Shown: positions 1 to 64,000 of the stretch, one piece after another
How the letters are laid out: each line of letters opens with the position of its first letter
How positions within the stretch are numbered: the stretch's first letter is position 1
Origin: Halopseudomonas pachastrellae
GTDB taxonomy: Bacteria > Pseudomonadota > Gammaproteobacteria > Pseudomonadales > Pseudomonadaceae
Length of the DNA: 64,000 bases
Assembly (NCBI RefSeq): GCF_900114765.1
Contig: NZ_FOUD01000002.1
Location: forward strand, 1-64,000
Direction: 5' to 3'
Notes under the pieces: generated by a model
What the model was told of the DNA's origin: nothing
The model's database searches: none
What the model saw: the letters and a program-made list of their open reading frames with translations, nothing else
Position numbers and translations under genes: made by a program

Positions 1-100
1 CGTTGCTTAATTTGCTCTTGGTTCGGTGCTTGCCGTTGGGCTGCAGTATGGCCAGATCAAAAGTGCGCTTGGCGATATCGATGCCCACTACCAGTGTCAT
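1..100 (-). CDS. IS110-family transposase, N-terminal fragment (runs off the window)
   Basis: Only the first 33 codons lie in the window. The start is the ATG at 100-98, with a GGAGG ribosome site about 8 bases upstream. The peptide has VGIDIAK at residues 5-11, the opening strand of the RuvC-like DEDD domain of IS110/IS1111 transposases, with Asp8 as the first expected metal ligand. Family knowledge: these recombinases move circular intermediates and several are guided by a structured RNA made from the element's noncoding end. The rest of the gene, including the C-terminal serine-containing domain, is outside the window, so completeness and subgroup cannot be judged. Confidence 0.85.
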   Translation of the reverse strand, partial: MTLVVGIDIAKRTFDLAILQPNGKHRTKSKLSN

Positions 101-426
101 GAGATGTCCTCCATGCAGTCGTTTTGATGATCACGTCATCCCGTCCAACCTTGTGCAATGCGAGCTCTTGCGGCTCTAGATACCGTTCGGACTTAAGGGA
201 TGAAATGGAGGTGGCAGCCCAATCTACGCTGCAAGCTCAGCGGCTTAAGGGTGGACACGGCTTACCAGCCTCCCCCGAGGATCAGTCGGGAACTATGCCT
301 CCTTGGAGAGGCAGTAGTCGAGATACAAGGATGTCTGAGGAGCGTAGCGACGAGTTTTACGCTTCCCCGATAAATAGAGCAACGCAGCGAACCCGAAGGG
401 CCGCGTAGTCGGGTGCCCCGAGGATC
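101..426 (-). other. Noncoding 5' end of the IS110 element, candidate guide (bridge) RNA region
   Basis: No convincing gene lies between the transposase start and the aminotransferase gene ending at 560. On the minus strand the stretch shows short hairpins, for example GCCTC/GAGGC around 295-310 and GAGC/GCTC near 164-178. It also shows a direct repeat CTTAAGGG on the plus strand at 192-199 and 244-251. In the IS110 subgroup the noncoding end upstream of the transposase encodes the bridge RNA, so position and size fit. The exact element boundary was not located, and the RNA assignment is inference from family and position. Confidence 0.4.
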
Positions 427-458
427 GCTAAGGGGGCCGGGCAAGCGGCCCCCTTAGC
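427..458. terminator. Strong 12-bp hairpin between IS110 end and aminotransferase gene
   Basis: Perfect inverted repeat GCTAAGGGGGCC (427-438) and GGCCCCCTTAGC (447-458) with an 8-base loop. It lies about 100 bases beyond the stop of the leftward-reading catabolic operon and could end that transcript. No clear T-run follows on either strand. It could instead be a REP-like site or mark the IS boundary, since IS110 elements in pseudomonads are known to target palindromic repeats. Confidence 0.45.
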
Positions 459-559
459 TCGCCGTGAAGGCGAAAAGCTGATTCGACAACGGCACACTAC
501 TGAAAACGGCTAACCGGAATCTCCCCTAAGCGGTGACTACCCGACTTAGAACCCAGCCC

Positions 560-1765
560 CTAATCAAAATCCTGCTTCTCCATCCAAGGAATAATCCGCT
601 CAAACGCCCGCTCGATACTCTCCAGCGACGTCGAGTAACTGAGCCGCAGCGCGTTGCTGCAGCTGTTGCCAAACGTCTCGCCGGGAATGGTGCAAACACC
701 CGTTTCCTTCAATAGCCGCAGAGCTACGTTAGTCCCGTTAACCCCCTCCGGCAGCGCCGGGAACAGGTAGAAGGCACCCTCGGGTTTGTAGCCGGTCAGA
801 TGCGGCGTTTGCTCCACCAGTTCCACCAGCCGGTCGCGGCGGCGAGTGTACTCACTGAGCATTTCTTCAATAAAGGGGCCGCCGCTGCGCAGCGCCGCCA
901 CCCCGGCCCACTGGAATGGCGTATTGGCCACCGTGGTAGTGAACATGTGGTAACGCCGCAGCTTCTTGATCGCCGCTTGGCTGCCGATCAGCCAGCCGAT
1001 GCGCATGCCCGCCATGCTATAGGTCTTGGAGAAACTGCTGACCACCATGACGTGGTCCAGATCGCTGCAGCACGACAGTACCGACGGATATTCGCGGCCG
1101 TCATAGATCAGGTGGTCGTAGACCTCATCGCTGATCACATGAATGCCGCGATAGGCTGCTTCCTCCAGAATTGCCTCCAGCGTCTTGCGCGGATACAGCG
1201 TGCCGGTCGGGTTGCTGGGCGAGTTGAGCACAATCGCGTGGGTATGCGGCTCGATGGCGTCGATCACCTCCTGCGGGTCGAGCTGGTGGTGATTCTCGGC
1301 CCGCGTCGGTATCTCGGTCACCTCGCCGCCATTCATGCGAATCAGCGGCGCATACAGCATGAACGCCGGGTCCGGTACGATAAAGTGCCGCCCCGGCGCC
1401 GCCACGGCGGTAAGCGCGAGATAGATCGCCTCGGTCGCACCGGTGGTGATCATGATGTTGTCTGGGCTGAGCGGCCGCTGATAGCGCTCGCTGTAGTATT
1501 CAGCGAGCGATTCGAGCAGCTCGGGCATCCCGGCGTCCATGGTGTAGCCGGTCTGCCCGGCGCGCAGCGCCTCAACCGAGGCCTCAACCACTGTGTCCGG
1601 CGCGGGCAAATCCGGCTGACCAATGGACAGATGGATGACGTCGTTCATGGTGGACGCCAGATTGACCATCTTGCGGATACCCGGAATCGGAATGGTCAGC
1701 AGCGCCGGGTTCCAGATCGGATCTTCCGATTCGTACAGGTCAATGTCGGAGCTTCCCAGTGGCAT
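560..1765 (-). CDS. Class I/II PLP-dependent aminotransferase (aspartate aminotransferase-like)
   Basis: 401 residues, a normal length for fold-type I aminotransferases. Visible landmarks are NSPSNPTG (181-188, cofactor and substrate-binding Asn185), SDEVY (212-216, Asp213 contacting the pyridine nitrogen) and SSFSKTYSMAGMRIGW, where Lys247 would form the Schiff base. It transfers an amino group between an amino acid and a 2-oxoacid in the cytosol; the substrate cannot be read from sequence. The start ATG has AGGAG 7 bases upstream. It is the last gene of a six-gene operon, 4 bases after the amidase stop. Confidence 0.9.
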   Translation of the reverse strand: MPLGSSDIDLYESEDPIWNPALLTIPIPGIRKMVNLASTMNDVIHLSIGQPDLPAPDTVVEASVEALRAGQTGYTMDAGMPELLESLAEYYSERYQRPLSPDNIMITTGATEAIYLALTAVAAPGRHFIVPDPAFMLYAPLIRMNGGEVTEIPTRAENHHQLDPQEVIDAIEPHTHAIVLNSPSNPTGTLYPRKTLEAILEEAAYRGIHVISDEVYDHLIYDGREYPSVLSCCSDLDHVMVVSSFSKTYSMAGMRIGWLIGSQAAIKKLRRYHMFTTTVANTPFQWAGVAALRSGGPFIEEMLSEYTRRRDRLVELVEQTPHLTGYKPEGAFYLFPALPEGVNGTNVALRLLKETGVCTIPGETFGNSCSNALRLSYSTSLESIERAFERIIPWMEKQDFD

Positions 1766-1769
1766 GGCC

Positions 1770-3188
1770 TTACTCCTGTGCAGCGGTGAACAGGGCCGGA
1801 CGGCGACCGGTCAGCGGCGCCGCCTGCTGATAGGCATGGCCTGCGCGCATCACTACAGCATCGTTAAAGCGCGCACCCACCAGCTGCAGGCCAATCGGCA
1901 GCCCCTTGCTGTCAAAGCCGCAGGGCACGGACAGCCCCGGTTGCCCGGTCATGTTGAAGGGATAGGTAAAGGGCGTCCAGGTCGGCCAGCGGGTGCTGGG
2001 CCAGTCCTCCGGCACTTCACGCCCGGTCTTGAAAGCGGTCAGCGGCAGAGTCGGCGTGAGCAGCAGGTCGTACTTCTGGTGGAACGCCGCCATACGCTCG
2101 CGCAGCGCCATGGACTCGTTCATCGCGCCCATGTAATCGAGCATGCTCAGGCGCGCCGCCTTCTCCGAGACCTTGATCAACTCAGGGTCCATCAGCGCGC
2201 GTTTTTTGGGTCCGAGATCGCGAATGGCATTGGCTGCGCCGCCGTAAAACAGATGACCAAAGGCGGCCAACGGATCACTGAAACCGGGGTCTACCCGCAC
2301 CACCTCGGCGCCCAGGTCGGCGAACACCTTGGCTGCCTCGGCTACCGCCGCCTCTACTTCAGGGTCCACATCCACGTAGCCGAGATTCGGGCTGTAGGCG
2401 ATCTTCAGCCCCTTCACGCCGCCGCGCAGTTCGGCAAGATAATCGATATTGCGCCGGGGCACTGCGTTGGTGTCGCGATGATCGGCCTCGCTCAGCACGT
2501 TCATCATCAGCGCGCAGTCTTCCACGGTCCAGGTCATCGGGCCGGCATGGGCCAGCGTGCCGAACGGGCTGGAGGGCCAGTGCGGCACCTCGCCAAAGGA
2601 GGGCTTGAGCCCAACGATGCCGCAGAAGGCAGCGGGGATGCGAATGGACCCGCCGGCGTCGGTGCCCAGCGCCATCGGCGCCATGCCCAAAGCGACTGCC
2701 ACACCGCTACCGCCGCTCGAGCCGCCCGAGGTTTTCTCTGGATTCCAGGGGTTGTTGGTCACGCCATCGACCGGGTTGTCGGTCACGCCCTTCCAACCCA
2801 GTTCGGGTGTGGTGGTCTTGCCGATGGGCACGTAGCCGTGACGCGCTAAGGCTGCGGTGCACGCGCCGGTCTTGCCCAGCGTGCTCTGCGGGTCAACCGT
2901 GTGCGAGCCTTTAAGGGTTGGCCACATGGGAGTGAGAAAGACATCCTTGACCGCCACCGGTACGCCATCAAGCAACCCCTGCGGCGTGCCAGCGCTATAA
3001 CGCTGCTCCGACTCGCGCGCCAGCGCCAGGCTGGTCTCGCGATCCACCAGACAGAAGCCATTGGTATGGCTATCTACCCGTTCGATCTGGTCCAGCATGG
3101 CGCTGGCCACGTCGACTGGCGAGAGCTGACGGTCGGAAAAATGTGCCCGCAACTGCATCGCCGTCATTGCCAGAATTTCGTCGGACAT
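1770..3188 (-). CDS. Amidase of the amidase-signature family
   Basis: 472 residues. The amidase signature is clear: catalytic Lys81 in VAVKDVF, the glycine/serine-rich segment GGSSGGSG with cis-Ser157, and nucleophile Ser181 in DAGGSIRIP. The family hydrolyses carboxamides to acid plus ammonia and includes GatA. The operon context, with two aminotransferases and two dehydrogenases and no gatB/gatC, argues for a catabolic amidase rather than the tRNA amidotransferase subunit. The ATG start is preceded by GAGGAG. The substrate is unknown. Confidence 0.9.
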   Translation of the reverse strand: MSDEILAMTAMQLRAHFSDRQLSPVDVASAMLDQIERVDSHTNGFCLVDRETSLALARESEQRYSAGTPQGLLDGVPVAVKDVFLTPMWPTLKGSHTVDPQSTLGKTGACTAALARHGYVPIGKTTTPELGWKGVTDNPVDGVTNNPWNPEKTSGGSSGGSGVAVALGMAPMALGTDAGGSIRIPAAFCGIVGLKPSFGEVPHWPSSPFGTLAHAGPMTWTVEDCALMMNVLSEADHRDTNAVPRRNIDYLAELRGGVKGLKIAYSPNLGYVDVDPEVEAAVAEAAKVFADLGAEVVRVDPGFSDPLAAFGHLFYGGAANAIRDLGPKKRALMDPELIKVSEKAARLSMLDYMGAMNESMALRERMAAFHQKYDLLLTPTLPLTAFKTGREVPEDWPSTRWPTWTPFTYPFNMTGQPGLSVPCGFDSKGLPIGLQLVGARFNDAVVMRAGHAYQQAAPLTGRRPALFTAAQE

Positions 3189-3238
3189 AATCGTCTCCTC
3201 AGTGCCAGAGTGCCCGGGCTGCTTCTCGTTTCCGGGCG

Positions 3239-4186
3239 CTATTTCCCCCTGTTCACACGGTTGTGCAGGGGCTCATCGGCCAGCCAGCGGTGCAGATTGG
3301 CCATGAACTGCTCACCCAGCGCGCGGCGCCAGCCGATAAAATCACCGGCCATGTGCGCCGACAGCATCACGTTAGGCATATCCCAGAGCGCATGCCCGGC
3401 GGGCAGCGGCTCGGGGTCAACAACATCCAGTACCGCAGCGCCGAGCTGACGCTGCTGTAAGGCATCGACCAGGTCGTCGGTAACCACAATCGCGCCACGG
3501 CCGACATTCACCAGCAGCGCGTCGCGCCGCATCAGCGCCAGGCGATCACGGTTAATCAGCCCGCGTGTGCCCTCAGTCAGCGGTGCGGTGATGATCACCA
3601 CATCCGCCTCGGGCAGCACTGCGTCCAGCTGGTCGTTGGCCAGCACCCGGGTAAAGTGCGGCGCCTCGCGCGCCGTGCGGGCGATGCCGGTCACCTCGAT
3701 ATCCAGTGCCGCCAGCAGCCTCGCCACTTCGCTGCCGATTGAGCCAGCACCAATAACCAGCGCATGCTGACGCGCGGCCAGCGCGGTTTCGCGGTGCTGC
3801 CACTGATGCTGGCGCTGCAGCCGCAGGTTGCCGAGGCTGTCCTTGGCGTGCATCAGCACCGCGCCCAGCACATACTCAGCAATCCCTAAGTCAAATACTC
3901 CGCGCGCGTTGGTGAGCAACACATCGCTGTCCCATAGCGCGGGGAACATCAGCGCATCGACTCCGGCGCTGGTAGCATGCACCCAGCGGATGCTGTGCTC
4001 GGCTGGCCAGCAGCCTTCGAGCAAGCCGGTGCGAAAGTCGGTCACCACCAGCACATCGGTCTGCGGCAGGTGCTCGCGCAGATCCGCCTCATCGCTGACA
4101 GTGCGCAGCTCAACCGTGGTGGGCAAGTCATCAAGCCCCGGCAAGGGCTCCTCACCGTGGGCGACCAGTACCAGAATCCGTGTCAC
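3239..4186 (-). CDS. D-2-hydroxyacid dehydrogenase, NAD(P)-dependent
   Basis: 315 residues. Rossmann fingerprint GAGSIG sits at about 146-151. Catalytic residues typical of the family are Arg230 (NVGRGA), Glu259 (DVVDPEP) and His278 (SAHMAGD). The enzyme interconverts a D-2-hydroxyacid and a 2-oxoacid. Translation starts at GTG, overlapping the stop of the upstream class III aminotransferase as GTGA, which points to coupled translation. In this operon it could act on the 2-oxo or hydroxy product of the neighbouring transaminases; that is inference. Confidence 0.88.
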   Translation of the reverse strand: MTRILVLVAHGEEPLPGLDDLPTTVELRTVSDEADLREHLPQTDVLVVTDFRTGLLEGCWPAEHSIRWVHATSAGVDALMFPALWDSDVLLTNARGVFDLGIAEYVLGAVLMHAKDSLGNLRLQRQHQWQHRETALAARQHALVIGAGSIGSEVARLLAALDIEVTGIARTAREAPHFTRVLANDQLDAVLPEADVVIITAPLTEGTRGLINRDRLALMRRDALLVNVGRGAIVVTDDLVDALQQRQLGAAVLDVVDPEPLPAGHALWDMPNVMLSAHMAGDFIGWRRALGEQFMANLHRWLADEPLHNRVNRGK

Positions 4187-5442
4187 GCAGCCACCTGCTG
4201 CGCCGCACGGGCAAAGCGAGCTACCGCTTCGTCAATTTCGGCGCTACTGACCGTCAGCGGCGGCAACCAGCGGACGATTTGCCCCTCGGTACCGCAGCGC
4301 AGTAGCAGCAAGCCTTCGGCCTCCGCGGCGCTGGTCAGACGTGCCGCCAGATCGCCACGCGGCGTGCGGTGATCGTCGGCGATCTCCATGCCTTGCATCA
4401 GCCCCTTGCCGCGCAAGGTATCGATCAACGGGAAGCGCTGTTGCAGTTCATGCAAGCGCTTGCCAAGCAGCTCGCCTTGCTGCGCAGCGTTGTCGACCAG
4501 TTGTTCCTTATCGATGACTTCGAGCGTTGCCAAGGCAGCGGCGCAGGCCACCGCGTTAGCGCCATAGGTGCCGCCTTGAGAGCCTGCCAACCCCTTGCTC
4601 ATCAGCGATTCCGAGGCGGCAATGGCCGACAGCGGAAAGCCACTGGCCAGCCCCTTGGCGGTGATCACGATATCCGGCGTAACGTCAAAATGGTTGTGGC
4701 TCCAGAAGCGTCCGGTGCGGCCGTAACCGGCCTGAATTTCGTCGCAGATCAGCAAGATGCCATGCTGCCGGCAGCGCTCGGCCAGCCCCTGCATAAAGGC
4801 AGTGTTGGCCGGGTAGTAGCCGAACTCGCCCTGCACCGGCTCAATCAACATGGCGGCGGTATCACTGGGCGCGGTGCGGGTCTTGAGAATGTGGTCAAGC
4901 TCGCGCAGGGCAAACTCGGTGGCCTGCTCCTCGCTCCAGCCGTAGCGGTAGGCATGCGGAAAGGGCGACACCTCAACCCCGGCCATCATCGGGTGAAAAC
5001 CGGTCCGCACCTTGGTGCCGGAGGTGGTAAGGGAGGCGGCCGCCATGGTGCGGCCATGAAAGCCCCCGTCAAAGACGATGATGTTGGCCCGCCCGGTGGC
5101 CTGCCGTGCCAAGCGCAGGGCCGCTTCTACCGACTCGGAGCCGGAATTGGCGAAGGCCACCGAGTCGATGCCCTCGGGCATACGTTCGGCCAACGCATCT
5201 GTCAGCTCCAGCATGGGCCGGTGAGCTACCGTGGTGTACTGGGCGTGAATGACGCGGCCAACCTGCTCTTGGGCGGCGGCGACCACGGTGGGGTGGCAAT
5301 GGCCGGTGCTGGTCACACCGATGCCTGAGGTGAAGTCCAGATAGCGCCGACCGTCGGTATCAACCAGCCAGCTGCCTTCGCCGTGATCGACACAGACCTG
5401 GCTGGCCTGCTTGAGCAGCGGTGACAAATGGTGCATAGCCAT
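4183..5442 (-). CDS. Class III aminotransferase (4-aminobutyrate/ornithine aminotransferase type)
   Basis: 419 residues. The class III pattern LLICDEIQAGYGRTGRF is at about 230-246, with Asp234 for the cofactor, and TAKGLASGFPL carries the Schiff-base Lys263. Such enzymes usually transaminate omega-amino acids or diamines, giving semialdehydes. The aldehyde dehydrogenase two genes upstream would then oxidise the semialdehyde. A second ATG two codons in (5436) has better spacing to the AGGAG site and may be the true start. Its 3' end overlaps the next gene by 4 bases. Confidence 0.9.
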   Translation of the reverse strand: MAMHHLSPLLKQASQVCVDHGEGSWLVDTDGRRYLDFTSGIGVTSTGHCHPTVVAAAQEQVGRVIHAQYTTVAHRPMLELTDALAERMPEGIDSVAFANSGSESVEAALRLARQATGRANIIVFDGGFHGRTMAAASLTTSGTKVRTGFHPMMAGVEVSPFPHAYRYGWSEEQATEFALRELDHILKTRTAPSDTAAMLIEPVQGEFGYYPANTAFMQGLAERCRQHGILLICDEIQAGYGRTGRFWSHNHFDVTPDIVITAKGLASGFPLSAIAASESLMSKGLAGSQGGTYGANAVACAAALATLEVIDKEQLVDNAAQQGELLGKRLHELQQRFPLIDTLRGKGLMQGMEIADDHRTPRGDLAARLTSAAEAEGLLLLRCGTEGQIVRWLPPLTVSSAEIDEAVARFARAAQQVAA

Positions 5443-5523
5443 CTCTCCTGTCCTTTCGGCGGGCCGAAGCCCGAGTCTGATCGGCCAGCGACACGCAGAG
5501 CGTGTCCTGACACGCGAGCGGGA

Positions 5524-6654
5524 TCAGTGCAGCGCGGCGATCACGCCAGCAGTCACATCCCGACAGGTCCGCCGTTGGCCAGCTGTGGTCGCCAGATCCT
5601 TGGCAACCGCTTGGCGCAGGCGTTCGGCAGCCTGTGCGCAGCCCACCCAGTCCAGCATCAGGGCTGTGGTGAGCAGCATGGCAGCAGGGTTTGCAAGCCC
5701 CTGGCCGGCGATATCCGGCGCGCTGCCATGTGTGGGTTCGAACAGCGCGGGCATGGCGCGGCTGTCCGGGTTGATATTGCAAGACGGCGCCAGCCCCAGT
5801 CCACCCGAGAGCACGGCGGCCAGATCCGTCAGAATGTCTCCATGCAAGTTGCTCGCCACCACCACGTCGAAGGTCCAGGGGCACTGCACAAACTTCATGC
5901 AAGCCGCATCGACCAGCTCATGGTGCACGCCTATTTCCGGGAATTCGGCGGCAATCTCGGCAAACACCTCGGTGTACATATCGCCCCAGTAGGGCTGAGC
6001 GTTGCGCTTGGTAATCAGGCATACCTGTGCACCAGCACGGCCCTTGTCTGCGCAGTGAAAGTGCCGCGCATCGGCACCCCGCGCCTCCAGCCGCTCACGG
6101 GCGCGGACAAAAGCATGGCGTATCAGCCGCTCGGTGGCGCGCCGGGTAAACACCTCCAGCTGGGTGGCCACTTCATCGGCCGTGCCCCGGTGCAGGCGAC
6201 CGCCCTGATTAACGTACTCGCCCTCGCTGTTTTCGCGAATCACCAGCATGTCGACCTCGGCGGCGCGCTCATCGGCCAGATACTGAGGCGCGCCGGGCAG
6301 CAGCCGCGCGGGCCGCTCACAGGCCCACAGCCCCAGGCCCTTGCGAAACTGCAGCAGCGGCGACAGCGAAACACTGTCAGGCAGGCAGTAGCGGTTTGCA
6401 TCGCTGAGCGGGCCGGGGTCGCCCAGCGCGCCCATCAGCAGCGCGTCGTAGGCTTGCACCTGGGTCATGGCATCGGCCGGCATCATCTCGCCATGCCGCC
6501 GGTGCCAGTCGGTCGAGGGCCACTCCAGCCAATCCCAGGTCAGGCCCAATGGCGTTTGCTTATCCAGCGCCTGCAGCACCTCGGCAGCGGCGGCCATCAC
6601 CTCCTGGCCGATGCCGTCGCCGGGCATCAGGGCGATGCGCCGTGGCTCAGCCAT
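5524..6654 (-). CDS. Isocitrate/isopropylmalate/tartrate dehydrogenase-family protein
   Basis: 376 residues. The N-terminal MPGDGIGQEV and the segment around SNLHGDILTDLAA (metal-binding aspartates) mark the beta-decarboxylating dehydrogenase family, which oxidises a malate-type 2-hydroxyacid and often decarboxylates it using NAD and Mg or Mn. A gene set without leuC/leuD and with aminotransferases argues against leucine synthesis and for a catabolic member such as a tartrate or D-malate type. It starts 3 bases after the aldehyde dehydrogenase stop with a weak ribosome site, suggesting coupled translation. Confidence 0.82.
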   Translation of the reverse strand: MAEPRRIALMPGDGIGQEVMAAAAEVLQALDKQTPLGLTWDWLEWPSTDWHRRHGEMMPADAMTQVQAYDALLMGALGDPGPLSDANRYCLPDSVSLSPLLQFRKGLGLWACERPARLLPGAPQYLADERAAEVDMLVIRENSEGEYVNQGGRLHRGTADEVATQLEVFTRRATERLIRHAFVRARERLEARGADARHFHCADKGRAGAQVCLITKRNAQPYWGDMYTEVFAEIAAEFPEIGVHHELVDAACMKFVQCPWTFDVVVASNLHGDILTDLAAVLSGGLGLAPSCNINPDSRAMPALFEPTHGSAPDIAGQGLANPAAMLLTTALMLDWVGCAQAAERLRQAVAKDLATTAGQRRTCRDVTAGVIAALH

Positions 6655-6657
6655 AGC

Positions 6658-8121
6658 TTATTCCCCACCCATGCACAGGTACTTGATTTCGGTGTACTCA
6701 TCCAGCCCGTGACGTGAGCCCTCGCGGCCCAGACCGCTGGCCTTGACCCCGCCGAAGGGGGCGGCCGCATTGGAGACGGCACCTTCGTTGACGCCGATAA
6801 TGCCGGCTTCCAGCGCATCGGCAACGCGCCAGACGCGGTGAATGTTGGTGCTGTAGAAGTAGGCGGCCAGCCCATAGGGCGTGTCGTTGGCCAGCTCGAT
6901 GGCCTGCTCCTCACTGTCGAAGCGAATTACCGCCGCCAACGGACCGAAGGTTTCATCAGCGCACACCTGCATGTCCGGGGTCACGCCGGTTACCAACACC
7001 GGCTCCACGTAGTTGCCTTTGGCCTCGCCCGGTGAGGCGCCGGCAACATGCTTGGCACCCTTGGCCAACGCATCGTCAAAGTGCTCCTGCACCTTTTGCA
7101 CTGCTGCCCGGTTGATCAGCGCAGACTGGGTTACGCCCTCTTCAAAGCCATCACCCAACTTGAGCTTGCCCATGGCCTCGGCCAGCTTCTCGACAAAGCG
7201 GTCATGCACGCCGCTCTGCACCAGAAAACGGTTGGCGCACACGCAGGTCTGCCCGGTATTGCGGAACTTGCTGACCATGGCACCTTCCACTGCGCGGTCC
7301 AGATCAGCATCATCAAAGACGATAAAAGGCGCGTTGCCACCCAGCTCCAGCGACACCTTTTGCACATGCTCGGCGCATTGAGCCATCAGCTGACTGCCGA
7401 CGCTGGTCGAGCCGGTAAAGCTCAGTTTGCGCACCGTCTCGCTGCTGGTCAGCACATCACTGATCAGAGACGCCTTGCCGGTGACCACATTGAACACACC
7501 CGCCGGAATCCCCGCCTCTTCGGCCAGTACGCCCAGCGCCAGCGCGGTAAAGGGGGTGGCGCTGGCGGGTTTGACAATCATTGAGCAGCCGGCTGCCAGC
7601 GCGGCGCCAGCCTTGCGCGTAATCATCGCGGCCGGAAAATTCCAGGGGGTAATGGCGGCCGTCACCCCAATTGGCTGACGGGTCACCACAATATGCTGCC
7701 CGGGCTTGGCACCGGGAATGGTCTCGCCGTAAACCCGGCGTGCTTCCTCGGCAAACCAGCGGATAAAGGAGGCGGCGTAATCCACCTCACCGCGTGATTC
7801 GACCAGCGGCTTGCCCTGCTCCAACGTCATCAGGCTGGCAATGTCCTCGCGGTGCTTGAGCATCAGGTCGTACCAGCGCATCAGCAGATCGGCGCGCTCC
7901 AGCGCGGTGGTCTTGCGCCAGCTGGCATAGGCCTTGTCGGCCTGGGCAATGCAATCATTAAGCTGAGCTTCGCTCAGGCTGGGCACGCTGCCGATGATCT
8001 CGCCGCTGGCCGGGTTATCCACCTCGATGGAGGCGCCATCGCTGGCGTCGATCCAGCTACCAGCAACCAGACATTGCTGGCGAAACAGGCGGGGTTCGGC
8101 AAGACGGGACGGTGCAGACAT
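6658..8121 (-). CDS. NAD(P)-dependent succinate-semialdehyde-type aldehyde dehydrogenase
   Basis: 487 residues, standard for the GabD-like branch. Active-site residues are Asn161 (TPWNFP), Glu259 (LELGGN) and Cys293 (NTGQTCVC); FTGSTSVG at 235-242 is the cofactor turn. It oxidises an aldehyde, probably a semialdehyde made by the class III aminotransferase downstream, to the acid. It is the first gene of the operon, with a good GGAGG site before its ATG. GabD is the best guess, but the surrounding genes do not match a simple 4-aminobutyrate operon, so no symbol is given. Confidence 0.88.
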   Translation of the reverse strand: MSAPSRLAEPRLFRQQCLVAGSWIDASDGASIEVDNPASGEIIGSVPSLSEAQLNDCIAQADKAYASWRKTTALERADLLMRWYDLMLKHREDIASLMTLEQGKPLVESRGEVDYAASFIRWFAEEARRVYGETIPGAKPGQHIVVTRQPIGVTAAITPWNFPAAMITRKAGAALAAGCSMIVKPASATPFTALALGVLAEEAGIPAGVFNVVTGKASLISDVLTSSETVRKLSFTGSTSVGSQLMAQCAEHVQKVSLELGGNAPFIVFDDADLDRAVEGAMVSKFRNTGQTCVCANRFLVQSGVHDRFVEKLAEAMGKLKLGDGFEEGVTQSALINRAAVQKVQEHFDDALAKGAKHVAGASPGEAKGNYVEPVLVTGVTPDMQVCADETFGPLAAVIRFDSEEQAIELANDTPYGLAAYFYSTNIHRVWRVADALEAGIIGVNEGAVSNAAAPFGGVKASGLGREGSRHGLDEYTEIKYLCMGGE

Positions 8122-8424
8122 AGCGGCCTCCTAGGGCAAGACGATCTAGGAGCAGGACGGCCCTGCTCAACTGAAAAACGATACGCAGCGCTCTGCGCAA
8201 AAGACGCCCCGCGAGCGGCGTGGCGAAGATATAACCGGCAGGGCACTGTTTCAGTCGACCGCGCTCCGGTCAGCGTGTTCCCCCCACGGTCAGCACCCTC
8301 CTCCACAGGGTAGGCAGGATAAACAGCAGACGCAAACAGCCAGCGGGGTTTGAACCAGAGCCGGTTTGGCGGGTCGACGTAGAAGCAGTATCACCCTGCC
8401 AAACACGCAAATAAGGAGCACCCC
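8122..8424. other. Divergent intergenic region (operon promoter and DUF4399 promoter)
   Basis: About 300 bases between the minus-strand catabolic operon and the plus-strand DUF4399 gene. I see ribosome sites at both edges (GGAGG for the dehydrogenase, AAGGAG for the DUF4399 gene) but no convincing gene and no clear sigma-70 boxes or operator. Promoters for both units must lie here by position. Confidence 0.5.
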
Positions 8425-8847
8425 ATGCAACGGATCACCCACACTCTCGCCGGCCTGCTGCTGGCCGGCAGCGCCAGCCTCGCCTTTGCCCAAACCGCCG
8501 CCCCCGAAGACGCCAAGGTGTTTTTCATTTCCCCCAGCGACGGCGCGACCGTCAGCTCCCCGGTCACCGTGCAGTTTGGCCTTGAGGGCATGGGCGTGGC
8601 GCCAGCAGGGGTTGAGCGCGAAGCCACCGGCCACCACCACCTGCTGATCGACACCGACACCCTGCCGCCGGCAGGCCAACCCATTCCTGCCGACGACAAC
8701 CACGTGCACTTTGGTGGCGGCCAAACCCAGACCAGCCTCGATTTGCCGCCGGGCGAGCATACGCTGCAGCTGATTGTTGGCGATCATCATCACATTCCGC
8801 TGTCCCCCTCAGTGACCTCCGAGCAGATCACCATCACCGTCGAGTAA
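8425..8847 (+). CDS. Exported DUF4399 protein
   Basis: 140 residues. A signal peptide of about 22 residues ends at AFA, so the protein should be periplasmic. The mature part is one Ig-like DUF4399 domain: it opens with an FISPSDGATVSSPVTV strand pattern and carries GHHHLLID, a DNHVHFGGGQT stretch and GDHHHIPL. The clusters of His could bind metal, but the function of the family is unknown. It is a single-gene unit followed by a strong terminator. Confidence 0.85.
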   Translation: MQRITHTLAGLLLAGSASLAFAQTAAPEDAKVFFISPSDGATVSSPVTVQFGLEGMGVAPAGVEREATGHHHLLIDTDTLPPAGQPIPADDNHVHFGGGQTQTSLDLPPGEHTLQLIVGDHHHIPLSPSVTSEQITITVE

Positions 8848-8859
8848 TCCCACTCGCAA

Positions 8860-8891
8860 CGCTCGCCCTGAACCACCGTTCGGGGCGAGCG
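8860..8891 (+). terminator. Rho-independent terminator after the DUF4399 gene
   Basis: Stem CGCTCGCCC with GGGCGAGCG, extended inward by GAAC/GTTC around a CACC loop, followed by CTCGTTT. It starts 13 bases after the stop codon. Confidence 0.75.
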
Positions 8892-9032
8892 CTCGTTTAA
8901 GCCGCTATCAAGGCACTGCACTTCATTGCACGCGGCCCGCAGTAAGTTTGCGATACACAGCCAGCTTGGTGCGGAACTGCAACGCCGGTTTGCGGCCTAA
9001 TCGCTCAGATACCATCGCAAGGAATTCGCACC

Positions 9033-10577
9033 ATGCTACGAGGGACTGTTCTGACCAGTGCCGCTTTCTGCCTCTGCCTACCCTTTGGCCTACAGGCGGC
9101 CGACTTCAGCTTTGAACAGGTCATCACCAAGGCCCGCGAGCGCGCCGAAAGCAGCTACCAGCCGCCCAAGGAAGTGCCGCGTTTTTTGCAGGAGCTGAGC
9201 TTCGACGACTACCAGGGCATTCGCTTCAAGCCGGAAAACAGCCTCTGGCACGAGAGCGAATCAGCCTTTCAAGTCATGCCCGTACCCAGCGGACTGTTCT
9301 ACCGCAACCCGGTTCAGGTTCATGTCATCGATGAGCAAGGTGTCGAGCCGCTAACCTTTGCCAAGAACCAGTTCACCTACCCCAATACAGAAGTCGAGCG
9401 ACTGGTGCCTGCGGACCTGGGCTACGCCGGCTTCAAGCTGACCTTTCCGCTCAAAGGCGAGGACCAGCAAAACCAGTTCATGGTGTTTGCCGGTGCCAGC
9501 TACTATCGCGCCGTAGGCAGCGAGAACAACTTCGGCATCTCCGGCCGCGGCCTGGCCATCGATACCGGCATGCCCGGCGGCGAGGAGTTTCCGGACTTTG
9601 TCGAATTCTGGCTGGAACGTCCGGCACCGGACGCCACCAGCATGACCTTTTATGGCCTGCTCGACAGTCCGAGCATGACCGGCGCTTACCGGTTTGTGGC
9701 CACCCCGGGCGAGCAAACCGCCCTGGCCGTGGAGTCGGTTCTGTTTCCGCGCCACGACGTCGAGCTGCTGGGCGTAGCGCCGCTGACCAGCATGTTTTAC
9801 TACGGAGAGAACAGCATCCGACCGCGCGGCGAATGGCGGCCCGAGGTGCACGACTCCGACGGCCTGCTGGTGCACGATGGCGGCACCGGCGAATGGCTCT
9901 GGCGCCCACTGCGCAATCCAAGCACCCTGCGTATGGACTACTTCAGCGTGCAGAATCTGCGTGGCTTCGGGCTGCTGCAACGCGACACCGACTTTCGCAG
10001 CTACCAGGACCCGGAAGCCATCTACGACGGACGCCCCAGCAGCTGGGTCGAAACAGATGGCAGCTGGGGACCAGGCAAGGTGGTACTGGTACAAATCCCC
10101 ACCCCGAACGAAACCAACGACAACATCGTCGCCTTCTGGCAACCCAACGATCCGGTTGAGCGTGGCAAGCCGCTCAAACACCGCTACCGCGTCCTGTTCG
10201 GCGACCATAGCATCACCGCCAACCCGCTCGGCAGAGCTCACGAGACCTTCGTGGGTGATGGCATGCGCGTTGGCGGCGGCAACGAGGAAGGCGCTCTGCG
10301 CTTGATCGTCGACTTTGCCGGCGGCCCACTGGATGAGCTGAGCGAGGACGCGGCGGTGCTGGGCGAAGTAGAGATGCAGAACGGCGGCGAGCTGATTGAG
10401 CAGTTTGTGCAGTACCTGCCGGCTTTGCAACGCTGGCGGCTGTCGATGCTGGTCCGCCCGGCGGCCAACGAGGCACTGGCCCTCAGCGCCCATCTGCGTG
10501 ATGCCGAGCAGACACTGAGCGAAACCTGGCAATACGAAATACCCGCCGGCAGCGACCTGCTGGCCAAGCCGGAGTAA
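9033..10577 (+). CDS. opgG: Glucan biosynthesis protein G (osmoregulated periplasmic glucans)
   Basis: 514 residues, matching OpgG/MdoG. A signal peptide of about 22 residues ends at LQAADFSFE, so the protein acts in the periplasm. The sequence then follows the family pattern: FSFEQVITKARERAESSY, DYQGIRFKPENSLW, FAGASYYRAVG, GLAIDTGMPGGEEFPDF and PRGEWRPEVHDSDGLL. OpgG works on the beta-1,2-linked glucan backbone produced by OpgH. It is the first gene of a three-gene run with a small ORF and opgH. An AAGGA site precedes the ATG. Confidence 0.95.
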   Translation: MLRGTVLTSAAFCLCLPFGLQAADFSFEQVITKARERAESSYQPPKEVPRFLQELSFDDYQGIRFKPENSLWHESESAFQVMPVPSGLFYRNPVQVHVIDEQGVEPLTFAKNQFTYPNTEVERLVPADLGYAGFKLTFPLKGEDQQNQFMVFAGASYYRAVGSENNFGISGRGLAIDTGMPGGEEFPDFVEFWLERPAPDATSMTFYGLLDSPSMTGAYRFVATPGEQTALAVESVLFPRHDVELLGVAPLTSMFYYGENSIRPRGEWRPEVHDSDGLLVHDGGTGEWLWRPLRNPSTLRMDYFSVQNLRGFGLLQRDTDFRSYQDPEAIYDGRPSSWVETDGSWGPGKVVLVQIPTPNETNDNIVAFWQPNDPVERGKPLKHRYRVLFGDHSITANPLGRAHETFVGDGMRVGGGNEEGALRLIVDFAGGPLDELSEDAAVLGEVEMQNGGELIEQFVQYLPALQRWRLSMLVRPAANEALALSAHLRDAEQTLSETWQYEIPAGSDLLAKPE

Positions 10578-10580
10578 GGC

Positions 10581-10829
10581 ATGAACGCGCGCGACAGCAA
10601 CGTCATCCTGCAGCGCATACTGGCCTACTGGCAATGGTCAGGCATGCCGATGGACCGAGACACCGAACTGAAGGCCCTGGCGATCAGCCGCCAGGCATTG
10701 CAGCAACATCAGCAGCCGCCGCTCGAGGTTGCCCTGCAAGCCGCCCGCGCCGCGCTGCCGCCGGCACCGCCTGCACCCTCGGCCGGCCCGCCGCTGCGCC
10801 GTGGCAGTCTGCGTTACGGAGCCTACTGA
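10581..10829 (+). CDS. Small hypothetical protein between opgG and opgH
   Basis: 82 residues, starting 3 bases after the opgG stop with GGAG in front and ending in an ATGA overlap with opgH, so it sits exactly as a translationally coupled gene. The N-terminal half looks like a short helical segment (RDSNVILQRILAYWQWSGM, then ELKALAISRQALQQ). The C-terminal part is Ala/Pro-rich and low-complexity. I do not recognise a family. It occupies the place of the cytoplasmic N-terminal region that longer OpgH proteins carry, so it may be a detached regulatory segment; that is inference. Confidence 0.65.
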   Translation: MNARDSNVILQRILAYWQWSGMPMDRDTELKALAISRQALQQHQQPPLEVALQAARAALPPAPPAPSAGPPLRRGSLRYGAY

Positions 10830-12931
10830 TGACCAGCCTGCCACCCACCCTGTTGCCCGACAGCACCCACGCCCAGTACAACTGGCGCGCCAGCGCGCGG
10901 CGTCGACGCGCCCTGCTGCTGGTGTTGGTGCTTGGCCAGACGCTGGCCGCTACCTGGCTGCTACTCGCGGTGCTGCCGTATCACGGCCGCACCTGGGTTG
11001 AAGTCGGAATTGCCGCGCTTTTTGCTCTGTTGTTCACCTGGCTGTCGCTGGGTTTCTGGATAGCCATGACTGGCTTTGTGTTGCGCCGCCTGGGCGGTGA
11101 TCAGCGCAGCCTGCTGCGCCGCCAGGATGCTGCGACGCTCGCCAGCACCCCGCTCGGGCGCACGGCGGTGGTGATGCCGATCTACCATGAACCGGTTGCG
11201 CGCAGCCTGCTGGGCCTCAAGGCGATCTACCAAAGCCTGGAGGCCAGCGGCGAACTGCAGCACTTTGATTTTTACATCCTCTCCGACAGCCGTGATGCCG
11301 ACGTCTGGTTGCAGGAACAGGCGGCCTGGCAGGCCCTGCGCCAGGAACTGGGCGCCCAGTCGCGTCTGTTTTATCGCCGGCGCAAGCTCAACCTCAACCA
11401 CAAGAGCGGCAATATCGCCGACTTTCTCAGGCGTTGGGGCCGCGACTACCAGTACATGGTGGTACTGGATGCCGACAGCCTGATGGGCGGCGACACCATC
11501 GTGCAAATGGTCCAGCTAATGCAGCGCCACCCGCAGGTCGGCATCCTGCAATCGAGCCCACGCCTGCTCAACGCGCAGTCGCTGTTCGCCCGTATCCAGC
11601 AGTTTGCCAACCAACTGTACGGCCCCCTGTTCACCACCGGCCTGGCAGCGGTGCAACTGGGGGAAGCAGCCTTCTGGGGGCATAACGCGATTTTGCGTAT
11701 TCGCCCCTTCATGCAGCACTGCGGCCTGCGCCGGCTGCCAGGCTGGGGCCTGTTCAAGGGCTCGGTACTGAGTCACGACTTTGTTGAAGCCGCGTATATG
11801 GGGCGCGCCGGGCAGGAGGTCTGGCTGGAGCCGGAACTGCACGCCAGCTATGAGGAGTCGCCGCCCACCCTCAGTGATGAACTGACGCGCGACCGCCGCT
11901 GGGCCAAGGGCAACCTGCAGCACCTGTGGCTGATGCTGTTCAGCCGACGCCTGCGCCTGGCCCACCGTCTGGCTTTTCTTAACGGCATCATGGGGTATCT
12001 GGCCTCACCGCTGTGGTTCGGCTTTCTGGTGCTGACCACCGTCGAGGTGGCGCGGCTGGTGCTGTGGCCGATCAATTACTTTCCGCAGCCCAACCAGCTG
12101 TTCCCGCTGTGGCCCGAGTGGCACCCCACCCGCGCGCTGGCTCTGGTGGGCTTTACGCTGATATTGCTGTTTGTGCCCAAGCTGCTGGCCCTGGCCGACG
12201 TGCTGATCAGCGGGCAGCGGCGGCGCTATGGCGGCGCGCTGCGGCTGTGCCTCAGCGTACTGCTTGAATCATTGGCCTCGGCGCTGCTGGCCCCCATCCG
12301 CATGCTCGCCCACAGCCGCTATGTGGTCGAGGCGCTGTTCAACGTCAACCTGCGCTGGGCCGGGCAAAACCGCAGCGGCGAGACCAGTTGGCTGGCAGCG
12401 GTGCTCGACCAGGGTATCGGCAGCCTGCTGGCACTGAGCTGGTCCGCCTTTGCCTACTGGCTGCAACCCATGTTCTTCCTCTGGTCACTGCCGGTGGCCG
12501 TGCCGCTGGTACTGGCTGCGCCGCTGTTCGTGCTGTTCAGTCGCATCGGCATCGGTACCTGGCTGCGCGATCGCGGCCTGTTGCTAAGTCCGGACGAGCA
12601 CAACGGCAATGCGCTGCTGGACGCCTTGGAGCAACCCTCCAGCCTGCCAGATCTGTGCGAGCGAGATGCCTTTGTCGAAGCCGTCATCCACCCCACTACA
12701 CAGCAACTGCAGGCAGGGCTGGCCCATGCGCCCCGTGCCCGGCGCCAGCAACAGGAGCTGCAACTGCTGCGCCAACGCTGCCTGGAGCAGGGCCCGGAGC
12801 AGCTGGAGCCAGCGCACAAGCAACTGCTGGCAGCCGACGCGCAGTCCCTGCGCTGGCTGCATGAGCAGGTCTGGCTGAGCGCAGCGGACAGCCCCTGGGG
12901 CAGGCGCCTGGCTAACCGCATCGCGCACTGA
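10829..12931 (+). CDS. opgH: Glucans biosynthesis glucosyltransferase H
   Basis: 700 residues from the ATG that overlaps the previous stop; a longer in-frame extension upstream only reads the small ORF in the wrong frame. It is an inner-membrane family 2 glycosyltransferase: two N-terminal membrane segments, VVMPIYHEP, LDADS (catalytic aspartates), RDRRWAKGN (the R-RW motif) and several C-terminal membrane helices. It polymerises UDP-glucose into the linear glucan released to the periplasm with OpgG. It is shorter than the roughly 850-residue enterobacterial and P. aeruginosa forms, lacking most of the N-terminal cytoplasmic region. Confidence 0.95.
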   Translation: MTSLPPTLLPDSTHAQYNWRASARRRRALLLVLVLGQTLAATWLLLAVLPYHGRTWVEVGIAALFALLFTWLSLGFWIAMTGFVLRRLGGDQRSLLRRQDAATLASTPLGRTAVVMPIYHEPVARSLLGLKAIYQSLEASGELQHFDFYILSDSRDADVWLQEQAAWQALRQELGAQSRLFYRRRKLNLNHKSGNIADFLRRWGRDYQYMVVLDADSLMGGDTIVQMVQLMQRHPQVGILQSSPRLLNAQSLFARIQQFANQLYGPLFTTGLAAVQLGEAAFWGHNAILRIRPFMQHCGLRRLPGWGLFKGSVLSHDFVEAAYMGRAGQEVWLEPELHASYEESPPTLSDELTRDRRWAKGNLQHLWLMLFSRRLRLAHRLAFLNGIMGYLASPLWFGFLVLTTVEVARLVLWPINYFPQPNQLFPLWPEWHPTRALALVGFTLILLFVPKLLALADVLISGQRRRYGGALRLCLSVLLESLASALLAPIRMLAHSRYVVEALFNVNLRWAGQNRSGETSWLAAVLDQGIGSLLALSWSAFAYWLQPMFFLWSLPVAVPLVLAAPLFVLFSRIGIGTWLRDRGLLLSPDEHNGNALLDALEQPSSLPDLCERDAFVEAVIHPTTQQLQAGLAHAPRARRQQQELQLLRQRCLEQGPEQLEPAHKQLLAADAQSLRWLHEQVWLSAADSPWGRRLANRIAH

Positions 12932-12953
12932 CACAGGTGCTTTGAACTCTCCC

Positions 12954-12979
12954 GCAGGCGGTTCCGCCTACCCGCCTGC
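12954..12979 (+). terminator. Possible terminator after opgH
   Basis: Stem GCAGGCGG with CCGCCTGC around a 10-base loop, 23 bases after the opgH stop. No T-run follows, so this is only a weak candidate. Confidence 0.4.
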
Positions 12980-13191
12980 ACAATACCCTGATTTAGGTAC
13001 TTGCCATCCCCGCATATGGCTATATGCTTCTACTCGGCCAGCCTGCAACTGGTCACCCATAAGGCCCCATCGCTCTGATCTGCCGCTGCAGCGGCCGAGT
13101 CAGTCGCGGCGTGGCCGTTAGCCATATGCGTTGTTCGGTCTGTCCGATCAGCTTTCGCGCCTACCAGACGGGCGCACCCAGGGAGAGAAAA

Positions 13192-13524
13192 ATGATCAAA
13201 AAAGCCTTAGCGCTGTTTGCCGTCCTATGCCTGTTCAGCGGCTCCGCAGCCGCCGGCTTCGATGGCTATGTCGAGGTGACAAACGATACCGGCTACGACA
13301 TCTATTACCTGTATGTCAGCCACGCCAAATCCAAGAGCTGGGAAGAAGATGTGCTGGACGAAGACATCCTGCCTGACGGTCACACTGTGCGGGTGAACCT
13401 GCGCGGTGCCAAGTCGTCCATCTTCGACATTCGTGCCCAGGATGAAGACGGCGACACCTACACCGTCTGGGAAATCGACGTTGCCCGTGACGACGTTGTC
13501 TTCACCCTGGACGACATGGACTGA
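13192..13524 (+). CDS. Small secreted acidic protein of unknown function
   Basis: 110 residues from the ATG with GGGAGAG upstream; an earlier in-frame ATG at 13111 lacks both a ribosome site and a signal peptide at its start. A cleavable signal (MIKKALALFAVLCLFSGSAAA) is clear. The mature part is about 90 residues, acidic, with many Asp, and predicted all-beta (GYVEVTNDTGYDIYYLYVS). It resembles small periplasmic proteins whose function is not known to me. It appears monocistronic, between opgH and the efflux operon. Confidence 0.7.
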   Translation: MIKKALALFAVLCLFSGSAAAGFDGYVEVTNDTGYDIYYLYVSHAKSKSWEEDVLDEDILPDGHTVRVNLRGAKSSIFDIRAQDEDGDTYTVWEIDVARDDVVFTLDDMD

Positions 13525-13618
13525 TGCCCCGGCAGGGGCTGCCGTGCTCCTGCCCTTGCGTAAGCAAGCGCTGGTCAATGCCACTCGCAAAAGCCGTGCG
13601 GCATTGATCAGCACGTTC

Positions 13619-13635
13619 TTAACCCGCGCTTAACC
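13619..13635 (+). promoter_or_regulatory. Direct repeat TTAACC-N5-TTAACC, likely response-regulator site
   Basis: TTAACC occurs at 13619-13624 and 13630-13635, an 11-base period as expected for tandem binding of OmpR/PhoB-type regulators. It lies about 80 bases upstream of the first gene of the efflux operon, which itself encodes an OmpR-type regulator, so autoregulation is plausible. An inverted repeat (GGTCAATGCC/GGCATTGATC) just upstream at about 13572-13609 may terminate the preceding gene. Confidence 0.5.
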
Positions 13636-13714
13636 TCCCGCTCGCTAGTCTCCCGCAAGATCGCCAAGCCGCCTGATGGGCGTCTTGCCCTTGCTACACG
13701 GGAGACCTTCTGCA

Positions 13715-15070
13715 ATGCCGCGCCCCCCGCTCTACCTGCTATTGCCTTTGGCCCTGCTGGTGCACGGTTGCGCCACGACGGGCACCAGCCCCGACTACAG
13801 CAGCCAGGCCGAGCAGCTACGCAACGAAATTACCGCCTGGCCTGCGCAAGCCGACGCTGCTGCGGTCAGCCATCTGACTCAATTGATCGACAGTGACCAA
13901 CTGCACCAGCTGGTCAGTCAGGCGCTGGACAACAACCCCGGGCTGCAACAAACCTGGCTGGTACTGCGCCAACGCCAGGCCGAGCAGCGGCGCATTGCCG
14001 GTGGTCGCCTGCCCAGCGCCAGCGCCGGATTTCAAGCCTCACGCAGCGAAGACACGGACAGCAGCTATACCGGCTCGGTCAGCGTCAGCTGGGAGCTGGA
14101 CCTCTGGCACCGCGTGGGCGATGAGGTCGCCGCCGCCGGCAGCGACAGCGCCCAGCAGCAGGCGCTGTACCAGTCGGCCAGAGATACCCTCAGCGCGGAG
14201 GTGATGCAGGGCTGGCTTGGTCTTATCGCCCAGCAGCGCGCGCTGGAGATTGAACAACGCCGCCTGGCGACCCTGGAGCAAAACGAGGCACTGGTTCTGC
14301 AGCGTTACCGTGCCGGACTTGGCAGCCTGAACGATCTGGACAGCGCCCGCAGCGCCAGTGCCAGCAGCCGAGCCACCCTGGCTGCCGACACGCAAACCCT
14401 GGCGCAACAGCAGCGCGCGCTGCAGGTGCTGGTGGGCAGCAGCCAACCACTGGCGCTGCAGATGCCAGCCGATTACCCCGGCGTCATCACGCCACTGGCC
14501 GAGCTGCCAACGCAAACCCTTGAGCGCCGTCCCGACCTGCGCGCGGCCTGGCTCGCCATAGAAGCCGAGAGCCTGCGCACCCGCGCCGCCTACAAGGACA
14601 TGCTGCCGAGCATCAGCCTGCAAGCGGCCTTGCAGGACATCGCCGAGAACCCTGCCCAGGCCCTGCTCACAGACCCACTGTGGAGCCTCTTGGGTGAGCT
14701 GAGCGCGCCGCTGTATCAGGGCGGCGCCCTGCGCGCGACTGCCGATATTGCCGAGCTAACCGCCGCCGAACGCTGGCAAGCCTACCGCGAAACGCTGCTG
14801 GGCGCCGTCAATGAGGTAAGCGACGCCCTTGGCCAAGAACAGGCCCTGGACCAGCAGCAAGCCCATATCACCGAGGCGCTGGCGCGCCAGCGCAACAGCC
14901 TGACGCAATACCAACGCCGCTATCGCACTGGCGGCGCCACCCTGCTGGAACTGCTGGAGGTGCAGCAGCAGACCTACGACCTGGAAGCCCAGCTCGACAC
15001 CCTTATCTACAACCGCCTGACCAACCGCATCACGCTGGGGTTGGCGCTGGGCCTGGGAGCACCCGAATGA
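13715..15070 (+). CDS. RND efflux outer-membrane lipoprotein (NodT/OprM family)
   Basis: 451 residues from the ATG at 13715, preceded by GGGAG. A lipoprotein signal ends in the lipobox LVHGC, so the protein is lipid-anchored. Two outer-membrane efflux domains follow, with Gln/Ala-rich coiled-coil helices and the typical second-repeat end RYRTGGATLLELLEVQQQTYD. It forms the outer-membrane exit duct of a tripartite pump. First gene of a five-gene operon; its 3' end overlaps the adaptor gene as ATGA. Confidence 0.92.
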   Translation: MPRPPLYLLLPLALLVHGCATTGTSPDYSSQAEQLRNEITAWPAQADAAAVSHLTQLIDSDQLHQLVSQALDNNPGLQQTWLVLRQRQAEQRRIAGGRLPSASAGFQASRSEDTDSSYTGSVSVSWELDLWHRVGDEVAAAGSDSAQQQALYQSARDTLSAEVMQGWLGLIAQQRALEIEQRRLATLEQNEALVLQRYRAGLGSLNDLDSARSASASSRATLAADTQTLAQQQRALQVLVGSSQPLALQMPADYPGVITPLAELPTQTLERRPDLRAAWLAIEAESLRTRAAYKDMLPSISLQAALQDIAENPAQALLTDPLWSLLGELSAPLYQGGALRATADIAELTAAERWQAYRETLLGAVNEVSDALGQEQALDQQQAHITEALARQRNSLTQYQRRYRTGGATLLELLEVQQQTYDLEAQLDTLIYNRLTNRITLGLALGLGAPE

Positions 15071-16242
15071 GCAAATACCCTTCCCGCCGCTGGGTCATTG
15101 CCGGCAGCCTGCTGGTCGTGGTTCTGATCCTGATCTACAACCACCTGCGCAGCGCCGACTTTGCAGCCCAGCGCACAGCGCCTATCAGCGCCGAAGCGAG
15201 CCTGGTCCCGGATGTTGCCGTGGTCTACCGCAGCCCCGCGCGCTATCAGGCCAGCGTCAGCGGCTTTGGCGCAGCCAATTCGCGCTTTTCTCTGACCCTG
15301 AGCAGCGAGGTCGCCGGCCGAGTTACCCACCTGAGCGAGCACTTTGCCACTGGCAACGCGGTGACCGCCGGCCAGTTGCTGGCCGAGCTGGAAGACGCCA
15401 GCTACCAGGCTGCCGTTGCCAGCGCGGAACAAACCTTGGCCAGCGCCGAGGTCGACTACCTCGAAGAACAGCGCGAGGGCGCGCAGGCATTGGCCGAGTG
15501 GCGCTCGTCCGGGCTGGACGGCGACCCTGACTCCGAACTGGTGTTGCGCAAACCGCAGCTGGCCGCCGCCGCCGCAGCGGTGCGGCAGGCCCGTACCGCG
15601 TTGGCCAGCGCGCGCCATGATCTGCAGCAGACCCAGATTCGTGCGCCCTTCGACGCCATCATCACCAGCCGCGCCATTGCTCCGGGTAGCTACCTGCAAG
15701 GCGGCGGCGAGGTGGCCGAGCTGCTGGGCAGTGACCGCGTGGAAGTGAGTGTCGCACTGTCAGCCCGCGACTGGGCAAGCCTGCCGGATGAGCAGCAGCT
15801 GACCGACGGCAGCTGGACGGCAACCCTGCTCAATGCCGAAGACAACCAGCAATGGCAAGGTGTAGTCGTACGTACAGAGCACCATCTGGATGACACCACT
15901 CGCCAGCGCGCGCTGGTCGTTGCGCTCGACCAACCGCTGTCGCAAAACCCCGCCCTGCTGCCCGGCACCTTCGTGCAGGTAAGCATTCCCGGACGCGAGC
16001 TGGACGGACTCTGGAAGCTGCCCAGCTCGGCGCTCAGCCAACGCGGTTATCTCTGGTACGTAACGGCCGACAAAACCCTGGCCAGCGTCGCTGCAGAGCC
16101 GGTGTTCAGCGACGCACAAGCCATCTACATAGAGGCCCCAGAGGCGCTGGCCAACGCGCCGCAAGCGATTCTGACGCACCCGCTCAGCAGCTACCTGGAC
16201 GGCATGCAAGTGAACCCGGTGGAGGACACCAGCGATGAGTGA
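15067..16242 (+). CDS. RND efflux periplasmic adaptor (membrane fusion protein)
   Basis: 391 residues. One N-terminal membrane anchor (about residues 9-25), then a lipoyl/barrel-sandwich half (VAGRVTHLSEHFATGNAVTAGQLLAEL), a coiled-coil hairpin, the second lipoyl half (TQIRAPFDAIITSRAIAPG) and beta-barrel/membrane-proximal domains. It links the inner-membrane pump to the outer-membrane duct. Its start overlaps the previous stop by 4 bases and its end overlaps the permease gene by 8 bases, indicating coupled translation. Confidence 0.92.
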   Translation: MSKYPSRRWVIAGSLLVVVLILIYNHLRSADFAAQRTAPISAEASLVPDVAVVYRSPARYQASVSGFGAANSRFSLTLSSEVAGRVTHLSEHFATGNAVTAGQLLAELEDASYQAAVASAEQTLASAEVDYLEEQREGAQALAEWRSSGLDGDPDSELVLRKPQLAAAAAAVRQARTALASARHDLQQTQIRAPFDAIITSRAIAPGSYLQGGGEVAELLGSDRVEVSVALSARDWASLPDEQQLTDGSWTATLLNAEDNQQWQGVVVRTEHHLDDTTRQRALVVALDQPLSQNPALLPGTFVQVSIPGRELDGLWKLPSSALSQRGYLWYVTADKTLASVAAEPVFSDAQAIYIEAPEALANAPQAILTHPLSSYLDGMQVNPVEDTSDE

Positions 16243-19200
16243 GCCCGTGCAAAAAGGCAGCGTCATCAGCTGGTTTGCGGCCAACCCGGTCGCCGCTAAC
16301 CTGCTGATGCTGCTGGTGATCCTGCTTGGCGTAAGCACCGTCAGCTCCCTGCGCAAGGAAGCCTTCCCGGCGATGGAGCCAGACAGCATCAGCATTTCGG
16401 TCAGTTACGACAGCGGCTCGGCCAGCCAGTCCGAAGAAGGCCTAACGATCAAGATCGAGGACGCGCTGGAGGACGTGATCGGTATCAAGACGCTGACCAG
16501 CACCTCTACCGGCAGCGGTACCACCGTTACGGTGCAGAAACAGTCGGACTACAACCTCGACATCCTGCTGCGCGACGTCAAAGCGAAGGTGGACGCGATC
16601 TCCAACTTCCCGGCCGACGCCGACAAACCGGTCATCGAAAAAGCGCAACGCGAGTCCGACGCCATTCGCCTGCAACTGTATGGCGATACCGATCGCTACA
16701 GCCTGCAGAGCCTGGCCGAGAGCCTGCGTTCTGAACTGCTTGCCAATGCCAGCATCAGCCAGGTCAACTTCGCCGGCTGGCTGGACCCGATGATGGCCAT
16801 CGAGATCGACGAAGCGCGCCTCCAGGCCTACGGCCTGACGCTGTCCGACGTGCAACAGGCGATCAACGCCAACTCCTCCAGCACCGCAACCGCGGTACTG
16901 CGCAATGACCGCATGTACCTGCAGCTCAAAGCATCCCAGCAGGCTTATCTGAAAGAGGACTTCGCCGCCCTGCCGCTGATTTCCAGTAGCGATGGTCGCC
17001 ATCTGCAATTGGGCGACGTGGCACAGATTCGCGATACCTACGATGACACCAGTGCCTCGCTATCGCGTTTCGCCGGGCATGACAGCATTGGCCTGCAGGT
17101 CATCAGCACCGGCCAGGATGACATCATCAACACCGTCAGCGCGACCCGCGAGATCGTCGCCCAGTGGCATGCCGACGGCAAGCTGCCGCAAGGTGTGGAG
17201 CTGGCCGCCTGGCAAGACAGCAGCCAGAACATCACCGACCGCCTCAAACTGCTGGTCAGCAACGCCGGTATGGGTGTGTTGCTGGTGTTTGTTCTGCTTG
17301 CGCTGTTTCTCAACGTGCGCGTTGCATTCTGGGTCGCCATGGGGCTGCCGTTCATCTTCTTCGGCACCTTGTTCTTCATGGGTGAGGGTTTTGCCGGCCT
17401 GTCCCTCAACGAGTTCACCACCTTCGGCTTTATCATGGCCTTGGGTATTGTCGTGGATGACGCGGTGGTGGTTGGCGAAAGCGTTTATGCCGTGCGCCAG
17501 GCCGAGGGCGACACCCTCGCCAACACCATCAAGGGCACCATGCGGGTAGCCGTACCAACCCTCTTTGGCGTGTTTACCACCGTCGCAGCCTTCTACGCGC
17601 TGTCGCAGATCAGCGGCGGGCTGGGTCAGCTGTATGCCCAGTTTGCCACTGTGGTGACCATTTGCCTGGTGCTGTCGATCATCGAGTCAAAACTGATTCT
17701 GCCCGCCCACCTGGCGCACCTGAAGACCCACAAAAGCCAATCCAGCAACCGCTTTGCGCGAGCATGGCAGCGGCTGCAGCACGGCTGCGACACTGGCCTG
17801 AATCTGCTCAATGACCGCCTCTATCGCCCACTTATCGACCTTGCCCTGACGCACCGCTACGCCGTAGTCGTGCTGTTCATTGGATTGTTCATGCTGGTTA
17901 TCGCCATGCCGTTTAACGGCACGGTACGCATGAGCTTCTTCCCCGAGGTGCCGGGTGACAGCGTGCGCGCCAGCATCACCATGCTCAACGATGCCAGCTA
18001 CGGACAAACCCACTCGGCGCTCACGCAGCTGGAGACGCAGGCGCGCGCGGCCGATCGCATTCTGCTGGACGATCAAACCCTAGCAAGCGGCATAGCCAAC
18101 CTGCAGCTGCTGTCAGAGGCCGACCAGAGCGGTGAGGTAACCGTTGAGCTGCGCGATGACGCGCCTTATGACATCAACACGTTCACCCGCACCTGGCGCC
18201 CGCTGTCGGGCAGCCCCGAGGGTGTCCGCACCCTGAGCGTGCAAAGCCGGCAGGGCTCGATTGATGCGCTGCGTATTGAGCTGCGCGCCAACGACGATGA
18301 GCTGCTCACCCAGGCCGGCAATCAGCTCAAGACCAGCCTGCAGGGCATCGCGGCCGTTAGCGGTATCAGCGACAACCTGACACCGGGCCAGCCGCAACTG
18401 CAACTGCGCCTGACTCAGCAGGGCCGTGCGCTTGGCATGACCACCGACGACCTGGCCTCCCAGCTCTACCAGGCTTTCAGCGGACAGGTTGTGCAACGCT
18501 TTCAGCGCAACAGCGACGAGATAGAGGTTAAGGTTCGCTACCCCGAACAGGATCGACAGAACCCCGCGAACGTACTCGCAGCCCGCATCCGCACGCCGGA
18601 CGGCGCAGTGATACCGCTGTCCAGCGTGGCTAGCGTTACCTATGGTTTTACCCGCGACAGCATCACCCGTATTGACGGCAAGCGCGCGGTGTACCTGTCA
18701 GCCGACGTGGACAAGGAGGCGCTTTCAGCCAGCGAGCTGGTTGCGCGTTTGCAGGCCAGCGTGGTGCCGCAGCTGGAACGCCAGTATCCGGGGCTGGACA
18801 TTCAATTTGCCGGCGAAGCACAGGAGCAGGCTGAAACCCAGACATCCATGGAGCAGATGTTTCTGTTTGCGATGCTGGTCATCTACATGCTGCTGGCGAT
18901 CCCGCTACGCTCCTACATTCAGCCGCTGCTGATCATGACCGCGATTCCGTTTGGCATCGTTGGCGCCATCCTCGGCCACTGGTTCAACGACCTCTCGCTT
19001 GGCATCCTCTCGCTCAACGGTATTATTGCCCTGAGCGGTGTTGTGGTGAACGACAGCCTGCTACTGGTTGCCCGCTACAACGATCTGAAAAGTGAGGCGT
19101 CATCACTGCCGGCCGCCATCAGCGAGGCATGCCGCAGTCGTCTGCGCGCCGTGCTGCTGACCTCGGCCACCACCTTTGCCGGGCTGGTGCCGCTGCTGGG

Positions 19201-19381
19201 AGAAACCTCCATGCAGGCACAATTTCTGATTCCTGCGGCGGTCTCATTGGCCTACGGTATTCTGTTCGCCACCCTGATCACCCTGGTGCTGATTCCAACC
19301 CTGTTGCTGATTCAGGAAGATGCCGCCACCTGGCTGCGCCAACGGCTGGCGCGCGCAGCCCAGACGCAGGAGACGCACTGA
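16235..19381 (+). CDS. RND efflux permease
   Basis: 1048 residues, typical for the RND superfamily. Twelve membrane helices in the 1+5, 1+5 arrangement with two large periplasmic loops can be seen. The proton-relay helix 4 region reads FGFIMALGIVVDDAVVVGE, carrying the conserved Asp pair. It drives drug or metabolite export from periplasm or inner membrane using proton influx. The N-terminal sequence (FAANPVAANLLMLLVILLGV) resembles the less studied AcrB-like pumps outside the MexB group. Substrate not predictable. Stop overlaps the regulator start. Confidence 0.93.
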   Translation: MSEPVQKGSVISWFAANPVAANLLMLLVILLGVSTVSSLRKEAFPAMEPDSISISVSYDSGSASQSEEGLTIKIEDALEDVIGIKTLTSTSTGSGTTVTVQKQSDYNLDILLRDVKAKVDAISNFPADADKPVIEKAQRESDAIRLQLYGDTDRYSLQSLAESLRSELLANASISQVNFAGWLDPMMAIEIDEARLQAYGLTLSDVQQAINANSSSTATAVLRNDRMYLQLKASQQAYLKEDFAALPLISSSDGRHLQLGDVAQIRDTYDDTSASLSRFAGHDSIGLQVISTGQDDIINTVSATREIVAQWHADGKLPQGVELAAWQDSSQNITDRLKLLVSNAGMGVLLVFVLLALFLNVRVAFWVAMGLPFIFFGTLFFMGEGFAGLSLNEFTTFGFIMALGIVVDDAVVVGESVYAVRQAEGDTLANTIKGTMRVAVPTLFGVFTTVAAFYALSQISGGLGQLYAQFATVVTICLVLSIIESKLILPAHLAHLKTHKSQSSNRFARAWQRLQHGCDTGLNLLNDRLYRPLIDLALTHRYAVVVLFIGLFMLVIAMPFNGTVRMSFFPEVPGDSVRASITMLNDASYGQTHSALTQLETQARAADRILLDDQTLASGIANLQLLSEADQSGEVTVELRDDAPYDINTFTRTWRPLSGSPEGVRTLSVQSRQGSIDALRIELRANDDELLTQAGNQLKTSLQGIAAVSGISDNLTPGQPQLQLRLTQQGRALGMTTDDLASQLYQAFSGQVVQRFQRNSDEIEVKVRYPEQDRQNPANVLAARIRTPDGAVIPLSSVASVTYGFTRDSITRIDGKRAVYLSADVDKEALSASELVARLQASVVPQLERQYPGLDIQFAGEAQEQAETQTSMEQMFLFAMLVIYMLLAIPLRSYIQPLLIMTAIPFGIVGAILGHWFNDLSLGILSLNGIIALSGVVVNDSLLLVARYNDLKSEASSLPAAISEACRSRLRAVLLTSATTFAGLVPLLGETSMQAQFLIPAAVSLAYGILFATLITLVLIPTLLLIQEDAATWLRQRLARAAQTQETH

Positions 19382-20076
19382 TGAAGCTGGACATGCTGCT
19401 GATCGAGGATGACCAGGACCTGGCCGCCACCGTGATCCAGTTTCTAAACATGGAAGGCATTCGCTGTGACCACGCAGGCAACGGTCTGCAGGGCCTGACA
19501 CTGGCCAGCCAGCACCGCTATGACGTGATTTTGCTTGACCTCAACCTGCCGCGACTCGATGGCATCAGCCTGTGCCAACGCCTGCGTCAGGCCGGAAACG
19601 ACACGCCGGTGCTGATGCTGACTGCGCGCGACCAGCTGGCAGACAAGCTTGAGGGCTTTTCCGCCGGCACCGACGACTTTCTGGTCAAACCCTTTGAGCT
19701 GCAGGAGCTGCTGGTGCGGGTTCAGGCCCTGGCCCGCCGGCGCAGCGGCCAGGTCAGGTTGCTGCACTACGCTGATCTGAGCATGGACATCGATCGCCGC
19801 CAGGTCAGCCGCGCCGGCCACACTCTGAAACTGTCGCCAACCGGCTGGCGCCTACTGGAAACCCTGTTGCGCCAAGCCCCTGCCGTGGTCTCGCGGCAGG
19901 CACTGGAGGAGGCTGTATGGGGCGATGAACTCCCTGACAGCAACAGCCTCAAAGTGCATATGTTTCACCTGCGCAAAGCAGTCGACGGCGGCTTTGCGGT
20001 CAGTCTACTGCGCACCGTGCCCGGCCACGGCTTTGCCCTGAACGAAGGTGGCGATGAAAAACCGACTCAGCCTTAA
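19381..20076 (+). CDS. OmpR-family response regulator of the efflux operon
   Basis: 231 residues. Receiver domain with acidic pair in LLIEDDQD, phospho-acceptor Asp53 (ILLDLNLP) and Lys in FLVKPFEL; a winged-helix DNA-binding domain follows (about 130-225), ending HMFHLRKAVDGG...LRTVPGHGFAL. The ATG overlaps the permease stop. It probably binds the 11-base direct repeat upstream of the operon and controls pump expression. Its 3' end overlaps the kinase gene by 23 bases. Confidence 0.93.
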   Translation: MKLDMLLIEDDQDLAATVIQFLNMEGIRCDHAGNGLQGLTLASQHRYDVILLDLNLPRLDGISLCQRLRQAGNDTPVLMLTARDQLADKLEGFSAGTDDFLVKPFELQELLVRVQALARRRSGQVRLLHYADLSMDIDRRQVSRAGHTLKLSPTGWRLLETLLRQAPAVVSRQALEEAVWGDELPDSNSLKVHMFHLRKAVDGGFAVSLLRTVPGHGFALNEGGDEKPTQP

Positions 20077-21340
20077 ATGGTTTCTGGCACTGGCCTTTGT
20101 CAGCTTTGGCATCATGCTGGTGATTGGCTACACCCTGTTGTCAGCCAACTATTTCATCAACGGTATGGACACCGTCATGGCGCGCAATCTGGAGCAGGCT
20201 GCCGACCAGTATCTGCAGGCGCCCCAGACACCAGCCCGCCCGGACTACCCGGTTACCCGCGACTGGAACGACCAGCCGGCGCTGATCCGTGAGATTTTCG
20301 GCGCAGCGCCAGAACAGGCTGGCGTGATGTACAAGGAGCTTGAGCGCAGCGGTCTGGGCCGCCCCAAAGCGGTGTACTTCGCAATGCGTTTTCACACCCC
20401 TGGCGGCGATCATTTTGTCAGTCACAAGATCAGCCCCAGCGATCGCCCTACGGTAGTTACCAGCCGGCCCGACAACAGCCTGCGCACCCTGCTGAGCATC
20501 AGTGCGGGTGCTGCGCTACTACTGGTACTGCTCAGCTGGCTGCTGATGCGGCGCGTGGCTCGGCCGGTGGGCGCCCTGGGCGACTGGGCCCGCGGCCTGA
20601 ACGAGCAAAACCTGTCCCAGCCCGCACCCGACTTCAGCTATCCGGAACTCAACGAATTCGCCAGCCTGGTACGCAGCAGCCTGTCCTCGGTGCAGCAGAG
20701 CCTGGCGCGCGAGCAGCGCTTTGTGCGCTTCACCAGCCATGAGTTGCGCACGCCCATCAGCGTCATCCGCGCCAACGTTGAGCTACTGGAGCGGCTGTGT
20801 GCCCAGTCACGCATCGACCCGGCAATGGAGCAGCAGGCGCTCGACCGCATCAATCGCGCCAGTCTGACCATGCAACACCTGACCGAGACCCTACTCTGGC
20901 TCGGCCGTGAGGATGTGCAGCAGTTACCGGTCAAGCGCATCGCGCTGGATGCGCTGGTGCAGGAGCTGGTTGAGCAGATGCGTTACCTGCTCAACGGGCG
21001 GGCCGTCACGCTGAAGGTACAAACCAGCCCCTACACCCTGGAGCTGCCCGAGGCGGCGGCGCGTATTGTGCTCGGCAACCTGATTCGCAACGCCTTTCAA
21101 CATACCGATGAAGGACGGGTACTGGTGGTGCAGAAATTCAACGGCATTCGCATCAGCAACACCCGCGCACCGGCAGGCAGCAGCGATGAAGACCTTGGCT
21201 TTGGACTGGGCCTGCAGCTGACTGAGCAGCTCAGCGCACGCCTTGGCTGGCGTTACAGCAACCAGTTTGCAGGCGACGAGCGTCTGGCCGAGCTATGGAT
21301 CGGGACACCAACCGACGCTGACGACCACCGCCAGATCTGA
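20054..21340 (+). CDS. Sensor histidine kinase of the efflux operon
   Basis: 428 residues from the ATG at 20054; a GTG two codons earlier is possible, but GAAGGTGG is better placed for the ATG. Two membrane helices (about 10-32 and 147-165) bracket a periplasmic sensor of roughly 110 residues. HAMP follows, then the H-box FTSHELRTPISV with phospho-acceptor His229 and an ATPase domain ending GFGLGLQL. The ligand is unknown. Cotranscription with the pump implies the kinase senses a pump substrate or envelope damage. Confidence 0.9.
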   Translation: MKNRLSLKWFLALAFVSFGIMLVIGYTLLSANYFINGMDTVMARNLEQAADQYLQAPQTPARPDYPVTRDWNDQPALIREIFGAAPEQAGVMYKELERSGLGRPKAVYFAMRFHTPGGDHFVSHKISPSDRPTVVTSRPDNSLRTLLSISAGAALLLVLLSWLLMRRVARPVGALGDWARGLNEQNLSQPAPDFSYPELNEFASLVRSSLSSVQQSLAREQRFVRFTSHELRTPISVIRANVELLERLCAQSRIDPAMEQQALDRINRASLTMQHLTETLLWLGREDVQQLPVKRIALDALVQELVEQMRYLLNGRAVTLKVQTSPYTLELPEAAARIVLGNLIRNAFQHTDEGRVLVVQKFNGIRISNTRAPAGSSDEDLGFGLGLQLTEQLSARLGWRYSNQFAGDERLAELWIGTPTDADDHRQI

Positions 21341-21344
21341 CTCG

Positions 21345-22052
21345 TTACACGCCCTGACGTCGCAGCCACAACTGATACAACCCGGCCAGCGCCAAGGCCA
21401 TGCACGCAGGCAGCAACAGTGCCTGAAACTGCCAACGGGCAAAGCCAAGCGCCCCCAGGGTGCCGCCCAGAATAAAGCCGCTGATCAGCAACAGAAACAG
21501 CCTGGCTTTGCGCCGATCCAGGGGCACTCCTCGCAGGCGAGCTCCCAGCATTACGCCCAAGTCCGTAAAGATGCCCGAAACGTGGGTGGTACGGATGATC
21601 GCACCGCTGTAGGTGGTCACCATCGCGTTCTGCAGCCCGCAGGCCGCGGACGCAAGGTAGTGCCCACTCAGGCTGGCAGCCTGCAATGCCAGCATGGCAA
21701 GCACCAGCAACAACGCCTCCAACACCAGCGCCACCCCATAGCGCCGGCCCGGCTGCAAGGCGCTGCTACCGATAAACAGACCGCTGAAGGCAGCCCCGGC
21801 GACAAAGCTCAGCAGCACCAGCAGCAGGTGCAGCAGCTCGGCTGCCGGCAACTGCGTCAGCCCGGCGCCCAGCAGGGTCGAGGTACCGGTCAGGTGTGAA
21901 ACCGCCTGATGGCTAAAGCCCAACAGGCCCACCGCATTAACCACACCGGCCATCAGCGCAAGGCTGAATGCGCCGGCCTCAACCCAGGATGGCAGTCTGG
22001 AAATCACGCGCTGGCTCCCCCGGTAAAAAGCCTCATCATACGCCGACGGCAA
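21345..22052 (-). CDS. DUF1275 (YoaK-type) inner-membrane protein
   Basis: 235 residues with about six hydrophobic helices. The N-terminal part [25 protein letters not shown] and the central [25 protein letters not shown] are the recognisable DUF1275 blocks. The molecular function of this family is not established. The gene converges on the sensor kinase gene with only 4 bases between the stops, so no independent terminator fits there. Confidence 0.85.
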
Positions 22053-22166
22053 GCCCCCTGTCCGGCGGCCGTACGTTCGTCAGCCTTACCGGCCTCAGGC
22101 GTGGATATCCGCCGCCAAGTGCGGGTAGAATCGCTGTTTTTCGACATATCGACAGGACACTCGCAG

Positions 22167-22883
22167 ATGGGTCGCGCTTATCAAAACCGCAAGGAATCCA
22201 TGGCCAAAACGGCCGACGCCAAAACCAAGCTGTACAGCAAGTACGCGCGGGAGATCTACGTCACCGCCAAGTCCGGTGGTTTTGATCCCGATGGTAACCT
22301 GGCCCTGCGCGGCCTGATTGACCGTGCCAAGAAAGACCAGGTACCCGGCCACGTGATCGACAAGGCCATCGACAAGGCCAAGGGCGGTGGCGGTGAGGAT
22401 TTCTCCAAGGCGCGTTACGAAGGCTTTGGCCCCGGCAACTGCATGGTCATCGTTGACTGCCTGACCGATAACCCGAACCGCACCTTCGCCGACGTGCGCA
22501 ACTGCTTCACCAAAACCAAGAGCAAGATCGGCACCGAGGGCAGCGTCAGCCACATGTTCGATCACTGCGCCATTCTGGCGTTCAAGGGTGAAGACGAAGA
22601 AGCCACGTTGGAAGCGCTGATGATGGCCGATGTCGACGTGACCGACATCGAGAACGAAGACGGCCTGATCACCGTATTTGCCCCGCACACCGAGTACTTC
22701 AAGGCCAAGCAGGCGTTGATTGATACCTTTGGCGAGGTGGATTTTGAAGCCGACCTGATCCAGTTTGTACCGCAAACCACCACCGAGATCAGCGGTGATG
22801 ATGTGGCCATGTTCGAGAAGTTCACCGACATGCTGAACGACCTCGACGACGTGCAGAACATCTTCCACAACGCCGAGTTCTGA
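22167..22883 (+). CDS. YebC/PmpR-family protein
   Basis: 238 residues from the ATG at 22167. Begins [21 protein letters not shown] and continues with the family blocks [17 protein letters not shown] and [16 protein letters not shown]. Family members act as DNA-binding regulators and, as recently described for YebC paralogues, in translation of proline-rich stretches; which role applies here cannot be decided. This form is closer to the variant with an extra N-terminal MGRA(Y/F)xNRK than to the classical ruvC-linked gene, and no ruvC is nearby. Confidence 0.92.
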
Positions 22884-22899
22884 TCTGCGCGGGCGCTCC

Positions 22900-23976
22900 T
22901 CAGGAGCGCCCTGCCTGCCCTGCCCCAGCCGCTTCGCCACCCGACTCCGTCATCGCATCGAGCTCCCGCCGCTGCTCGCGCATACGCTCCAACTGCGCTT
23001 TGATAGCCGCCTTGCGTTCAGCATCAGCGCCTTTGGCCTCCTCTTCCAGCGCTCGCGCCTGCTCAGACAGCTGCGCCTTGCGCTCGGCCAGTTGCTGCGC
23101 CAGCTCGGCCTTGTCGAACAGCACAGCTTCGGCCTCAGCGGCCTGCGCGCGGCGCTGACGATACCCGCCACCCGCCGGAATAAATACCTGCTCAGCAGGC
23201 ACCGGGCGTTGATTCATGATGGTGGGCGACATGATCTCGATACCGGCGCCGTGCAAGCCGTCGAGAATCGCCTTGTACAAGGTTGAGCGCGCCGTAATCA
23301 GGCCGCGCGCTTCGGGCAACACCCCGGATACGCGGTAGCTGATGGCAAAGTTGCCCAACTCCAGCAATTGCACAAAGGCATCCTGCAGGCCACTGGCCTT
23401 GGCTGCGGCAAGCAGCAGCGGCTCGATATCGGCGTGATGAGCGTCGTAACCCAGCGACAGCTCTGCCGACACCAGCGCCCCGTCGCTGCGCAGGGTGGCA
23501 ATAGGGCGACTGGTCAGATAGCTGTTGGGCAGGGCAATCAGCTCGCCGCTTTCAGACTGGATCTCGGTATCAAACAGCCCCCGCTCGGCCACCCGCCCAA
23601 AGTGCTCACCCACGGAGATAAAGTCGCCCAGCACAAAGGGCCGGGTCATGCGCATCAGCACACCCGCTGCCAGGTTGGCGAAGATATTGGAAGACGAGAA
23701 GGCAAAGACACCAGAGATCAACAACCCCAGTAGCGCGATAATCTGATTGCGTGCGCCCTCGCTGACCGGCAAGGCCAGAATCACGGCAACCAGGCCAATC
23801 AGGGTCAGCGCCAGCATGATCAACTGGCGTGAAAACAGCCGCTCGTTGCCCAGGTCGCGATTGCGCCGAATCAACAAAAAATGCGCCAGCGCCAGCACCA
23901 GCGTCACCAGCCCGAGCGTCAGCAGCAGCGGAATGGACGCCAGGGCCGCTGCCGCAATATCAGTCAGCAGGTTCAT
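22900..23976 (-). CDS. MscS-type mechanosensitive ion channel family protein
   Basis: 358 residues. Three to four N-terminal membrane helices; the pore-helix and beta-domain region reads FSSSNIFANLAAGVLMRMTRPFVLGDFISVGE, then IALPNSYLTSRPIATL, both typical of MscS. A C-terminal charged, Gln/Glu/Ala-rich coiled coil of about 90 residues is longer than in E. coli MscS. It should relieve hypo-osmotic stress at the inner membrane. Its start overlaps the stop of the upstream HTH gene (ATGA), so the two are cotranscribed. Confidence 0.9.
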   Translation of the reverse strand: MNLLTDIAAAALASIPLLLTLGLVTLVLALAHFLLIRRNRDLGNERLFSRQLIMLALTLIGLVAVILALPVSEGARNQIIALLGLLISGVFAFSSSNIFANLAAGVLMRMTRPFVLGDFISVGEHFGRVAERGLFDTEIQSESGELIALPNSYLTSRPIATLRSDGALVSAELSLGYDAHHADIEPLLLAAAKASGLQDAFVQLLELGNFAISYRVSGVLPEARGLITARSTLYKAILDGLHGAGIEIMSPTIMNQRPVPAEQVFIPAGGGYRQRRAQAAEAEAVLFDKAELAQQLAERKAQLSEQARALEEEAKGADAERKAAIKAQLERMREQRRELDAMTESGGEAAGAGQAGRS

Positions 23977-24752
23977 CCCACCTCTCCCGTTAGTTTGTGT
24001 CCAGGGTAGTACTTGGCCGCTTCAGGGCGGCGCAGCTGCTGAAACGCTGCCACCTCCCAGGGCCGAATGGCAAGGATCATACTGACGCCAAAGCGCTGCT
24101 CCAGCGGCAATACCAGATCCTCCTGATGACTGTGGCGAAATGCCTGGGCCAGGCGCTGCAACTTCTGATGCATCTGCTCGGTAGACTGCGGCGAGAGCAT
24201 GCCGCTGAGAAACAGGCGCAGTTCACCCGGCAAGTTGAAATGGCATTGAAAGAAATCGGCCTGCACCTGCTGCTCGAAAAAGCGCTGAATCGGCCCATGC
24301 TGCTGCCAGCGAAAGTCATGGCTGATCAGCGGTTTGATGCGGTTGCCCGGCAGCAGCTCGATCAGCCCCATGCGATCCAGCCGCGCCAGCCGCCCGACCG
24401 CTTCCACCTCACTGAGCTGATAGGTCTCCAGTATCTGCGCCAGGCTCCAGCGGTTCAGTGCGCAGATTGCCACCAGCAACAGCCGGTCATCGCCCACCAG
24501 CTCCTGCTCCTGCTCAGCGGTCAGGGCGTCGATGCGCTGGGCCTGGTCCAGCCGCCGCACCAGGTCGCTGATCTCCAACCCCAGCAATGAGCAGATTTGA
24601 TCCAGCCGCTGCAGCGAAAACTGCCGCTCGGAGAACAGCCGCTTAACACTCGCCTCCGACAAGTCCAGCGCCTCGGCGACCTGAAGATAGGTGATGCCCT
24701 GCTCCTTCAATGCGTTTTTGAGCGCCGAAACAATCGCAGCGGTCTGCGCCAT
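23973..24752 (-). CDS. XRE-like helix-turn-helix regulator
   Basis: 259 residues. An N-terminal lambda-repressor-type helix-turn-helix occupies about residues 5-65 (GITYLQVAEALDLSEASVKRLFSER, recognition helix within), followed by about 190 residues without a domain I can name that include a second helix-turn-helix-like part near 110-140 (YQLSEVEAVGRLARLDRMGL). Cotranscribed with the mscS-like gene and divergent from the yiaA-like/pspA pair. A 10-base inverted repeat in the divergent region is a candidate binding site. Confidence 0.82.
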   Translation of the reverse strand: MAQTAAIVSALKNALKEQGITYLQVAEALDLSEASVKRLFSERQFSLQRLDQICSLLGLEISDLVRRLDQAQRIDALTAEQEQELVGDDRLLLVAICALNRWSLAQILETYQLSEVEAVGRLARLDRMGLIELLPGNRIKPLISHDFRWQQHGPIQRFFEQQVQADFFQCHFNLPGELRLFLSGMLSPQSTEQMHQKLQRLAQAFRHSHQEDLVLPLEQRFGVSMILAIRPWEVAAFQQLRRPEAAKYYPGHKLTGEVG

Positions 24753-24764
24753 ATGACAATACCT

Positions 24765-24858
24765 TTACCGAAAACGACCGCCAATGCGACGGCTTCCAAC
24801 CCCAGAAAGTATCGCCATGTAATACCTTAAGCCACCTTCCGCGCAACCTTTTCGGTAA
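24765..24858. promoter_or_regulatory. Inverted repeat TTACCGAAAA ... TTTTCGGTAA in a divergent promoter region
   Basis: A perfect 10-base inverted repeat (24765-24774 and 24849-24858) with 74 bases between the arms. It lies between the HTH regulator gene and the yiaA-like gene. The left arm is only 13 bases from the regulator start. Two copies of one half-site in opposite orientation fit an operator for looping or for two separate promoters. The link to the HTH protein is inference from position. Confidence 0.4.
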
Positions 24859-24946
24859 CGCTGGCGCCGCCAATCAGGCCAGTGCACAGTCCGCTCCAGA
24901 CGCAGCCACACCCTGTGCGACTGCCACTCACGCTGGAGGCAACACC

Positions 24947-25216
24947 ATGGATAACGAGATCAACAGCAACTCCTCAGGCTGGATTTTCTTCGTCAAGGCA
25001 TCTTTTGCAATTGCCCTGCTGGCGACCGGCGCGGGCGTCATCTTCTCGCCCACCGACCTGCTGGTCAAAGGCTACATGTCGGTTTGTGCGCTGTTTCTGG
25101 TCAGCACCACCATCACCCTGTCAAAAACCATGCGGGACGAACACGAAGGAAAGCGCATCCATAACCGTCTGTCTGAAGCCCGCGCCCAGCAACTGCTGAA
25201 AGAATATACGGAGTAA
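24947..25216 (+). CDS. YiaA/YiaB two-helix membrane protein
   Basis: 89 residues with two membrane helices (about 12-32 and 40-60), matching the YiaAB two-helix domain (FFVKASFAIALLATGAGVI, then LLVKGYMSVCALFLVSTTITLSKTMRDEHE). A GGAGG site precedes the ATG. It lies 5 bases before the pspA-like gene, so both form an envelope-stress pair; the exact role of YiaAB proteins is unknown. Confidence 0.85.
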   Translation: MDNEINSNSSGWIFFVKASFAIALLATGAGVIFSPTDLLVKGYMSVCALFLVSTTITLSKTMRDEHEGKRIHNRLSEARAQQLLKEYTE

Positions 25217-25221
25217 CCGCC

Positions 25222-25920
25222 ATGACACTCTGGAGAAAGGTAGGCACCCTGTTCCGCGCCAGCGCGCAAGAACCGCTTGAGCAACTGGTCGACGCCAACG
25301 CCCTGCGCATCATGGAGCAGGAACTGCGCGACACCGAAAACGCCATGCTGCTGGCCAAGCGTGAGCTGGCCGGCCTGATGGCGACCATCAAGCAGCTGCA
25401 GCGCAGCAACCAGCAGCTCAGCGACGAGTTACATCAGCGAGAAGAACAGGCTCGCCAGGCGCTGGAGCGCGACGAGTCCGGGCTGGCTTACGAACTGGCC
25501 GAATGGATCGCCGCGCAGGAGAACGAGCTACAGCAGCAACGCCAACACGCCGCGCAGTTGGAGCGCCAGGAGGCAACGCTGCGTGAGCAACTGCGCCGCG
25601 CCGCAGCGCTGCACCAGCAATACCGCCGCGAGCTGCAACTGGCCCGCGCCAACCGCAGCGCCGAGCGCCTGATGGGCAATCTGGGCCACCAGACCCGCGG
25701 TCTGCAGGCGCACATGGGCGACCTGGCCAGCTCACTGGAGCGCATTCGCCAGCGCCAGGACAACGCCAGCGACGTTGGCGCCGCCCTGCAGCAGCTGCAG
25801 GATGAAGACGACGGCAGCGCCCTGGATCAACGCCTGCAACGTGCCGGCATCGCTACCGGCAAAACCGACGCCAACAGCGTGCTGGCCCGCCTGCGCGGCA
25901 ACAGCAGCGCCGAGGCTTGA
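25222..25920 (+). CDS. pspA: PspA/IM30-family membrane-stress protein
   Basis: 232 residues, nearly all alpha-helical coiled coil as in PspA (family about 220-225). The start MTLWRKVGTLFRASAQEPLEQLVDANALRIMEQELRD contains the membrane-binding amphipathic helix and conserved first coil. PspA oligomers stabilise the inner membrane under stress. The usual pspF/pspB/pspC genes are absent; the partner is the yiaAB-type gene upstream. A strong terminator follows. Confidence 0.88.
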   Translation: MTLWRKVGTLFRASAQEPLEQLVDANALRIMEQELRDTENAMLLAKRELAGLMATIKQLQRSNQQLSDELHQREEQARQALERDESGLAYELAEWIAAQENELQQQRQHAAQLERQEATLREQLRRAAALHQQYRRELQLARANRSAERLMGNLGHQTRGLQAHMGDLASSLERIRQRQDNASDVGAALQQLQDEDDGSALDQRLQRAGIATGKTDANSVLARLRGNSSAEA

Positions 25921-25931
25921 GCAACCCAGCC

Positions 25932-25953
25932 GGGGGCGGCCACAGCCGCCCCC
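25932..25953 (+). terminator. Rho-independent terminator after pspA
   Basis: Perfect 9-base stem GGGGGCGGC/GCCGCCCCC with a CACA loop, followed by TTCCATAACTTTTTT. It begins 12 bases after the pspA stop. Confidence 0.85.
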
Positions 25954-26050
25954 TTCCATAACTTTTTTATCACACAGCCAACAATAAAGAATATTTAATC
26001 TATTCTTCAGCGGATGCCACAGTGGGCCCTCACCCAATCGGAGCCATCCC

Positions 26051-26947
26051 ATGAAGCCCCTTGCCCTGTTTGCCGCCCCCCTGCTACTCGCCTGCAGCAG
26101 CCTGTTAAGCGCCGCACCGGCCGTCGACCAGCTGCGTCTGTCCGTGATCCCAACCGCCAGCTCCAGCGGCGCCGCCGAGGCCATGGTGGTCAGCGGGGGG
26201 CGCTGGGGTACGCAGCGTCATCTGCTGCATGCGGCGGTACTGATAGAACATCCGCAGGGGCGCTTTCTGTTCGACACCGGCCTGGGTCATGAGACCGCCG
26301 AGGCCTTCGCCCGCAACAACTGGCTCAACCGCACACTGCTTGCCTACGAGAACCTGAACCCCGCGCGTGATCAGCTGGAAGCAGCGGGCTATCAGGCCAG
26401 CGATATCGATTTCATCCTCCCCAGCCACCTGCACTGGGATCACCTGGGCGGCCTGCCGGACTTTCCCGGCTTGCCGGTACTGATCCTGCCCGGCGCACTG
26501 GAGGAAGCCAAAACCCATGGCGAGCCGCCCGCCTTTCTCGCCGAACAGCTGGAAGGCGAACGCGAGTGGCGGCAGATAGAACTCGACAACGCGTCCTATA
26601 ACGGCTTCGATCGTAGTCTCGACCTGTTCGCTGACGGCACGCTGGTGCTGGTTGATCTGAGCGGCCACACCGCCGGGCAAGTCGGCATGTTCGTCAACCT
26701 GCCCTCCGGTAAGCGCCTGTTCCTGATTGGCGATACCAGCTGGACCGAGCGCGGCGTTGAGCAGAACAAACCGCGCCCGGTGTTCGTGCAGTGGATATCC
26801 CATGTCGACAGCGACCGTGAGCGCAACAGTGAACAACTCAAGCGTATCCACGAGCTGCACCAGCGAGACCCGGACCTGCTGATCGTGCCCGCGCACGATG
26901 AAGTGGTGGCCGCAGGTCTGGCGCATTTCCCCCACTTTGAGGAGTAA
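26051..26947 (+). CDS. Exported metallo-beta-lactamase-fold hydrolase (lactonase-like)
   Basis: 298 residues with a signal sequence of about 22 residues ending near LLSAAPA; a Cys at LLACSS could alternatively make it a lipoprotein. The metal site is SHLHWDHLGG (HxHxDH), with a later His in SGHTAGQVG, an Asp in IGDTSW and a His in PAHDE. This layout fits the N-acyl-homoserine-lactonase-like branch, but substrate is not certain. The gene is followed after 2 bases by a LysR regulator. Confidence 0.86.
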   Translation: MKPLALFAAPLLLACSSLLSAAPAVDQLRLSVIPTASSSGAAEAMVVSGGRWGTQRHLLHAAVLIEHPQGRFLFDTGLGHETAEAFARNNWLNRTLLAYENLNPARDQLEAAGYQASDIDFILPSHLHWDHLGGLPDFPGLPVLILPGALEEAKTHGEPPAFLAEQLEGEREWRQIELDNASYNGFDRSLDLFADGTLVLVDLSGHTAGQVGMFVNLPSGKRLFLIGDTSWTERGVEQNKPRPVFVQWISHVDSDRERNSEQLKRIHELHQRDPDLLIVPAHDEVVAAGLAHFPHFEE

Positions 26948-26949
26948 CC

Positions 26950-27765
26950 ATGGACCTGCGCAGCCTGCGCTACTTCTGCGCCGCCGCTGAAGCCGGCAGC
27001 CTGACCGCAGCCGCCGAACGCTGCCACGTCGCCCAGCCGTCCATCTCCAACGCCGTTGCCCAACTGGAGCAGGAGTTTGCCCTGCGCCTGTTCGGTCGCA
27101 GCAAGAAGGGCGTCACTCTGACGCCCGAGGGCGAAGCCTTCTACCAGGAAGCAGCGCGCCTGCTCGGTAGCGCCGGCGAGATGGAACAACGCTTCAAGCG
27201 CGTGGAGCGCCCAAGGCTGCCGGTCGGCATCGACTCCAGCCTAGCCAGCCGCGACAGCGGCTACCTGCTGCAGCTGACCGCAGGCAGACTGCAGGACTAT
27301 CGCCTGCATGTGCGCACCCAGCCCACGCAAACGGCGGACCTGTGGCTGCTGAGTGAACGGCAGGTGCCGGACGGCTATCACTTTATCGCGCTGCTGGAAC
27401 AGGAATACCGCCTGCTGCTGCCGCGCGGCTGGTCGCTCAACCAGCCCCTTGAGCTGGAGCAGGCCATCCGCTATCCGTGGATCGACCGGCTCGACTGCGA
27501 GCTGCGCGCGGCCTTTCTGGAGCGCCTGCCCGACCTCGCCGAGCACGCCAGTATTCAGGTGGATACCGAAGACCTAGCCCTGAGTCTGGTGCAGCACCGG
27601 CAGGGGGCAACCGTCATGGCCGTCAGCGACGACATCGACCTGCTGAGCCCGACCGTTGATAGCCACTCCCTGAAGGGCCTGGTGCCGGAAACGCTGCGCC
27701 ATCGCCACCTGGGCCTCGCCTGCCGGGCCGAACTCAAGGACAGCGTCATGGCGGCATTTGGCTGA
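26950..27765 (+). CDS. LysR-family transcriptional regulator
   Basis: 271 residues, slightly shorter than the usual 290-310. N-terminal winged helix-turn-helix MDLRSLRYFCAAAEAGSLTAAAERCHVAQPSISNAVAQLEQEF is unmistakable; the effector domain follows. GAGG(AG) overlaps the stop of the hydrolase gene upstream, so both are probably cotranscribed, unlike the divergent layout common for LysR genes. It may control the hydrolase or another target. Confidence 0.92.
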   Translation: MDLRSLRYFCAAAEAGSLTAAAERCHVAQPSISNAVAQLEQEFALRLFGRSKKGVTLTPEGEAFYQEAARLLGSAGEMEQRFKRVERPRLPVGIDSSLASRDSGYLLQLTAGRLQDYRLHVRTQPTQTADLWLLSERQVPDGYHFIALLEQEYRLLLPRGWSLNQPLELEQAIRYPWIDRLDCELRAAFLERLPDLAEHASIQVDTEDLALSLVQHRQGATVMAVSDDIDLLSPTVDSHSLKGLVPETLRHRHLGLACRAELKDSVMAAFG

Positions 27766-27810
27766 GCCCGGGCTCTTCCCGCGCCGCAGTGGCTGTCCTA
27801 CACTCGGCTG

Positions 27811-28614
27811 ATGACACTAAAACCCGACGCTGATCCGCTGTATCTGGCCGCCCGCCAACGCGTGCGCCTTGCCCTGCTGCCGGTTGTCAGCGGCAGCCCG
27901 CTCGATGCCGACACCATCCACCAACTGCGCGTGTGCTGCAAACGGCTGCGCGCCCTGCTGCAGCTCTATCGGCCGTACACTGGCCATCAACGCCTGCGTC
28001 AGCTGGATCAGCAGATTAGACTGATCGCCAAATCACTGGCCGGGCGCCGCGACCTGCATGTGCAACAGCAGTTGATCAGCCAGCTGGCCCGGGACCTCGA
28101 ACGCCCGCTCAGCCCGGCGCTGAACAGCCAGCTGCTGCAATCATCAGGCAACCACAGCCTCGTCGCTGCCGACAACGAGCGCATCATCGCCGCCTTTGCG
28201 GCTATCCTGAGCGACTGGCCCCACTGCGACAGCGGCAGGCGCGACGCCTGGGCAGCCGGGCTGGCACGCACCCGTAAACGCGCACGCTCGCTGGCGCGCC
28301 GCGCCTGCAATAGTGACCAGGACGCGCTCTTTCACCGTTGCCGCAAATGGACCAAGTACTACCTCTACCAGCTGGAGCAGTTGCACGACAGCAGACTGCC
28401 CGCGAGCAGCGAGATGCAGACGCTGGCCCGGCTGGGCGAACAGCTGGGCCAGCTGCAGGACTTGTGCAACCTGGAGGCGCAGTTGCAAACACTGGCACCG
28501 GACCAGGAGAGCGAGGCGCTTGCCGAGCGGCTGGAAAAACGCAAAGGTCACTGCAAGCGGCGTATCATACGCTTGTTCATCAAGGTCTACGGCAGACGCC
28601 ACCTGGACGTCTGA
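27811..28614 (+). CDS. CHAD-domain protein
   Basis: 267 residues, almost entirely one CHAD domain: DTIHQLRVCCKRLRALLQLYRP near the N-terminus and FHRCRKWTKYYLYQLEQL later supply the conserved His and basic residues. CHAD domains bind inorganic polyphosphate. No CYTH domain is fused, so it is a stand-alone form. It starts 45 bases after the LysR stop and is followed by a peptidase gene 21 bases on. Confidence 0.85.
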   Translation: MTLKPDADPLYLAARQRVRLALLPVVSGSPLDADTIHQLRVCCKRLRALLQLYRPYTGHQRLRQLDQQIRLIAKSLAGRRDLHVQQQLISQLARDLERPLSPALNSQLLQSSGNHSLVAADNERIIAAFAAILSDWPHCDSGRRDAWAAGLARTRKRARSLARRACNSDQDALFHRCRKWTKYYLYQLEQLHDSRLPASSEMQTLARLGEQLGQLQDLCNLEAQLQTLAPDQESEALAERLEKRKGHCKRRIIRLFIKVYGRRHLDV

Positions 28615-28635
28615 CAGCACAACAAGGGAATTGAA

Positions 28636-29535
28636 ATGGACTGGCGAGGCAGACGGCGCAGCAGCAATATCGAGGATCGTCGCGGCGACAACATCGCCAG
28701 TGCCGGCGCAGGCGGTGCTCTGTTGCTGCGCTTTATTCCCATGCTGCTGGGTACGCGCACCGGGCGCTGGATACTGGGTATCGGCGTGCTCGTGGTGCTG
28801 GGCGGCAAGATGCTCGGGATAGATTTATTGCCGTTGCTGCTGGGCGGCGGACAAACCGTGAGCCAGCAAAGTCAGCGCCCACTGTCGCCCGCCGAGCAGG
28901 AGCTGAGCGAGTTTGTCAGCGTGGTTCTGGCCGACACCGAAACCACCTGGCACCAGATATTCCAGAGCATCGGCCGGCAGTATCAGGAACCCACGCTGGT
29001 ACTGTTCTCCAACCGCGTGCAATCTGCCTGTGGTACCGCCAGCTCCGCAGTCGGCCCGTTCTACTGCCCGGGCGACCAGCAGGTCTACCTGGACCTGTCC
29101 TTTTTCAATGACATGAAACAGCAGCTGGGTGCCCCCGGGGACTTCGCTCAGGCCTACGTGGTGGCCCATGAGGTCGGCCACCATGTACAAACGCTGCTGG
29201 GTATCAGCCAGAAGGTACGTCAGGCCGGCGCCGGCCGCAGCCAGGCCGAGGTAAACGCACTGTCGGTACGCCAGGAACTGCAGGCAGACTGCTTTGCCGG
29301 GCTCTGGGGCCACGCCGCCAATACCCAGCGGCAGATGCTCGACCCGGACGATCTGGATGAGGCGCTTACCGCCGCCAGCGCAATCGGTGATGACCGTCTG
29401 CAGCGCCGCGCCGGGCAGGATGTGGTGCCCGACAGCTTCACCCACGGCACCTCGGCGCAGCGGGTGAAGTGGTTCAAGCGCGGCTTCGACAGCGGCGACA
29501 TCACCGCCTGCGACACCTTCGCCGGGCCGCTCTGA
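28636..29535 (+). CDS. Neutral zinc metallopeptidase (YpfJ family)
   Basis: 299 residues: a basic N-terminus, one membrane helix (about 44-66), then the peptidase domain with HEVGHH at about 178-183 as zinc motif and a downstream QELQADCFAGLWG glutamate segment. The N-terminal MDWRGRRRSSNIEDRRG matches the family. Topology suggests an inner-membrane-anchored periplasmic peptidase; the substrate is unknown. It converges on the EamA gene with adjacent stop codons. Confidence 0.9.
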   Translation: MDWRGRRRSSNIEDRRGDNIASAGAGGALLLRFIPMLLGTRTGRWILGIGVLVVLGGKMLGIDLLPLLLGGGQTVSQQSQRPLSPAEQELSEFVSVVLADTETTWHQIFQSIGRQYQEPTLVLFSNRVQSACGTASSAVGPFYCPGDQQVYLDLSFFNDMKQQLGAPGDFAQAYVVAHEVGHHVQTLLGISQKVRQAGAGRSQAEVNALSVRQELQADCFAGLWGHAANTQRQMLDPDDLDEALTAASAIGDDRLQRRAGQDVVPDSFTHGTSAQRVKWFKRGFDSGDITACDTFAGPL

Positions 29536-30411
29536 TCAGCTCTGTGCCGGCCGCGCGAACCAGTGCGGCCAGCGCGCGTTGACCCAGAGAGACAGGCCAA
29601 GCACCACCGAGCCGGCAGCCAGACGCAGCAAGTCCGCCTCACGGTTCCAGATCAGCAGGTTGACCAAAAGGCCCGCCGGCACCAGCGCGTTGTTCATGAT
29701 GCCAAGGGTGCCGGCGTCCACCTGCGCGGCGCCGCGATTCCAGAACAGAAAGCCCAATCCAGAGGCGACCAGCCCGAGCCAGGCCAGCACCGACCACTGC
29801 AGCGTGGTGTGCGGCAGCCGTTCCGGATTGCCCAGCAGCAGCCAGGCCGGCAGCATCACCAGCAGTGCGCCGATGAAAAACAAGCCGAAGCCGCGCCACT
29901 GCTGGGTCGAGGTTAGCTCATAACGACGCACCAGATGGGCGTAGCCGACCTGCCCGGCGGCGAAGGTGAAGTTGGCCAACTGCAGAATCAGAAAGCCGCG
30001 AATAAAGTTGTCGCTCAAACCGTCGTACCGAATGATGCCCGCGCCGACCACCGCAATCGCGGCCGCCACCAGCGGGCCCAGACTGAAACGCCGGTTCAAC
30101 AGGTCATCAATCAGCGCAACGTGCAGCGGCGTAAAAATGGTGAACAGTAGCACCTCGGGCACAGAGATGTACTCGAAGGATTGATAAAGGCAGATGTAGG
30201 TAACGCCAAACTGCAAGGCCCCCACCACCAGCAGCCCCGGCACCACCGGGCGCGGCAGCAGACGCAGGCGCAACAGCGGCAGGAACAGCAATCCAGCCAG
30301 CATGGCGCGCGTCAGCACGGCAAAATAGCTGTCGACCTGCCCTGCCAGATACTCCCCGATCAGACTGAAAGACACAGCCCATAACAGCGTTACCGCAACA
30401 AGATAGGGCAT
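29536..30411 (-). CDS. EamA/DMT-family transporter
   Basis: 291 residues from the ATG at 30411, which has GGAG five bases upstream; a start ten codons further up is weaker. About ten membrane helices in two EamA repeats (MPYLVAVTLLWAVSFSLIGEYL; ..VLLFTIFTPLHVALIDDLL). The order of helices matches exporters annotated as carboxylate/amino acid/amine transporters. Substrate unknown. Its promoter must lie in the region shared with the glycine riboswitch, pointing the other way. Confidence 0.88.
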   Translation of the reverse strand: MPYLVAVTLLWAVSFSLIGEYLAGQVDSYFAVLTRAMLAGLLFLPLLRLRLLPRPVVPGLLVVGALQFGVTYICLYQSFEYISVPEVLLFTIFTPLHVALIDDLLNRRFSLGPLVAAAIAVVGAGIIRYDGLSDNFIRGFLILQLANFTFAAGQVGYAHLVRRYELTSTQQWRGFGLFFIGALLVMLPAWLLLGNPERLPHTTLQWSVLAWLGLVASGLGFLFWNRGAAQVDAGTLGIMNNALVPAGLLVNLLIWNREADLLRLAAGSVVLGLSLWVNARWPHWFARPAQS

Positions 30412-30637
30412 TCGGACTCCTAGGGTCTGTCCCCGTTTCACTCACCCGCGTGCCCTGGGCCATTTCGATTGCACCAATCAAAGACGGAGTAACGGAACGG
30501 CAAGGGAAACTGGCGCGGCGGCGGGAGTATAACCCGAGAGCCGCCGCCCGGTGCTCCCCTACACAACCGGCGCAACCAGTTAAGCGACCATCGATCAGAA
30601 TCAGCTAACGACACAACACCTGCAGCCATTACAGAGG

Positions 30638-30830
30638 TACAATCGCCACCCCGCAGGAGAGAGGGCTCAGCCCCGCCGAAGGCGCAAACTCCCATAAACG
30701 CTCAGGCACAAGCACTGTGGAAACGATTAACGCCGTCTGGAGAGAGGCTGCACAGCAGCCCACCGAAGGGGCAAGCAGGGCATGACCCTGTAAACTCTCA
30801 GGTATCAAGGACAGGGGGAGAGGCTACGCA
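30638..30830 (+). promoter_or_regulatory. Tandem glycine riboswitch with its promoter -10 box
   Basis: Two consecutive glycine aptamers. The first runs from about 30652 (GGAGAGAGGGCT ... CCGCCGAAGGCGCAAACTC ... CTCAGGCAC), the second from about 30738 (GGAGAGAGGCTG ... CACCGAAGGGGCAA ... AAACTCTCAGGTAT ... GACAGGGGGAG). Both carry the conserved GGAGAG, CCGAAGG and CTCAGG elements. TACAAT at 30638-30643 is a good -10 box, placing transcription start near 30650. Tandem glycine riboswitches usually switch genes on when glycine is high. The gene controlled is the TRIC-type membrane protein. Confidence 0.9.
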
Positions 30831-30846
30831 AACGCAGGAGAACTGT

Positions 30847-31464
30847 GTGCTGACCTCTGTCTATATGATTGCCATTACCGCCGAAGCCATGTCCGGAGCA
30901 CTTGCCGCGGGCAGACGCAACATGGACTTCTTCGGTGTCGCCGTCATCGCCTTTTTAACCGCCCTGGGCGGTGGCACCGTTCGGGACATTCTGCTCGGCA
31001 ACTTCCCGATCACCTGGACTCAACATCCGCTTTACATCTACATCACCATTACCGGCGGCCTGGCAACCATCGTGCTGGCGCGCTTCATGCGCCACCTCCA
31101 CCAGCTTTTCCTGGTACTGGATGCCATCGGCCTTGTCGCCTTCACCGTCATTGGCTGCAATGTCGCGCTCAGGCTGGGCTACGACACGGTTGTAGTGGTT
31201 ATGGCCGGCATCATCACCGGCATTTTCGGCGGCATTATCCGCGACATCATGTGCAACCGAATGCCCCAGGTGTTGCGCCACGAACTCTACGCCAGCGTCT
31301 CCCTGGTTGTTGCGCTGCTCTATCTCGCCCTGCTGCATCAGGGTGCAAGCGAAAGCGTCACCCTACTGGCCGCCTTCAGCGTGGGCTTACTGCTGAGAAT
31401 GGCGGCGATTCGCTGGAAACTGTCGCTACCGGTATTCAGCTATTCCAAATCCCAGTGGGACTGA
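30847..31464 (+). CDS. TRIC-type (UPF0126) membrane protein under glycine riboswitch control
   Basis: 205 residues, GTG start with AGGAG five bases upstream; an ATG six codons in is possible. Six to seven hydrophobic helices in two similar halves, each with a glycine-rich signature (ALGGGTVRDILLG and GIFGGIIRDIMC), the hallmark of UPF0126/TRIC proteins. Bacterial members form trimeric cation channels. Their link to glycine riboswitches suggests a role in glycine or counter-ion movement; transport of glycine itself is not shown by sequence. Confidence 0.88.
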   Translation: MLTSVYMIAITAEAMSGALAAGRRNMDFFGVAVIAFLTALGGGTVRDILLGNFPITWTQHPLYIYITITGGLATIVLARFMRHLHQLFLVLDAIGLVAFTVIGCNVALRLGYDTVVVVMAGIITGIFGGIIRDIMCNRMPQVLRHELYASVSLVVALLYLALLHQGASESVTLLAAFSVGLLLRMAAIRWKLSLPVFSYSKSQWD

Positions 31465-31525
31465 TTCGCCACCACCTAAGTCCAGCCGCGGTAACACCTA
31501 TGCGCCGTTGACGGCCCGATCAGAC

Positions 31526-31561
31526 ACACAACAACAGCGCCCGTCGGCGCTGTTGTTGTGT
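31526..31561. terminator. Strong terminator after the TRIC gene
   Basis: Perfect 16-base stem ACACAACAACAGCGCC (31526-31541) and GGCGCTGTTGTTGTGT (31546-31561) with a CGTC loop. The AACAAC/GTTGTTGT ends give T-rich 3' tails on both strands. Confidence 0.85.
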
Positions 31562-31837
31562 GCAGCGTCGCCTCGCACAGCTTGCCCGCATGCTTCACGC
31601 CAGCACCGCTGAGATCGCTGACAAGCTGCCTCCCCCTGTCCGACTGAAATGCACCGCCCACAACAAGGCCGCCGCAGCTGGAGAGGGCACCCCTTGGCCA
31701 ATGCCGGCACGGGGCTTCGCGTACCAAACGACCACCGCTCACCGCCTGAATTGCAAAATAGATTGCGCACAACTTAATTAGCACCTACAGTTAGCAACTA
31801 GATTGTGTGCAACTTAACTCTAAGCTGGAGAATCAAT
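31562..31837 (+). promoter_or_regulatory. ohr upstream region with two copies of a GATTG(C/T)G(C/T)(A/G)CAACTTA box
   Basis: GATTGCGCACAACTTA at 31761-31776 and GATTGTGTGCAACTTA at 31801-31816 are 16-base repeats exactly 40 bases apart, the second 22 bases before the ohr start. Their TTG..CAA core and AT-rich ends resemble binding sites of the peroxide sensor OhrR; no ohrR gene is in the window. The left part (31562-31750) is GC-rich, with no gene I can support. Confidence 0.5.
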
Positions 31838-32266
31838 ATGAGCATCGAAAACGTTGTGTACCGCGCCTATGCAGAAGCCACCGGCGGCCGTGACGGTCGC
31901 GCCATCTCCTCCGACGGTGTACTGGATGTTGAATTGACCACACCGAAGGAACTGGGCGGCGCCGGCGGCCAGGGCACCAACCCCGAACAGCTGTTTGCCG
32001 CAGGCTACTCAGCTTGCTTCATTGGTGCGATGAAGTTCGTCGCCGGTCGCGACAAACTGCCGATGCCGGCTGACACGTCGGTTGAAGGTGTGGTCGGCAT
32101 TGGCCAGATTCCGCAGGGCTTCGGCATTGAAGTCGAACTGCGCATCAGCCTGCCCGGCATGAACGACGAGCAAGCCGAGCAGCTGATCGAGCGCGCCCAC
32201 CAGGTCTGCCCCTACTCCAACGCCACCCGCGGCAACATTGATGTGACCCTGACCCGGGTCGAGTAA
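31838..32266 (+). CDS. ohr: Organic hydroperoxide resistance protein (Ohr/OsmC family)
   Basis: 142 residues from the ATG with TGGAG upstream; eleven codons further upstream an alternative start would translate into the repeat box. The two redox cysteines are Cys60 (GYSACF) and Cys124 (VCPYSN), as expected for Ohr, a thiol peroxidase that reduces organic and fatty-acid hydroperoxides in the cytosol using lipoylated partners. Monocistronic, probably induced by peroxides. Confidence 0.93.
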
Positions 32267-32272
32267 ACACAA

Positions 32273-32304
32273 ACAACAACGGCGCCCAAGGGCGCCGTTG
32301 TTGT
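32273..32304. terminator. Bidirectional terminator between ohr and thrC
   Basis: Stem ACAACAACGGCGCCC (32273-32287) with GGGCGCCGTTGTTGT (32290-32304); the innermost pairs open to give a CAAG loop. It lies between convergent genes and should serve both. Confidence 0.85.
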
Positions 32305-32318
32305 GTCAGCAGCTCAGT

Positions 32319-33728
32319 TTAGAGCGGCTTGCCACGATTGCCGTGAGCGGCAACAAAGCCCTGCACATCAGCCAGGCTGTTCGCCAGCACGGTCATACGC
32401 TCTTCGCGCTCAAACAGATCGCTCAGGTGCGCAGGCAGATGCAGCGCCTCACCCACGCCCGCCTGGCGAACCGCATCCGGGAACTTGACCGGATGAGCGG
32501 TGCCCAGGGTAATCATCGGAGTCGACAACGAACGACGGCACTCGCGGGCTGCACGCACGCCAATGGCGGTGTGCGGGTCCAGTACTTCGCCACATTGCTC
32601 AAACACCTCGGCGATGGTCGCGCAGGTGCCTTCGTCGTCAACGGCCAGCGAATCGAACAGCTTGCGAGCCTCGGTCCAGCGGTCGTCTTCAACAGACAGC
32701 TTGCCGCTGACCTTGAAGGCGTCCATCAGCTCGGACACCAGACGACCGTTGCGACCGTGCAGGTCAAACAGCAGACGCTCGAAGTTGGACGACACCATAA
32801 TGTCCATCGACGGCGACAGCGACGGGTGCAGGGTGTCCTTGTCGTACTGGTTGCCGCTCATGAAGCGGTGCAGGATGTCGTTGCGGTTGGTGGCAACAAT
32901 CAGCTGACTGATCGGCAGGCCCATGTTGCGCGCCAGGTAACCGGCGAAGATGTCGCCGAAGTTGCCGGTGGGTACCGAGAACGCCATGGAGCGCGCCGGG
33001 CCGCCGAGCTGCAGGGCCGCGTGGAAGTAGTAGACGATCTGCGCCATGATGCGCGCCCAGTTGATCGAGTTGACCGCAACCAGACGGGTGCCCTTGAGGA
33101 AGCCCTGATCGGCGAAGCTGGCCTTGACCATCTCCTGGCAGTCGTCGAAGTTACCTTCGATGGCAATGTTATGGATGTTGTCGCCAAGGATGCTGGTCAT
33201 CTGGCGACGCTGCACCTCGGACACCCGGTTGTGCGGGTGCATGATGAAGATGTCGACATTCTCGCAAGCCTTGCAGCCTTCAATAGCCGCCGAGCCGGTG
33301 TCACCGGAGGTCGCGCCCATGATGACCACGCGCTCGCCGCGCTTGACCAGGAAGTAGTCGAGCAGGCGACCCAGCAGCTGCAGGGCAAAGTCCTTGAACG
33401 CCAGGGTCGGGCCGTGGAACAGCTCCATCACCCACTCGTTGCTGTCCAGCTGACGCAACGGGGCAACCGCCTTGTGCTCAAAGACGCCGTAGGTGTCTTG
33501 CAGAATCTGTTTGAAGTCAGCATCCGGAATGCTACCGGTAACAAACGGACGCATGACGTTGAACGCCAGCTCGTGGTACGGCAGACCGGCCCAGGACGCA
33601 ATCTGCTCTTGGGTAAAACGCGGCAGATTCTCAGGGACGTACAGACCACCGTCAGAAGCCAGACCGGCCAGCAGAACATCTTCAAAATTCAGGGCCGGAG
33701 CCTGGCCACGGGTACTGATATAGCGCAT
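32319..33728 (-). CDS. thrC: Threonine synthase
   Basis: 469 residues. Converts O-phosphohomoserine to threonine. Begins MRYISTRGQAP and has the PLP-lysine motif LAFKDFALQLLGR with Lys112, the gatekeeping ATSGDTGSAAIEG phosphate loop, and FSVPTGNFGDIFAGY. The length suits the long (class 2-type) proteobacterial enzyme. It lies 92 bases downstream of hom on the same strand; between them are two heptamer-repeat tracts. Confidence 0.97.
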   Translation of the reverse strand: MRYISTRGQAPALNFEDVLLAGLASDGGLYVPENLPRFTQEQIASWAGLPYHELAFNVMRPFVTGSIPDADFKQILQDTYGVFEHKAVAPLRQLDSNEWVMELFHGPTLAFKDFALQLLGRLLDYFLVKRGERVVIMGATSGDTGSAAIEGCKACENVDIFIMHPHNRVSEVQRRQMTSILGDNIHNIAIEGNFDDCQEMVKASFADQGFLKGTRLVAVNSINWARIMAQIVYYFHAALQLGGPARSMAFSVPTGNFGDIFAGYLARNMGLPISQLIVATNRNDILHRFMSGNQYDKDTLHPSLSPSMDIMVSSNFERLLFDLHGRNGRLVSELMDAFKVSGKLSVEDDRWTEARKLFDSLAVDDEGTCATIAEVFEQCGEVLDPHTAIGVRAARECRRSLSTPMITLGTAHPVKFPDAVRQAGVGEALHLPAHLSDLFEREERMTVLANSLADVQGFVAAHGNRGKPL

Positions 33729-33749
33729 TACAAAACCCTTCAGGTTTTG

Positions 33750-33777
33750 GCTTGAAGCTTGAAGCTTGAAGCTTGAA
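33750..33777. repeat. Four tandem GCTTGAA heptamers
   Basis: Perfect 4 x 7-base repeat in the hom-thrC gap. On the transcribed minus strand the unit reads TTCAAGC. With the adjacent GCTTTCA tract it fills most of the 92-base spacer upstream of thrC. Confidence 0.95.
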
Positions 33778-33784
33778 GCGGACT

Positions 33785-33812
33785 GCTTTCAGCTTTCAGC
33801 TTTCAGCTTTCA
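33785..33812. repeat. Four tandem GCTTTCA heptamers
   Basis: Perfect 4 x 7-base repeat, 7 bases from the GCTTGAA tract and ending 8 bases from the hom stop codon. The two units share GCTT and differ at three positions, so the tracts probably arose from one ancestor. Confidence 0.95.
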
Positions 33813-33820
33813 GCTCGGTT

Positions 33821-35125
33821 TTAGTCCAGTTGTTCCACGCGAATCCGCATCAGCGGGCCGGCGATGTCGTCCAGTGCTTCCAGAGCGGCGATGGCGTCGT
33901 TCATGTCCTGTTCGCGCACGCGGTGGGTCAGCAGAATCATCGGCACCAGGCCGTCCTGCTCTTCCACATCCTTCTGCATGATGGATTCGATGTTGATGCC
34001 GCGCTCGGACAGGATGCTGGCAACCTTGGCCAGCACGCCGGGGCGATCCTGGGCGTGCAGGCGCAGGTAATAGGCGGTGTTGACCTCGTCGACCGGCAGC
34101 ACCGGCAGATCAGACAGCGCGTCAGCCTGGAAGGCCAGGTGCGGCACGCGGTTGGTCGGGTCGGTGGTCAGAGTGCGGACCACGTCGATAACATCAGCTA
34201 CAACGGCCGAAGCAGTCGGCTCCGAGCCGGCACCAGCGCCGTAATACAGGGTCGGACCAACAGCATCGCCCTGCACCATAACGGCGTTCATCACACCGTT
34301 AACGTTGGCAATCAGGCGGTCGGAGGGGATCAGCGTCGGGTGTACGCGCAGCTCTACGCCATTCTCGGTGCGGCGCGCCACGCCCAGATGCTTGATGCGG
34401 TAGCCCAGCGCCTCGGCGTAGTTCACGTCAGCAGTGGTCAGCTTGGTGATGCCTTCGGTGTAGGCCTTGTCGAATTGCAGCGGAATACCAAAAGCGATGG
34501 ACGCCAGGATGGTCAGCTTGTGCGCCGCGTCGATACCTTCAACGTCAAAGGTCGGATCGGCTTCTGCGTAACCCAGCGCCTGCGCTTCGGCCAGCACGTC
34601 TTCAAAGGTACGGCCCTTGTCGCGCATCTCGGTCAGGATGAAGTTGCCGGTGCCGTTGATGATGCCCGCAACCCAGTCTATCTGGTTGGCTGCCAGGCCT
34701 TCACGCAGGGCCTTGATGATCGGGATACCGCCGGCAACTGACGCTTCGAACGCCACCATCACGCCCTTGGCGCTGGCTGCGGAGAAGATCTCGTTGCCGT
34801 GCACGGCAATCAGCGCCTTGTTGGCGGTAACCACGTGCTTGCCGTTCTCGATGGCCTTGAGGACTACATCCTTGGCCAGGGTGTAGCCGCCAATCAGCTC
34901 GACGATGATGTCGATTTCCGGGTTGTTGACCAGTTCGAATACATCGTCGGTCACCGGGGTCATGCCCAGGTTGCAGGCCGGGTTGGGGTGCCGGGTTGCA
35001 ATCTGGGCTACCTCAATGCCACGCCCAGCACGCCGGGCAATCTCCGTCGCGTTGCGCTGCAGAACATTGAAGGTGCCACCGCCAACGGTGCCCAAACCAC
35101 AAATACCTACTTTGACCGGTTTCAA
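33821..35125 (-). CDS. hom: Homoserine dehydrogenase
   Basis: 434 residues. NAD(P)-binding GLGTVGGGTFNVL at about 10-22, catalytic segment around NGTGNFILTEM and ADPTFDVEGIDAAHKL, and a C-terminal ACT domain (about 350-430) that normally mediates threonine feedback. Reduces aspartate semialdehyde to homoserine. Upstream of thrC in the usual pseudomonad pair; dsbC precedes it on the same strand. Confidence 0.97.
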   Translation of the reverse strand: MKPVKVGICGLGTVGGGTFNVLQRNATEIARRAGRGIEVAQIATRHPNPACNLGMTPVTDDVFELVNNPEIDIIVELIGGYTLAKDVVLKAIENGKHVVTANKALIAVHGNEIFSAASAKGVMVAFEASVAGGIPIIKALREGLAANQIDWVAGIINGTGNFILTEMRDKGRTFEDVLAEAQALGYAEADPTFDVEGIDAAHKLTILASIAFGIPLQFDKAYTEGITKLTTADVNYAEALGYRIKHLGVARRTENGVELRVHPTLIPSDRLIANVNGVMNAVMVQGDAVGPTLYYGAGAGSEPTASAVVADVIDVVRTLTTDPTNRVPHLAFQADALSDLPVLPVDEVNTAYYLRLHAQDRPGVLAKVASILSERGINIESIMQKDVEEQDGLVPMILLTHRVREQDMNDAIAALEALDDIAGPLMRIRVEQLD

Positions 35126-35191
35126 ACTTTGGTCCCTACCTGGTTGTTAATCGATTACATGAAAACGGTGGCGAGCGCGTCACCACCGGGT

Positions 35192-35914
35192 TTACTGCTG
35201 ATTCTCCAGCGCAATGGCCGCCAGCTGCGCCGCAGGCTGATAGCCAGGGATCATCACGCCGTTGGCCAGAAAGATCGCCGGGGTACCCTGCACCCCGACC
35301 TGCTGCCCAAGGGCAAACTGACGTGCGACCGGGTTGGTACAGCTGGCGTCGTCCACATCCTTACCCTGCTTGGCAGCGGTGAGCGCGGCCTTCGGGTCTT
35401 CTGCGCACCAGACCGACTGCATAACGCTGGCAGCCCGTGACTGCATACCGCCCCGCGGGAAGGCAGCGTAGCGCACCTCAATGCCCAGCTCGTTCAGCTC
35501 GTCAATCTCGGCGTGCAGCTTGCGGCAATAGCCGCAATCCACGTCGGTGAATACAGTGATGTGCGTCTTCGGCTGCTCGGGAGCAAAGACGATCAGCTCC
35601 TGCTGCGGCAGATCGTTGATCACGGCGCCAATATTGCGTGCTTCAGCAATGGAGGTGAGGTTGCGCGGCTGACCGTCGTTCACCTCGATCAGTGCGCCCT
35701 GGACGAAATACTTGCCGTCAGCGGTGGCATACAGCACACGCCCGCTCTCCAGCTCGACCATGTACAGTCCTTCTATCGGCGAGGCGCTGACCGCCTTGAC
35801 CGGCACATCGAAATTCAGTTGCGTGAGGGCATCCCGAATCGCCTGATCGGGGTTAGCCATGACCGGTGTCGCTGCCAGCGCCAGCATAGCGGCAAGGCCG
35901 AGTTTCAGTCGCAT
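35192..35914 (-). CDS. dsbC: Thiol:disulfide interchange protein DsbC
   Basis: 240 residues from the ATG at 35914, which has AAAGGAG upstream and opens a clean signal peptide (MRLKLGLAAMLALAATPVMA). A longer in-frame start has neither. An N-terminal dimerisation domain is followed by a thioredoxin domain with active site CGYC in FTDVDCGYCRKLH. Periplasmic disulfide isomerase, kept reduced by DsbD. Conserved neighbour of xerD and hom. Confidence 0.95.
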   Translation of the reverse strand: MRLKLGLAAMLALAATPVMANPDQAIRDALTQLNFDVPVKAVSASPIEGLYMVELESGRVLYATADGKYFVQGALIEVNDGQPRNLTSIAEARNIGAVINDLPQQELIVFAPEQPKTHITVFTDVDCGYCRKLHAEIDELNELGIEVRYAAFPRGGMQSRAASVMQSVWCAEDPKAALTAAKQGKDVDDASCTNPVARQFALGQQVGVQGTPAIFLANGVMIPGYQPAAQLAAIALENQQ

Positions 35915-35967
35915 AGTCCGCTCCTTTTGAAGACCGCCAAGCTTACCACGAATAACGCGAGCACTGA

Positions 35968-36237
35968 TTAAGGAAGCACTGATCAATTCCACACGCCCTC
36001 TGCGAGTGCTCAAGCGTGCAGATGCAAGGCGCGCTGTGCAGCCAATAGTGGTTCTATTGGCAAGCAGCGCAACGCAGCAGATGCATGCTTGAGTGCTCGC
36101 CCTGCGGGGCGTTCAGGCTGGGCCGCACTCTGCGTTGTGATTTCTCGACAGGTCCCGACATGCCTTCGAAATCACGCCTTGATTGCAGCCCAGCCTGAAC
36201 GCCAGAGGGCATGCGGAATTAATCAGTGCTTCCTTAA
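35968..36237. mobile_element. MITE-like palindromic element between dsbC and xerD
   Basis: Near-identical terminal inverted repeats: GGAAGCACTGATCAATTCC at the left (from 35972) and the complement of GGAATTAATCAGTGCTTCC at the right (to 36233), each flanked by TTAA (35968-35971, 36234-36237), which may be the target duplication. Inside are two long hairpins: one around 36003-36100 with perfect core GCCAATAG/CTATTGGC, one with a 16-base perfect outer stem at 36108-36123 and 36188-36203 and inner GTGATTTC/GAAATCAC. No coding frame. The right end lies 5 bases from the xerD stop codon. Confidence 0.75.
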
Positions 36238-36242
36238 TACCG

Positions 36243-37163
36243 TCATCCACGGGGATGGTGCTGGGCGTGCAGGTCGTGCAGCCGCTGCCGGGCAATGTGG
36301 GTATAGATCTGTGTGGTCGATAGATCACTGTGCCCCAGCAGCATCTGCACCACCCGCAAATCGGCGCCATGGTTGAGCAAATGCGTGGCGAAGGCGTGAC
36401 GCAGCGTGTGCGGCGAGAGGTTGCTGCGAATCCCCGCCGTCAGGGCATGCTGCTTGATACGGTGCCAGAAGGTCTGGCGCGTCATCATCTGGCCCAGCCG
36501 ACTGGGAAACAACACATCGGCCGGCTTGCCGGCCAGCAACTGGACGCGGGCCGAATGCAGGTACTGCTCCAGCCAGTTCATCGCCTCCTCGCCAAGCGGC
36601 ACCAGGCGCTCCTTGCTGCCCTTGCCGGTCACCCGCACCACGCCCTGACGCAAGTTAAGCTGATCCAGCCGCAAGCCGACCAGCTCGCTGACCCGCAGCC
36701 CGGTGGCGTACAGCACTTCCAGCATGCATCGGTCACGCAGCCCCAGACTGTCCTCGGTGTCCGGCGCGGCCAGCAGGCGTTCGACATCGGCTTCGCTCAG
36801 CGACTTGGGCAGCGGCCGGCCCAGCTTGGGCATGGCCACATCACGCGTAGGATCCTCGCTGATCAGCTGTTGGCGCAGCAGGTAGCGGTAGAAACTGCGC
36901 ACACAGGACAGCATGCGGGCACTGGAGCGCGCCTGATAGCCCGCCGCCAGACGCCAGCCCAGATAGGCCATCAGGTCCGCGCGACTCGCTCGCTGCAAGC
37001 CGCCGCCACGGCCCTCGAGCCAGCCAGCCAGACTGCGCAAGTCGGTGCGATAGGCATTGCGGGTATGCTGCGACAGCCCCTTCTCCAGCCACAGGCTGTC
37101 GAGAAACTGGTCGATCAACTGCTGCTGCGCAGCACTGGGCGCCGGCGGTGCACCATCACTCAT
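36243..37163 (-). CDS. xerD: Site-specific tyrosine recombinase XerD
   Basis: 306 residues. N-terminal SAM-like core-binding domain and C-terminal catalytic domain with Arg in ATGLRVSELVGL, Lys in GKGSKERLVPLG, HTLRHAFATHLL (His-x-x-Arg), LGHSDLSTTQIYTHI with the Tyr nucleophile. With XerC it resolves chromosome dimers at dif. Neighbourhood with dsbC and the rplS operon is that of xerD in pseudomonads. Confidence 0.96.
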   Translation of the reverse strand: MSDGAPPAPSAAQQQLIDQFLDSLWLEKGLSQHTRNAYRTDLRSLAGWLEGRGGGLQRASRADLMAYLGWRLAAGYQARSSARMLSCVRSFYRYLLRQQLISEDPTRDVAMPKLGRPLPKSLSEADVERLLAAPDTEDSLGLRDRCMLEVLYATGLRVSELVGLRLDQLNLRQGVVRVTGKGSKERLVPLGEEAMNWLEQYLHSARVQLLAGKPADVLFPSRLGQMMTRQTFWHRIKQHALTAGIRSNLSPHTLRHAFATHLLNHGADLRVVQMLLGHSDLSTTQIYTHIARQRLHDLHAQHHPRG

Positions 37164-37214
37164 GGAGCTAACCTGTGATTTCAGAAGGTGCGCCCATTAA
37201 AAACACTCGGGCAC

Positions 37215-37242
37215 AAAAAAGCAGCCCTGAGGCTGCTTTTTT
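37215..37242 (-). terminator. Rho-independent terminator of the rpsP-rimM-trmD-rplS operon
   Basis: Perfect stem AAAAAAGCAGCC/GGCTGCTTTTTT with a four-base loop. On the minus strand the stem ends in a run of six T, 18 bases after the rplS stop. Confidence 0.92.
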
Positions 37243-37259
37243 GCTGGCAAGCGATCCGA

Positions 37260-37607
37260 TCAGGACAGCTTTTCCTTGATGCGAGCTGCCTTACCAGACA
37301 GAGCACGCAGGTAGTACAGCTTGGCCTTGCGAACGTCACCGCGACGCTTGACAGAGATGCTGTCGATCAGCGGAGAGTAGGTCTGGAAAGTACGCTCAAC
37401 GCCAACACCGCTGGAGATCTTGCGAACGGTGAAAGCGGAGTTCAGACCACGGTTACGCTTACCGATAACCACGCCTTCGAAGGCCTGCAGACGGGAGCGC
37501 TCACCTTCCTTAACCTTGACCTGGACAATAACGGTGTCGCCAGGGGCGAACGCCGGTACTTCCTTGGACATCTGTTCAGCTTCAAGCTGGGCAATAATAT
37601 TGGACAT
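37260..37607 (-). CDS. rplS: 50S ribosomal protein L19
   Basis: 115 residues, the usual length. Recognised by [29 protein letters not shown] and [27 protein letters not shown]. Last gene of the rpsP-rimM-trmD-rplS operon, followed by a strong terminator. Confidence 0.98.
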
Positions 37608-37640
37608 CTTGCTTCTCCTGCACAGGCCGTCGGACCTGTT

Positions 37641-38390
37641 TCAATGGTTATCGGTTGCCTGCTCGCGGATGTATTCCGCCAACAGCTGTTGCTGTTCTTT
37701 GCTCAACTCCAGGTCTTCAAGCAACTCTGGCCGACGTTGCCAGGTTCGACCCAAAGACTGTTTGAGGCGCCAGCGCCGGATACGTTCATGGTTACCACTG
37801 AGCAGCACCTCCGGAACGCGCTGCCCATCAAATTCTTCCGGTCGGGTGTAATGTGGGCAATCGAGCCATCCCGCCGAAAAGGAATCTTCTACCGCAGAAT
37901 CCGCATGCCCCAGTACGCCGGGAATCAGGCGGGTTACTGCGTCCAGGAGCACCATAGCTCCTAGCTCGCCACCGGACAGGACATAGTCCCCGATGGAGAT
38001 TTCCTCATCTACGCAGCGATCGATGATGCGCTCGTCGATGCCCTCGTAGCGCCCGCATAACAGTACAAGACTGTCGAGCTGCGCCAGCTGTTCGACGCGT
38101 TTTTGCGTCAGAGGCTGCCCCTGCGGAGACAGGTAAATCACCCGCGGGGTGGAGGGAGCCTGCTGGCGGATGGCGTCAATCGCCTCCAACAGCGGCTCGA
38201 CCTTCATCAGCATTCCGGGGCCACCACCAAAGGGGCGGTCATCCACCGTGCGATGCCGGTCATGTGCATGATCACGTGGGCTGCTGAAAGCGACTTCCAG
38301 CTGTCCCCGCTTGACCGCCCTGCCGGTAACACCGGACTCGGTCAGCGCCGTGAACATCTCGGGAAACAGGGTTACTACACCGGCCCACAC
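37641..38390 (-). CDS. trmD: tRNA (guanine-N1)-methyltransferase TrmD
   Basis: 249 residues. Starts at the second residue block [24 protein letters not shown] and has the knot-fold motifs [13 protein letters not shown] and [13 protein letters not shown]. Methylates G37 of tRNAs using S-adenosylmethionine. Only 3 bases from rimM, so cotranslated; 33 bases from rplS. Confidence 0.98.
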
Positions 38391-38393
38391 CGG

Positions 38394-38936
38394 TCAGAAC
38401 TCCGCATCCCAGTCTACCTGGATGACCTTGGTCTCCAGATCGACCTGAACTACAAACTGGCCGGGCAGGTAAGGCAACAAACGTTCACGCTGATCGATAC
38501 TGCCCGCACAGGGCTTGACCACCATGACATCGTTGGAGCCGGTCTCGAGCAGGTGAGCCACCGCCCCGAGCACCTGACCTTGCAGATTGACGACCTTCAG
38601 GCCCTCAAGCTGATGCCAGTAAAAATCACCTTCGTCCAGCTCAGGCAGCGTATCGGCTGCAACGCTGATCTCGAAGTTGATCAGTTCCTCGGCCTTGTTA
38701 CGGTCGTCAATCCCTTTCAGGTTGACCACCAGCACGCGCCCTTGGACGCGGCCACCGAGGACAGACACTGTGCGTTGCTCGGAACCCCGGTTCAGGGTCC
38801 ACTCGGCGTAGTCCAGCACATTGTCCAGCGGGTCGGTATGGGAATACACCTTTACCGCCCCACGCACTCCATGAACCGATACGATCTTGCCGAGGACAAC
38901 CCGAGGGGCCTCGGCCGGCCCTGGAGCATTAGCCAT
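38394..38936 (-). CDS. rimM: Ribosome maturation factor RimM
   Basis: 180 residues: N-terminal RimM barrel (VVLGKIVSVHGVRGAVKVYSHTDP) and C-terminal PRC-barrel part (DFYWHQLEGLKVVNLQG; LLPYLPGQFVVQVDLE). Assists 30S head assembly by binding S19. One base from the rpsP stop. Confidence 0.97.
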   Translation of the reverse strand: MANAPGPAEAPRVVLGKIVSVHGVRGAVKVYSHTDPLDNVLDYAEWTLNRGSEQRTVSVLGGRVQGRVLVVNLKGIDDRNKAEELINFEISVAADTLPELDEGDFYWHQLEGLKVVNLQGQVLGAVAHLLETGSNDVMVVKPCAGSIDQRERLLPYLPGQFVVQVDLETKVIQVDWDAEF

Positions 38937-38937
38937 A

Positions 38938-39189
38938 TCAGGCAGCAGCCTGAGCAGCTTCCTTCAGCAGGGCAGCAACGCGCTCGGACGGTTGTGCACC
39001 CTGGCTCAGCCAGTACTGAACGCGCTCTTCGTTGACCGACAGGCGTACTTCAGCGCCAGCAGCGATCGGGTTGAAGAAACCTACGCGCTCAACAAAACGG
39101 CCATCACGCGCATTGCGGCTGTTGGCAACGGTCAGATGATAGAAGGGGCGCTTCTTGGAGCCACCACGAGCAAGACGAATGGTTACCAT
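38938..39189 (-). CDS. rpsP: 30S ribosomal protein S16
   Basis: 83 residues. [25 protein letters not shown] is diagnostic. First gene of the operon; its promoter must lie in 39190-39411. That stretch also holds a GCGACCG/CGGTCGC hairpin at 39326-39346 which could end ffh transcription, though no T-run follows it on the minus strand. Confidence 0.98.
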
Positions 39190-39411
39190 GTCGACATCGT
39201 TTCCTGTGTTTGAGTATCGCTACTTGATCAGTTACGGGCATGCAGCGTACTGCACATACACCTAGGGCCCGAAAGGTCGCGTATTCTACGGAATATAACG
39301 ACCAATGAAAACTCTTTTTTCAGCAGCGACCGACACCGCCGGTCGCCTGGGGGCTCTTACCATTTCGCGCGTCCACCTGCGAACGCACCAAACGGCGACA
39401 GACCTTACAAA

Positions 39412-40815
39412 TCAAAAGCGTGGCATTCCGCCGCCCGGCGGCAACATACCACCGCCTCCGCCGCCGCCCATGCCACCCATACCGCGCATCAGCTTGGCCA
39501 TGCCGCCCTTGCCGCTGACCTTCTTCATCATCTTCTGCATCTGCTTGTGCTGCTTGAGCAGACGACCGATATCCTGAATCTGGGTGCCGGAGCCGGCTGC
39601 AATACGGCGCTTGCGTGAGCCGCTGATAACATCGGGGTTGCGGCGCTCGGCCGGGGTCATCGAGTTGATGATCGCCTCCATGCGCTTGAACTGCTTGGCC
39701 GCCTCGGTCTGCGCGGTTTCCATCTGGGCCGCGTTGATCTTGCCGCCCATCATCGGCAGCTTTTCCATCATCGAGCCGAGACCGCCCATGGCGTTCATCT
39801 GCTGCAGCTGATCACGGAAGTCTTCCAGGTCGAAGCCCTTACCCTTCTTGAGCTTCTTGGCCAGCTTCTCGGCCTTGTCCTTGTCGATCTTCTGCTCGGC
39901 CTGCTCGATCAGGCTGAGCACGTCGCCCATACCCAGAATGCGCGAGGCAACCCGGTCAGGGTGGAAGACTTCGAGGGCGTCGATCTTCTCGCCCATACCG
40001 AGAAACTTGATCGGCTTGCCGGTGATATGACGTACCGACAGCGCCGCGCCACCACGGGCATCACCATCAACCTTGGTGAGAATCACACCGGTCAGCGGCA
40101 GTGCCTCGTTAAATGCCTGGGCGGTGTTGGCCGCATCCTGACCGGTCATGGCATCGACCACAAACAGGGTTTCTGCCGGCTTGGCTGCCGCATGCACCTG
40201 CTTGATCTCGGCCATCATCTCGTCATCGACGTGCAGACGACCGGCGGTATCGACAATCAGCACATCCATGAAGCGGTTCTTCGCCTCACGCATCGCTGCT
40301 TCAACAATGGCTACCGGCTTCTGCTCAACGGAAGACGGGAAGAACTCGACCTGCACGTCTGCCGCCAGGGTTTCGAGCTGCTTGATCGCCGCCGGACGGT
40401 AAACGTCGGCACTGACCACCATGACCTTTTTCTTCTCGCGCTCGCGCAGGGTCTTGGCCAGCTTGCCCACACTGGTGGTTTTACCGGCCCCCTGCAGGCC
40501 CGCCATCAGAATCACTGCCGGCGGACTGACCGCGAGGTTCAGCCCCTCGGACTGCCCCATGACCGCTTCGAGCTCGGACTTGACGATCTTGACGAAGACC
40601 TGGCCCGGCGACAGGCTGCGCGACACCTCGGTGCCCACAGCGCGCTCGCGCACCTGATCAACAAAGGTCTTGACCACCGGCAGCGCGACGTCGGCCTCCA
40701 GCAGCGCCATGCGCACTTCGCGCAGGGTGTCCTTGATGTTCTCTTCGGTCAGCTTGGCCTGTCCGGTCACGCCACGCAGGCTGTGTGACAGGCGTTCGGT
40801 AAGATTCTCGAACAT
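39412..40815 (-). CDS. ffh: Signal recognition particle protein Ffh
   Basis: 467 residues. N domain, then the GTPase with GLQGAGKTTSVGKLA, DTAGR and TKVDGDARGG, and the methionine-rich M domain binding SRP RNA and signal peptides. The C-terminus is a GGMGGGGGGG/Met/Pro tail, longer than in E. coli. Divergent from the ypjD-like gene. Confidence 0.98.
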   Translation of the reverse strand: MFENLTERLSHSLRGVTGQAKLTEENIKDTLREVRMALLEADVALPVVKTFVDQVRERAVGTEVSRSLSPGQVFVKIVKSELEAVMGQSEGLNLAVSPPAVILMAGLQGAGKTTSVGKLAKTLREREKKKVMVVSADVYRPAAIKQLETLAADVQVEFFPSSVEQKPVAIVEAAMREAKNRFMDVLIVDTAGRLHVDDEMMAEIKQVHAAAKPAETLFVVDAMTGQDAANTAQAFNEALPLTGVILTKVDGDARGGAALSVRHITGKPIKFLGMGEKIDALEVFHPDRVASRILGMGDVLSLIEQAEQKIDKDKAEKLAKKLKKGKGFDLEDFRDQLQQMNAMGGLGSMMEKLPMMGGKINAAQMETAQTEAAKQFKRMEAIINSMTPAERRNPDVISGSRKRRIAAGSGTQIQDIGRLLKQHKQMQKMMKKVSGKGGMAKLMRGMGGMGGGGGGGMLPPGGGMPRF

Positions 40816-40982
40816 GATGCTCTCTCCTGGGGGCCGGATCGGTTTGCCGTCCCCGCCGCGATTTCAGCCGCGCAGTATACCCCGCACATCCCACACAGGA
40901 TAGGGAAGCGCCTGCAGACGCTTTCACCCGGACGCGGCTTATGCCACACTGCGACTTTGTTGAAAATCGCTCGCAAGGACGT

Positions 40983-41783
40983 ATGACAGCCCTCGCCCCC
41001 AGTCTGCTGGCTGCTGGTTTCTATATCAGCGGCATCCTCTATCAGCTGCATTGCCTCGGCAAACGCCTGGCCGTCAATGCCAGCCTGTTGCGCGCCATTG
41101 GACTGGTCGCGCTGCTGGCCCACGCCGTTAGCCTTTACATCCAGTTGACTACCCCGCAAGGCTTTGCTTTGGGGCTGTTCAATATCGCCTCGCTGATTTC
41201 CTGGCTGGTCGTTGCCATGACGCTGGCCTCCAGCTTCCGGGCGCCGGTCACCAGTTTGCTGCTGGGCTTATACCCGCTGGCCCTGATTACCGGGCTGCTG
41301 GCCGGGCTGTTTCCGGAGAACGCCACTACCCTGCCCGCCGGGCAAGAGGGTCTGCTGGTGCACATCCTGCTGTCGGTACTGGCCTACGGCATTCTGACCA
41401 TCGCCGCCTTTCAGGCGACGCTGCTGGCCATCCAGGACTACCAGCTCAAGCACAAGCACCCGACCCGCTTTATCCGTACCTTTCCGCCACTGCAGACCAT
41501 GGAGCAACTCCTGTTCCAGTTTCTGCTGTGTGGCGAGGTACTGCTCACGCTGGCGCTGCTGTCGGGCTTTGTCTTTCTGGACAACATGTTTGCCCAGCAT
41601 CTGGCGCACAAGACGCTGCTCTCCTGCCTGGCATGGATAGTATTCGGCATTCTGCTGTGGGGCCGTCACTTCCGCGGCTGGCGCGGCAGCAACGCCATTC
41701 GCTGGACGCTGGCAGGCTTTCTGCTGCTTATGCTGGCCTACTTCGGCAGCAAGCTGGTGCGCGCATTTCTGCTCGCCGCCTGA
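40983..41783 (+). CDS. Cytochrome c assembly-type membrane protein (YpjD/CcsA-like)
   Basis: 266 residues from the ATG with AAGGA upstream. Eight hydrophobic helices, with a CcsA/CcmC-like core (GQEGLLVHILLSVLAYGILTIAAFQATLLA; SLLSCLAWIVFGILLWGRH-like end). Family role is heme handling for cytochromes c, but this conserved ffh-linked gene has not been shown to do that. It is followed 30 bases on by the corC-like gene. Confidence 0.85.
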   Translation: MTALAPSLLAAGFYISGILYQLHCLGKRLAVNASLLRAIGLVALLAHAVSLYIQLTTPQGFALGLFNIASLISWLVVAMTLASSFRAPVTSLLLGLYPLALITGLLAGLFPENATTLPAGQEGLLVHILLSVLAYGILTIAAFQATLLAIQDYQLKHKHPTRFIRTFPPLQTMEQLLFQFLLCGEVLLTLALLSGFVFLDNMFAQHLAHKTLLSCLAWIVFGILLWGRHFRGWRGSNAIRWTLAGFLLLMLAYFGSKLVRAFLLAA

Positions 41784-41813
41784 CCTTTTCACGACCCGCC
41801 TGAGGCTCACCCC

Positions 41814-43124
41814 TTGAACGAATCCCACACCAGCCTGCTGCTCATTCTGCTGCTGGTTCTGATCGTGCTGTCGGCGTTTTTCTCCAGCTCCGAAACCAGC
41901 ATGATGAGCCTCAACCGCTACCGGTTGAAGCACCTGAGTAAAGAGGGCCACCGCGCCGCCCGCCGCGCCTCGCGTCTGCTGGAGCGGCCGGACCGCCTGC
42001 TGGGCACCATCCTGGTCGGCAACAACATCGTCAATATTCTTGCCGCCTCCATTGCCACCGTGGTCGCTGTCGATCTGTGGGGCGAGGCCGGTATTGCCAT
42101 CGCTACCATGATCCTGACCGTGGTGGTGCTGATCTTTGGCGAGATCACCCCCAAGACGCTGGCCGCCCTGCGCCCGGAGCTGATCGCCTTCCCTGCCAGC
42201 GTGATTCTGGCGGCGCTGCAGCGCTTGCTGTACCCGGTGGTCTGGGTTTGCAGCATGATCAGCAATCAGCTGCTGCGCCTGCTGGGCGTCAACCCGAATG
42301 ACACCAACGGCGACCAGTTGACCACCGAGGAGCTGCGTACCGTGGTGCGCGAAGCGGGCCTGGGCATAACCCGCAGCCGCCAGAACATGCTGCTCGGCAT
42401 CCTCGATCTGGAAAAGATGACGGTCAACGACATCATGATCCCGCGCAACGAGGCTGTCGGCATCGACCTGGATGACGACATGACCGCCATCATCCATCAA
42501 CTGCGGACCTGCCACTACACCCGGCTGCCGCTCTATCAGGGCGACATCAACAATGTGACGGGCATCGTGCACATGCGCTCCATCGCCCGCCTTCTGAGCC
42601 GCGGCGAGCTAACCCGCGAAGCCTTGATCGGCGCCTGCAAGGAGCCGTATTTCATCCCCGAAAGCACGCCCCTCCACACCCAGCTGTTCAATTTTCAGAA
42701 GCAGAAGCGCCGCATCGCCATTGTGGTTGACGAGTATGGTGATGTGATCGGTCTGGTCACGCTGGAAGATATTCTCGAAGAGATCGTTGGCGACTTCACC
42801 ACCGAGATGCTCAACCTGAGCCAGGACATCCACCCGCAGACCGACGGCACCTACGTCATCGACGGCAGCGCCGCGATCCGTGATATCAACCGTCACCTGC
42901 ACTGGAAGCTGCCCGCCGACGGCCCCAAGACCCTCAACGGCCTGATCACCGAACAGCTGGAGAACATCCCGGAAACTGCCGTGTGCCTGACCACCGGCGG
43001 CTACCGGATGGAGATTCTGCAAACCAAGGACAACATGGTGAAGAGCGTGCGGGTGTGGGATCGCACCCTCAATCAGCCGGCGCCCAACACCGACGACGCT
43101 GCCGGCTCAGACAGCGCCAGCTGA
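41814..43124 (+). CDS. HlyC/CorC-family transporter with DUF21 and CBS domains
   Basis: 436 residues, TTG start. The N-terminal DUF21 membrane domain (about 1-190; FFSSSETSMMSLNRYRLKHLS, LVGNNIVNILAASIAT) is followed by two CBS domains (IMIPRNEAVGIDLDD.., FNFQKQKRRIAIVVDEYGDVIGLVTLEDILEEIVGDF) and a CorC C-terminal domain. Related to magnesium/cobalt efflux proteins CorB/CorC. Its 3' end overlaps the convergent SGNH gene by 52 bases. Confidence 0.92.
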   Translation: MNESHTSLLLILLLVLIVLSAFFSSSETSMMSLNRYRLKHLSKEGHRAARRASRLLERPDRLLGTILVGNNIVNILAASIATVVAVDLWGEAGIAIATMILTVVVLIFGEITPKTLAALRPELIAFPASVILAALQRLLYPVVWVCSMISNQLLRLLGVNPNDTNGDQLTTEELRTVVREAGLGITRSRQNMLLGILDLEKMTVNDIMIPRNEAVGIDLDDDMTAIIHQLRTCHYTRLPLYQGDINNVTGIVHMRSIARLLSRGELTREALIGACKEPYFIPESTPLHTQLFNFQKQKRRIAIVVDEYGDVIGLVTLEDILEEIVGDFTTEMLNLSQDIHPQTDGTYVIDGSAAIRDINRHLHWKLPADGPKTLNGLITEQLENIPETAVCLTTGGYRMEILQTKDNMVKSVRVWDRTLNQPAPNTDDAAGSDSAS

Positions 43125-43822
43125 CGCACGATACCCGCCGCCCACAGGCGATACCCCTCGGCCGAGGGGTGGTAACCGTCACGTGCCAGATACGCCGCCT
43201 CAAACGGCATATCCAGTGACAGGTAGCCCGCCCCCTGCCCCGCAGCCACCTGCTGCACGTCCCGATTCATCAGCCCGGCGCGCAAGCCAAACCAGCCGCG
43301 CAGCGGCTGCGGCAAGGCACGAAAATGCCCCAGCGGCGGCACCTCGGTCAGCATGACCTGTCCCGTACAGTCCTTCAGTTGCTCAACAAGATACTGCAGA
43401 TGACGCCGCCAACGCGGCCGTGAAGTCAGGTGGGTAGTGTCGTTGACGCCCAGCACAATCAGCGCCAGATCCCATTGCCGATCAACCACCTGCGGCAACA
43501 GGTCTCGGATACAGTCGGCCGCCACGGCGCCATTGCGCCCAGCTGCCTGCCACCGCACCGCGCGCCCCAAGTGCCGGGCCAGTTGCAAGGCCAGTTGCCC
43601 GCTGAGCGCCTGCTGCTGACAGTCGACGCCAACACCCGCGACAGTGGACTCACCGATCAGCAGCAAGCGCAGCGGCGCTTGTACCGAGCCATCGGGCGCC
43701 GGCACCAGCCCCTGCCAGGGCGTTGCCGCGTCCGGCAGGCGCAGCGCCGTGCGTTTGACCCAGATGGCTTGCGGCAGCAGCAGCGGCAGAGCCGGTGCTG
43801 CCAGGTACCACCAGTTACTCAG
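43073..43822 (-). CDS. SGNH/GDSL-family hydrolase, probably starting at CTG
   Basis: The conserved domain shows block I as GEST ([13 protein letters not shown]), the LGVNDTTHL block with the Asn, and DGYHPSAEG with the catalytic Asp/His. From a GTG at 43705 the protein would be 210 residues and lack any targeting part. In the same frame the reading continues upstream as a hydrophobic segment ([19 protein letters not shown]) to CTG at 43822, which overlaps the purT stop as CTGA and has GAGG seven bases upstream. No ATG, GTG or TTG is available in that stretch. The longer, membrane-anchored form (249 residues) is preferred. Substrate unknown, probably an ester or lipid. Confidence 0.7.
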
Positions 43823-45000
43823 AGCTTGACCTCAACAGCGCCTGCGGCACGCACCGCCTTGGCCACCGCCGTATCAATTGACTCGTCAAGCGCCAGAGCC
43901 ACGCCCATGCGCCGCTGACCGTCCACCTCCGGCTTGCCGAACAGGCGCAGCTGGGTATCCGGCTCAACCAGCGCCGCGCCCAGATTGCCGAAGCTGACAT
44001 TGGCCGACTGCCCCTGTACCAGAATCACCGCCGAGGCCGAGGGTCCGTGCTGGCGAATCACCGGGATCGGCAAGCCCAGAATCGCGCGGGCGTGCAGGGC
44101 GAACTCCGACAGGTCCTGCGAGATCAGCGTCACCAGACCGGTGTCATGGGGGCGCGGTGACACTTCGCTAAACCAGACCTGATCCCCTTTGACGAACAGC
44201 TCAACGCCAAATACCCCATGCCCGCCCAGGGCTTCGGTAATGGTAGAGGCAACGCGCTTGGCCTCGGCCAGCGCCGCCTCGCTCATCGCCTGCGGCTGCC
44301 AGGACTCGCGATAGTCACCCGCCTCCTGCCGGTGACCAATGGGCTCACAGAACGACGTACCGTCGATGTGCCGTACCGTCAGCAGCGTGATTTCATAATC
44401 AAAGTCGACAAAACCCTCGACGATGACGCGTCCCTGACCAGCCCGGCCGCCGGACTGGGCGTACTCCCAGGCAGCGTCAATGTCAGCGCTCTCGCGTACC
44501 AGACTCTGGCCCTTGCCGGACGAACTCATCACCGGCTTGACCACACAGGGCGTGCCGATGGCAGCGACTGCAGCGCGGTAATCCTCCAGGGTGTCGGCAA
44601 AGCGATATGGCGAGGTTGGCAGCTCCAGTGTTTCGGCGGCCAGGCGGCGAATGCCCTCACGGTCCATGGTCAGGCGAGCGGCCTCGGCGGTGGGCACCAC
44701 GGTGTAGCCCTCGGACTCCAGCTCGACCAGTGTCGGCGTAGCGATAGCTTCGATTTCCGGCACGATATAGTCAGGCTGCTCGGCCTCGATAACTTCGCGC
44801 AGGGCCTGGCCATCAAGCATGCTGATCACATGGCTGCGGTGCGCCACCTGCATGGCCGGGGCGTTGTCATAACGATCAACCGCGATAACCTCACAACCGA
44901 GCCGCTGCAGCTCGATGGCCACCTCCTTGCCCAGCTCACCCGAGCCCAACAGCAGTACCCGGGTTGCGTCGTCTGCGTAGGGAGTGCCAATTACCGTCAT
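43819..45000 (-). CDS. purT: Formate-dependent phosphoribosylglycinamide formyltransferase
   Basis: 393 residues. [20 protein letters not shown] at the N-terminus, ATP-grasp region [11 protein letters not shown], and [29 protein letters not shown]. Makes formyl-GAR from GAR, formate and ATP in purine synthesis. It overlaps the DUF1289 gene by 4 bases upstream. Confidence 0.97.
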
Positions 45001-45218
45001 GCCTGTTTACCTTGCAAAGTTGAATGGGTGGCCGTGTCAATCCACAGCCCTTGAGCGCGCGCGCGGGTCTGGCAGCGCGCCAGCACCTCACGCCGCTGGT
45101 CATCGTTCATGCGGCCCCAGGTAGCGATCTCCATGCCGCTGCGCTGGCAGCCGGTGCAGATATCGTTGTCATCCAGCGCGCAGATACTCACGCACGGGGA
45201 GCGAACCGGGGTGTTCAT
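44997..45218 (-). CDS. DUF1289 protein
   Basis: 73 residues. [21 protein letters not shown] contains four closely spaced Cys (two CxxxC/CxxC pairs), the signature of DUF1289 and suggestive of a metal or Fe-S site. Sandwiched with 1- to 4-base overlaps between yrdA-like and purT genes, as in pseudomonads. Function unknown. Confidence 0.9.
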
Positions 45219-45742
45219 CAGTCTTCCTGTACCTTGAGCTGGTCACGGAAGCGCTTGGCGTTCTGTACATAATGCGCCGCACTCAGCTCCAGCATTTTCT
45301 TCTGCTGATCGTTCAGGGTTTTCACCACCTTGCCCGGCGAGCCCATGACCAGAGAACCATCAGGGATTTCCTTGCCTTCGGGGATCAGGCTGTTGGCGCC
45401 AATGATGCAATGTTTGCCAATCTTCGCGCCGTTGAGCACCACCGCATTGATACCGATCAGGCTGTAATCACCCACCGTGCAGCCGTGCAGCATCGCGTTG
45501 TGGCCTACGGTAATGCCCTTGCCGAGGGTCAGCGGCACTCCGCTGTCGGCGTGCATCACGGCGCCGTCCTGCACGTTGCTGTGCTCACCCACGGTAATGC
45601 GCTCGACGTCACCACGGATCACCGCGCCAAACCAGACATTGGCACCGGCCTCCAGCGTCACCTTGCCGATCACCGCTGCGGTGTCTGCAATCCAGGCGTC
45701 ATCCGCCATCTGCACGCGATCCTCACCCAGGCTGTACTTCAT
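45218..45742 (-). CDS. Gamma-carbonic anhydrase-like hexapeptide protein (YrdA family)
   Basis: 174 residues forming a left-handed beta-helix of hexapeptide repeats ([35 protein letters not shown]). Three His of the metal site are in [19 protein letters not shown]. Members bind zinc or iron; carbonic anhydrase activity is unproven for most. Start ATG overlaps nothing; it is the first gene of the yrdA-DUF1289-purT-SGNH run. Confidence 0.92.
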
Positions 45743-45751
45743 GTGCTGCTC

Positions 45752-46351
45752 CTAGTTTTTGTTATGCCCGTCAAAGGGGGTATGCAACTGAATGCCGGCC
45801 GAAAAGCCGGTATTCATGAATTCAACCAGCATCAGGGCGGTCAGGCCCCAGATCTTGAAACCCTCAAAGCGATAGCTTGGCACATACCAGCTGCGCCCTT
45901 CGTAATCGATCCGGTGGGTCATCTCGCGGCGGTCTTCCATGAAAAAGTCCACCGGCACGCGGAAAACCTCGGCAATCTCGCTGTCGTTGGGAATGATCTC
46001 GAACTGCTCGGGCACCAGCCCGACATAGGGGGTTACCTTGATGCCGAAACGCGAGACCAGCGAGTCCATCGGCCCGACCACATCGACCATCTGCGGCTGC
46101 AGGCCAATTTCCTCATGCGCTTCACGCAGGGCGGTAAAACACAGATCCACATCGCCGGGGTCACGGCGACCACCGGGAAAGGCCACCTCACCGGAATGGG
46201 TCGACATGCGCTGTGAGCGCAGGGTCAGAATGATTTCCGGGCGGTCATTTACGCGGGTGACCGGGATTAGCACTCCCGCCTCCGGCAGCCCCGGAGCCTC
46301 CACCTGTCGAGGGGTGTGGTTCTGCACCCGCATGCGCATCTCTTCAAGCAT
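45752..46351 (-). CDS. Nudix hydrolase, CoA pyrophosphatase type
   Basis: 199 residues from the ATG at 46351; an upstream extension lacks a ribosome site and family similarity. The block VAFPGGRRDPGDVDLCFTA followed by LREAHEEIGL combines the CoA-pyrophosphatase motif with a Nudix box in which the first Glu is Asp. It should hydrolyse CoA or related nucleotides. It ends 9 bases before the yrdA-like gene and is divergent from another Nudix gene. Confidence 0.88.
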   Translation of the reverse strand: MLEEMRMRVQNHTPRQVEAPGLPEAGVLIPVTRVNDRPEIILTLRSQRMSTHSGEVAFPGGRRDPGDVDLCFTALREAHEEIGLQPQMVDVVGPMDSLVSRFGIKVTPYVGLVPEQFEIIPNDSEIAEVFRVPVDFFMEDRREMTHRIDYEGRSWYVPSYRFEGFKIWGLTALMLVEFMNTGFSAGIQLHTPFDGHNKN

Positions 46352-46511
46352 GCAAAAATCCTCGTTTATTTCCTCAATGATGGCATGATCACCAGGGCAG
46401 AACCAGCCGCACCACGGCGTGAATACCGGCCGATAGGCGGCTGGCGCTTGCCGTCTGCGCGCAGCATCAGCAAGATAGGGCCAGACCATTGCAGCCTGCC
46501 GGAATACCACC

Positions 46512-47063
46512 ATGAAGTTTTGTAGCGAGTGCGGTCAGTCGGTTACCGCACGCGTCCCTGATGGAGATACCCGTTCGCGGTTCATTTGCGACCACTGCGA
46601 GACCATCCACTACCAGAACCCGCGCATCGTCGCCGGCTGCCTGGCGGTGCATGAACGGCAGGTATTGTTGTGTAAGCGCGCCATTGAGCCGCGTATGGGC
46701 TACTGGACGCTGCCGGCCGGTTTCATGGAAAACGGCGAAACAACAGAAGAAGCAGCGCTGCGCGAGACCTGGGAAGAAGCCCGCGCCCGGCTGCAATCGC
46801 AGCAGTTGTACATGCTGTTCAATCTGCCGCACATCAACCAGGTGTACATGTTCTTCCGTGGCGAGCTGGCCGATCTGGACTTTAGCGCCGGCGAAGAAAG
46901 CCTTGAAGTGCGCCTGTTCCATGAAGCCGATATCCCCTGGGATGAACTGGCCTTCCCGACCATCGGCAAAACGCTGAAACAGTACTTTATCGACCGCCAG
47001 CAGGAGCACTATCCGGTGCACATGCGCGACATTACCTATCGACCGGGGCAGACACGCCGATGA
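46512..47063 (+). CDS. Nudix hydrolase with N-terminal zinc ribbon
   Basis: 183 residues. A four-Cys zinc ribbon (CSECG...CDHC, residues 4-30) and the following HYQNPRIVAGCL resemble NADH pyrophosphatase NudC; the Nudix box is GFMENGETTEEAALRETWEE. Shorter than NudC, so it is the compact stand-alone type. Substrate likely a nucleoside diphosphate derivative. It overlaps the L,D-transpeptidase-like gene by 4 bases. Confidence 0.88.
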   Translation: MKFCSECGQSVTARVPDGDTRSRFICDHCETIHYQNPRIVAGCLAVHERQVLLCKRAIEPRMGYWTLPAGFMENGETTEEAALRETWEEARARLQSQQLYMLFNLPHINQVYMFFRGELADLDFSAGEESLEVRLFHEADIPWDELAFPTIGKTLKQYFIDRQQEHYPVHMRDITYRPGQTRR

Positions 47064-47548
47064 GGCTGTTAAGTCTGTTGTTCTGCTGCCTGCTCAGTGT
47101 GTCCGCGCTGGCGGCGCAACCGCCGATCGACCGCTTGCTGATCGACAAGTCGGAGCGCCGCCTGCAGATCATCAGCAATGGCGAGGTATTGCACCAATAC
47201 CGCATCTCGCTCGGCCGCCAGCCGGTTGGCCCCAAGCGCCAGCAAGGTGATCAGCGCACCCCCGAGGGCATCTACAGCATCGACTGGCGCCACGAGAGCG
47301 CCCAGTACAACCTCAGCCTGCACCTGGACTACCCCAACCTCAAAGACCGCCAGGCCGCGTTCGAGGCCGGTATCGACGACCCGGGCGGCATGATCATGAT
47401 CCACGGCACCCCAATCGATGAGGAATACCCGGAGTGGTACTTCAAGGGGCTGGACTGGACCAACGGCTGCATCGCGCTGGGCAACACTGAAATGCGTGAG
47501 CTGTGGGAGCTGGTTCCCGATGGCACCCTGGTAGAAATAGTGCCCTGA
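47060..47548 (+). CDS. L,D-transpeptidase-family periplasmic protein (YafK-like)
   Basis: 162 residues with signal peptide (about 1-18, ending SALAA). The YkuD domain shows IMIHGTP and the catalytic WTNGCIALGN with the Cys nucleophile. Related proteins cleave or exchange peptidoglycan-linked lipoprotein or form 3-3 crosslinks. Overlaps the preceding Nudix gene as ATGA. Confidence 0.9.
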   Translation: MRLLSLLFCCLLSVSALAAQPPIDRLLIDKSERRLQIISNGEVLHQYRISLGRQPVGPKRQQGDQRTPEGIYSIDWRHESAQYNLSLHLDYPNLKDRQAAFEAGIDDPGGMIMIHGTPIDEEYPEWYFKGLDWTNGCIALGNTEMRELWELVPDGTLVEIVP

Positions 47549-47662
47549 CGCCGCCTGGGCCGATTGTGGCGGACGTAAACTGGCTTACATATTGCTTGAC
47601 TACACTTGCGAGTGCGCCGCATCCGGGGCGGATGAGCGAACATATCGCCTCAAGGAGTCACC

Positions 47663-48979
47663 ATGTTTTTCAGCAAAAAAGACAACGAAAAGATTGCCCA
47701 ACTGGAAAAGAAACTGCTTCGCATGGAGCAGATCGCAAATAGCCTGAACAACGAAATGCTGGTGATGACGCTGAACGAGGCTGGCGTCATCACCGGGCAA
47801 AACAGCAACTCCGCCAACGAGCTTGGCTATTCCCGAGATCAGGTCCAGGGCAAGAAGCTGCTCGACTTCGTGCCTGAGAAGGCGCGCGGCAGCAAGCACT
47901 TCTCAAGTTTGAAGTCAGCCATCGAGAAAAGAGAGCACTGGGTGGGTGCGGTGCAGTTTAAGCGCGCCGATGGCAAACAGGCCTGGCTGCGCTCCATATT
48001 GCAACCGGTAATGGATGAGAACCAGCGCCTGCAGGAGTTTACCCTGCACAGCACCGTGCTTACGCGCACCATCGAGACCTCACGCGAATATGAGGACCTG
48101 ATCCAGGCACTGAACCGCTCCATGGCACTGATCGAATTTGATCTCAAGGGCCACGTACTGCACGCCAATGACCGTTTTCTGACGGCCATGGGTTACAGCA
48201 AGGACGAGATCGTCGGCAAGCACCATCGTATTTTCTGCGACCCGGAAGAAGCCAGCTCCAGCGCCTATGCCGAGTTCTGGGCCAGCCTAGCCCGCGGTGA
48301 ATGCGTGTCAGACCGCTTCCGGCGGCTGGACCGCTATGGCAACGTCGTATGGCTTGAAGCCTCCTACAACCCGATCTTCAGTCAGGACAACGAGCTGTAC
48401 AAGGTCGTCAAATTTGCCACTGTGATCACCAAGGAGATCGAACGCGAGCAGGCGGTCGCCAACGCTGCCAGCGTCGCCTTTGAGACCTCCACACAAACCG
48501 ATGGCATCGCCGATGAAGGCGCTCAGGTGGTCGAGAACACCCTGCAAGTCATCAGCGAACTGTCCGTGCAGATGGAGCGCGCCGGCGAGGAAATTTCGGC
48601 TCTGGACAAGCAGTCGCAGCTGATCGCCAGTATCGTCCAGAGCATCAGCAGCATCGCCGATCAGACCAACCTGCTGGCCCTCAACGCCGCCATCGAGGCG
48701 GCACGCGCAGGCGAGCAAGGCCGTGGTTTTGCCGTGGTGGCCGATGAAGTGCGCCAGTTGGCTCAGCGCACCAGCAAGGCCACAGTAGAAATCGTTGAGG
48801 TGGTGCAGAAGAACCAGAGCCTGACCCAGTCGACCGTCACGGCCATACGCCAGAGTCAGGAAAAGGCGCAGCAAGGCCTGGAGCTGTCCAACGAGTCGGG
48901 CCGGGTCATGCGTGAGATCAAGAAAGGCGCGCAGCAGGTAGTAGACGTGGTCGGCCGGTTTGCCAACCAGCTGAAGTAA
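47663..48979 (+). CDS. Soluble PAS-PAS methyl-accepting chemotaxis protein (BdlA-like)
   Basis: 438 residues without membrane helices. A short coiled N-terminus is followed by two PAS domains (about 25-130 and 145-255) and an MCP signalling domain with the hairpin tip [34 protein letters not shown]. This layout matches BdlA, the biofilm-dispersal sensor of P. aeruginosa, and Aer-type redox sensors. The ligand (heme, FAD or other) cannot be read. Single gene; TTGACT at 47597-47602 could be a -35 box but no good -10 follows. Confidence 0.88.
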
Positions 48980-48994
48980 GCACCGGTCAAGTCC

Positions 48995-49306
48995 CTAGAC
49001 AATGTGAGTGCGCATGTAATCAAAGGCTGGCTCCTCGTAGGGGTGAGCCGCCCGCAGCGCGCAGATTACCTGCGCCATACAGTCCTCGGCGCAGAGCATT
49101 TCTACCCGGTACTCCTGTACCTGCTCCAGCTGATCCAGTACACCCAGGTGCGGTGTGCTGCCGGCCAGCGGGCGGAACTGGCCCTGCCCCGCCACCTGCC
49201 AGCAACACTGGTCATAGTCGCCAAGGCGCCCTGCCCCGGCAGCAAACACTGCCTGTTTGACCTGTTCGAGATGACTCTCCGGCACGTAAAAACACAGCTT
49301 GTACAT
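48995..49306 (-). CDS. NIF3-like/YqfO-type small protein
   Basis: 103 residues from the ATG at 49306, preceded by GGGGGAG. MYKLCFYVPESHLEQVKQAVFAAGAGRLGDYDQCCW and the end AHPYEEPAFDYM match the stand-alone domain otherwise inserted into NIF3/YqfO proteins. It may form trimers with metal or ligand binding; function unknown. Confidence 0.88.
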   Translation of the reverse strand: MYKLCFYVPESHLEQVKQAVFAAGAGRLGDYDQCCWQVAGQGQFRPLAGSTPHLGVLDQLEQVQEYRVEMLCAEDCMAQVICALRAAHPYEEPAFDYMRTHIV

Positions 49307-49399
49307 TCGCAGCTCCCCCCACAATTATCCTGCCAGCACGTATTACAGTCCGGGCTAAACTGACAGCATAACAACCGCATGACCGGCCAGGAGACACCC

Positions 49400-49602
49400 A
49401 TGACCATCGACAGCAACCGTCTGCTGCTGGAGCTCGAGAAGCTGCGAAAGAAATCAACCGCAACGTTATCAACCCGGCCATTCCCGCGCTCAGTATCGAC
49501 GCACTCCAGCCCATGCTCAGCATGATCGCGCAATGCCGCAAGGACTACCTGTGCTGCCTGCTGGATATTGCCGAGCACAGCGATGGCAAGCCGCCCCGCT
49601 GA
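49400..49602 (+). pseudogene. Small gene broken by a one-base deletion
   Basis: ATG at 49400 with AGGAG nearby reads MTIDSNRLLLELE, then goes out of frame near 49437. Two bases shifted the frame continues as EAAKEINRNVINPAIPALSI and on to a stop at 49600-49602 (total about 67 codons). A lost G in a GAGGAA stretch would explain it. The restored protein is helical with two Cys pairs (AQCRKDYLCCLLDIAE). I do not know the family. Could be decay or a sequence error. Confidence 0.5.
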
Positions 49603-49723
49603 AGAACAGATTGCCCGCTTGCGAGCCTGCGGGGAGACCTACGACGAACTGGTCAGCGCCGCAAACGCGCTGAAAACCGCCATTCAGCGCGACTATCTCG
49701 ACGTGCGCGTCAGCCGTCGCTGA
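49583..49723 (+). CDS. Short hypothetical ORF overlapping the broken small gene
   Basis: 46 residues starting inside the 3' end of the preceding small gene (20-base overlap) and ending 14 bases into the tetR gene on the other strand. The product is predicted helical (EEQIARLRACGETYDELVSAANALKTAIQ). No family recognised; supported only by compact placement and codon use like its surroundings. Confidence 0.35.
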   Translation: MASRPAEEQIARLRACGETYDELVSAANALKTAIQRDYLDVRVSRR

Positions 49724-50360
49724 TTTCGCCTGGCCCCGCGAGCAAACGCAGGCAGCTGTCCAGCTGAGCCGCCACCACCGCCTGCAGCCGCTGCGGGGGC
49801 AGCTCGACCAGCAGGGCATAGCGGCGCGCGCCCCAGACCATCAGATGCAGTGCTTCTAGCTGCGCGTCGCTGGGCATGGCCGGCAAATCACTAGCCGCCT
49901 CCAGCACCCGGCGCCAGGCCTGCAACAGCTCGTTGTAGGCGCGTTGCTGATGCTTGGCCTCGGCAATCACCGGCTCCAGCTCCAGCATTTGCGGGTGAAA
50001 CCAGGCCGCCTCCTCCGCCACACCGCCAAGCAGGTGGACCAGCCGTGTCACCCGCGCCTGCCAGCTCAAACCGGCCGGCTCTACCGCCTGTACCTGCACT
50101 GCGGCCAGCAAGCGCTCGATGCAATGACGCACATAGCCCGAGTGCAGTGCCTGCTTGCTGGGGAAGTAGTCATACAGGGTGCCAACCGCCACACCGGCCT
50201 CCAGCGCCACCGCCCGCGTGGTGACCCGCTCCCAGCCGTCGCGCTGCCAAATCCGAACATAGGTATCAAAAATAGCCTGAACGGTAACCTTGGCGCGCGC
50301 CTGGGTTGGGCGCTTGAGCGGCTTGTTACGTGGCTGCGGCGGTGTGGCTTTGCTACTCAT
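49710..50360 (-). CDS. TetR/AcrR-family regulator
   Basis: 216 residues from the ATG at 50360. Helix-turn-helix ERVTTRAVALEAGVAVGTLYDYFPSKQALHSGYV at about 45-80 is typical; the C-terminal ligand domain follows. Divergent from the DUF2855 gene with 76 bases between starts, so it most likely represses that gene. Basic, Pro-rich N-terminal tail of about 25 residues. Confidence 0.92.
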   Translation of the reverse strand: MSSKATPPQPRNKPLKRPTQARAKVTVQAIFDTYVRIWQRDGWERVTTRAVALEAGVAVGTLYDYFPSKQALHSGYVRHCIERLLAAVQVQAVEPAGLSWQARVTRLVHLLGGVAEEAAWFHPQMLELEPVIAEAKHQQRAYNELLQAWRRVLEAASDLPAMPSDAQLEALHLMVWGARRYALLVELPPQRLQAVVAAQLDSCLRLLAGPGEISDG

Positions 50361-50436
50361 GGAATTCCGAACCCGATGGCAAGACAGACAGGCTACAGTC
50401 ATTGCACAACGGATTCACCCTCAATCGGAGCCACCC

Positions 50437-51543
50437 ATGACCGTCATCAGTCAGTTGCAGAACAACAAGAAAGACCTCAACCAGACCCGCATCGCAACCC
50501 AGCCACTGCCCGCACTGCAGCCGGGCGAGGCGTTGCTGCGCATCGACCGCCTGGCTCTGACTACCAACAACATCACCTATGCAGCCTTTGGCGAAACACC
50601 GCACCTGCGCTACTGGGATTTCTTCCCCACCGGCGCGGCAGAGTGGTTCCACATGCCGGCCTGGGGCTTTGCCGAAGTCGTCGAAACCACCGTCGAGGGG
50701 CTGGCCATCGGTGAACGCTTCTATGGCTACTGGCCGATTGCATCGCACATCATCATGAACCCGGTGCGCATTTCCGAGCGCGGCTTCTACGACGGTATCC
50801 CGCACCGCCTGGAGCTGACCTCGGCCTACAACCAGTACCAGCGCATCAGCACCGACGCAGCCTACCGCGCCGAAGACGAGAACTATCAGATGCTGCTGCG
50901 TCCGCTGTTCATCACCTCATTCATGCTGGCCGACTTTCTTGAGGACAACGACTTCTTTGGCGCTCGCCGTATCGTCTTCTCCAGCGCCTCCAGCAAAACC
51001 GCCTACGGCACCGCGTTCTGCCTGGAAGACAACCCCAGCGTCGAGCTGGTTGGCCTGACCTCCAGCGGCAACACCGAGTTCGTCGAAAAACTGGGCTGCT
51101 ACGCCCAGGCGCTGGCCTACGATGAGGTCGAAAAGCTGGATGCCAGTGTGCCGACCATCTACGTCGACTTCTCCGGCAACAACGACCTGCGCAACCGCGT
51201 GCATGGGCACTTCCGGGATAACCTGGTACACAGCTGCTTCGCTGGCTCCTCCCAGAACCACGAGCACCTCAGCGCCGCCGACGCCCCTGCCCACGGCCCG
51301 GCCCCGCAACCCTACTTTGCTCCTTACCAGATCAAAAAGCGCAACGCCGACTGGGGCGCCGCCGAGGTTACGCGCAAGTTCAACGAGGCTCAGCTGGCCT
51401 TTACCCAACGCATCAAGAACCCGCAGCAACCCTGGATGCTGGTCAATGAACACCACGGGCTGGAACAGGCGAAAGCCCTGGTCGAGGATCTGGTAGCCGG
51501 ACGGATTGATCCCAAGGACGGACACGCAGTGCTGCTCGGCTAA
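50437..51543 (+). CDS. DUF2855 family protein (MDR-like)
   Basis: 368 residues from the ATG with CGGAG upstream. The N-terminal half resembles the quinone-reductase/alcohol-dehydrogenase GroES-like fold (GEALLRIDRLALTTNNITYAAFGE), the second half is a Rossmann-like part (RRIVFSSASSKTAYGTAF). These features, with ADAPAHGPAPQPYFAPYQIKKR, match DUF2855. Activity unknown; a reductase of enones is a reasonable guess. Probably under control of the adjacent TetR regulator. Confidence 0.85.
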   Translation: MTVISQLQNNKKDLNQTRIATQPLPALQPGEALLRIDRLALTTNNITYAAFGETPHLRYWDFFPTGAAEWFHMPAWGFAEVVETTVEGLAIGERFYGYWPIASHIIMNPVRISERGFYDGIPHRLELTSAYNQYQRISTDAAYRAEDENYQMLLRPLFITSFMLADFLEDNDFFGARRIVFSSASSKTAYGTAFCLEDNPSVELVGLTSSGNTEFVEKLGCYAQALAYDEVEKLDASVPTIYVDFSGNNDLRNRVHGHFRDNLVHSCFAGSSQNHEHLSAADAPAHGPAPQPYFAPYQIKKRNADWGAAEVTRKFNEAQLAFTQRIKNPQQPWMLVNEHHGLEQAKALVEDLVAGRIDPKDGHAVLLG

Positions 51544-51630
51544 CCCACGCAACAAATCGGCTCTGGTCCAGCACCGGGGCCGATCCAACGCTATGCTGGG
51601 TTCAGCCAGAGACGCCGAGGAATCGGTCCC

Positions 51631-52305
51631 ATGCACAGCACGCCTTCACTGCATCATCGCACAGCGCTTGCTGTCGCCCTCCCCCCTCTGCTTTACAGCC
51701 TGCCGACAGAGCCCGATCCTGCCTTCATGCAGCGCAGGGTAGCCGACTTTGCCAACAGTGAGATCGTGCTCCAGCGAGGCAGCATCAACGTGCCCTTCCA
51801 GCCGCGCGCCTTTGTAGATGCCACGCATTATGGAGAAAGCACGCTGGAACGCAGCGATGGCAGCTCGGTCAGCGCCAGACAGACAACCCTGTCGCAGGGT
51901 GCGGTACTGCCGTTTCTGATGTCACCGCGCAACGCCCTGTACCTGCCTTACCTGGGCGCGTCGTACGCACTCGACGAGCGCTGGCCCCTGAGCGCCGTCA
52001 TGCCCTGACCCGCTGTGCTGTACGCGCCGGACAAGCAAACGCTCTATCGGCTGGGCGTGTCGCCCTCCGGCGCCAGCTGGTCTGCCGACACCGGCACCCG
52101 CGACATTCAGTATGAGCTGGACACCTGGGACTTCGGCTATTCGGCAGGTCGCAGACTGAATGGCAACGTCTGGCTGGAGGGCGAAGTGGGCGTCACCGGA
52201 CTGACCGGCATGAGCTTGCGTGGCAGCAACTGGGAAGAACCGGAGTTTGTCGTCAGCAACAGCCCTTACGTCAGCATCGGCCTAAACTTCCGACCCAGCC
52301 TCTAA
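51631..52305 (+). pseudogene. DUF6268-like outer-membrane beta-barrel gene with a nonsense codon
   Basis: One reading frame of 224 codons from ATG 51631 to 52305, broken only by TGA at 52006-52008. The text around it, ERWPLSAVMP-stop-PAVLYAPDK, corresponds to the family pattern in which a Trp lies between two prolines, so TGG has become TGA. The downstream part keeps coherent beta-strands up to a terminal GLNFRPSL with a C-terminal aromatic/hydrophobic end. An N-terminal signal-like stretch is present. Confidence 0.65.
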
Positions 52306-52317
52306 GACGTCTCAGGA

Positions 52318-52704
52318 TCAACGCCCGGGCGCCGGGCGCTCTACCTCCAACGCCACGCGAAGCAATCCTGTGCGCAGCTCACCAATACGCGTGAAAGCCG
52401 ACTTGGACAGATCAATCACCCGCCCACGTACAAAGGGGCCACGGTCATTGATACGCACGACCACGCTCTTGCCGTTATCCAGATTTGTGACTTTGACAAG
52501 GGTGTTAAACGGCAGCGTTTTATGGGCCGCGGTGAGCGTGTCGTGGGAGTAGCGCTCACCGTTAGCGGTGCGCAGGTTTTGGTGGTGATCGGCGTAATAA
52601 GATGCTTGCCCGGTTTCATGGTAACCAGCCTGCCCCGCGCCTTGAGGTATCGCGCTGCATCCAACCAACCACAGCATCAGGAAAATCAAACCGGCTCGCT
52701 TCAC
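52318..52704 (-). CDS. RlpA-like septal ring lipoprotein
   Basis: 128 residues from GTG at 52704, preceded by GAGG; this start gives a proper lipoprotein signal with lipobox LVGC. The double-psi barrel shows [52 protein letters not shown] and [11 protein letters not shown], matching RlpA. It lacks the C-terminal SPOR domain of septal RlpA, so it is a short relative, perhaps a peptidoglycan glycan-strand binder or lytic enzyme. Confidence 0.85.
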
Positions 52705-52805
52705 GTACACCTCGGGACAAGTCACGCCATGCAATCTGGCAATGGCCAGATAGACCGCGCCCAGCGCCAGTGGTTCGCCCTGTCGACCGCCCCCACGGCC
52801 CACTA

Positions 52806-53479
52806 CTAGCGGGAACCCGCCTGAATGTAAAACACAGATTCTTCCGGACCTCGCGCCACATCAGCCCCATGCAGAACCCGTAACGCTCGGCTACCAGATA
52901 GCGAAAGCCGCCTCCCAGGTTACTCACCGAGCTGACTGCGCCCAGATCGGATTTGCCGCGACCCTGCGTAACGCAAATGGACCTCACGGTAGAACTGACG
53001 AGCACCGTAACACCAGTTGGAATCACCGTGGCGCTTCATCAGTTGCTGGAACAGCACAGGGCCGGACAGGTTGAACTCTACCGGCGATTCAGGCTGACCT
53101 GTCCAAGCGAGTAGAAATCCAGATTCAGATCGCTGAACAGCAGCGCCCCCTTGTAACGCAGCCGGTCATCCAGCCAGAAACCCAAATGGTCGATACCTGC
53201 GCCCTTACTGCCGTTGCTGGTTGCGCCCAGGCTGAGCAGCGAGATATAGCTGGCCGCGCTGCTACGGCGACTCATGGAAAAACAGGCCAGTCACTGCCAA
53301 CCCGGCGCCCACCGCCGGCTCAGTAATGATGGTCAGCACCGGAATAAAGCCGTCCGGCAGACGGGCCAGGCCCCCTCGGACTCGTAACGTCCATCGTCAG
53401 GGTCAAAAATATAGTCCGTACTCAGCTCCACCCAGGCACTACCACACACCAGAAATGCCGCTGCTGCGATCAGGCGCAT
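52806..53479 (-). pseudogene. Decayed BamA/TamA-like outer-membrane barrel gene
   Basis: On the minus strand recognisable pieces follow each other in different frames: a signal peptide and MRLIAAAAFLVC at 53479, FDPDDGRYE, GFIPVLTIITEPAVGAGLAV, HLGFWLDDRLRYKGALLFSDLNLDFY, FNLSGPVLFQQLMKR, GGGFRYLVAERYGF and the C-terminal [17 protein letters not shown]. The pieces match in order a stand-alone D15-like family with ITEPAVG and ARGPE motifs. At least three or four frameshifts are needed, so it is not functional. It is followed by the intact rlpA-like gene. Confidence 0.7.
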
Positions 53480-53563
53480 CCCGCGTCCTCGCTCAGACTG
53501 ATCCAGGACACCTGAGAATAGTCGCCGGGTACCGGTTTTGCCTTGCAACAGCAGAGATCACAC

Positions 53564-54391
53564 TTACTCAGGCCGCAGTCGCAGGTAACGGGCAAAGCGC
53601 GGCAAACCACTGGAAGTAAGGCCGTTATAGCGATAGGTGACCCGTGCACCCAGCGCTGGGGGCTGCTCGCGCTCGGCATCGCTCAGGCCACTGCCCAGAC
53701 GAAAGCGTCGCCCCTGCTCGTTTTCCACCACGAGCGCGCCGACTAGGCCCTGATACTTGCCACGCCCTGCGGTGTAACCCACCACTACCGCCTCGGCATC
53801 GTCATAGGGTTTGAACTTGATCAGCGCGGCGTTGCGCCCGTCCTGATAACGCGCGGTCTGGTGGTGCAACATCAGGCCCTCGCCACCAGCGGCGACCACC
53901 TGCTCCAGTTCACGCTCTAGCGCTGCGGTGCTGGCAAGCCTGAACTGTGGCACCGGGGCCAGATAGTCACTGCCGTACTCGCCCAGCCGCGCCATAGCTG
54001 CCACCCGCTCGCTGAAGGCGCCCGTATGGGCTGGCAGGTCAAACACCATAAACCGCACCTGCAGCCAATCCTGTTCGGGGTCATCGCTAGTACGTACCAG
54101 CGCGCTGATCTGCTCAAATCGGCCGCGCCCCAGCCAAAGCTCACCGTCCATCGGCTGCGTTGGCCAACCCTGAGTAAACCAGGCGGGTGAGTGAATCGGG
54201 TAGCCACTGCGGGTCAGCAACTGTTGGCCGTCCCAGCGGCCACGCACGCCATCGAGCTTCTCGCTGATCCAGTATTGTTCAACCTGCACCTCGCCCTGAT
54301 AGCTTTCAGCCAACTGCAGCGGCGCCTGCTGGGCACAGAGCCCCTGCACCAGCAGCAACATTGCCAAGCCCGTCCACATCCATGCACGCAT
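53564..54391 (-). CDS. ATP-dependent DNA ligase with a signal peptide (LigE-type)
   Basis: 275 residues from ATG 54391 with AAAGGA upstream. A signal peptide (MRAWMWTGLAMLLLVQGLCAQQ) is followed by a minimal ligase: motif I SEKLDGVRGRW with adenylated Lys45, MDGELWLG (motif III), GGEGLMLH (motif IV), IKFKPYDDAEAVVVGY (motif V) and an OB domain. Small ligases with export signals are known as LigE and are thought to act in the periplasm, possibly during DNA uptake. No competence genes are adjacent. Confidence 0.9.
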   Translation of the reverse strand: MRAWMWTGLAMLLLVQGLCAQQAPLQLAESYQGEVQVEQYWISEKLDGVRGRWDGQQLLTRSGYPIHSPAWFTQGWPTQPMDGELWLGRGRFEQISALVRTSDDPEQDWLQVRFMVFDLPAHTGAFSERVAAMARLGEYGSDYLAPVPQFRLASTAALERELEQVVAAGGEGLMLHHQTARYQDGRNAALIKFKPYDDAEAVVVGYTAGRGKYQGLVGALVVENEQGRRFRLGSGLSDAEREQPPALGARVTYRYNGLTSSGLPRFARYLRLRPE

Positions 54392-54522
54392 CTCGTCATC
54401 CTTTGCCCTGACATCCCATTCGCCTGCTACACCAACGGCACAGGGCGTACGGGTCAAGCAAACAGCGTTGCAGATGCGGGCCAGCGCGCATTCGCCTGGA
54501 AAACAAGCACCTAAACGCACAA

Positions 54523-54541
54523 CACCGGCTCAAGGCCGGTG
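54523..54541 (-). terminator. Probable terminator of queH
   Basis: Stem CACCGGC/GCCGGTG with a five-base loop, 25 bases after the queH stop; on the minus strand it is followed by TTGTGCG. Confidence 0.6.
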
Positions 54542-54565
54542 CTGCAGGGCTAACAGACGGGGCGT

Positions 54566-55246
54566 TCAGGTGCTGGCGTCGTCATCACCGTAATACTGCA
54601 CACCAATACGGATCAGATCCCGGCCCTGGGAGCGGCGATGCAGGTTGCTGTCGCGCAGCGAATAGATGCAGCCGCAGTACTCCTGCTGATAGAAGCGCTC
54701 GCGCTTGCTGATCTCGATCATGCGCGCGCTGCCACCGCCCTTGCGCCAGTTGTAATCCCAGTAACGCAGGGCCGGATAGGGCTTGGCGGCGCGATGACCG
54801 CAGTCGTTGATCTGCGCCATGTTCTTCCAGCGCGAGATGCCCAGCGAGCTGCTGATCAGCGAGTAGCCGTGCTCATGGGCATACAGCGCGGTACGTTCAA
54901 AGCGCATGTCAAAACACATGGTGCAGCGCACGCCGCGTTCGGGCTCGTGCTCCATGCCCTTGGCCCGCGCAAACCAGTTATCGGTGTCGTAGTCGGCATC
55001 GATAAAGGGCACACCGTGCTGCTCGGCAAAGCGAATATTTTCCTGCTTGCGGATTTCGTATTCCTTGGCCGGATGAATATTGGGGTTGTAAAAGAAGATC
55101 GCGTAGTCGATACCGGTGGCGTGGATCGCTTCCATCACCTCGCCTGAGCACGGCGCGCAGCACGAGTGCAGCAGCAACCGATCCTTCTGCGCGTCAAAGT
55201 CGCGCGGCAGCGGCAAGGGGATGCGTTCAAAGGTAGCGCTGGTCAT
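54566..55246 (-). CDS. queH: Epoxyqueuosine reductase QueH
   Basis: 226 residues from ATG 55246; a start 11 codons upstream is possible. Family blocks: [18 protein letters not shown] (first Cys pair), [36 protein letters not shown] (second Cys pair) and CGCIYSL near the C-terminus. QueH reduces epoxyqueuosine to queuosine in tRNA, replacing QueG, and uses a 4Fe-4S cluster with extra metal. Confidence 0.9.
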
Positions 55247-55458
55247 GGCCGTCTCGGCAACAGAAAACAGGCCGGCCATTCTGGCAGAAGCTTAAGCCAG
55301 CGACCACCAACCCACCCGCCGCCCCCTTCATCCGCGCACCCAATTTTAGGGTTGCACCAGCACCCTCACCCCGCATGGTGGCCAGAAGACACTAACCAAG
55401 CGCTGCGACAATGCCCTCCCAGGGCACCGGCCAGGGCGGCCCGCACACGGGAGCACGC

Positions 55459-55863
55459 ATGAAACGGACTTATCTGGCCGCCAGCGCCCTCATTGCCAGC
55501 CAGCTACTGCTCAGTGGCTGCGCCACAACAGCAATCGAATCCAATAATGACTACGCTGCAGACCTGCGCAACTACGGTCCCAACCCGTTGATCAAGGCGT
55601 CCATATTGCGCGACCTGGAAGCCCGCATGCGCGCCATGGCCATGGCCTCGGACTCGATAGAGCCGGAATGGGGCAAGCAATTCAACCTGCGCAATCAGGC
55701 AGCGGCCTTCTGCGAAAGCAGCTACAAAGCCGAAATTCGCTGGGGCGATCCAAGCTGCGAGGCATCAAGCAGCAGTGCAAACCAATACCTGTGCACTGTA
55801 GATGCCATGGTCAACTGCTACGTAAACCGGTGCGACCAAGCATTCTGCGGTACGCGCAACTGA
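55459..55863 (+). CDS. Small lipoprotein of unknown function
   Basis: 134 residues from ATG 55459 with GGGAG upstream. Signal MKRTYLAASALIASQLLLSGC has the lipobox LSGC. The mature part has six Cys near the C-terminus (FCESSYK, SCEASSS, LCTV, NCYVNRCDQAFCGTRN), which may form disulfides. Family not recognised; likely periplasm-facing. Confidence 0.7.
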   Translation: MKRTYLAASALIASQLLLSGCATTAIESNNDYAADLRNYGPNPLIKASILRDLEARMRAMAMASDSIEPEWGKQFNLRNQAAAFCESSYKAEIRWGDPSCEASSSSANQYLCTVDAMVNCYVNRCDQAFCGTRN

Positions 55864-55944
55864 GCAACCCAAAAGCCCGCGCACCGGCTCGCACAGGGCC
55901 GGTTGCTGAATACCGCGCTTCGGCACCCCGCCCTTGTGCTGCGG

Positions 55945-56568
55945 TCAAAGAACCGCCAGAGGGGCCCGCTGCATGCGTATCAGCATCCACGCCAGCGTAC
56001 CCAGCCAGATGACCTATACGCCGTAGTTGATGCGCTGATACAGCCCAAACGCTTCACCCGACTCCACCGCCGCTGCCATCATCGGCATCACCGCCAGCGA
56101 CACAATCAGGCAAACCAGCTAAAACCGGCAGACCCCAGGCGTTTGCGCGCCAGGTACACCCACAGCAAGTTGGCCAAGGTCAGCGAGGCGAACATCACGA
56201 GCCCCGACAGGTTATGCAGCACCTGATCGCGCGAGGGCTCAACCGGGTTGCAACCCGGGTCGCAGGCAAACAGGCCGGCGCCGATGCTTGCCAGACCATG
56301 CAGCATCAGCAACAGGCCGGAGAACTGAGCCAGACGCACGCCCCAGAACAGGCCGACCACCGCGCCGCCAAACAGCAGAAACAGCACGCCCAGCGGGACG
56401 TTATTGATGATGGGAGACAGCTGATGCGTTGGTGCCTCTAACGCCCCCAGCTCGCTCATGGTCTGGTCAACATGGCTATAGCCGGGGGTACAGGGAACCT
56501 GCGATCAGCACACCGCAGAACAGCTGGACGGGGATCAGCATCCCGGAGAACAACGCGTACTTCTTCAT
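55945..56568 (-). pseudogene. DUF998 membrane protein gene with two frameshifts and a stop
   Basis: Starts MKKYALFSGMLIPVQLFCGV at 56568 with AGGA upstream and reaches SLYP, where a run of five G on the plus strand (56484-56488; normally four) shifts the frame. The next frame continues GYSHVDQTMSELGALEAPTHQL and on through four helices to about 56115. There a second shift leads to LVCLIVSLAVMPMM and GEAFGLYQRINYGV, then TAG at 56016-56014 and VIWLGTLAWMLIRM. The order matches DUF998 from start to end. Confidence 0.7.
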
Positions 56569-56763
56569 CACATCCTGTGCAGACAAAGAGGCGAGGCCGC
56601 AGCGAACATCATGCGGCCTTCGGCGGCGGCCAACACTATACCAAGCAAAAACAGAACCGGCAGCTCTGGCGCAAGCCTTCTGGCCAAGCCCTCCGCTCAG
56701 CAAGCGCAGCTCGTACCAACGCCCTGCGCTATACTGCGCCGAAATCACAGAATTGGGCTTTTT

Positions 56764-57201
56764 ATGAAAGTGTGCGGTGTTGACCTCAACAGTAACGATG
56801 CAAATCTCTGCTTGCTGTCGCTGGAGGATGAGCTGTTTCAGCTGCCGGATTTTCGCTCGCGCCGCCTGACCTTGCCGGGCACCCACAGCGCCAGTGACCT
56901 GCGCTATTTCCAGCAGACCTTTGCCAAGCTGATGCAGGATTACAAGGTGAACAAGGTCGTGATTCGCCAGCGGCCGATGAAGGGCAAGTTTGCTGGCGGC
57001 GCGGTGGGCTTCAAACTGGAAGCGGCTATCGAGCTGATTGCGGGCCTTGATGTGATTATCCTGTCGCCAGCCGATATCAAGGAATCCATCAAGCGCAACC
57101 CGATTGCCGTCCCCTTCGCTGAGACCGGCCTCAAGGCCTATCAAGAAACCGCCTTCAATACCGCCTATGCCTATCTGATGCAGGCGAAATACGCAGACTG
57201 A
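56764..57201 (+). CDS. DUF3010 family protein
   Basis: 145 residues. MKVCGVDLNSNDANLCLLS, then DLRYFQQTFAKLMQDYKVNKVVIRQRPMKGKFAGGAVGFKLEAAIEL, match DUF3010, which has an RNase H/RuvC-like (actin-like) fold with Asp7 at the first strand. Function unknown. Stand-alone gene. Confidence 0.85.
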   Translation: MKVCGVDLNSNDANLCLLSLEDELFQLPDFRSRRLTLPGTHSASDLRYFQQTFAKLMQDYKVNKVVIRQRPMKGKFAGGAVGFKLEAAIELIAGLDVIILSPADIKESIKRNPIAVPFAETGLKAYQETAFNTAYAYLMQAKYAD

Positions 57202-57222
57202 CCTCTGCTTGCTGGCGCCAGG

Positions 57223-57438
57223 CTACTTCCAGCCCTGGCGCCAGCGCTCGGTGTTTTTCAGCTCGCGCCAGTCAATCGGGTACTGACTCTTGGTGAGCAC
57301 TGCCTCCAGCAGGCAAGACAGCACCGCGCCTTCCTCGTCGTACTCCACCTCAACCACCATAAAGTGCTTTTCCCGCTTTTGAGGGGCAACGGCCGTCCAC
57401 TTGCTGTGCAGCAGTTTTGCCGGGTTGATTCGATTCAT
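57223..57438 (-). CDS. Small Trp-rich protein (TIGR02450 family)
   Basis: 71 residues. INPAKLLHSKWTAVAPQKREKHFMVVEVEYDEEG and YPIDWRELKNTERWRQGW fit the TIGR02450 Trp-rich family with three conserved Trp. Function unknown; common in gammaproteobacteria. Confidence 0.85.
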   Translation of the reverse strand: MNRINPAKLLHSKWTAVAPQKREKHFMVVEVEYDEEGAVLSCLLEAVLTKSQYPIDWRELKNTERWRQGWK

Positions 57439-57475
57439 GCTCTTTCCTCATCTGGGCTGCGGCAGGCCCACCCCG

Positions 57476-57651
57476 TTACCAACGAATGTCGATAGGCGTA
57501 CCCGGCGACACCAGCGACATAAACTCGTCCATCTCCGCGTTGGTGATCGCAATACTGCCATCAGTCCAGTCAAAGTGCTGCAGCACCGGCGCGAGCCAGC
57601 CAAAGCCGTTGCGCTGCCCGTGGACCATGATAAAACCGCCGGGGCTACTAC
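57476..57651 (-). pseudogene. C-terminal stump of an L,D-transpeptidase-like gene at the integron edge
   Basis: On the minus strand SPGGFIMVHGQRNGFGW, then HFDWTDGSIAITNAEMDEFMSL and SPGTPIDIRW-stop, match the end of a YkuD-domain protein. The usual catalytic Cys in the WTDGC block is Ser (AGT). Upstream of SPGG the gene is cut off by the 5' half of an attC site. No start remains, so it is a dead fragment truncated by an integron-edge event. Confidence 0.7.
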
Positions 57652-57676
57652 AGTCGGCTTGAACGAGTTGTTAGAC
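57652..57676 (-). repeat. Truncated attC site at the distal end of the cassette array
   Basis: On the minus strand GTCTAACAACTCGTTCAAGC followed by CGAC is the R''-L'' half of a class 1-like attC (RYYYAAC box then TTCAAGCCG). The second half is missing: the L,D-transpeptidase stump follows directly. A deletion at this edge removed the rest. Confidence 0.75.
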
Positions 57677-57972
57677 CACACCAGCCTGTTGTTGAAAGAA
57701 CAAGTCAGCGCCCGCCAAAGTATGCCGGCGAAGCCCGACTGCACGCAGGCGCGTGGCGAACCGCAGGGCGGGGCGTGCGCGGCTGCGTGCGACTCCGCGG
57801 ACCATTGCCAGATGCGCGTTGGCCGAAGGCGAGCGCGCAAGCCGATGAACTTGATGGAGAATCTTGGTGAACGCCGGAGCGCAGCGCGGCGTTCTAGCGA
57901 GAAGAGATCTGGAAGCTGGGCTTTGCCGAGAACACCAAGTGCATGGCAGCCCACGTTGTAGTTCAGGCTTCG
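57677..57972 (-). other. Integron cassette without a convincing gene
   Basis: 296 bases between the truncated attC and the attC at 57973. One open frame of this strand ends with TAA inside the attC box (typical of cassettes), but its only start codons give either a 40-residue tail (at about 57806) or lie within the neighbouring attC. The peptide is Arg/Ala-rich, not recognisable. Could be an ORF-less cassette carrying a promoter or RNA. Confidence 0.45.
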
Positions 57973-58083
57973 GTCTAACACCTGAGTTAAGCCGGACCGC
58001 GCACTCGGCCAAGGCGTATGCAACGATACCACGGCACCAAGCCGAGGCCGCGAAGCGGTCTCGGCTTGAACGTATTGTTAGAC
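57973..58083 (-). repeat. attC site of the monooxygenase cassette (111 bp)
   Basis: Ends are GTCTAAC at both outer boundaries in inverse orientation (57973-57979 and the complement of GTTAGAC 58077-58083). On the minus strand it reads GTCTAACAATACGTTCAAGC at one end and CGGCTTAACTCAGGTGTTAG at the other, the classical R''-L'' and L'-R' arms, with an imperfect palindrome between. The cassette gene stop codon lies three bases before it. Confidence 0.88.
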
Positions 58084-58086
58084 TTG

Positions 58087-58389
58087 CTAGCCAGGTAGCT
58101 TTGCCGCAAGTACATCAACGTTTTCGATGGACGGGGGCTCGGAGAACAACTCACCTGCCTTTTCCATCAACGCGGCTGCGACCTTGCCGGAGAGATGGGC
58201 CTGCCGACCCGCTTCATCCGGGAAAGCATCAAAGATTCCGAAAGTGCTTGGTCCAAGGCGAATGCCAAACCACGCAGTGGTGGCAGGCTCCTCATTGACG
58301 ATGGGAAGGCCACTCAGAAGGAAGCTCTCAACCTCTTTCTCTTTTCCGGGTTTAGCTTCAAGGCGAACGAACAAGGCTACTTTGACCAT
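58087..58389 (-). CDS. Antibiotic biosynthesis monooxygenase-like protein (integron cassette)
   Basis: 100 residues, ATG with AGGAGG upstream. VALFVRLEAKPGKEKEVESFL and AWFGIRLGPSTFGIFDAFPDEAGRQAHLSG match the ABM (dimeric ferredoxin-like) fold of small quinol monooxygenases such as YgiN. In this family the fold can oxidise quinols or aromatic compounds without cofactors; the substrate here is unknown. The gene fills its cassette and ends next to the attC, so it is a mobile cassette gene. Confidence 0.85.
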   Translation of the reverse strand: MVKVALFVRLEAKPGKEKEVESFLLSGLPIVNEEPATTAWFGIRLGPSTFGIFDAFPDEAGRQAHLSGKVAAALMEKAGELFSEPPSIENVDVLAAKLPG

Positions 58390-58442
58390 GGGATGCCTCC
58401 TGTTGTTAAGACGAAATCACGATACGCAATGTTCTCTTGCAA

Positions 58443-58520
58443 GTCTAACGCCGTGCACAGCGGCAGCAGGTCAGCTGACGTCCGGCGCCGCTGGGCGCGA
58501 ACTGCTGCACTTTGTTATAT
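58443..58520 (-). repeat. attC site of the DUF3024 cassette (78 bp)
   Basis: On the minus strand it runs from ATATAACAAAGTGCAGCAG to CTGTGCACGGCGTTAGAC, with a central imperfect palindrome (GCAGCAG... CTGCTGC). The proximal box departs from RYYYAAC at one base; the distal GTTAGAC is standard. The DUF3024 stop is one base upstream. Confidence 0.82.
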
Positions 58521-58521
58521 G

Positions 58522-58869
58522 CTATCCAAAAAAGCATGCGTACTTGTCCTCAGCCACTACGTTGAGAAAGTCAGTAAGCGACTTTGCTTTGGGGGCTGGC
58601 TCGTACCCGTGCCACTTCAAATCCGACCGTTGCCAGAATATCTTCCAGCAGTTCTGCGCCTTGACGAAAGTAGCCTTTGCCACGGGGGTTTCCGTCTTCT
58701 GTGAAGGGTCTCGCCACTGTGGTCTTACTTCAAAGATTTCGACACTTTGACCTTCAATTCTGTAGCCGAGGTCCAGTTCATTTCGGATGTGCGCTGGTGG
58801 GCGCTGCACTTTCATGAAGGCCTCGAGTTCTTTCTCAATCTTCTTAATTTCAAATTCACTTATAGCCAT
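58522..58869 (-). CDS. DUF3024 protein (integron cassette)
   Basis: 115 residues. MAISEFEIKKIEKELEAFM, PPAHIRNELDLGYRIEGQSVEIFEVRPQWRDP and the end WKIFWQRSDLKWHGYEP match DUF3024, a family often found in integron cassettes. Function unknown. The start is 26 bases from the preceding attC and the stop adjoins its own attC, the normal compact cassette layout. Confidence 0.85.
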   Translation of the reverse strand: MAISEFEIKKIEKELEAFMKVQRPPAHIRNELDLGYRIEGQSVEIFEVRPQWRDPSQKTETPVAKATFVKAQNCWKIFWQRSDLKWHGYEPAPKAKSLTDFLNVVAEDKYACFFG

Positions 58870-58875
58870 ACTATT

Positions 58876-59220
58876 TCACTGATGCCCGGCGGGCACATAA
58901 CGGTCTGTTGTGCGGTGACCCCGCATTTGGCGGACTGCTTGCTTCGCAAGCAGGGTGACATCTGCGGAAGCATCCGACACTAACACCTTGTTACTTGCTG
59001 GCGAGCGAGGAAAGTAAGCAATTGCAGGGATCGGCTTTACCTTAAGACCAACTGGCCGTCCGGTATAGCAATTCATCCCCTTGCTTATCGGCGACCTGTT
59101 GGCCTTAAGGGTTGACGACGAGCAGAGGCCTGTCAATTTCATATTCTGCGCTTTCTCATCATAGTTGGGACTCGGCGGTCTCAATGACCAAGTGCAACAT
59201 CTAGTGTAAGGTGTTGCCAT
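58876..59220 (-). CDS. Doubtful ORF in the integron-proximal cassette
   Basis: An open frame of 114 codons that runs through the attC-like site, which is unusual for a genuine cassette gene. The middle part (MKLTGLCSSSTLKANRSP and MNCYTGRPVGLKVKPIP) reads coherently. An internal ATG at about 59142 could be the start. No family recognised and no good ribosome site. Either a short cassette gene that lost its stop or no gene at all. Confidence 0.3.
   Translation of the reverse strand: MATPYTRCCTWSLRPPSPNYDEKAQNMKLTGLCSSSTLKANRSPISKGMNCYTGRPVGLKVKPIPAIAYFPRSPASNKVLVSDASADVTLLAKQAVRQMRGHRTTDRYVPAGHQ
58896..58996 (-). repeat. attC-like site of the next cassette (101 bp)
   Basis: On the minus strand it starts at AAGTAACAAGGTGTTAG and ends CAACAGACCGTTATG, similar to Vibrio-type attC ends (TAACAA ... 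CGTTATG), with a perfect central hairpin CTGCTTGC/GCAAGCAG and a CCGCA/TGCGG pair around it. Box match to the strict consensus is imperfect, so slightly less certain than the other sites. Confidence 0.68.
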
Positions 59221-59285
59221 GTCAAATCACATGCGAATTATTTTAATTCACCAATATCGAAATAGCAGCTTGCGACGATCCTATC

Positions 59286-60338
59286 TTAACGCAGCTCTCC
59301 CCCACCTTCTATACATGACTGCTTAAAGTAAAAACTGTCCGAGCTATAATTGTAAGAAATATTTAAACCCCAAGAAGTCCTATAGGAGCAACTTGGAGCA
59401 CCTCCCCTACAGGATGCCTCTACATTACCAAATGACTGGAAACACAGTGTTTTCATATCATCCACCTGACTTTTATCATCCACTATGTACTCATCACACT
59501 GCTCTCTAGAGTAAAAAGCACACGCAAAATCAATACTAGGTGACGATGTGGCGACGTGTGTGGATATTTGTTTTTCGCTATCTTCTGTCTTGTTTTCTTC
59601 CAAAGAAACTGCTTGAGCGTTGCTCGCCGTATTACTCGACACAGACTCATCAGGCTTTTCTAATTTCGGGACCTGGTTCATGTCAGTTGCCAGTCCTTCT
59701 TGGAAAAGCTCTCTTGTTTCCGTTTCAGCCACAACAGATCCTGCATTTGCCTCAGGATCACTCATTGACTCTAACAATGCCAGCTTTAACTTAGCCTCAG
59801 CAGAGTGCATCGCGTTGGGGTATTGCTCTAGATATTCTTCGAAAGCATTTACCTCGCCTTCCGAATTAGCTTTCTGCCAATCTTCTTCATACGAATTAAT
59901 CATTTTTTCAATTTTGTAATACCCTTCTTTTTCTGCTATACCTAAAGGCGTTTCGCCATCGTAATTTTCAACATTCGGGTCAGCGCCGTTTGCTAATAGA
60001 ATGGATGCATTTTCAGTTGAGTTCCCTTTTACAGCCACATGCAGAGGGGTTGTGAAATAACCGCGTTCGCGGCAAGAAGTTACATCACCCCCAACTTTTA
60101 TCAAGTACTCAATAATTTCAGTGGTGTTTTCTTCATCAGCGAATCCACAAATAGGAATTGTATAATGTGTGCTATCGTTCACCTGTGCTCTAAATTCAGG
60201 CGAGTCCATCAGAGCTTTCATCTCATTGAAGTCAGCACCCAAATCGTACTTCCAGTATAGGTCTCCTGTAGGGGTAGAAGCGCAGCCAGCTAAGGCTGCG
60301 GCCGAAATAAACGCTAAGCTAATGTTTTTTTTGATCAT
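59286..60338 (-). CDS. Ankyrin-repeat lipoprotein, AT-rich
   Basis: 350 residues from ATG 60338, which has AAGGAG 8 bases upstream. Lipoprotein signal MIKKNISLAFISAAALAGC with lipobox ALAGC. Two to three ankyrin-like repeats lie at about 75-150 (TTPLHVAVKGNSTENASILLANGADPNVENYDGETPLGIAEK); a helical and Ser/Glu-rich linker follows, then a Cys-rich C-terminal domain with about seven Cys. Base composition is clearly more AT-rich than in neighbouring genes, pointing to recent transfer. It lies between the intI remnant and the cassettes; no attC follows it. Confidence 0.82.
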   Translation of the reverse strand: MIKKNISLAFISAAALAGCASTPTGDLYWKYDLGADFNEMKALMDSPEFRAQVNDSTHYTIPICGFADEENTTEIIEYLIKVGGDVTSCRERGYFTTPLHVAVKGNSTENASILLANGADPNVENYDGETPLGIAEKEGYYKIEKMINSYEEDWQKANSEGEVNAFEEYLEQYPNAMHSAEAKLKLALLESMSDPEANAGSVVAETETRELFQEGLATDMNQVPKLEKPDESVSSNTASNAQAVSLEENKTEDSEKQISTHVATSSPSIDFACAFYSREQCDEYIVDDKSQVDDMKTLCFQSFGNVEASCRGGAPSCSYRTSWGLNISYNYSSDSFYFKQSCIEGGGELR

Positions 60339-60518
60339 CGATTGAACTCCTTGTGACTTAAATATCCCTCTAAGAGAATTAATGTGCCTGGGCACTTAGC
60401 GAGGCTGTAGAAAATCCATTCCGGGCTCACTCCAGCCATCTCCTTGCTTATCTTTTAGCCCAAAGTCGCTCGGGTCAAACTGTATTCAAGTACGCTGGCG
60501 TGACCTGATATCCACCTA

Positions 60519-60899
60519 ACACCTAAGCATTCGAACGGCATGCTGTGCACGCTGTTCAATGCTTAGGTGCTGGATCGCTCGCTGGGCGATATCGTCCGGG
60601 CCAAACGCCCTGCACGCATTCCGACAGTGCCGACGCACAGCGACGCAACCCAGATCATTGGATTGCTGCCTGAGCCTCACAAACTGGTTGCTTTGCTGAT
60701 GTAGGGTACGGGGCTGGGTGTTGTGGAAACCTGTCGGCTGTGCCTCAAAGACATCGACCGCCAGATCATCACGGGGCGCAGCGGCAAGAGCCCTAGGGGC
60801 CGCGCCACGCTGCTGGGGCATGCTGATGTGCGTACTACGCAGATTTATACCCATGTCCTTGGTAACGCCTTTGCCGGGGTGCAAAGTCCGCTCGGCTGA
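60519..60899 (+). pseudogene. Integron integrase (intI) remnant
   Basis: One plus-strand frame to TGA 60897-60899 keeps clear IntI text: LDRSLGDIVRAKRPARIP, IIGLLPEPHKLVALLM, then GTGLGVVETCRLCLKDIDRQI and the end LLGHADVRTTQIYTHVLGNA with the Tyr nucleophile and FAGVQSPLG. Two in-frame TAG codons (60564, 60702), a missing N-terminus and a deletion of the middle catalytic region (HxxR block and Lys) show that it is dead. The frame points away from the cassettes, the standard arrangement of an integron. Confidence 0.85.
60520..60569. repeat. Inverted repeat CACCTAAGCATT / AATGCTTAGGTG inside the intI remnant
   Basis: Perfect 12-base arms at 60520-60531 and 60558-60569 with a 26-base loop that itself holds GAAC/GTTC. 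The left neighbour ACCTAAC fits an attC-type RYYYAAC box, but no matching GTTRRRY follows. It overlaps the coding remnant, so its origin is unclear. Confidence 0.6.
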
Positions 60900-60991
60900 A
60901 TGTGCCCGCCGTGCCATCCCTGTGTGCGCTTAAACTGCGCGAACGCCTTGCTGACTATTCCAGCGAGCAAGGCGCTGTCCACCACCTTTAA

Positions 60992-61024
60992 ACAACAACC
61001 CCGGCGCGTGGCCGGGGTTGTTGT
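60992..61024 (-). terminator. Terminator of purL
   Basis: Stem ACAACAACCCCGGC (60992-61005) with GCCGGGGTTGTTGT (61011-61024) and a five-base loop, 15 bases after the purL stop. Same ACAACAAC...GTTGTTGT arms as the terminators near 31.5 and 32.3 kb. Confidence 0.85.
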
Positions 61025-61039
61025 GTGCTGCGCTGGCGT

Positions 61040-64000
61040 TTAGCCGACCCACACGCGGGCGTTACGGAACATGCGCATCCAGCCGCCGTCTTCGCTCCAG
61101 TCATCCGGGTGCCAGGAGTTCTGTACGGCGCGGAACACGCGCTCGGGGTGCGGCATCATGATGGTGACGCGACCGTCGCGGGTGGTCAGGCCGGTAATGC
61201 CGCGCGGCGAGCCGTTCGGGTTGGCCGGATAGCGTTCGGTCATGCGACCGCGGTTGTCGACATAACGCAGGGCAACGGCGTTGGCGGCCTCACAGGCGTC
61301 AACAGCGGCGCTGCTGGCAAACTCGGCGTGGCCTTCACCGTGGGCGATGGCAATCGGTAGACGGCTGCCAACCATGCCGCTGAGGAAGATCGACGGCGAA
61401 GGCTGCACTTCAACCATGGCAACACGCGCTTCGAACTGCTCGGAGCGGTTACGCACAAAGCGCGGCCAGTGGTCGCTGCCAGGAATCAGCTCACGCAGGT
61501 TGGAGAGCATCTGACAGCCATTACATACGCCAAGAGCGAAGGTATCAGGGCGAGCAAAGAAGGCTGTAAAGGCTTCACGGGCAACCTGGTTGAACAGGAT
61601 CGATTTGGCCCACCCCTCACCAGCGCCCAGCACGTCACCGTAGGAGAAGCCGCCACAGGCGACCAGACCACGGAAGTCTTCCAGCTCAACGCGGCCACTG
61701 AGAATGTCGCTCATGTGTACGTCGACCGCGCTGAAGCCGGCGCGGTTGAAGGCGGCGGCCATTTCAACCTGACCATTGACGCCCTGCTCACGCAGAATGG
61801 CAACGCGTGGGCGCGAGCCCTTGCTGATGGCCGGTGCGGCAACGTCTTCGTTGATATCAAAGCTGAGCAGCGCGTGCAGGCCCGGGTTGGCGTCGTCGGC
61901 AATGCCTTCAAACTCCTGATCCGCGCATTCGGCGTTGTCGCGCAGGCGCTGAATCTGCCAGCTGGTTTCGCTCCAGGCTTGCTGCCAGATGGCGCGGGTG
62001 CTTCCCAGCACCGGCTTGCCGTTAAACTCGAAGCGAATCGCCTGCTCGCTGGCGGGCTGACCGATCACCGCGCTGCAATCACCCAGGCCAGCGGCAGACA
62101 GCTGTGCCAGCACTTCTTCGGTGTCGCTCTGGGCAACCTGAATAACCGCACCCAGCTCTTCGTTGAACAGTACGTCGGCCAGTGTGCTGGCGTCTTGCGC
62201 CAGTACGTCGAGGTTGATGTTCAGGCCGCAGCGGGCGGCAAAGGCCATCTCGGTCAGCGTGGTGAACAGGCCACCGTCGGAGCGGTCGTGATAGGCGAGC
62301 AGCAGCTCGTCCTGGTTCAGGCCCTGGATCACGGCGAAGAAGGCTTTGAGGTCTTCAGCGTCGTCCAGATCCGGCACCTGCTGGCCGATCTTGTTGTAGA
62401 CCTGCGCCAGCGCCGAACCGCCCAGACGGTTCTGACCACGGCCCAGATCGATCAAGATCAGATCGGTTGAACCGTGATCCAGACGCAGCTGCGGGGTCAG
62501 GGTCGCGCGCACATCCTGTACCGGTGCAAAGCCAGTGACGATCAGCGACAGCGGCGAGGTAACCGACTTCTCTTTGCCGGACTCGTCCCAGCGGGTCTTC
62601 ATGGACATGGAGTCCTTGCCGACCGGAATGGTGATGCCCAGCTCAGGACACAATTCCATGCCGACCGCCTTGACGGTGTCGTACAGGCGAGCGTCTTCAC
62701 CCGGGTGACCGGCAGCCGACATCCAGTTGGCCGACAGCTTGATGTCCGACAGCTTGTCGATGCGGGCAGCAGCCAGGTTGGTCACGGTTTCTGCCACCGC
62801 CATGCGGCCGGAGGCCGGGGCGTTGAGCAGCGCCAGCGGCGTGCGCTCACCCATGGCCATGGCTTCACCGGTGTTAACGTCGAAGCTGGTAGAGGTGACG
62901 GCGCAGTCGGCAACCGGCACCTGCCATGGGCCAACCATCTGGTCACGGGTGACCATACCGGTGATGCTGCGGTCACCAATGGTGATCAGGAACTGTTTGC
63001 TGGCAACGGCCGGTAGGCGCAGTACGCGTTCGGCAGCGTCGCTCAGGTTCAGTTCATTGGCGCTGAAGTCGTCGCCCTGCTCGGCTTCGCGCTCGACACT
63101 GCGATGCATGCGCGGCGGCTTGCCGAGCAGAACCGACAGCGGCATGTCGACCGGCTGATTGTCGAAGTGCGTGTCGTTGAGTACCAGCAGTTGCTCTTCG
63201 GTGGCTTCACCCACCACAGCGAAGGGGCAACGCTCACGCTGGCAGATGGCTTCGAAACGCTCGAAATCGGCGTTCGGCACGGCCATGACGTAGCGTTCCT
63301 GGGATTCGTTGGACCAGATTTCCAGCGGGCTCATGCCCGGCTCGTCATTCGGCACGTTACGCAGCTCGAAACGACCGCCGCGGCCACCGTCGTTAACCAG
63401 CTCCGGGAAGGCGTTGGACAGACCGCCCGCGCCCACGTCGTGGATAAAGGCGATCGGGTTCTTGTCCCCCAGCTGCCAGCAGCGGTCGATGACCTCTTGG
63501 CAGCGGCGCTCCATTTCCGGGTTTTCACGCTGCACGGAGGCAAAGTCCAGGTCCTCGGCGCTGGCACCTGTGGCCATCGAGGACGCCGCGCCGCCGCCCA
63601 GACCGATCAGCATCGCCGGGCCACCCAGCACGATCAGCTTGGCGCCAACCGGGATGTCGGACTTCTCGACGTGGGTTGCACGGATGTTGCCCATGCCACC
63701 GGCGATCATGATCGGCTTGTGGTAACCACGGGTTTCCGGGCCACGGGGCGAGTCGATAGTAGTTTCGAAGGTACGGAAGTAACCGTTCAGGTTCGGACGA
63801 CCAAACTCGTTGTTGAACGCGGCGCCGCCGAGCGGGCCTTCGATCATGATCTGCAGCGGGGTAACAATGCGCGACGGCTTGCCGTTGTCTTCTTCCCACG
63901 GTTGGACGAAGCCCGGAATGCGCAGGTTAGAGACGGTAAAACCGGTCAGGCCAGCCTTGGGCTTGCCGCCGATACCGGTTGCGCCTTCGTCACGAATTTC
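61040..64000 (-). CDS. purL: Phosphoribosylformylglycinamidine synthase (5' end outside the window)
   Basis: The frame is open from the window edge to the stop at 61040: 986 of about 1300 residues are visible. The reading continues past the internal ATG at 63847 upstream as [20 protein letters not shown], which is a normal PurL segment. FGAM synthase domain motifs include [19 protein letters not shown] and [15 protein letters not shown]. The C-terminal glutaminase shows [12 protein letters not shown] (Cys nucleophile), HGEGHAEF and MPHPERVFR. It converts FGAR to FGAM in purine synthesis. Confidence 0.97.

Follow-up and report, generated by a model that had tools for sequence, protein, structure and literature searches.

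A decayed integron beside purL and a second, integrase-less attI in Halopseudomonas pachastrellae

Decayed integrons are well known and loss of the integrase is common; the later fate of the arrays is hard to see. A locus beside purL in H. pachastrellae raises this question. It lies in a stretch of 64,000 nucleotides that was analysed as a whole (positions 1 to 64,000 of contig NZ_FOUD01000002.1, assembly GCF_900114765.1; hereafter the window, genome G000). A sequence-only reading had proposed that the locus is the relic of a chromosomal integron with a dead integrase and a probably frozen array, unless another integrase acts in trans. Is it such a relic, how was its integrase gene broken, and did the integrase once serve a second array?

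The integron relic beside purL

The locus and its flanks comprise the following features.

57223..57438, minus strand: Trp-rich gene of the left flank (family match to TIGR02450/DUF2389)
57476..57646, minus strand: remnant of an L,D-transpeptidase (YkuD) gene comprising its 56 3'-terminal codons (PF03734, E 1.1e-5)
57652..57676, minus strand: half attC (R''-L'' arm), truncated at the ykuD junction (by-eye reading)
57973..58083, minus strand: attC (R1 20.2 bits)
58087..58389, minus strand: cassette gene, 100 aa, monooxygenase-like by DNA similarity to annotated plasmid genes only
58443..58520, minus strand: attC (R1 41 bits)
58522..58869, minus strand: cassette gene, DUF3024 (PF11225, E 4.5e-40)
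58895..58996, minus strand: weaker attC (R1 20.0 bits, with filters off only)
59286..60395, minus strand: ankyrin-repeat ORF (PF12796) of ambiguous origin, at most a candidate cassette gene
60514..60575, plus strand: attC-like hairpin, kin to IS91-family element termini, abutting intI codon 87
60565..60899, plus strand: intI relic (TIGR02249; alignment to sister intI)
61040..64000, minus strand: purL, right flank, continuing past the window end

The attC sites were searched with R1, a covariance model built from 43 sites, all in other Halopseudomonas genomes. With filters off, R1 found three sites within 57200-61100, every one on the minus strand, compared to a top background score of 13.2 bits in positions 1-57000 of the window; default filters, applied to the whole window, recovered 58443-58520 and 57973-58083 and missed 58895-58996. 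Two of the three sites reach just about 20 bits. The sequence-only reading had suggested folding the bottom strands, and this answered unevenly: 57973-58083 (z -4.6) and 58895-58996 (z -3.8) folded better than shuffles, and 58443-58520 not clearly so (z -1.4, 22 of 200 shuffles equally good). The last of these is thus a predicted attC by the R1 model and not by its fold; it shares 92% identity over 76 bases with an attC of the purL array in G028. A strict scan for RYYYAAC/GTTRRRY found one site in the window and three in the relatives' loci. A relaxed scan recovered the relatives' arrays but returned numerous chance palindromes from the window as well; because it was too noisy, the covariance model was adopted instead. 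An Rfam gathering search of the window gave no attC-type family, its sole match being a glycine riboswitch.

All attC sites share one orientation, and two of the three lie directly behind a small gene, at a distance of 1 base for the DUF3024 gene and 3 bases for that at 58087..58389; the third has no clear gene. The arrangement that had been read by eye, with small genes ending just before attC sites and a leftward array facing away from a rightward intI, was borne out. Among the cassette genes, the DUF3024 assignment held. For the product of 58087..58389, Pfam gave no match at E 0.001 and none credible at E 1, and the earlier name, ABM monooxygenase, derives from the annotation of some of the plasmid genes with which it shares about 70-79% DNA similarity. 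Of 36 other genomes, two gave weak matches to the ankyrin-repeat ORF. At the left end, 57223-57640 is 97% identical to G017, which carries an intact ykuD (168 residues) at the corresponding place. The alignment of the ykuD fragment to G017 stops at 57646, a serine replaces the cysteine of the G017 DGCIAI motif, and the half attC is joined to the final 56 codons.

TIGR02249 matches the intI relic in two pieces, model positions 87-164 and 276-314. The frame previously taken as intI-like, 60519-60899, therefore contains a true IntI remnant, but the homology begins only at about 60565 and the hairpin at 60514-60575 is separate from it. Measured against the G017 gene, the relic has lost codons 1-86, contains one stop and small indels, and has an internal deletion of 360 bp (120 codons) that is flanked in the sister gene by 9-bp direct repeats. 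Over its final 93 bases it shares 97% identity with an intI that TIGR02249 scores at 403 bits. No convincing attI match was obtained in 60341-60580 (score 22 for the G017 attI, 17 for that of G006). The stop, the missing codons 1-86 and the 120-codon gap mark the purL locus, as judged from its sequence, as an integron relic without a functional integrase rather than a working integron, as had been proposed. The suggestion that another integrase might act in trans found no candidate: when the assembly (99.99% complete) was searched with TIGR02249, no IntI emerged other than the purL relic. Two other frames (317 and 372 aa) stayed below the cut-off of 265 bits, their best pieces scoring 78 and 68 bits, and are regarded as putative XerC/XerD.

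Comparison with sister genomes, also called for by the sequence-only reading, revealed intI and attC sites at the matching purL place. Among 35 purL loci, 11 carry a full-length intI and 11 a broken one (window counted); none was seen in 13, two of which are too short to judge. Integrons thus frequently occupy the purL site in Halopseudomonas. Literature searches, with relevance judged from the listings, returned no relevant paper on integrons at purL in Pseudomonas or on integrons in Halopseudomonas.

The break in the integrase gene

The hairpin at 60514-60575 stands where the 5' end of intI is expected and aligns best opposite to the array direction; a reading in the array direction was abandoned since the loop favours plus. 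In eight elements of other genera that were read, each end consists of an attC-like hairpin followed by GTTR, and several of the IS91-family elements with related ends reside in integron arrays. The window's genome contains no match to the G030 transposase of this family, and the 333 bases left of the hairpin yielded no IS91 remnant (scores 14-17, under the 95% shuffle level of 21-23). Membership in the IS91 family is accordingly putative, being that of a terminus-like hairpin without a transposase gene. Among known systems, the IS91-like ISShvi3 of a Shewanella integron comes close; the window differs in retaining a hairpin remnant only.

Two simpler accounts of the locus have to be considered. 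That there is no integron here, only chance palindromes next to a XerC-like recombinase fragment, might draw on the weakly positive TIGR02249 matches in 14 of 14 control genomes. However, none of these exceeded the cut-off, and the near-identity of the relic's last 93 bases to a high-scoring intI, the R1 matches in the window and the intI and attC sites at the matching locus of sister genomes make this account exceedingly improbable. A stronger contender is that plain deletions alone broke intI and that the hairpin is an unrelated palindrome. At the junction, the hairpin end and the sister intI have AGGTG in common, the second lesion of intI is simply a deletion between repeats, and neither an IS91 remnant to the left nor such a transposase in the genome was found; moreover, the hairpin scores only 6 bits with R1, and palindrome self-match (E 5.9e-6) inflates scores of such hairpins. 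In contrast, the hairpin matches element ends in G030 (E 1.4e-7) and G008 (E 9.3e-7; both values per genome), its plus alignment exceeds the minus one for five of five element ends (57 v 40, 54 v 36, 43 v 36, 57 v 40 and 44 v 36), and the break sits on a plus-strand GTTRRRY motif, of which the sister gene (966 bp) contains just two. We regard breakage by deletion alone as a serious possibility, but lean against it.

A second attI without an integrase gene

Contig C27 of the window's genome carries a second attI (attI2) with an intI-promoter-like region, followed by three attC sites. This array and the hairpin at the intI break were both absent from the sequence-only reading. No IntI for the C27 array was found in the assembly-wide TIGR02249 search or in the contig surroundings; with three attC sites and no integrase, it falls among the CALINs, defined by at least two. 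Its attI matches the intI-linked attI of G017 (86% over 59 bp, and also in alignments). The attI2 region likewise occurs in the relatives G002, G017, G034, G006 and G032, and none of the 21 stretches examined around the attI2-side gene yielded an intI. An origin of C27 by translocation from the purL array was rejected, since relatives carry a matching attI at a matching gene.

All six complete attI2 copies diverge directly after AGCTGTTA, and beyond the GTTA core the content differs in all six genomes. attC sites follow in five of them; behind the second attI of G032 there was no R1 match. Across the nine pairs that include G006 or G032, identity in the final 60 bp of attI2 is 78-88%, compared to 40-58% in the adjoining spacer. 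The promoter-side part is fairly conserved as well (68-75%), and thus the attI box is not the sole constrained part. Among G000, G002, G017 and G034 the flanks and attI are about 91-97% identical, and their attI2 arrays have no cassette in common at E below 1e-8. Conservation of attI2 together with different content beyond the core suggests that cassette exchange probably took place at attI2, presumably catalysed in trans by an IntI; as one genome per species was compared, this turnover is placed at the between-species level. A 1.2-kb segment 99.5-99.7% identical between both G032 arrays proved to be an IS110-family transposase gene and is thus no evidence for shuffling. A purL tree (455 bases) does not group G032 with the remaining six genomes that were scored as having attI2, so that a single gain of attI2 is not demonstrated.

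Alternatively, the C27 array may be a CALIN of the usual kind: a second integron would have lost its intI and been inert since, with the differences between species arising by deletion and horizontal transfer. There is no intI nearby, and intI loss is among the origins proposed for CALINs in the part of PMC8618304 drawn on here. Yet the flanks and attI are kept among close relatives while the contents switch exactly at the recombination core without a shared cassette, and in distant members the attI box is better conserved than the spacer. We therefore consider an inert array unlikely, though well short of implausible. Like a CALIN, the C27 cluster has attC sites and no intI; unlike CALINs as described in the accounts drawn on, it retains a conserved attI together with a promoter-like region and a single point of insertion shared between species. 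One of these accounts describes attI sites outside class 1 as poorly characterized. What is unusual is the persistence of an attI without intI, and no claim is made that it is unpublished.

Proposed history and implications

Taken together, we consider it very probable that the genome holds a broken purL integron and a second attI that was served in trans until the integrase died. As the sister locus shows, the ancestral intI faced purL, and the chromosomal integron between ykuD and purL took up cassettes leftward from its attI. In the window lineage, intI codons 1-86 and the adjoining attI have been lost, the hairpin now touching codon 87; the 360-bp loss between 9-bp repeats would fit replication slippage, and the far end of the array has eroded into ykuD, cut through the middle of an attC. 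With intI broken and attI gone, the old purL-side cassettes have presumably been frozen. Because attI2 is shared by relatives, its box conserved and the content beyond the core species-specific, service in trans is most likely, probably by the purL IntI until its death. The attI2 box of the window genome, 55/60 versus 57-58/60 among G002, G017 and G034, has drifted slightly more than in these close relatives. As intI at purL is broken in three of the five relatives with complete attI2 (G002, G034 and G006), only G017 and G032 among them could now serve attI2 from purL.

A more specific scenario is given somewhat under an even chance: one purL integrase would have fed its own array and a lasting intI-less satellite attI, at least 0.6 Mb away beside an Mrr-type nuclease gene, as a two-platform integron in a group of Halopseudomonas species, and in the window lineage a cassette-like IS91 element landing on a core-like GTTRRRY inside intI would have killed the integrase and frozen both arrays.

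Inactivation of intI is common, affecting 43% and 46% of homologs in the portion of PMC3108266 consulted, and Xanthomonas has chromosomal integrons with inactivated intI, as outlined in part of PMC9229058. As far as these accounts extend, the purL locus resembles such sedentary integrons in its fixed chromosomal intI, its attC array and integrase loss, which elsewhere occurs via stops, frameshifts, deletions or IS. It differs from the Xanthomonas type in that it lies at purL in Halopseudomonas, has an attC-like hairpin where intI is broken, and shares its genome with a further attI that lacks intI.

In Halopseudomonas one and the same locus occurs in full, decayed and empty form, and the satellite attI makes it possible to test directly whether a single integrase sustains the exchange of cassettes at a remote attI. 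If so, such remote service would explain specifically how some CALINs arise, and intI-linked arrays alone would underestimate an integron's reach.

The integron relic beside purL

A covariance model of attC (R1) was built from 43 aligned candidate sites at the purL-side loci of other genomes of the genus, without sequence of the window. With filters off over 57200-61100, R1 matched three sites, all on the (-) strand and all where attC or attC-like sites had been read from the sequence; the next-best score was 9.6 bits, and the background over 1-57000 reached 13.2 bits.

Features of the locus
57652-57676: half attC
57973-58083 (-): attC, R1 20.2 bits
58087-58389: gene of a 100-residue protein
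58443-58520 (-): attC, R1 41 bits
58522-58869: DUF3024 cassette gene
58895-58996 (-): attC, R1 20.0 bits (missed by a whole-window search with default filters)
59286-60395: ankyrin-repeat ORF, lipoprotein-like, between array and intI relic
60514-60575: hairpin
60565-60899 (+): intI relic

Two of the sites were supported by folding as single-stranded DNA, 57973 (z -4.6) and 58895 (z -3.8); the top R1 match, 58443-58520, was not clearly so, since 22 of 200 shuffles equalled its fold. By eye, the half site looks like the R''-L'' arm of the 57973 attC. It starts six bases after 57646, where identity to the sister genome G017, which has an intact intI at this locus, ends. At the same place the window retains the last 56 codons of ykuD, which is intact in G017 (168 residues); the cysteine of the G017 DGCIAI motif is a serine in the fragment. 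The array has thus been joined to ykuD by a deletion.

The sequence-only reading had named two cassette genes. The DUF3024 gene was borne out by a clear Pfam match, and its protein has relatives in six of the 36 other genomes. The ABM monooxygenase was not: the Pfam search with the 58087-58389 protein gave no match, and the sole basis of the label is the name on some plasmid genes with approximately 70-79% DNA similarity. Relatives of this protein occur in 12 of the 36 genomes. For the ankyrin ORF, a possible cassette gene, no close relative was found in these 36 genomes, two of which gave weak matches only; the nearest attC is the weak 58895-58996 site, 290 bases past its stop.

The intI-like frame of the same reading is real but broken. 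It matches the IntI family profile TIGR02249 in two pieces (profile positions 87-164 and 276-314), of which the first, with small indels and one stop, corresponds to codons 87-174 of the intact G017 protein. Identity to G017 is 97% over the last 93 bases, and 360 bases are absent between the pieces. In the G017 gene the 9-mer ACGCTGCTG (window 60807-60815) flanks both ends of this stretch, which makes the loss a repeat-mediated deletion. The G017 motif GSGLRVVEACRL, whose arginine we take to be catalytic (Arg146 of IntI1), reads GTGLGVVETCRL in the relic. A TIGR02249 search of the assembly (55 contigs, 3.93 Mb, completeness 99.99%, window on contig C9) revealed no second IntI. Elsewhere in the window, a glycine riboswitch lies at 30727-30824 (Rfam RF00504, 58.9 bits).

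The hairpin at the intI break

The hairpin folds strongly on either strand (z -6.6 and -6.7) and is palindromic (self-match E 5.9e-6). Its R1 score is only 6 bits, and it is therefore not a typical attC of the genus. On the (+) strand it matched IS91-family termini in G030 (E 1.4e-7; transposase of IS91 type) and G008 (E 9.3e-7).

IS91-family elements with an attC-like hairpin end followed by GTTR (eight)
L116, 92-1545
L095, 11647-14012
L137, L141, L117
L183, L184, L185

GTTR followed all eight ends read, and GTTRRRY fits five. The ends in G030, G008, G028, G029 and G016 have CTTA-AT and then GTT; in the plasmid relatives the hairpin is followed by GTTAGGC (Thiodictyon), GTTGGCT (Thiothrix) or GTTAGAT (Vibrio campbellii). 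Six of the eight elements (G028, G030, G029 and the three plasmids) have a tyrosine-recombinase gene ahead of the transposase, a count that leaves out G008 and G016, where the transposase is broken; in G030 and G029 that gene is a TIGR02249 match directly before the transposase. Five elements have a link to integrons: same-direction R1 attC matches lie behind the end in G030, G028, G016 and Vibrio, where arr comes after the element, and the element's integrase gene on the Thiodictyon plasmid follows about 1.2 kb after the end of an annotated integron integrase. The sole R1 match of the G029 element scored 17.3 bits, and none was found behind the G008 and Thiothrix elements.

In the window the hairpin meets intI at codon 87, a point that in G017 is one of two (+) strand GTTRRRY motifs in 966 bases of intI. 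The window reads GCTGGAT; GCT also occurs there in G032, so that an ancestral GTT is uncertain. Since AGGTG is common to both sides of the junction, a microhomology deletion may have formed it. Neither a transposase of the G030 IS91 type in the window's genome nor an element remnant left of the hairpin was found.

The purL locus across the genus

The purL segment is present in 36 of the 37 Halopseudomonas genomes searched, the window's included. Loci of up to 16 kb were examined in the window and 34 others, leaving out G014 (a contig-end fragment only). A full-length intI without stop or split was found in 11 of the 35 (G017, G027, G029, G015, G024, G025, G032, G005, G010, G003, G008) and a broken one in 11 (window, G006, G034, G002, G033, G013, G018, G035, G028, G007, G020). 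None was seen in 13 (G019, G022, G026, G004, G031, G036, G011, G023, G012, G001, G021, G016, G030), with too little sequence in G004 and G036. This comparison, suggested by the sequence-only reading, revealed lesions that differ from genome to genome, so intI was lost repeatedly. IntI matches above the family cut-off occur in 24 of the 37 genomes; in several, including some with purL loci examined, a full-length IntI lies elsewhere than at purL. Repeated loss of intI is already known, with 43% and 46% inactive integrase homologs among the figures of one paper (PMC3108266), and the purL relic is an ordinary case of this kind.

A second attI without intI

The satellite attI (attI2) on contig C27 of the window's genome (G000) is less ordinary. 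When 150 of 1423 candidates of a whole-genome R1 search were scored, the matches listed were the window's best site and at least three on C27 (37, 26.5 and 22.5 bits); the two 20-bit window sites are absent from them, and further weak sites are possible.

G000:C27:80000-97846, positions 6713-9570 of that stretch: second attI, promoter-like region and three attC, no intI, beside an Mrr-type nuclease gene

Immediately ahead of these attC sites, 59 bases match (86%) the attI region that precedes intI in G017 and run on into a stretch that resembles the intI promoter region; the place of intI is taken by the 3' end of the nuclease gene. This gene was matched in 26 of the 37 genomes, and 21 loci (window and 20 others) were examined, leaving out the weak matches G008, G012, G013, G015 and G026. 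The attI region is complete in six (G000, G002, G017, G034, G006, G032); in G033 the contig ends after 51 promoter-side bases, short of any attI box. The attI queries were unmatched in the other 14, and R1 over these and G033 gave a single match (E 0.46). No intI was found beside the nuclease gene in any of the 21 stretches. In the single-contig genomes G034 and G032 attI2 lies >0.6 Mb from purL, so the separate locus is no assembly effect there.

The six complete copies are alike up to AGCTGTTA and wholly different beyond it. R1 attC matches behind attI2 number three in G000, one in G002, four in G017, two in G034, six in G006 (one of 17.9 bits) and none in G032; the right flank is common to the window, G002, G017 and G034. 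Pairs with G006 or G032 are 78-88% identical in the last 60 bases, 40-58% in the 70-base spacer and 68-75% on the promoter side. A purL tree (455 bases) groups the window, G002, G006, G017, G033 and G034 in one clade (99/97), with G032 outside. The two arrays of G032 also contain three copies, ≥99.5% identical, of an IS110-family transposase gene (L094 6910-8102 and 10021-11222; L211 ~6393-7594), presumably reminiscent of IS1111-attC elements.

The between-species comparison shows what appears to be cassette exchange at the attI2 core, and we infer that an IntI would serve this site in trans. In the simplest account, an ancestral promoter-attI copy would have been retained beside the nuclease gene without intI. 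Cassettes would have been put into it by an IntI, probably the purL one, and their insertion would have ceased where intI died.
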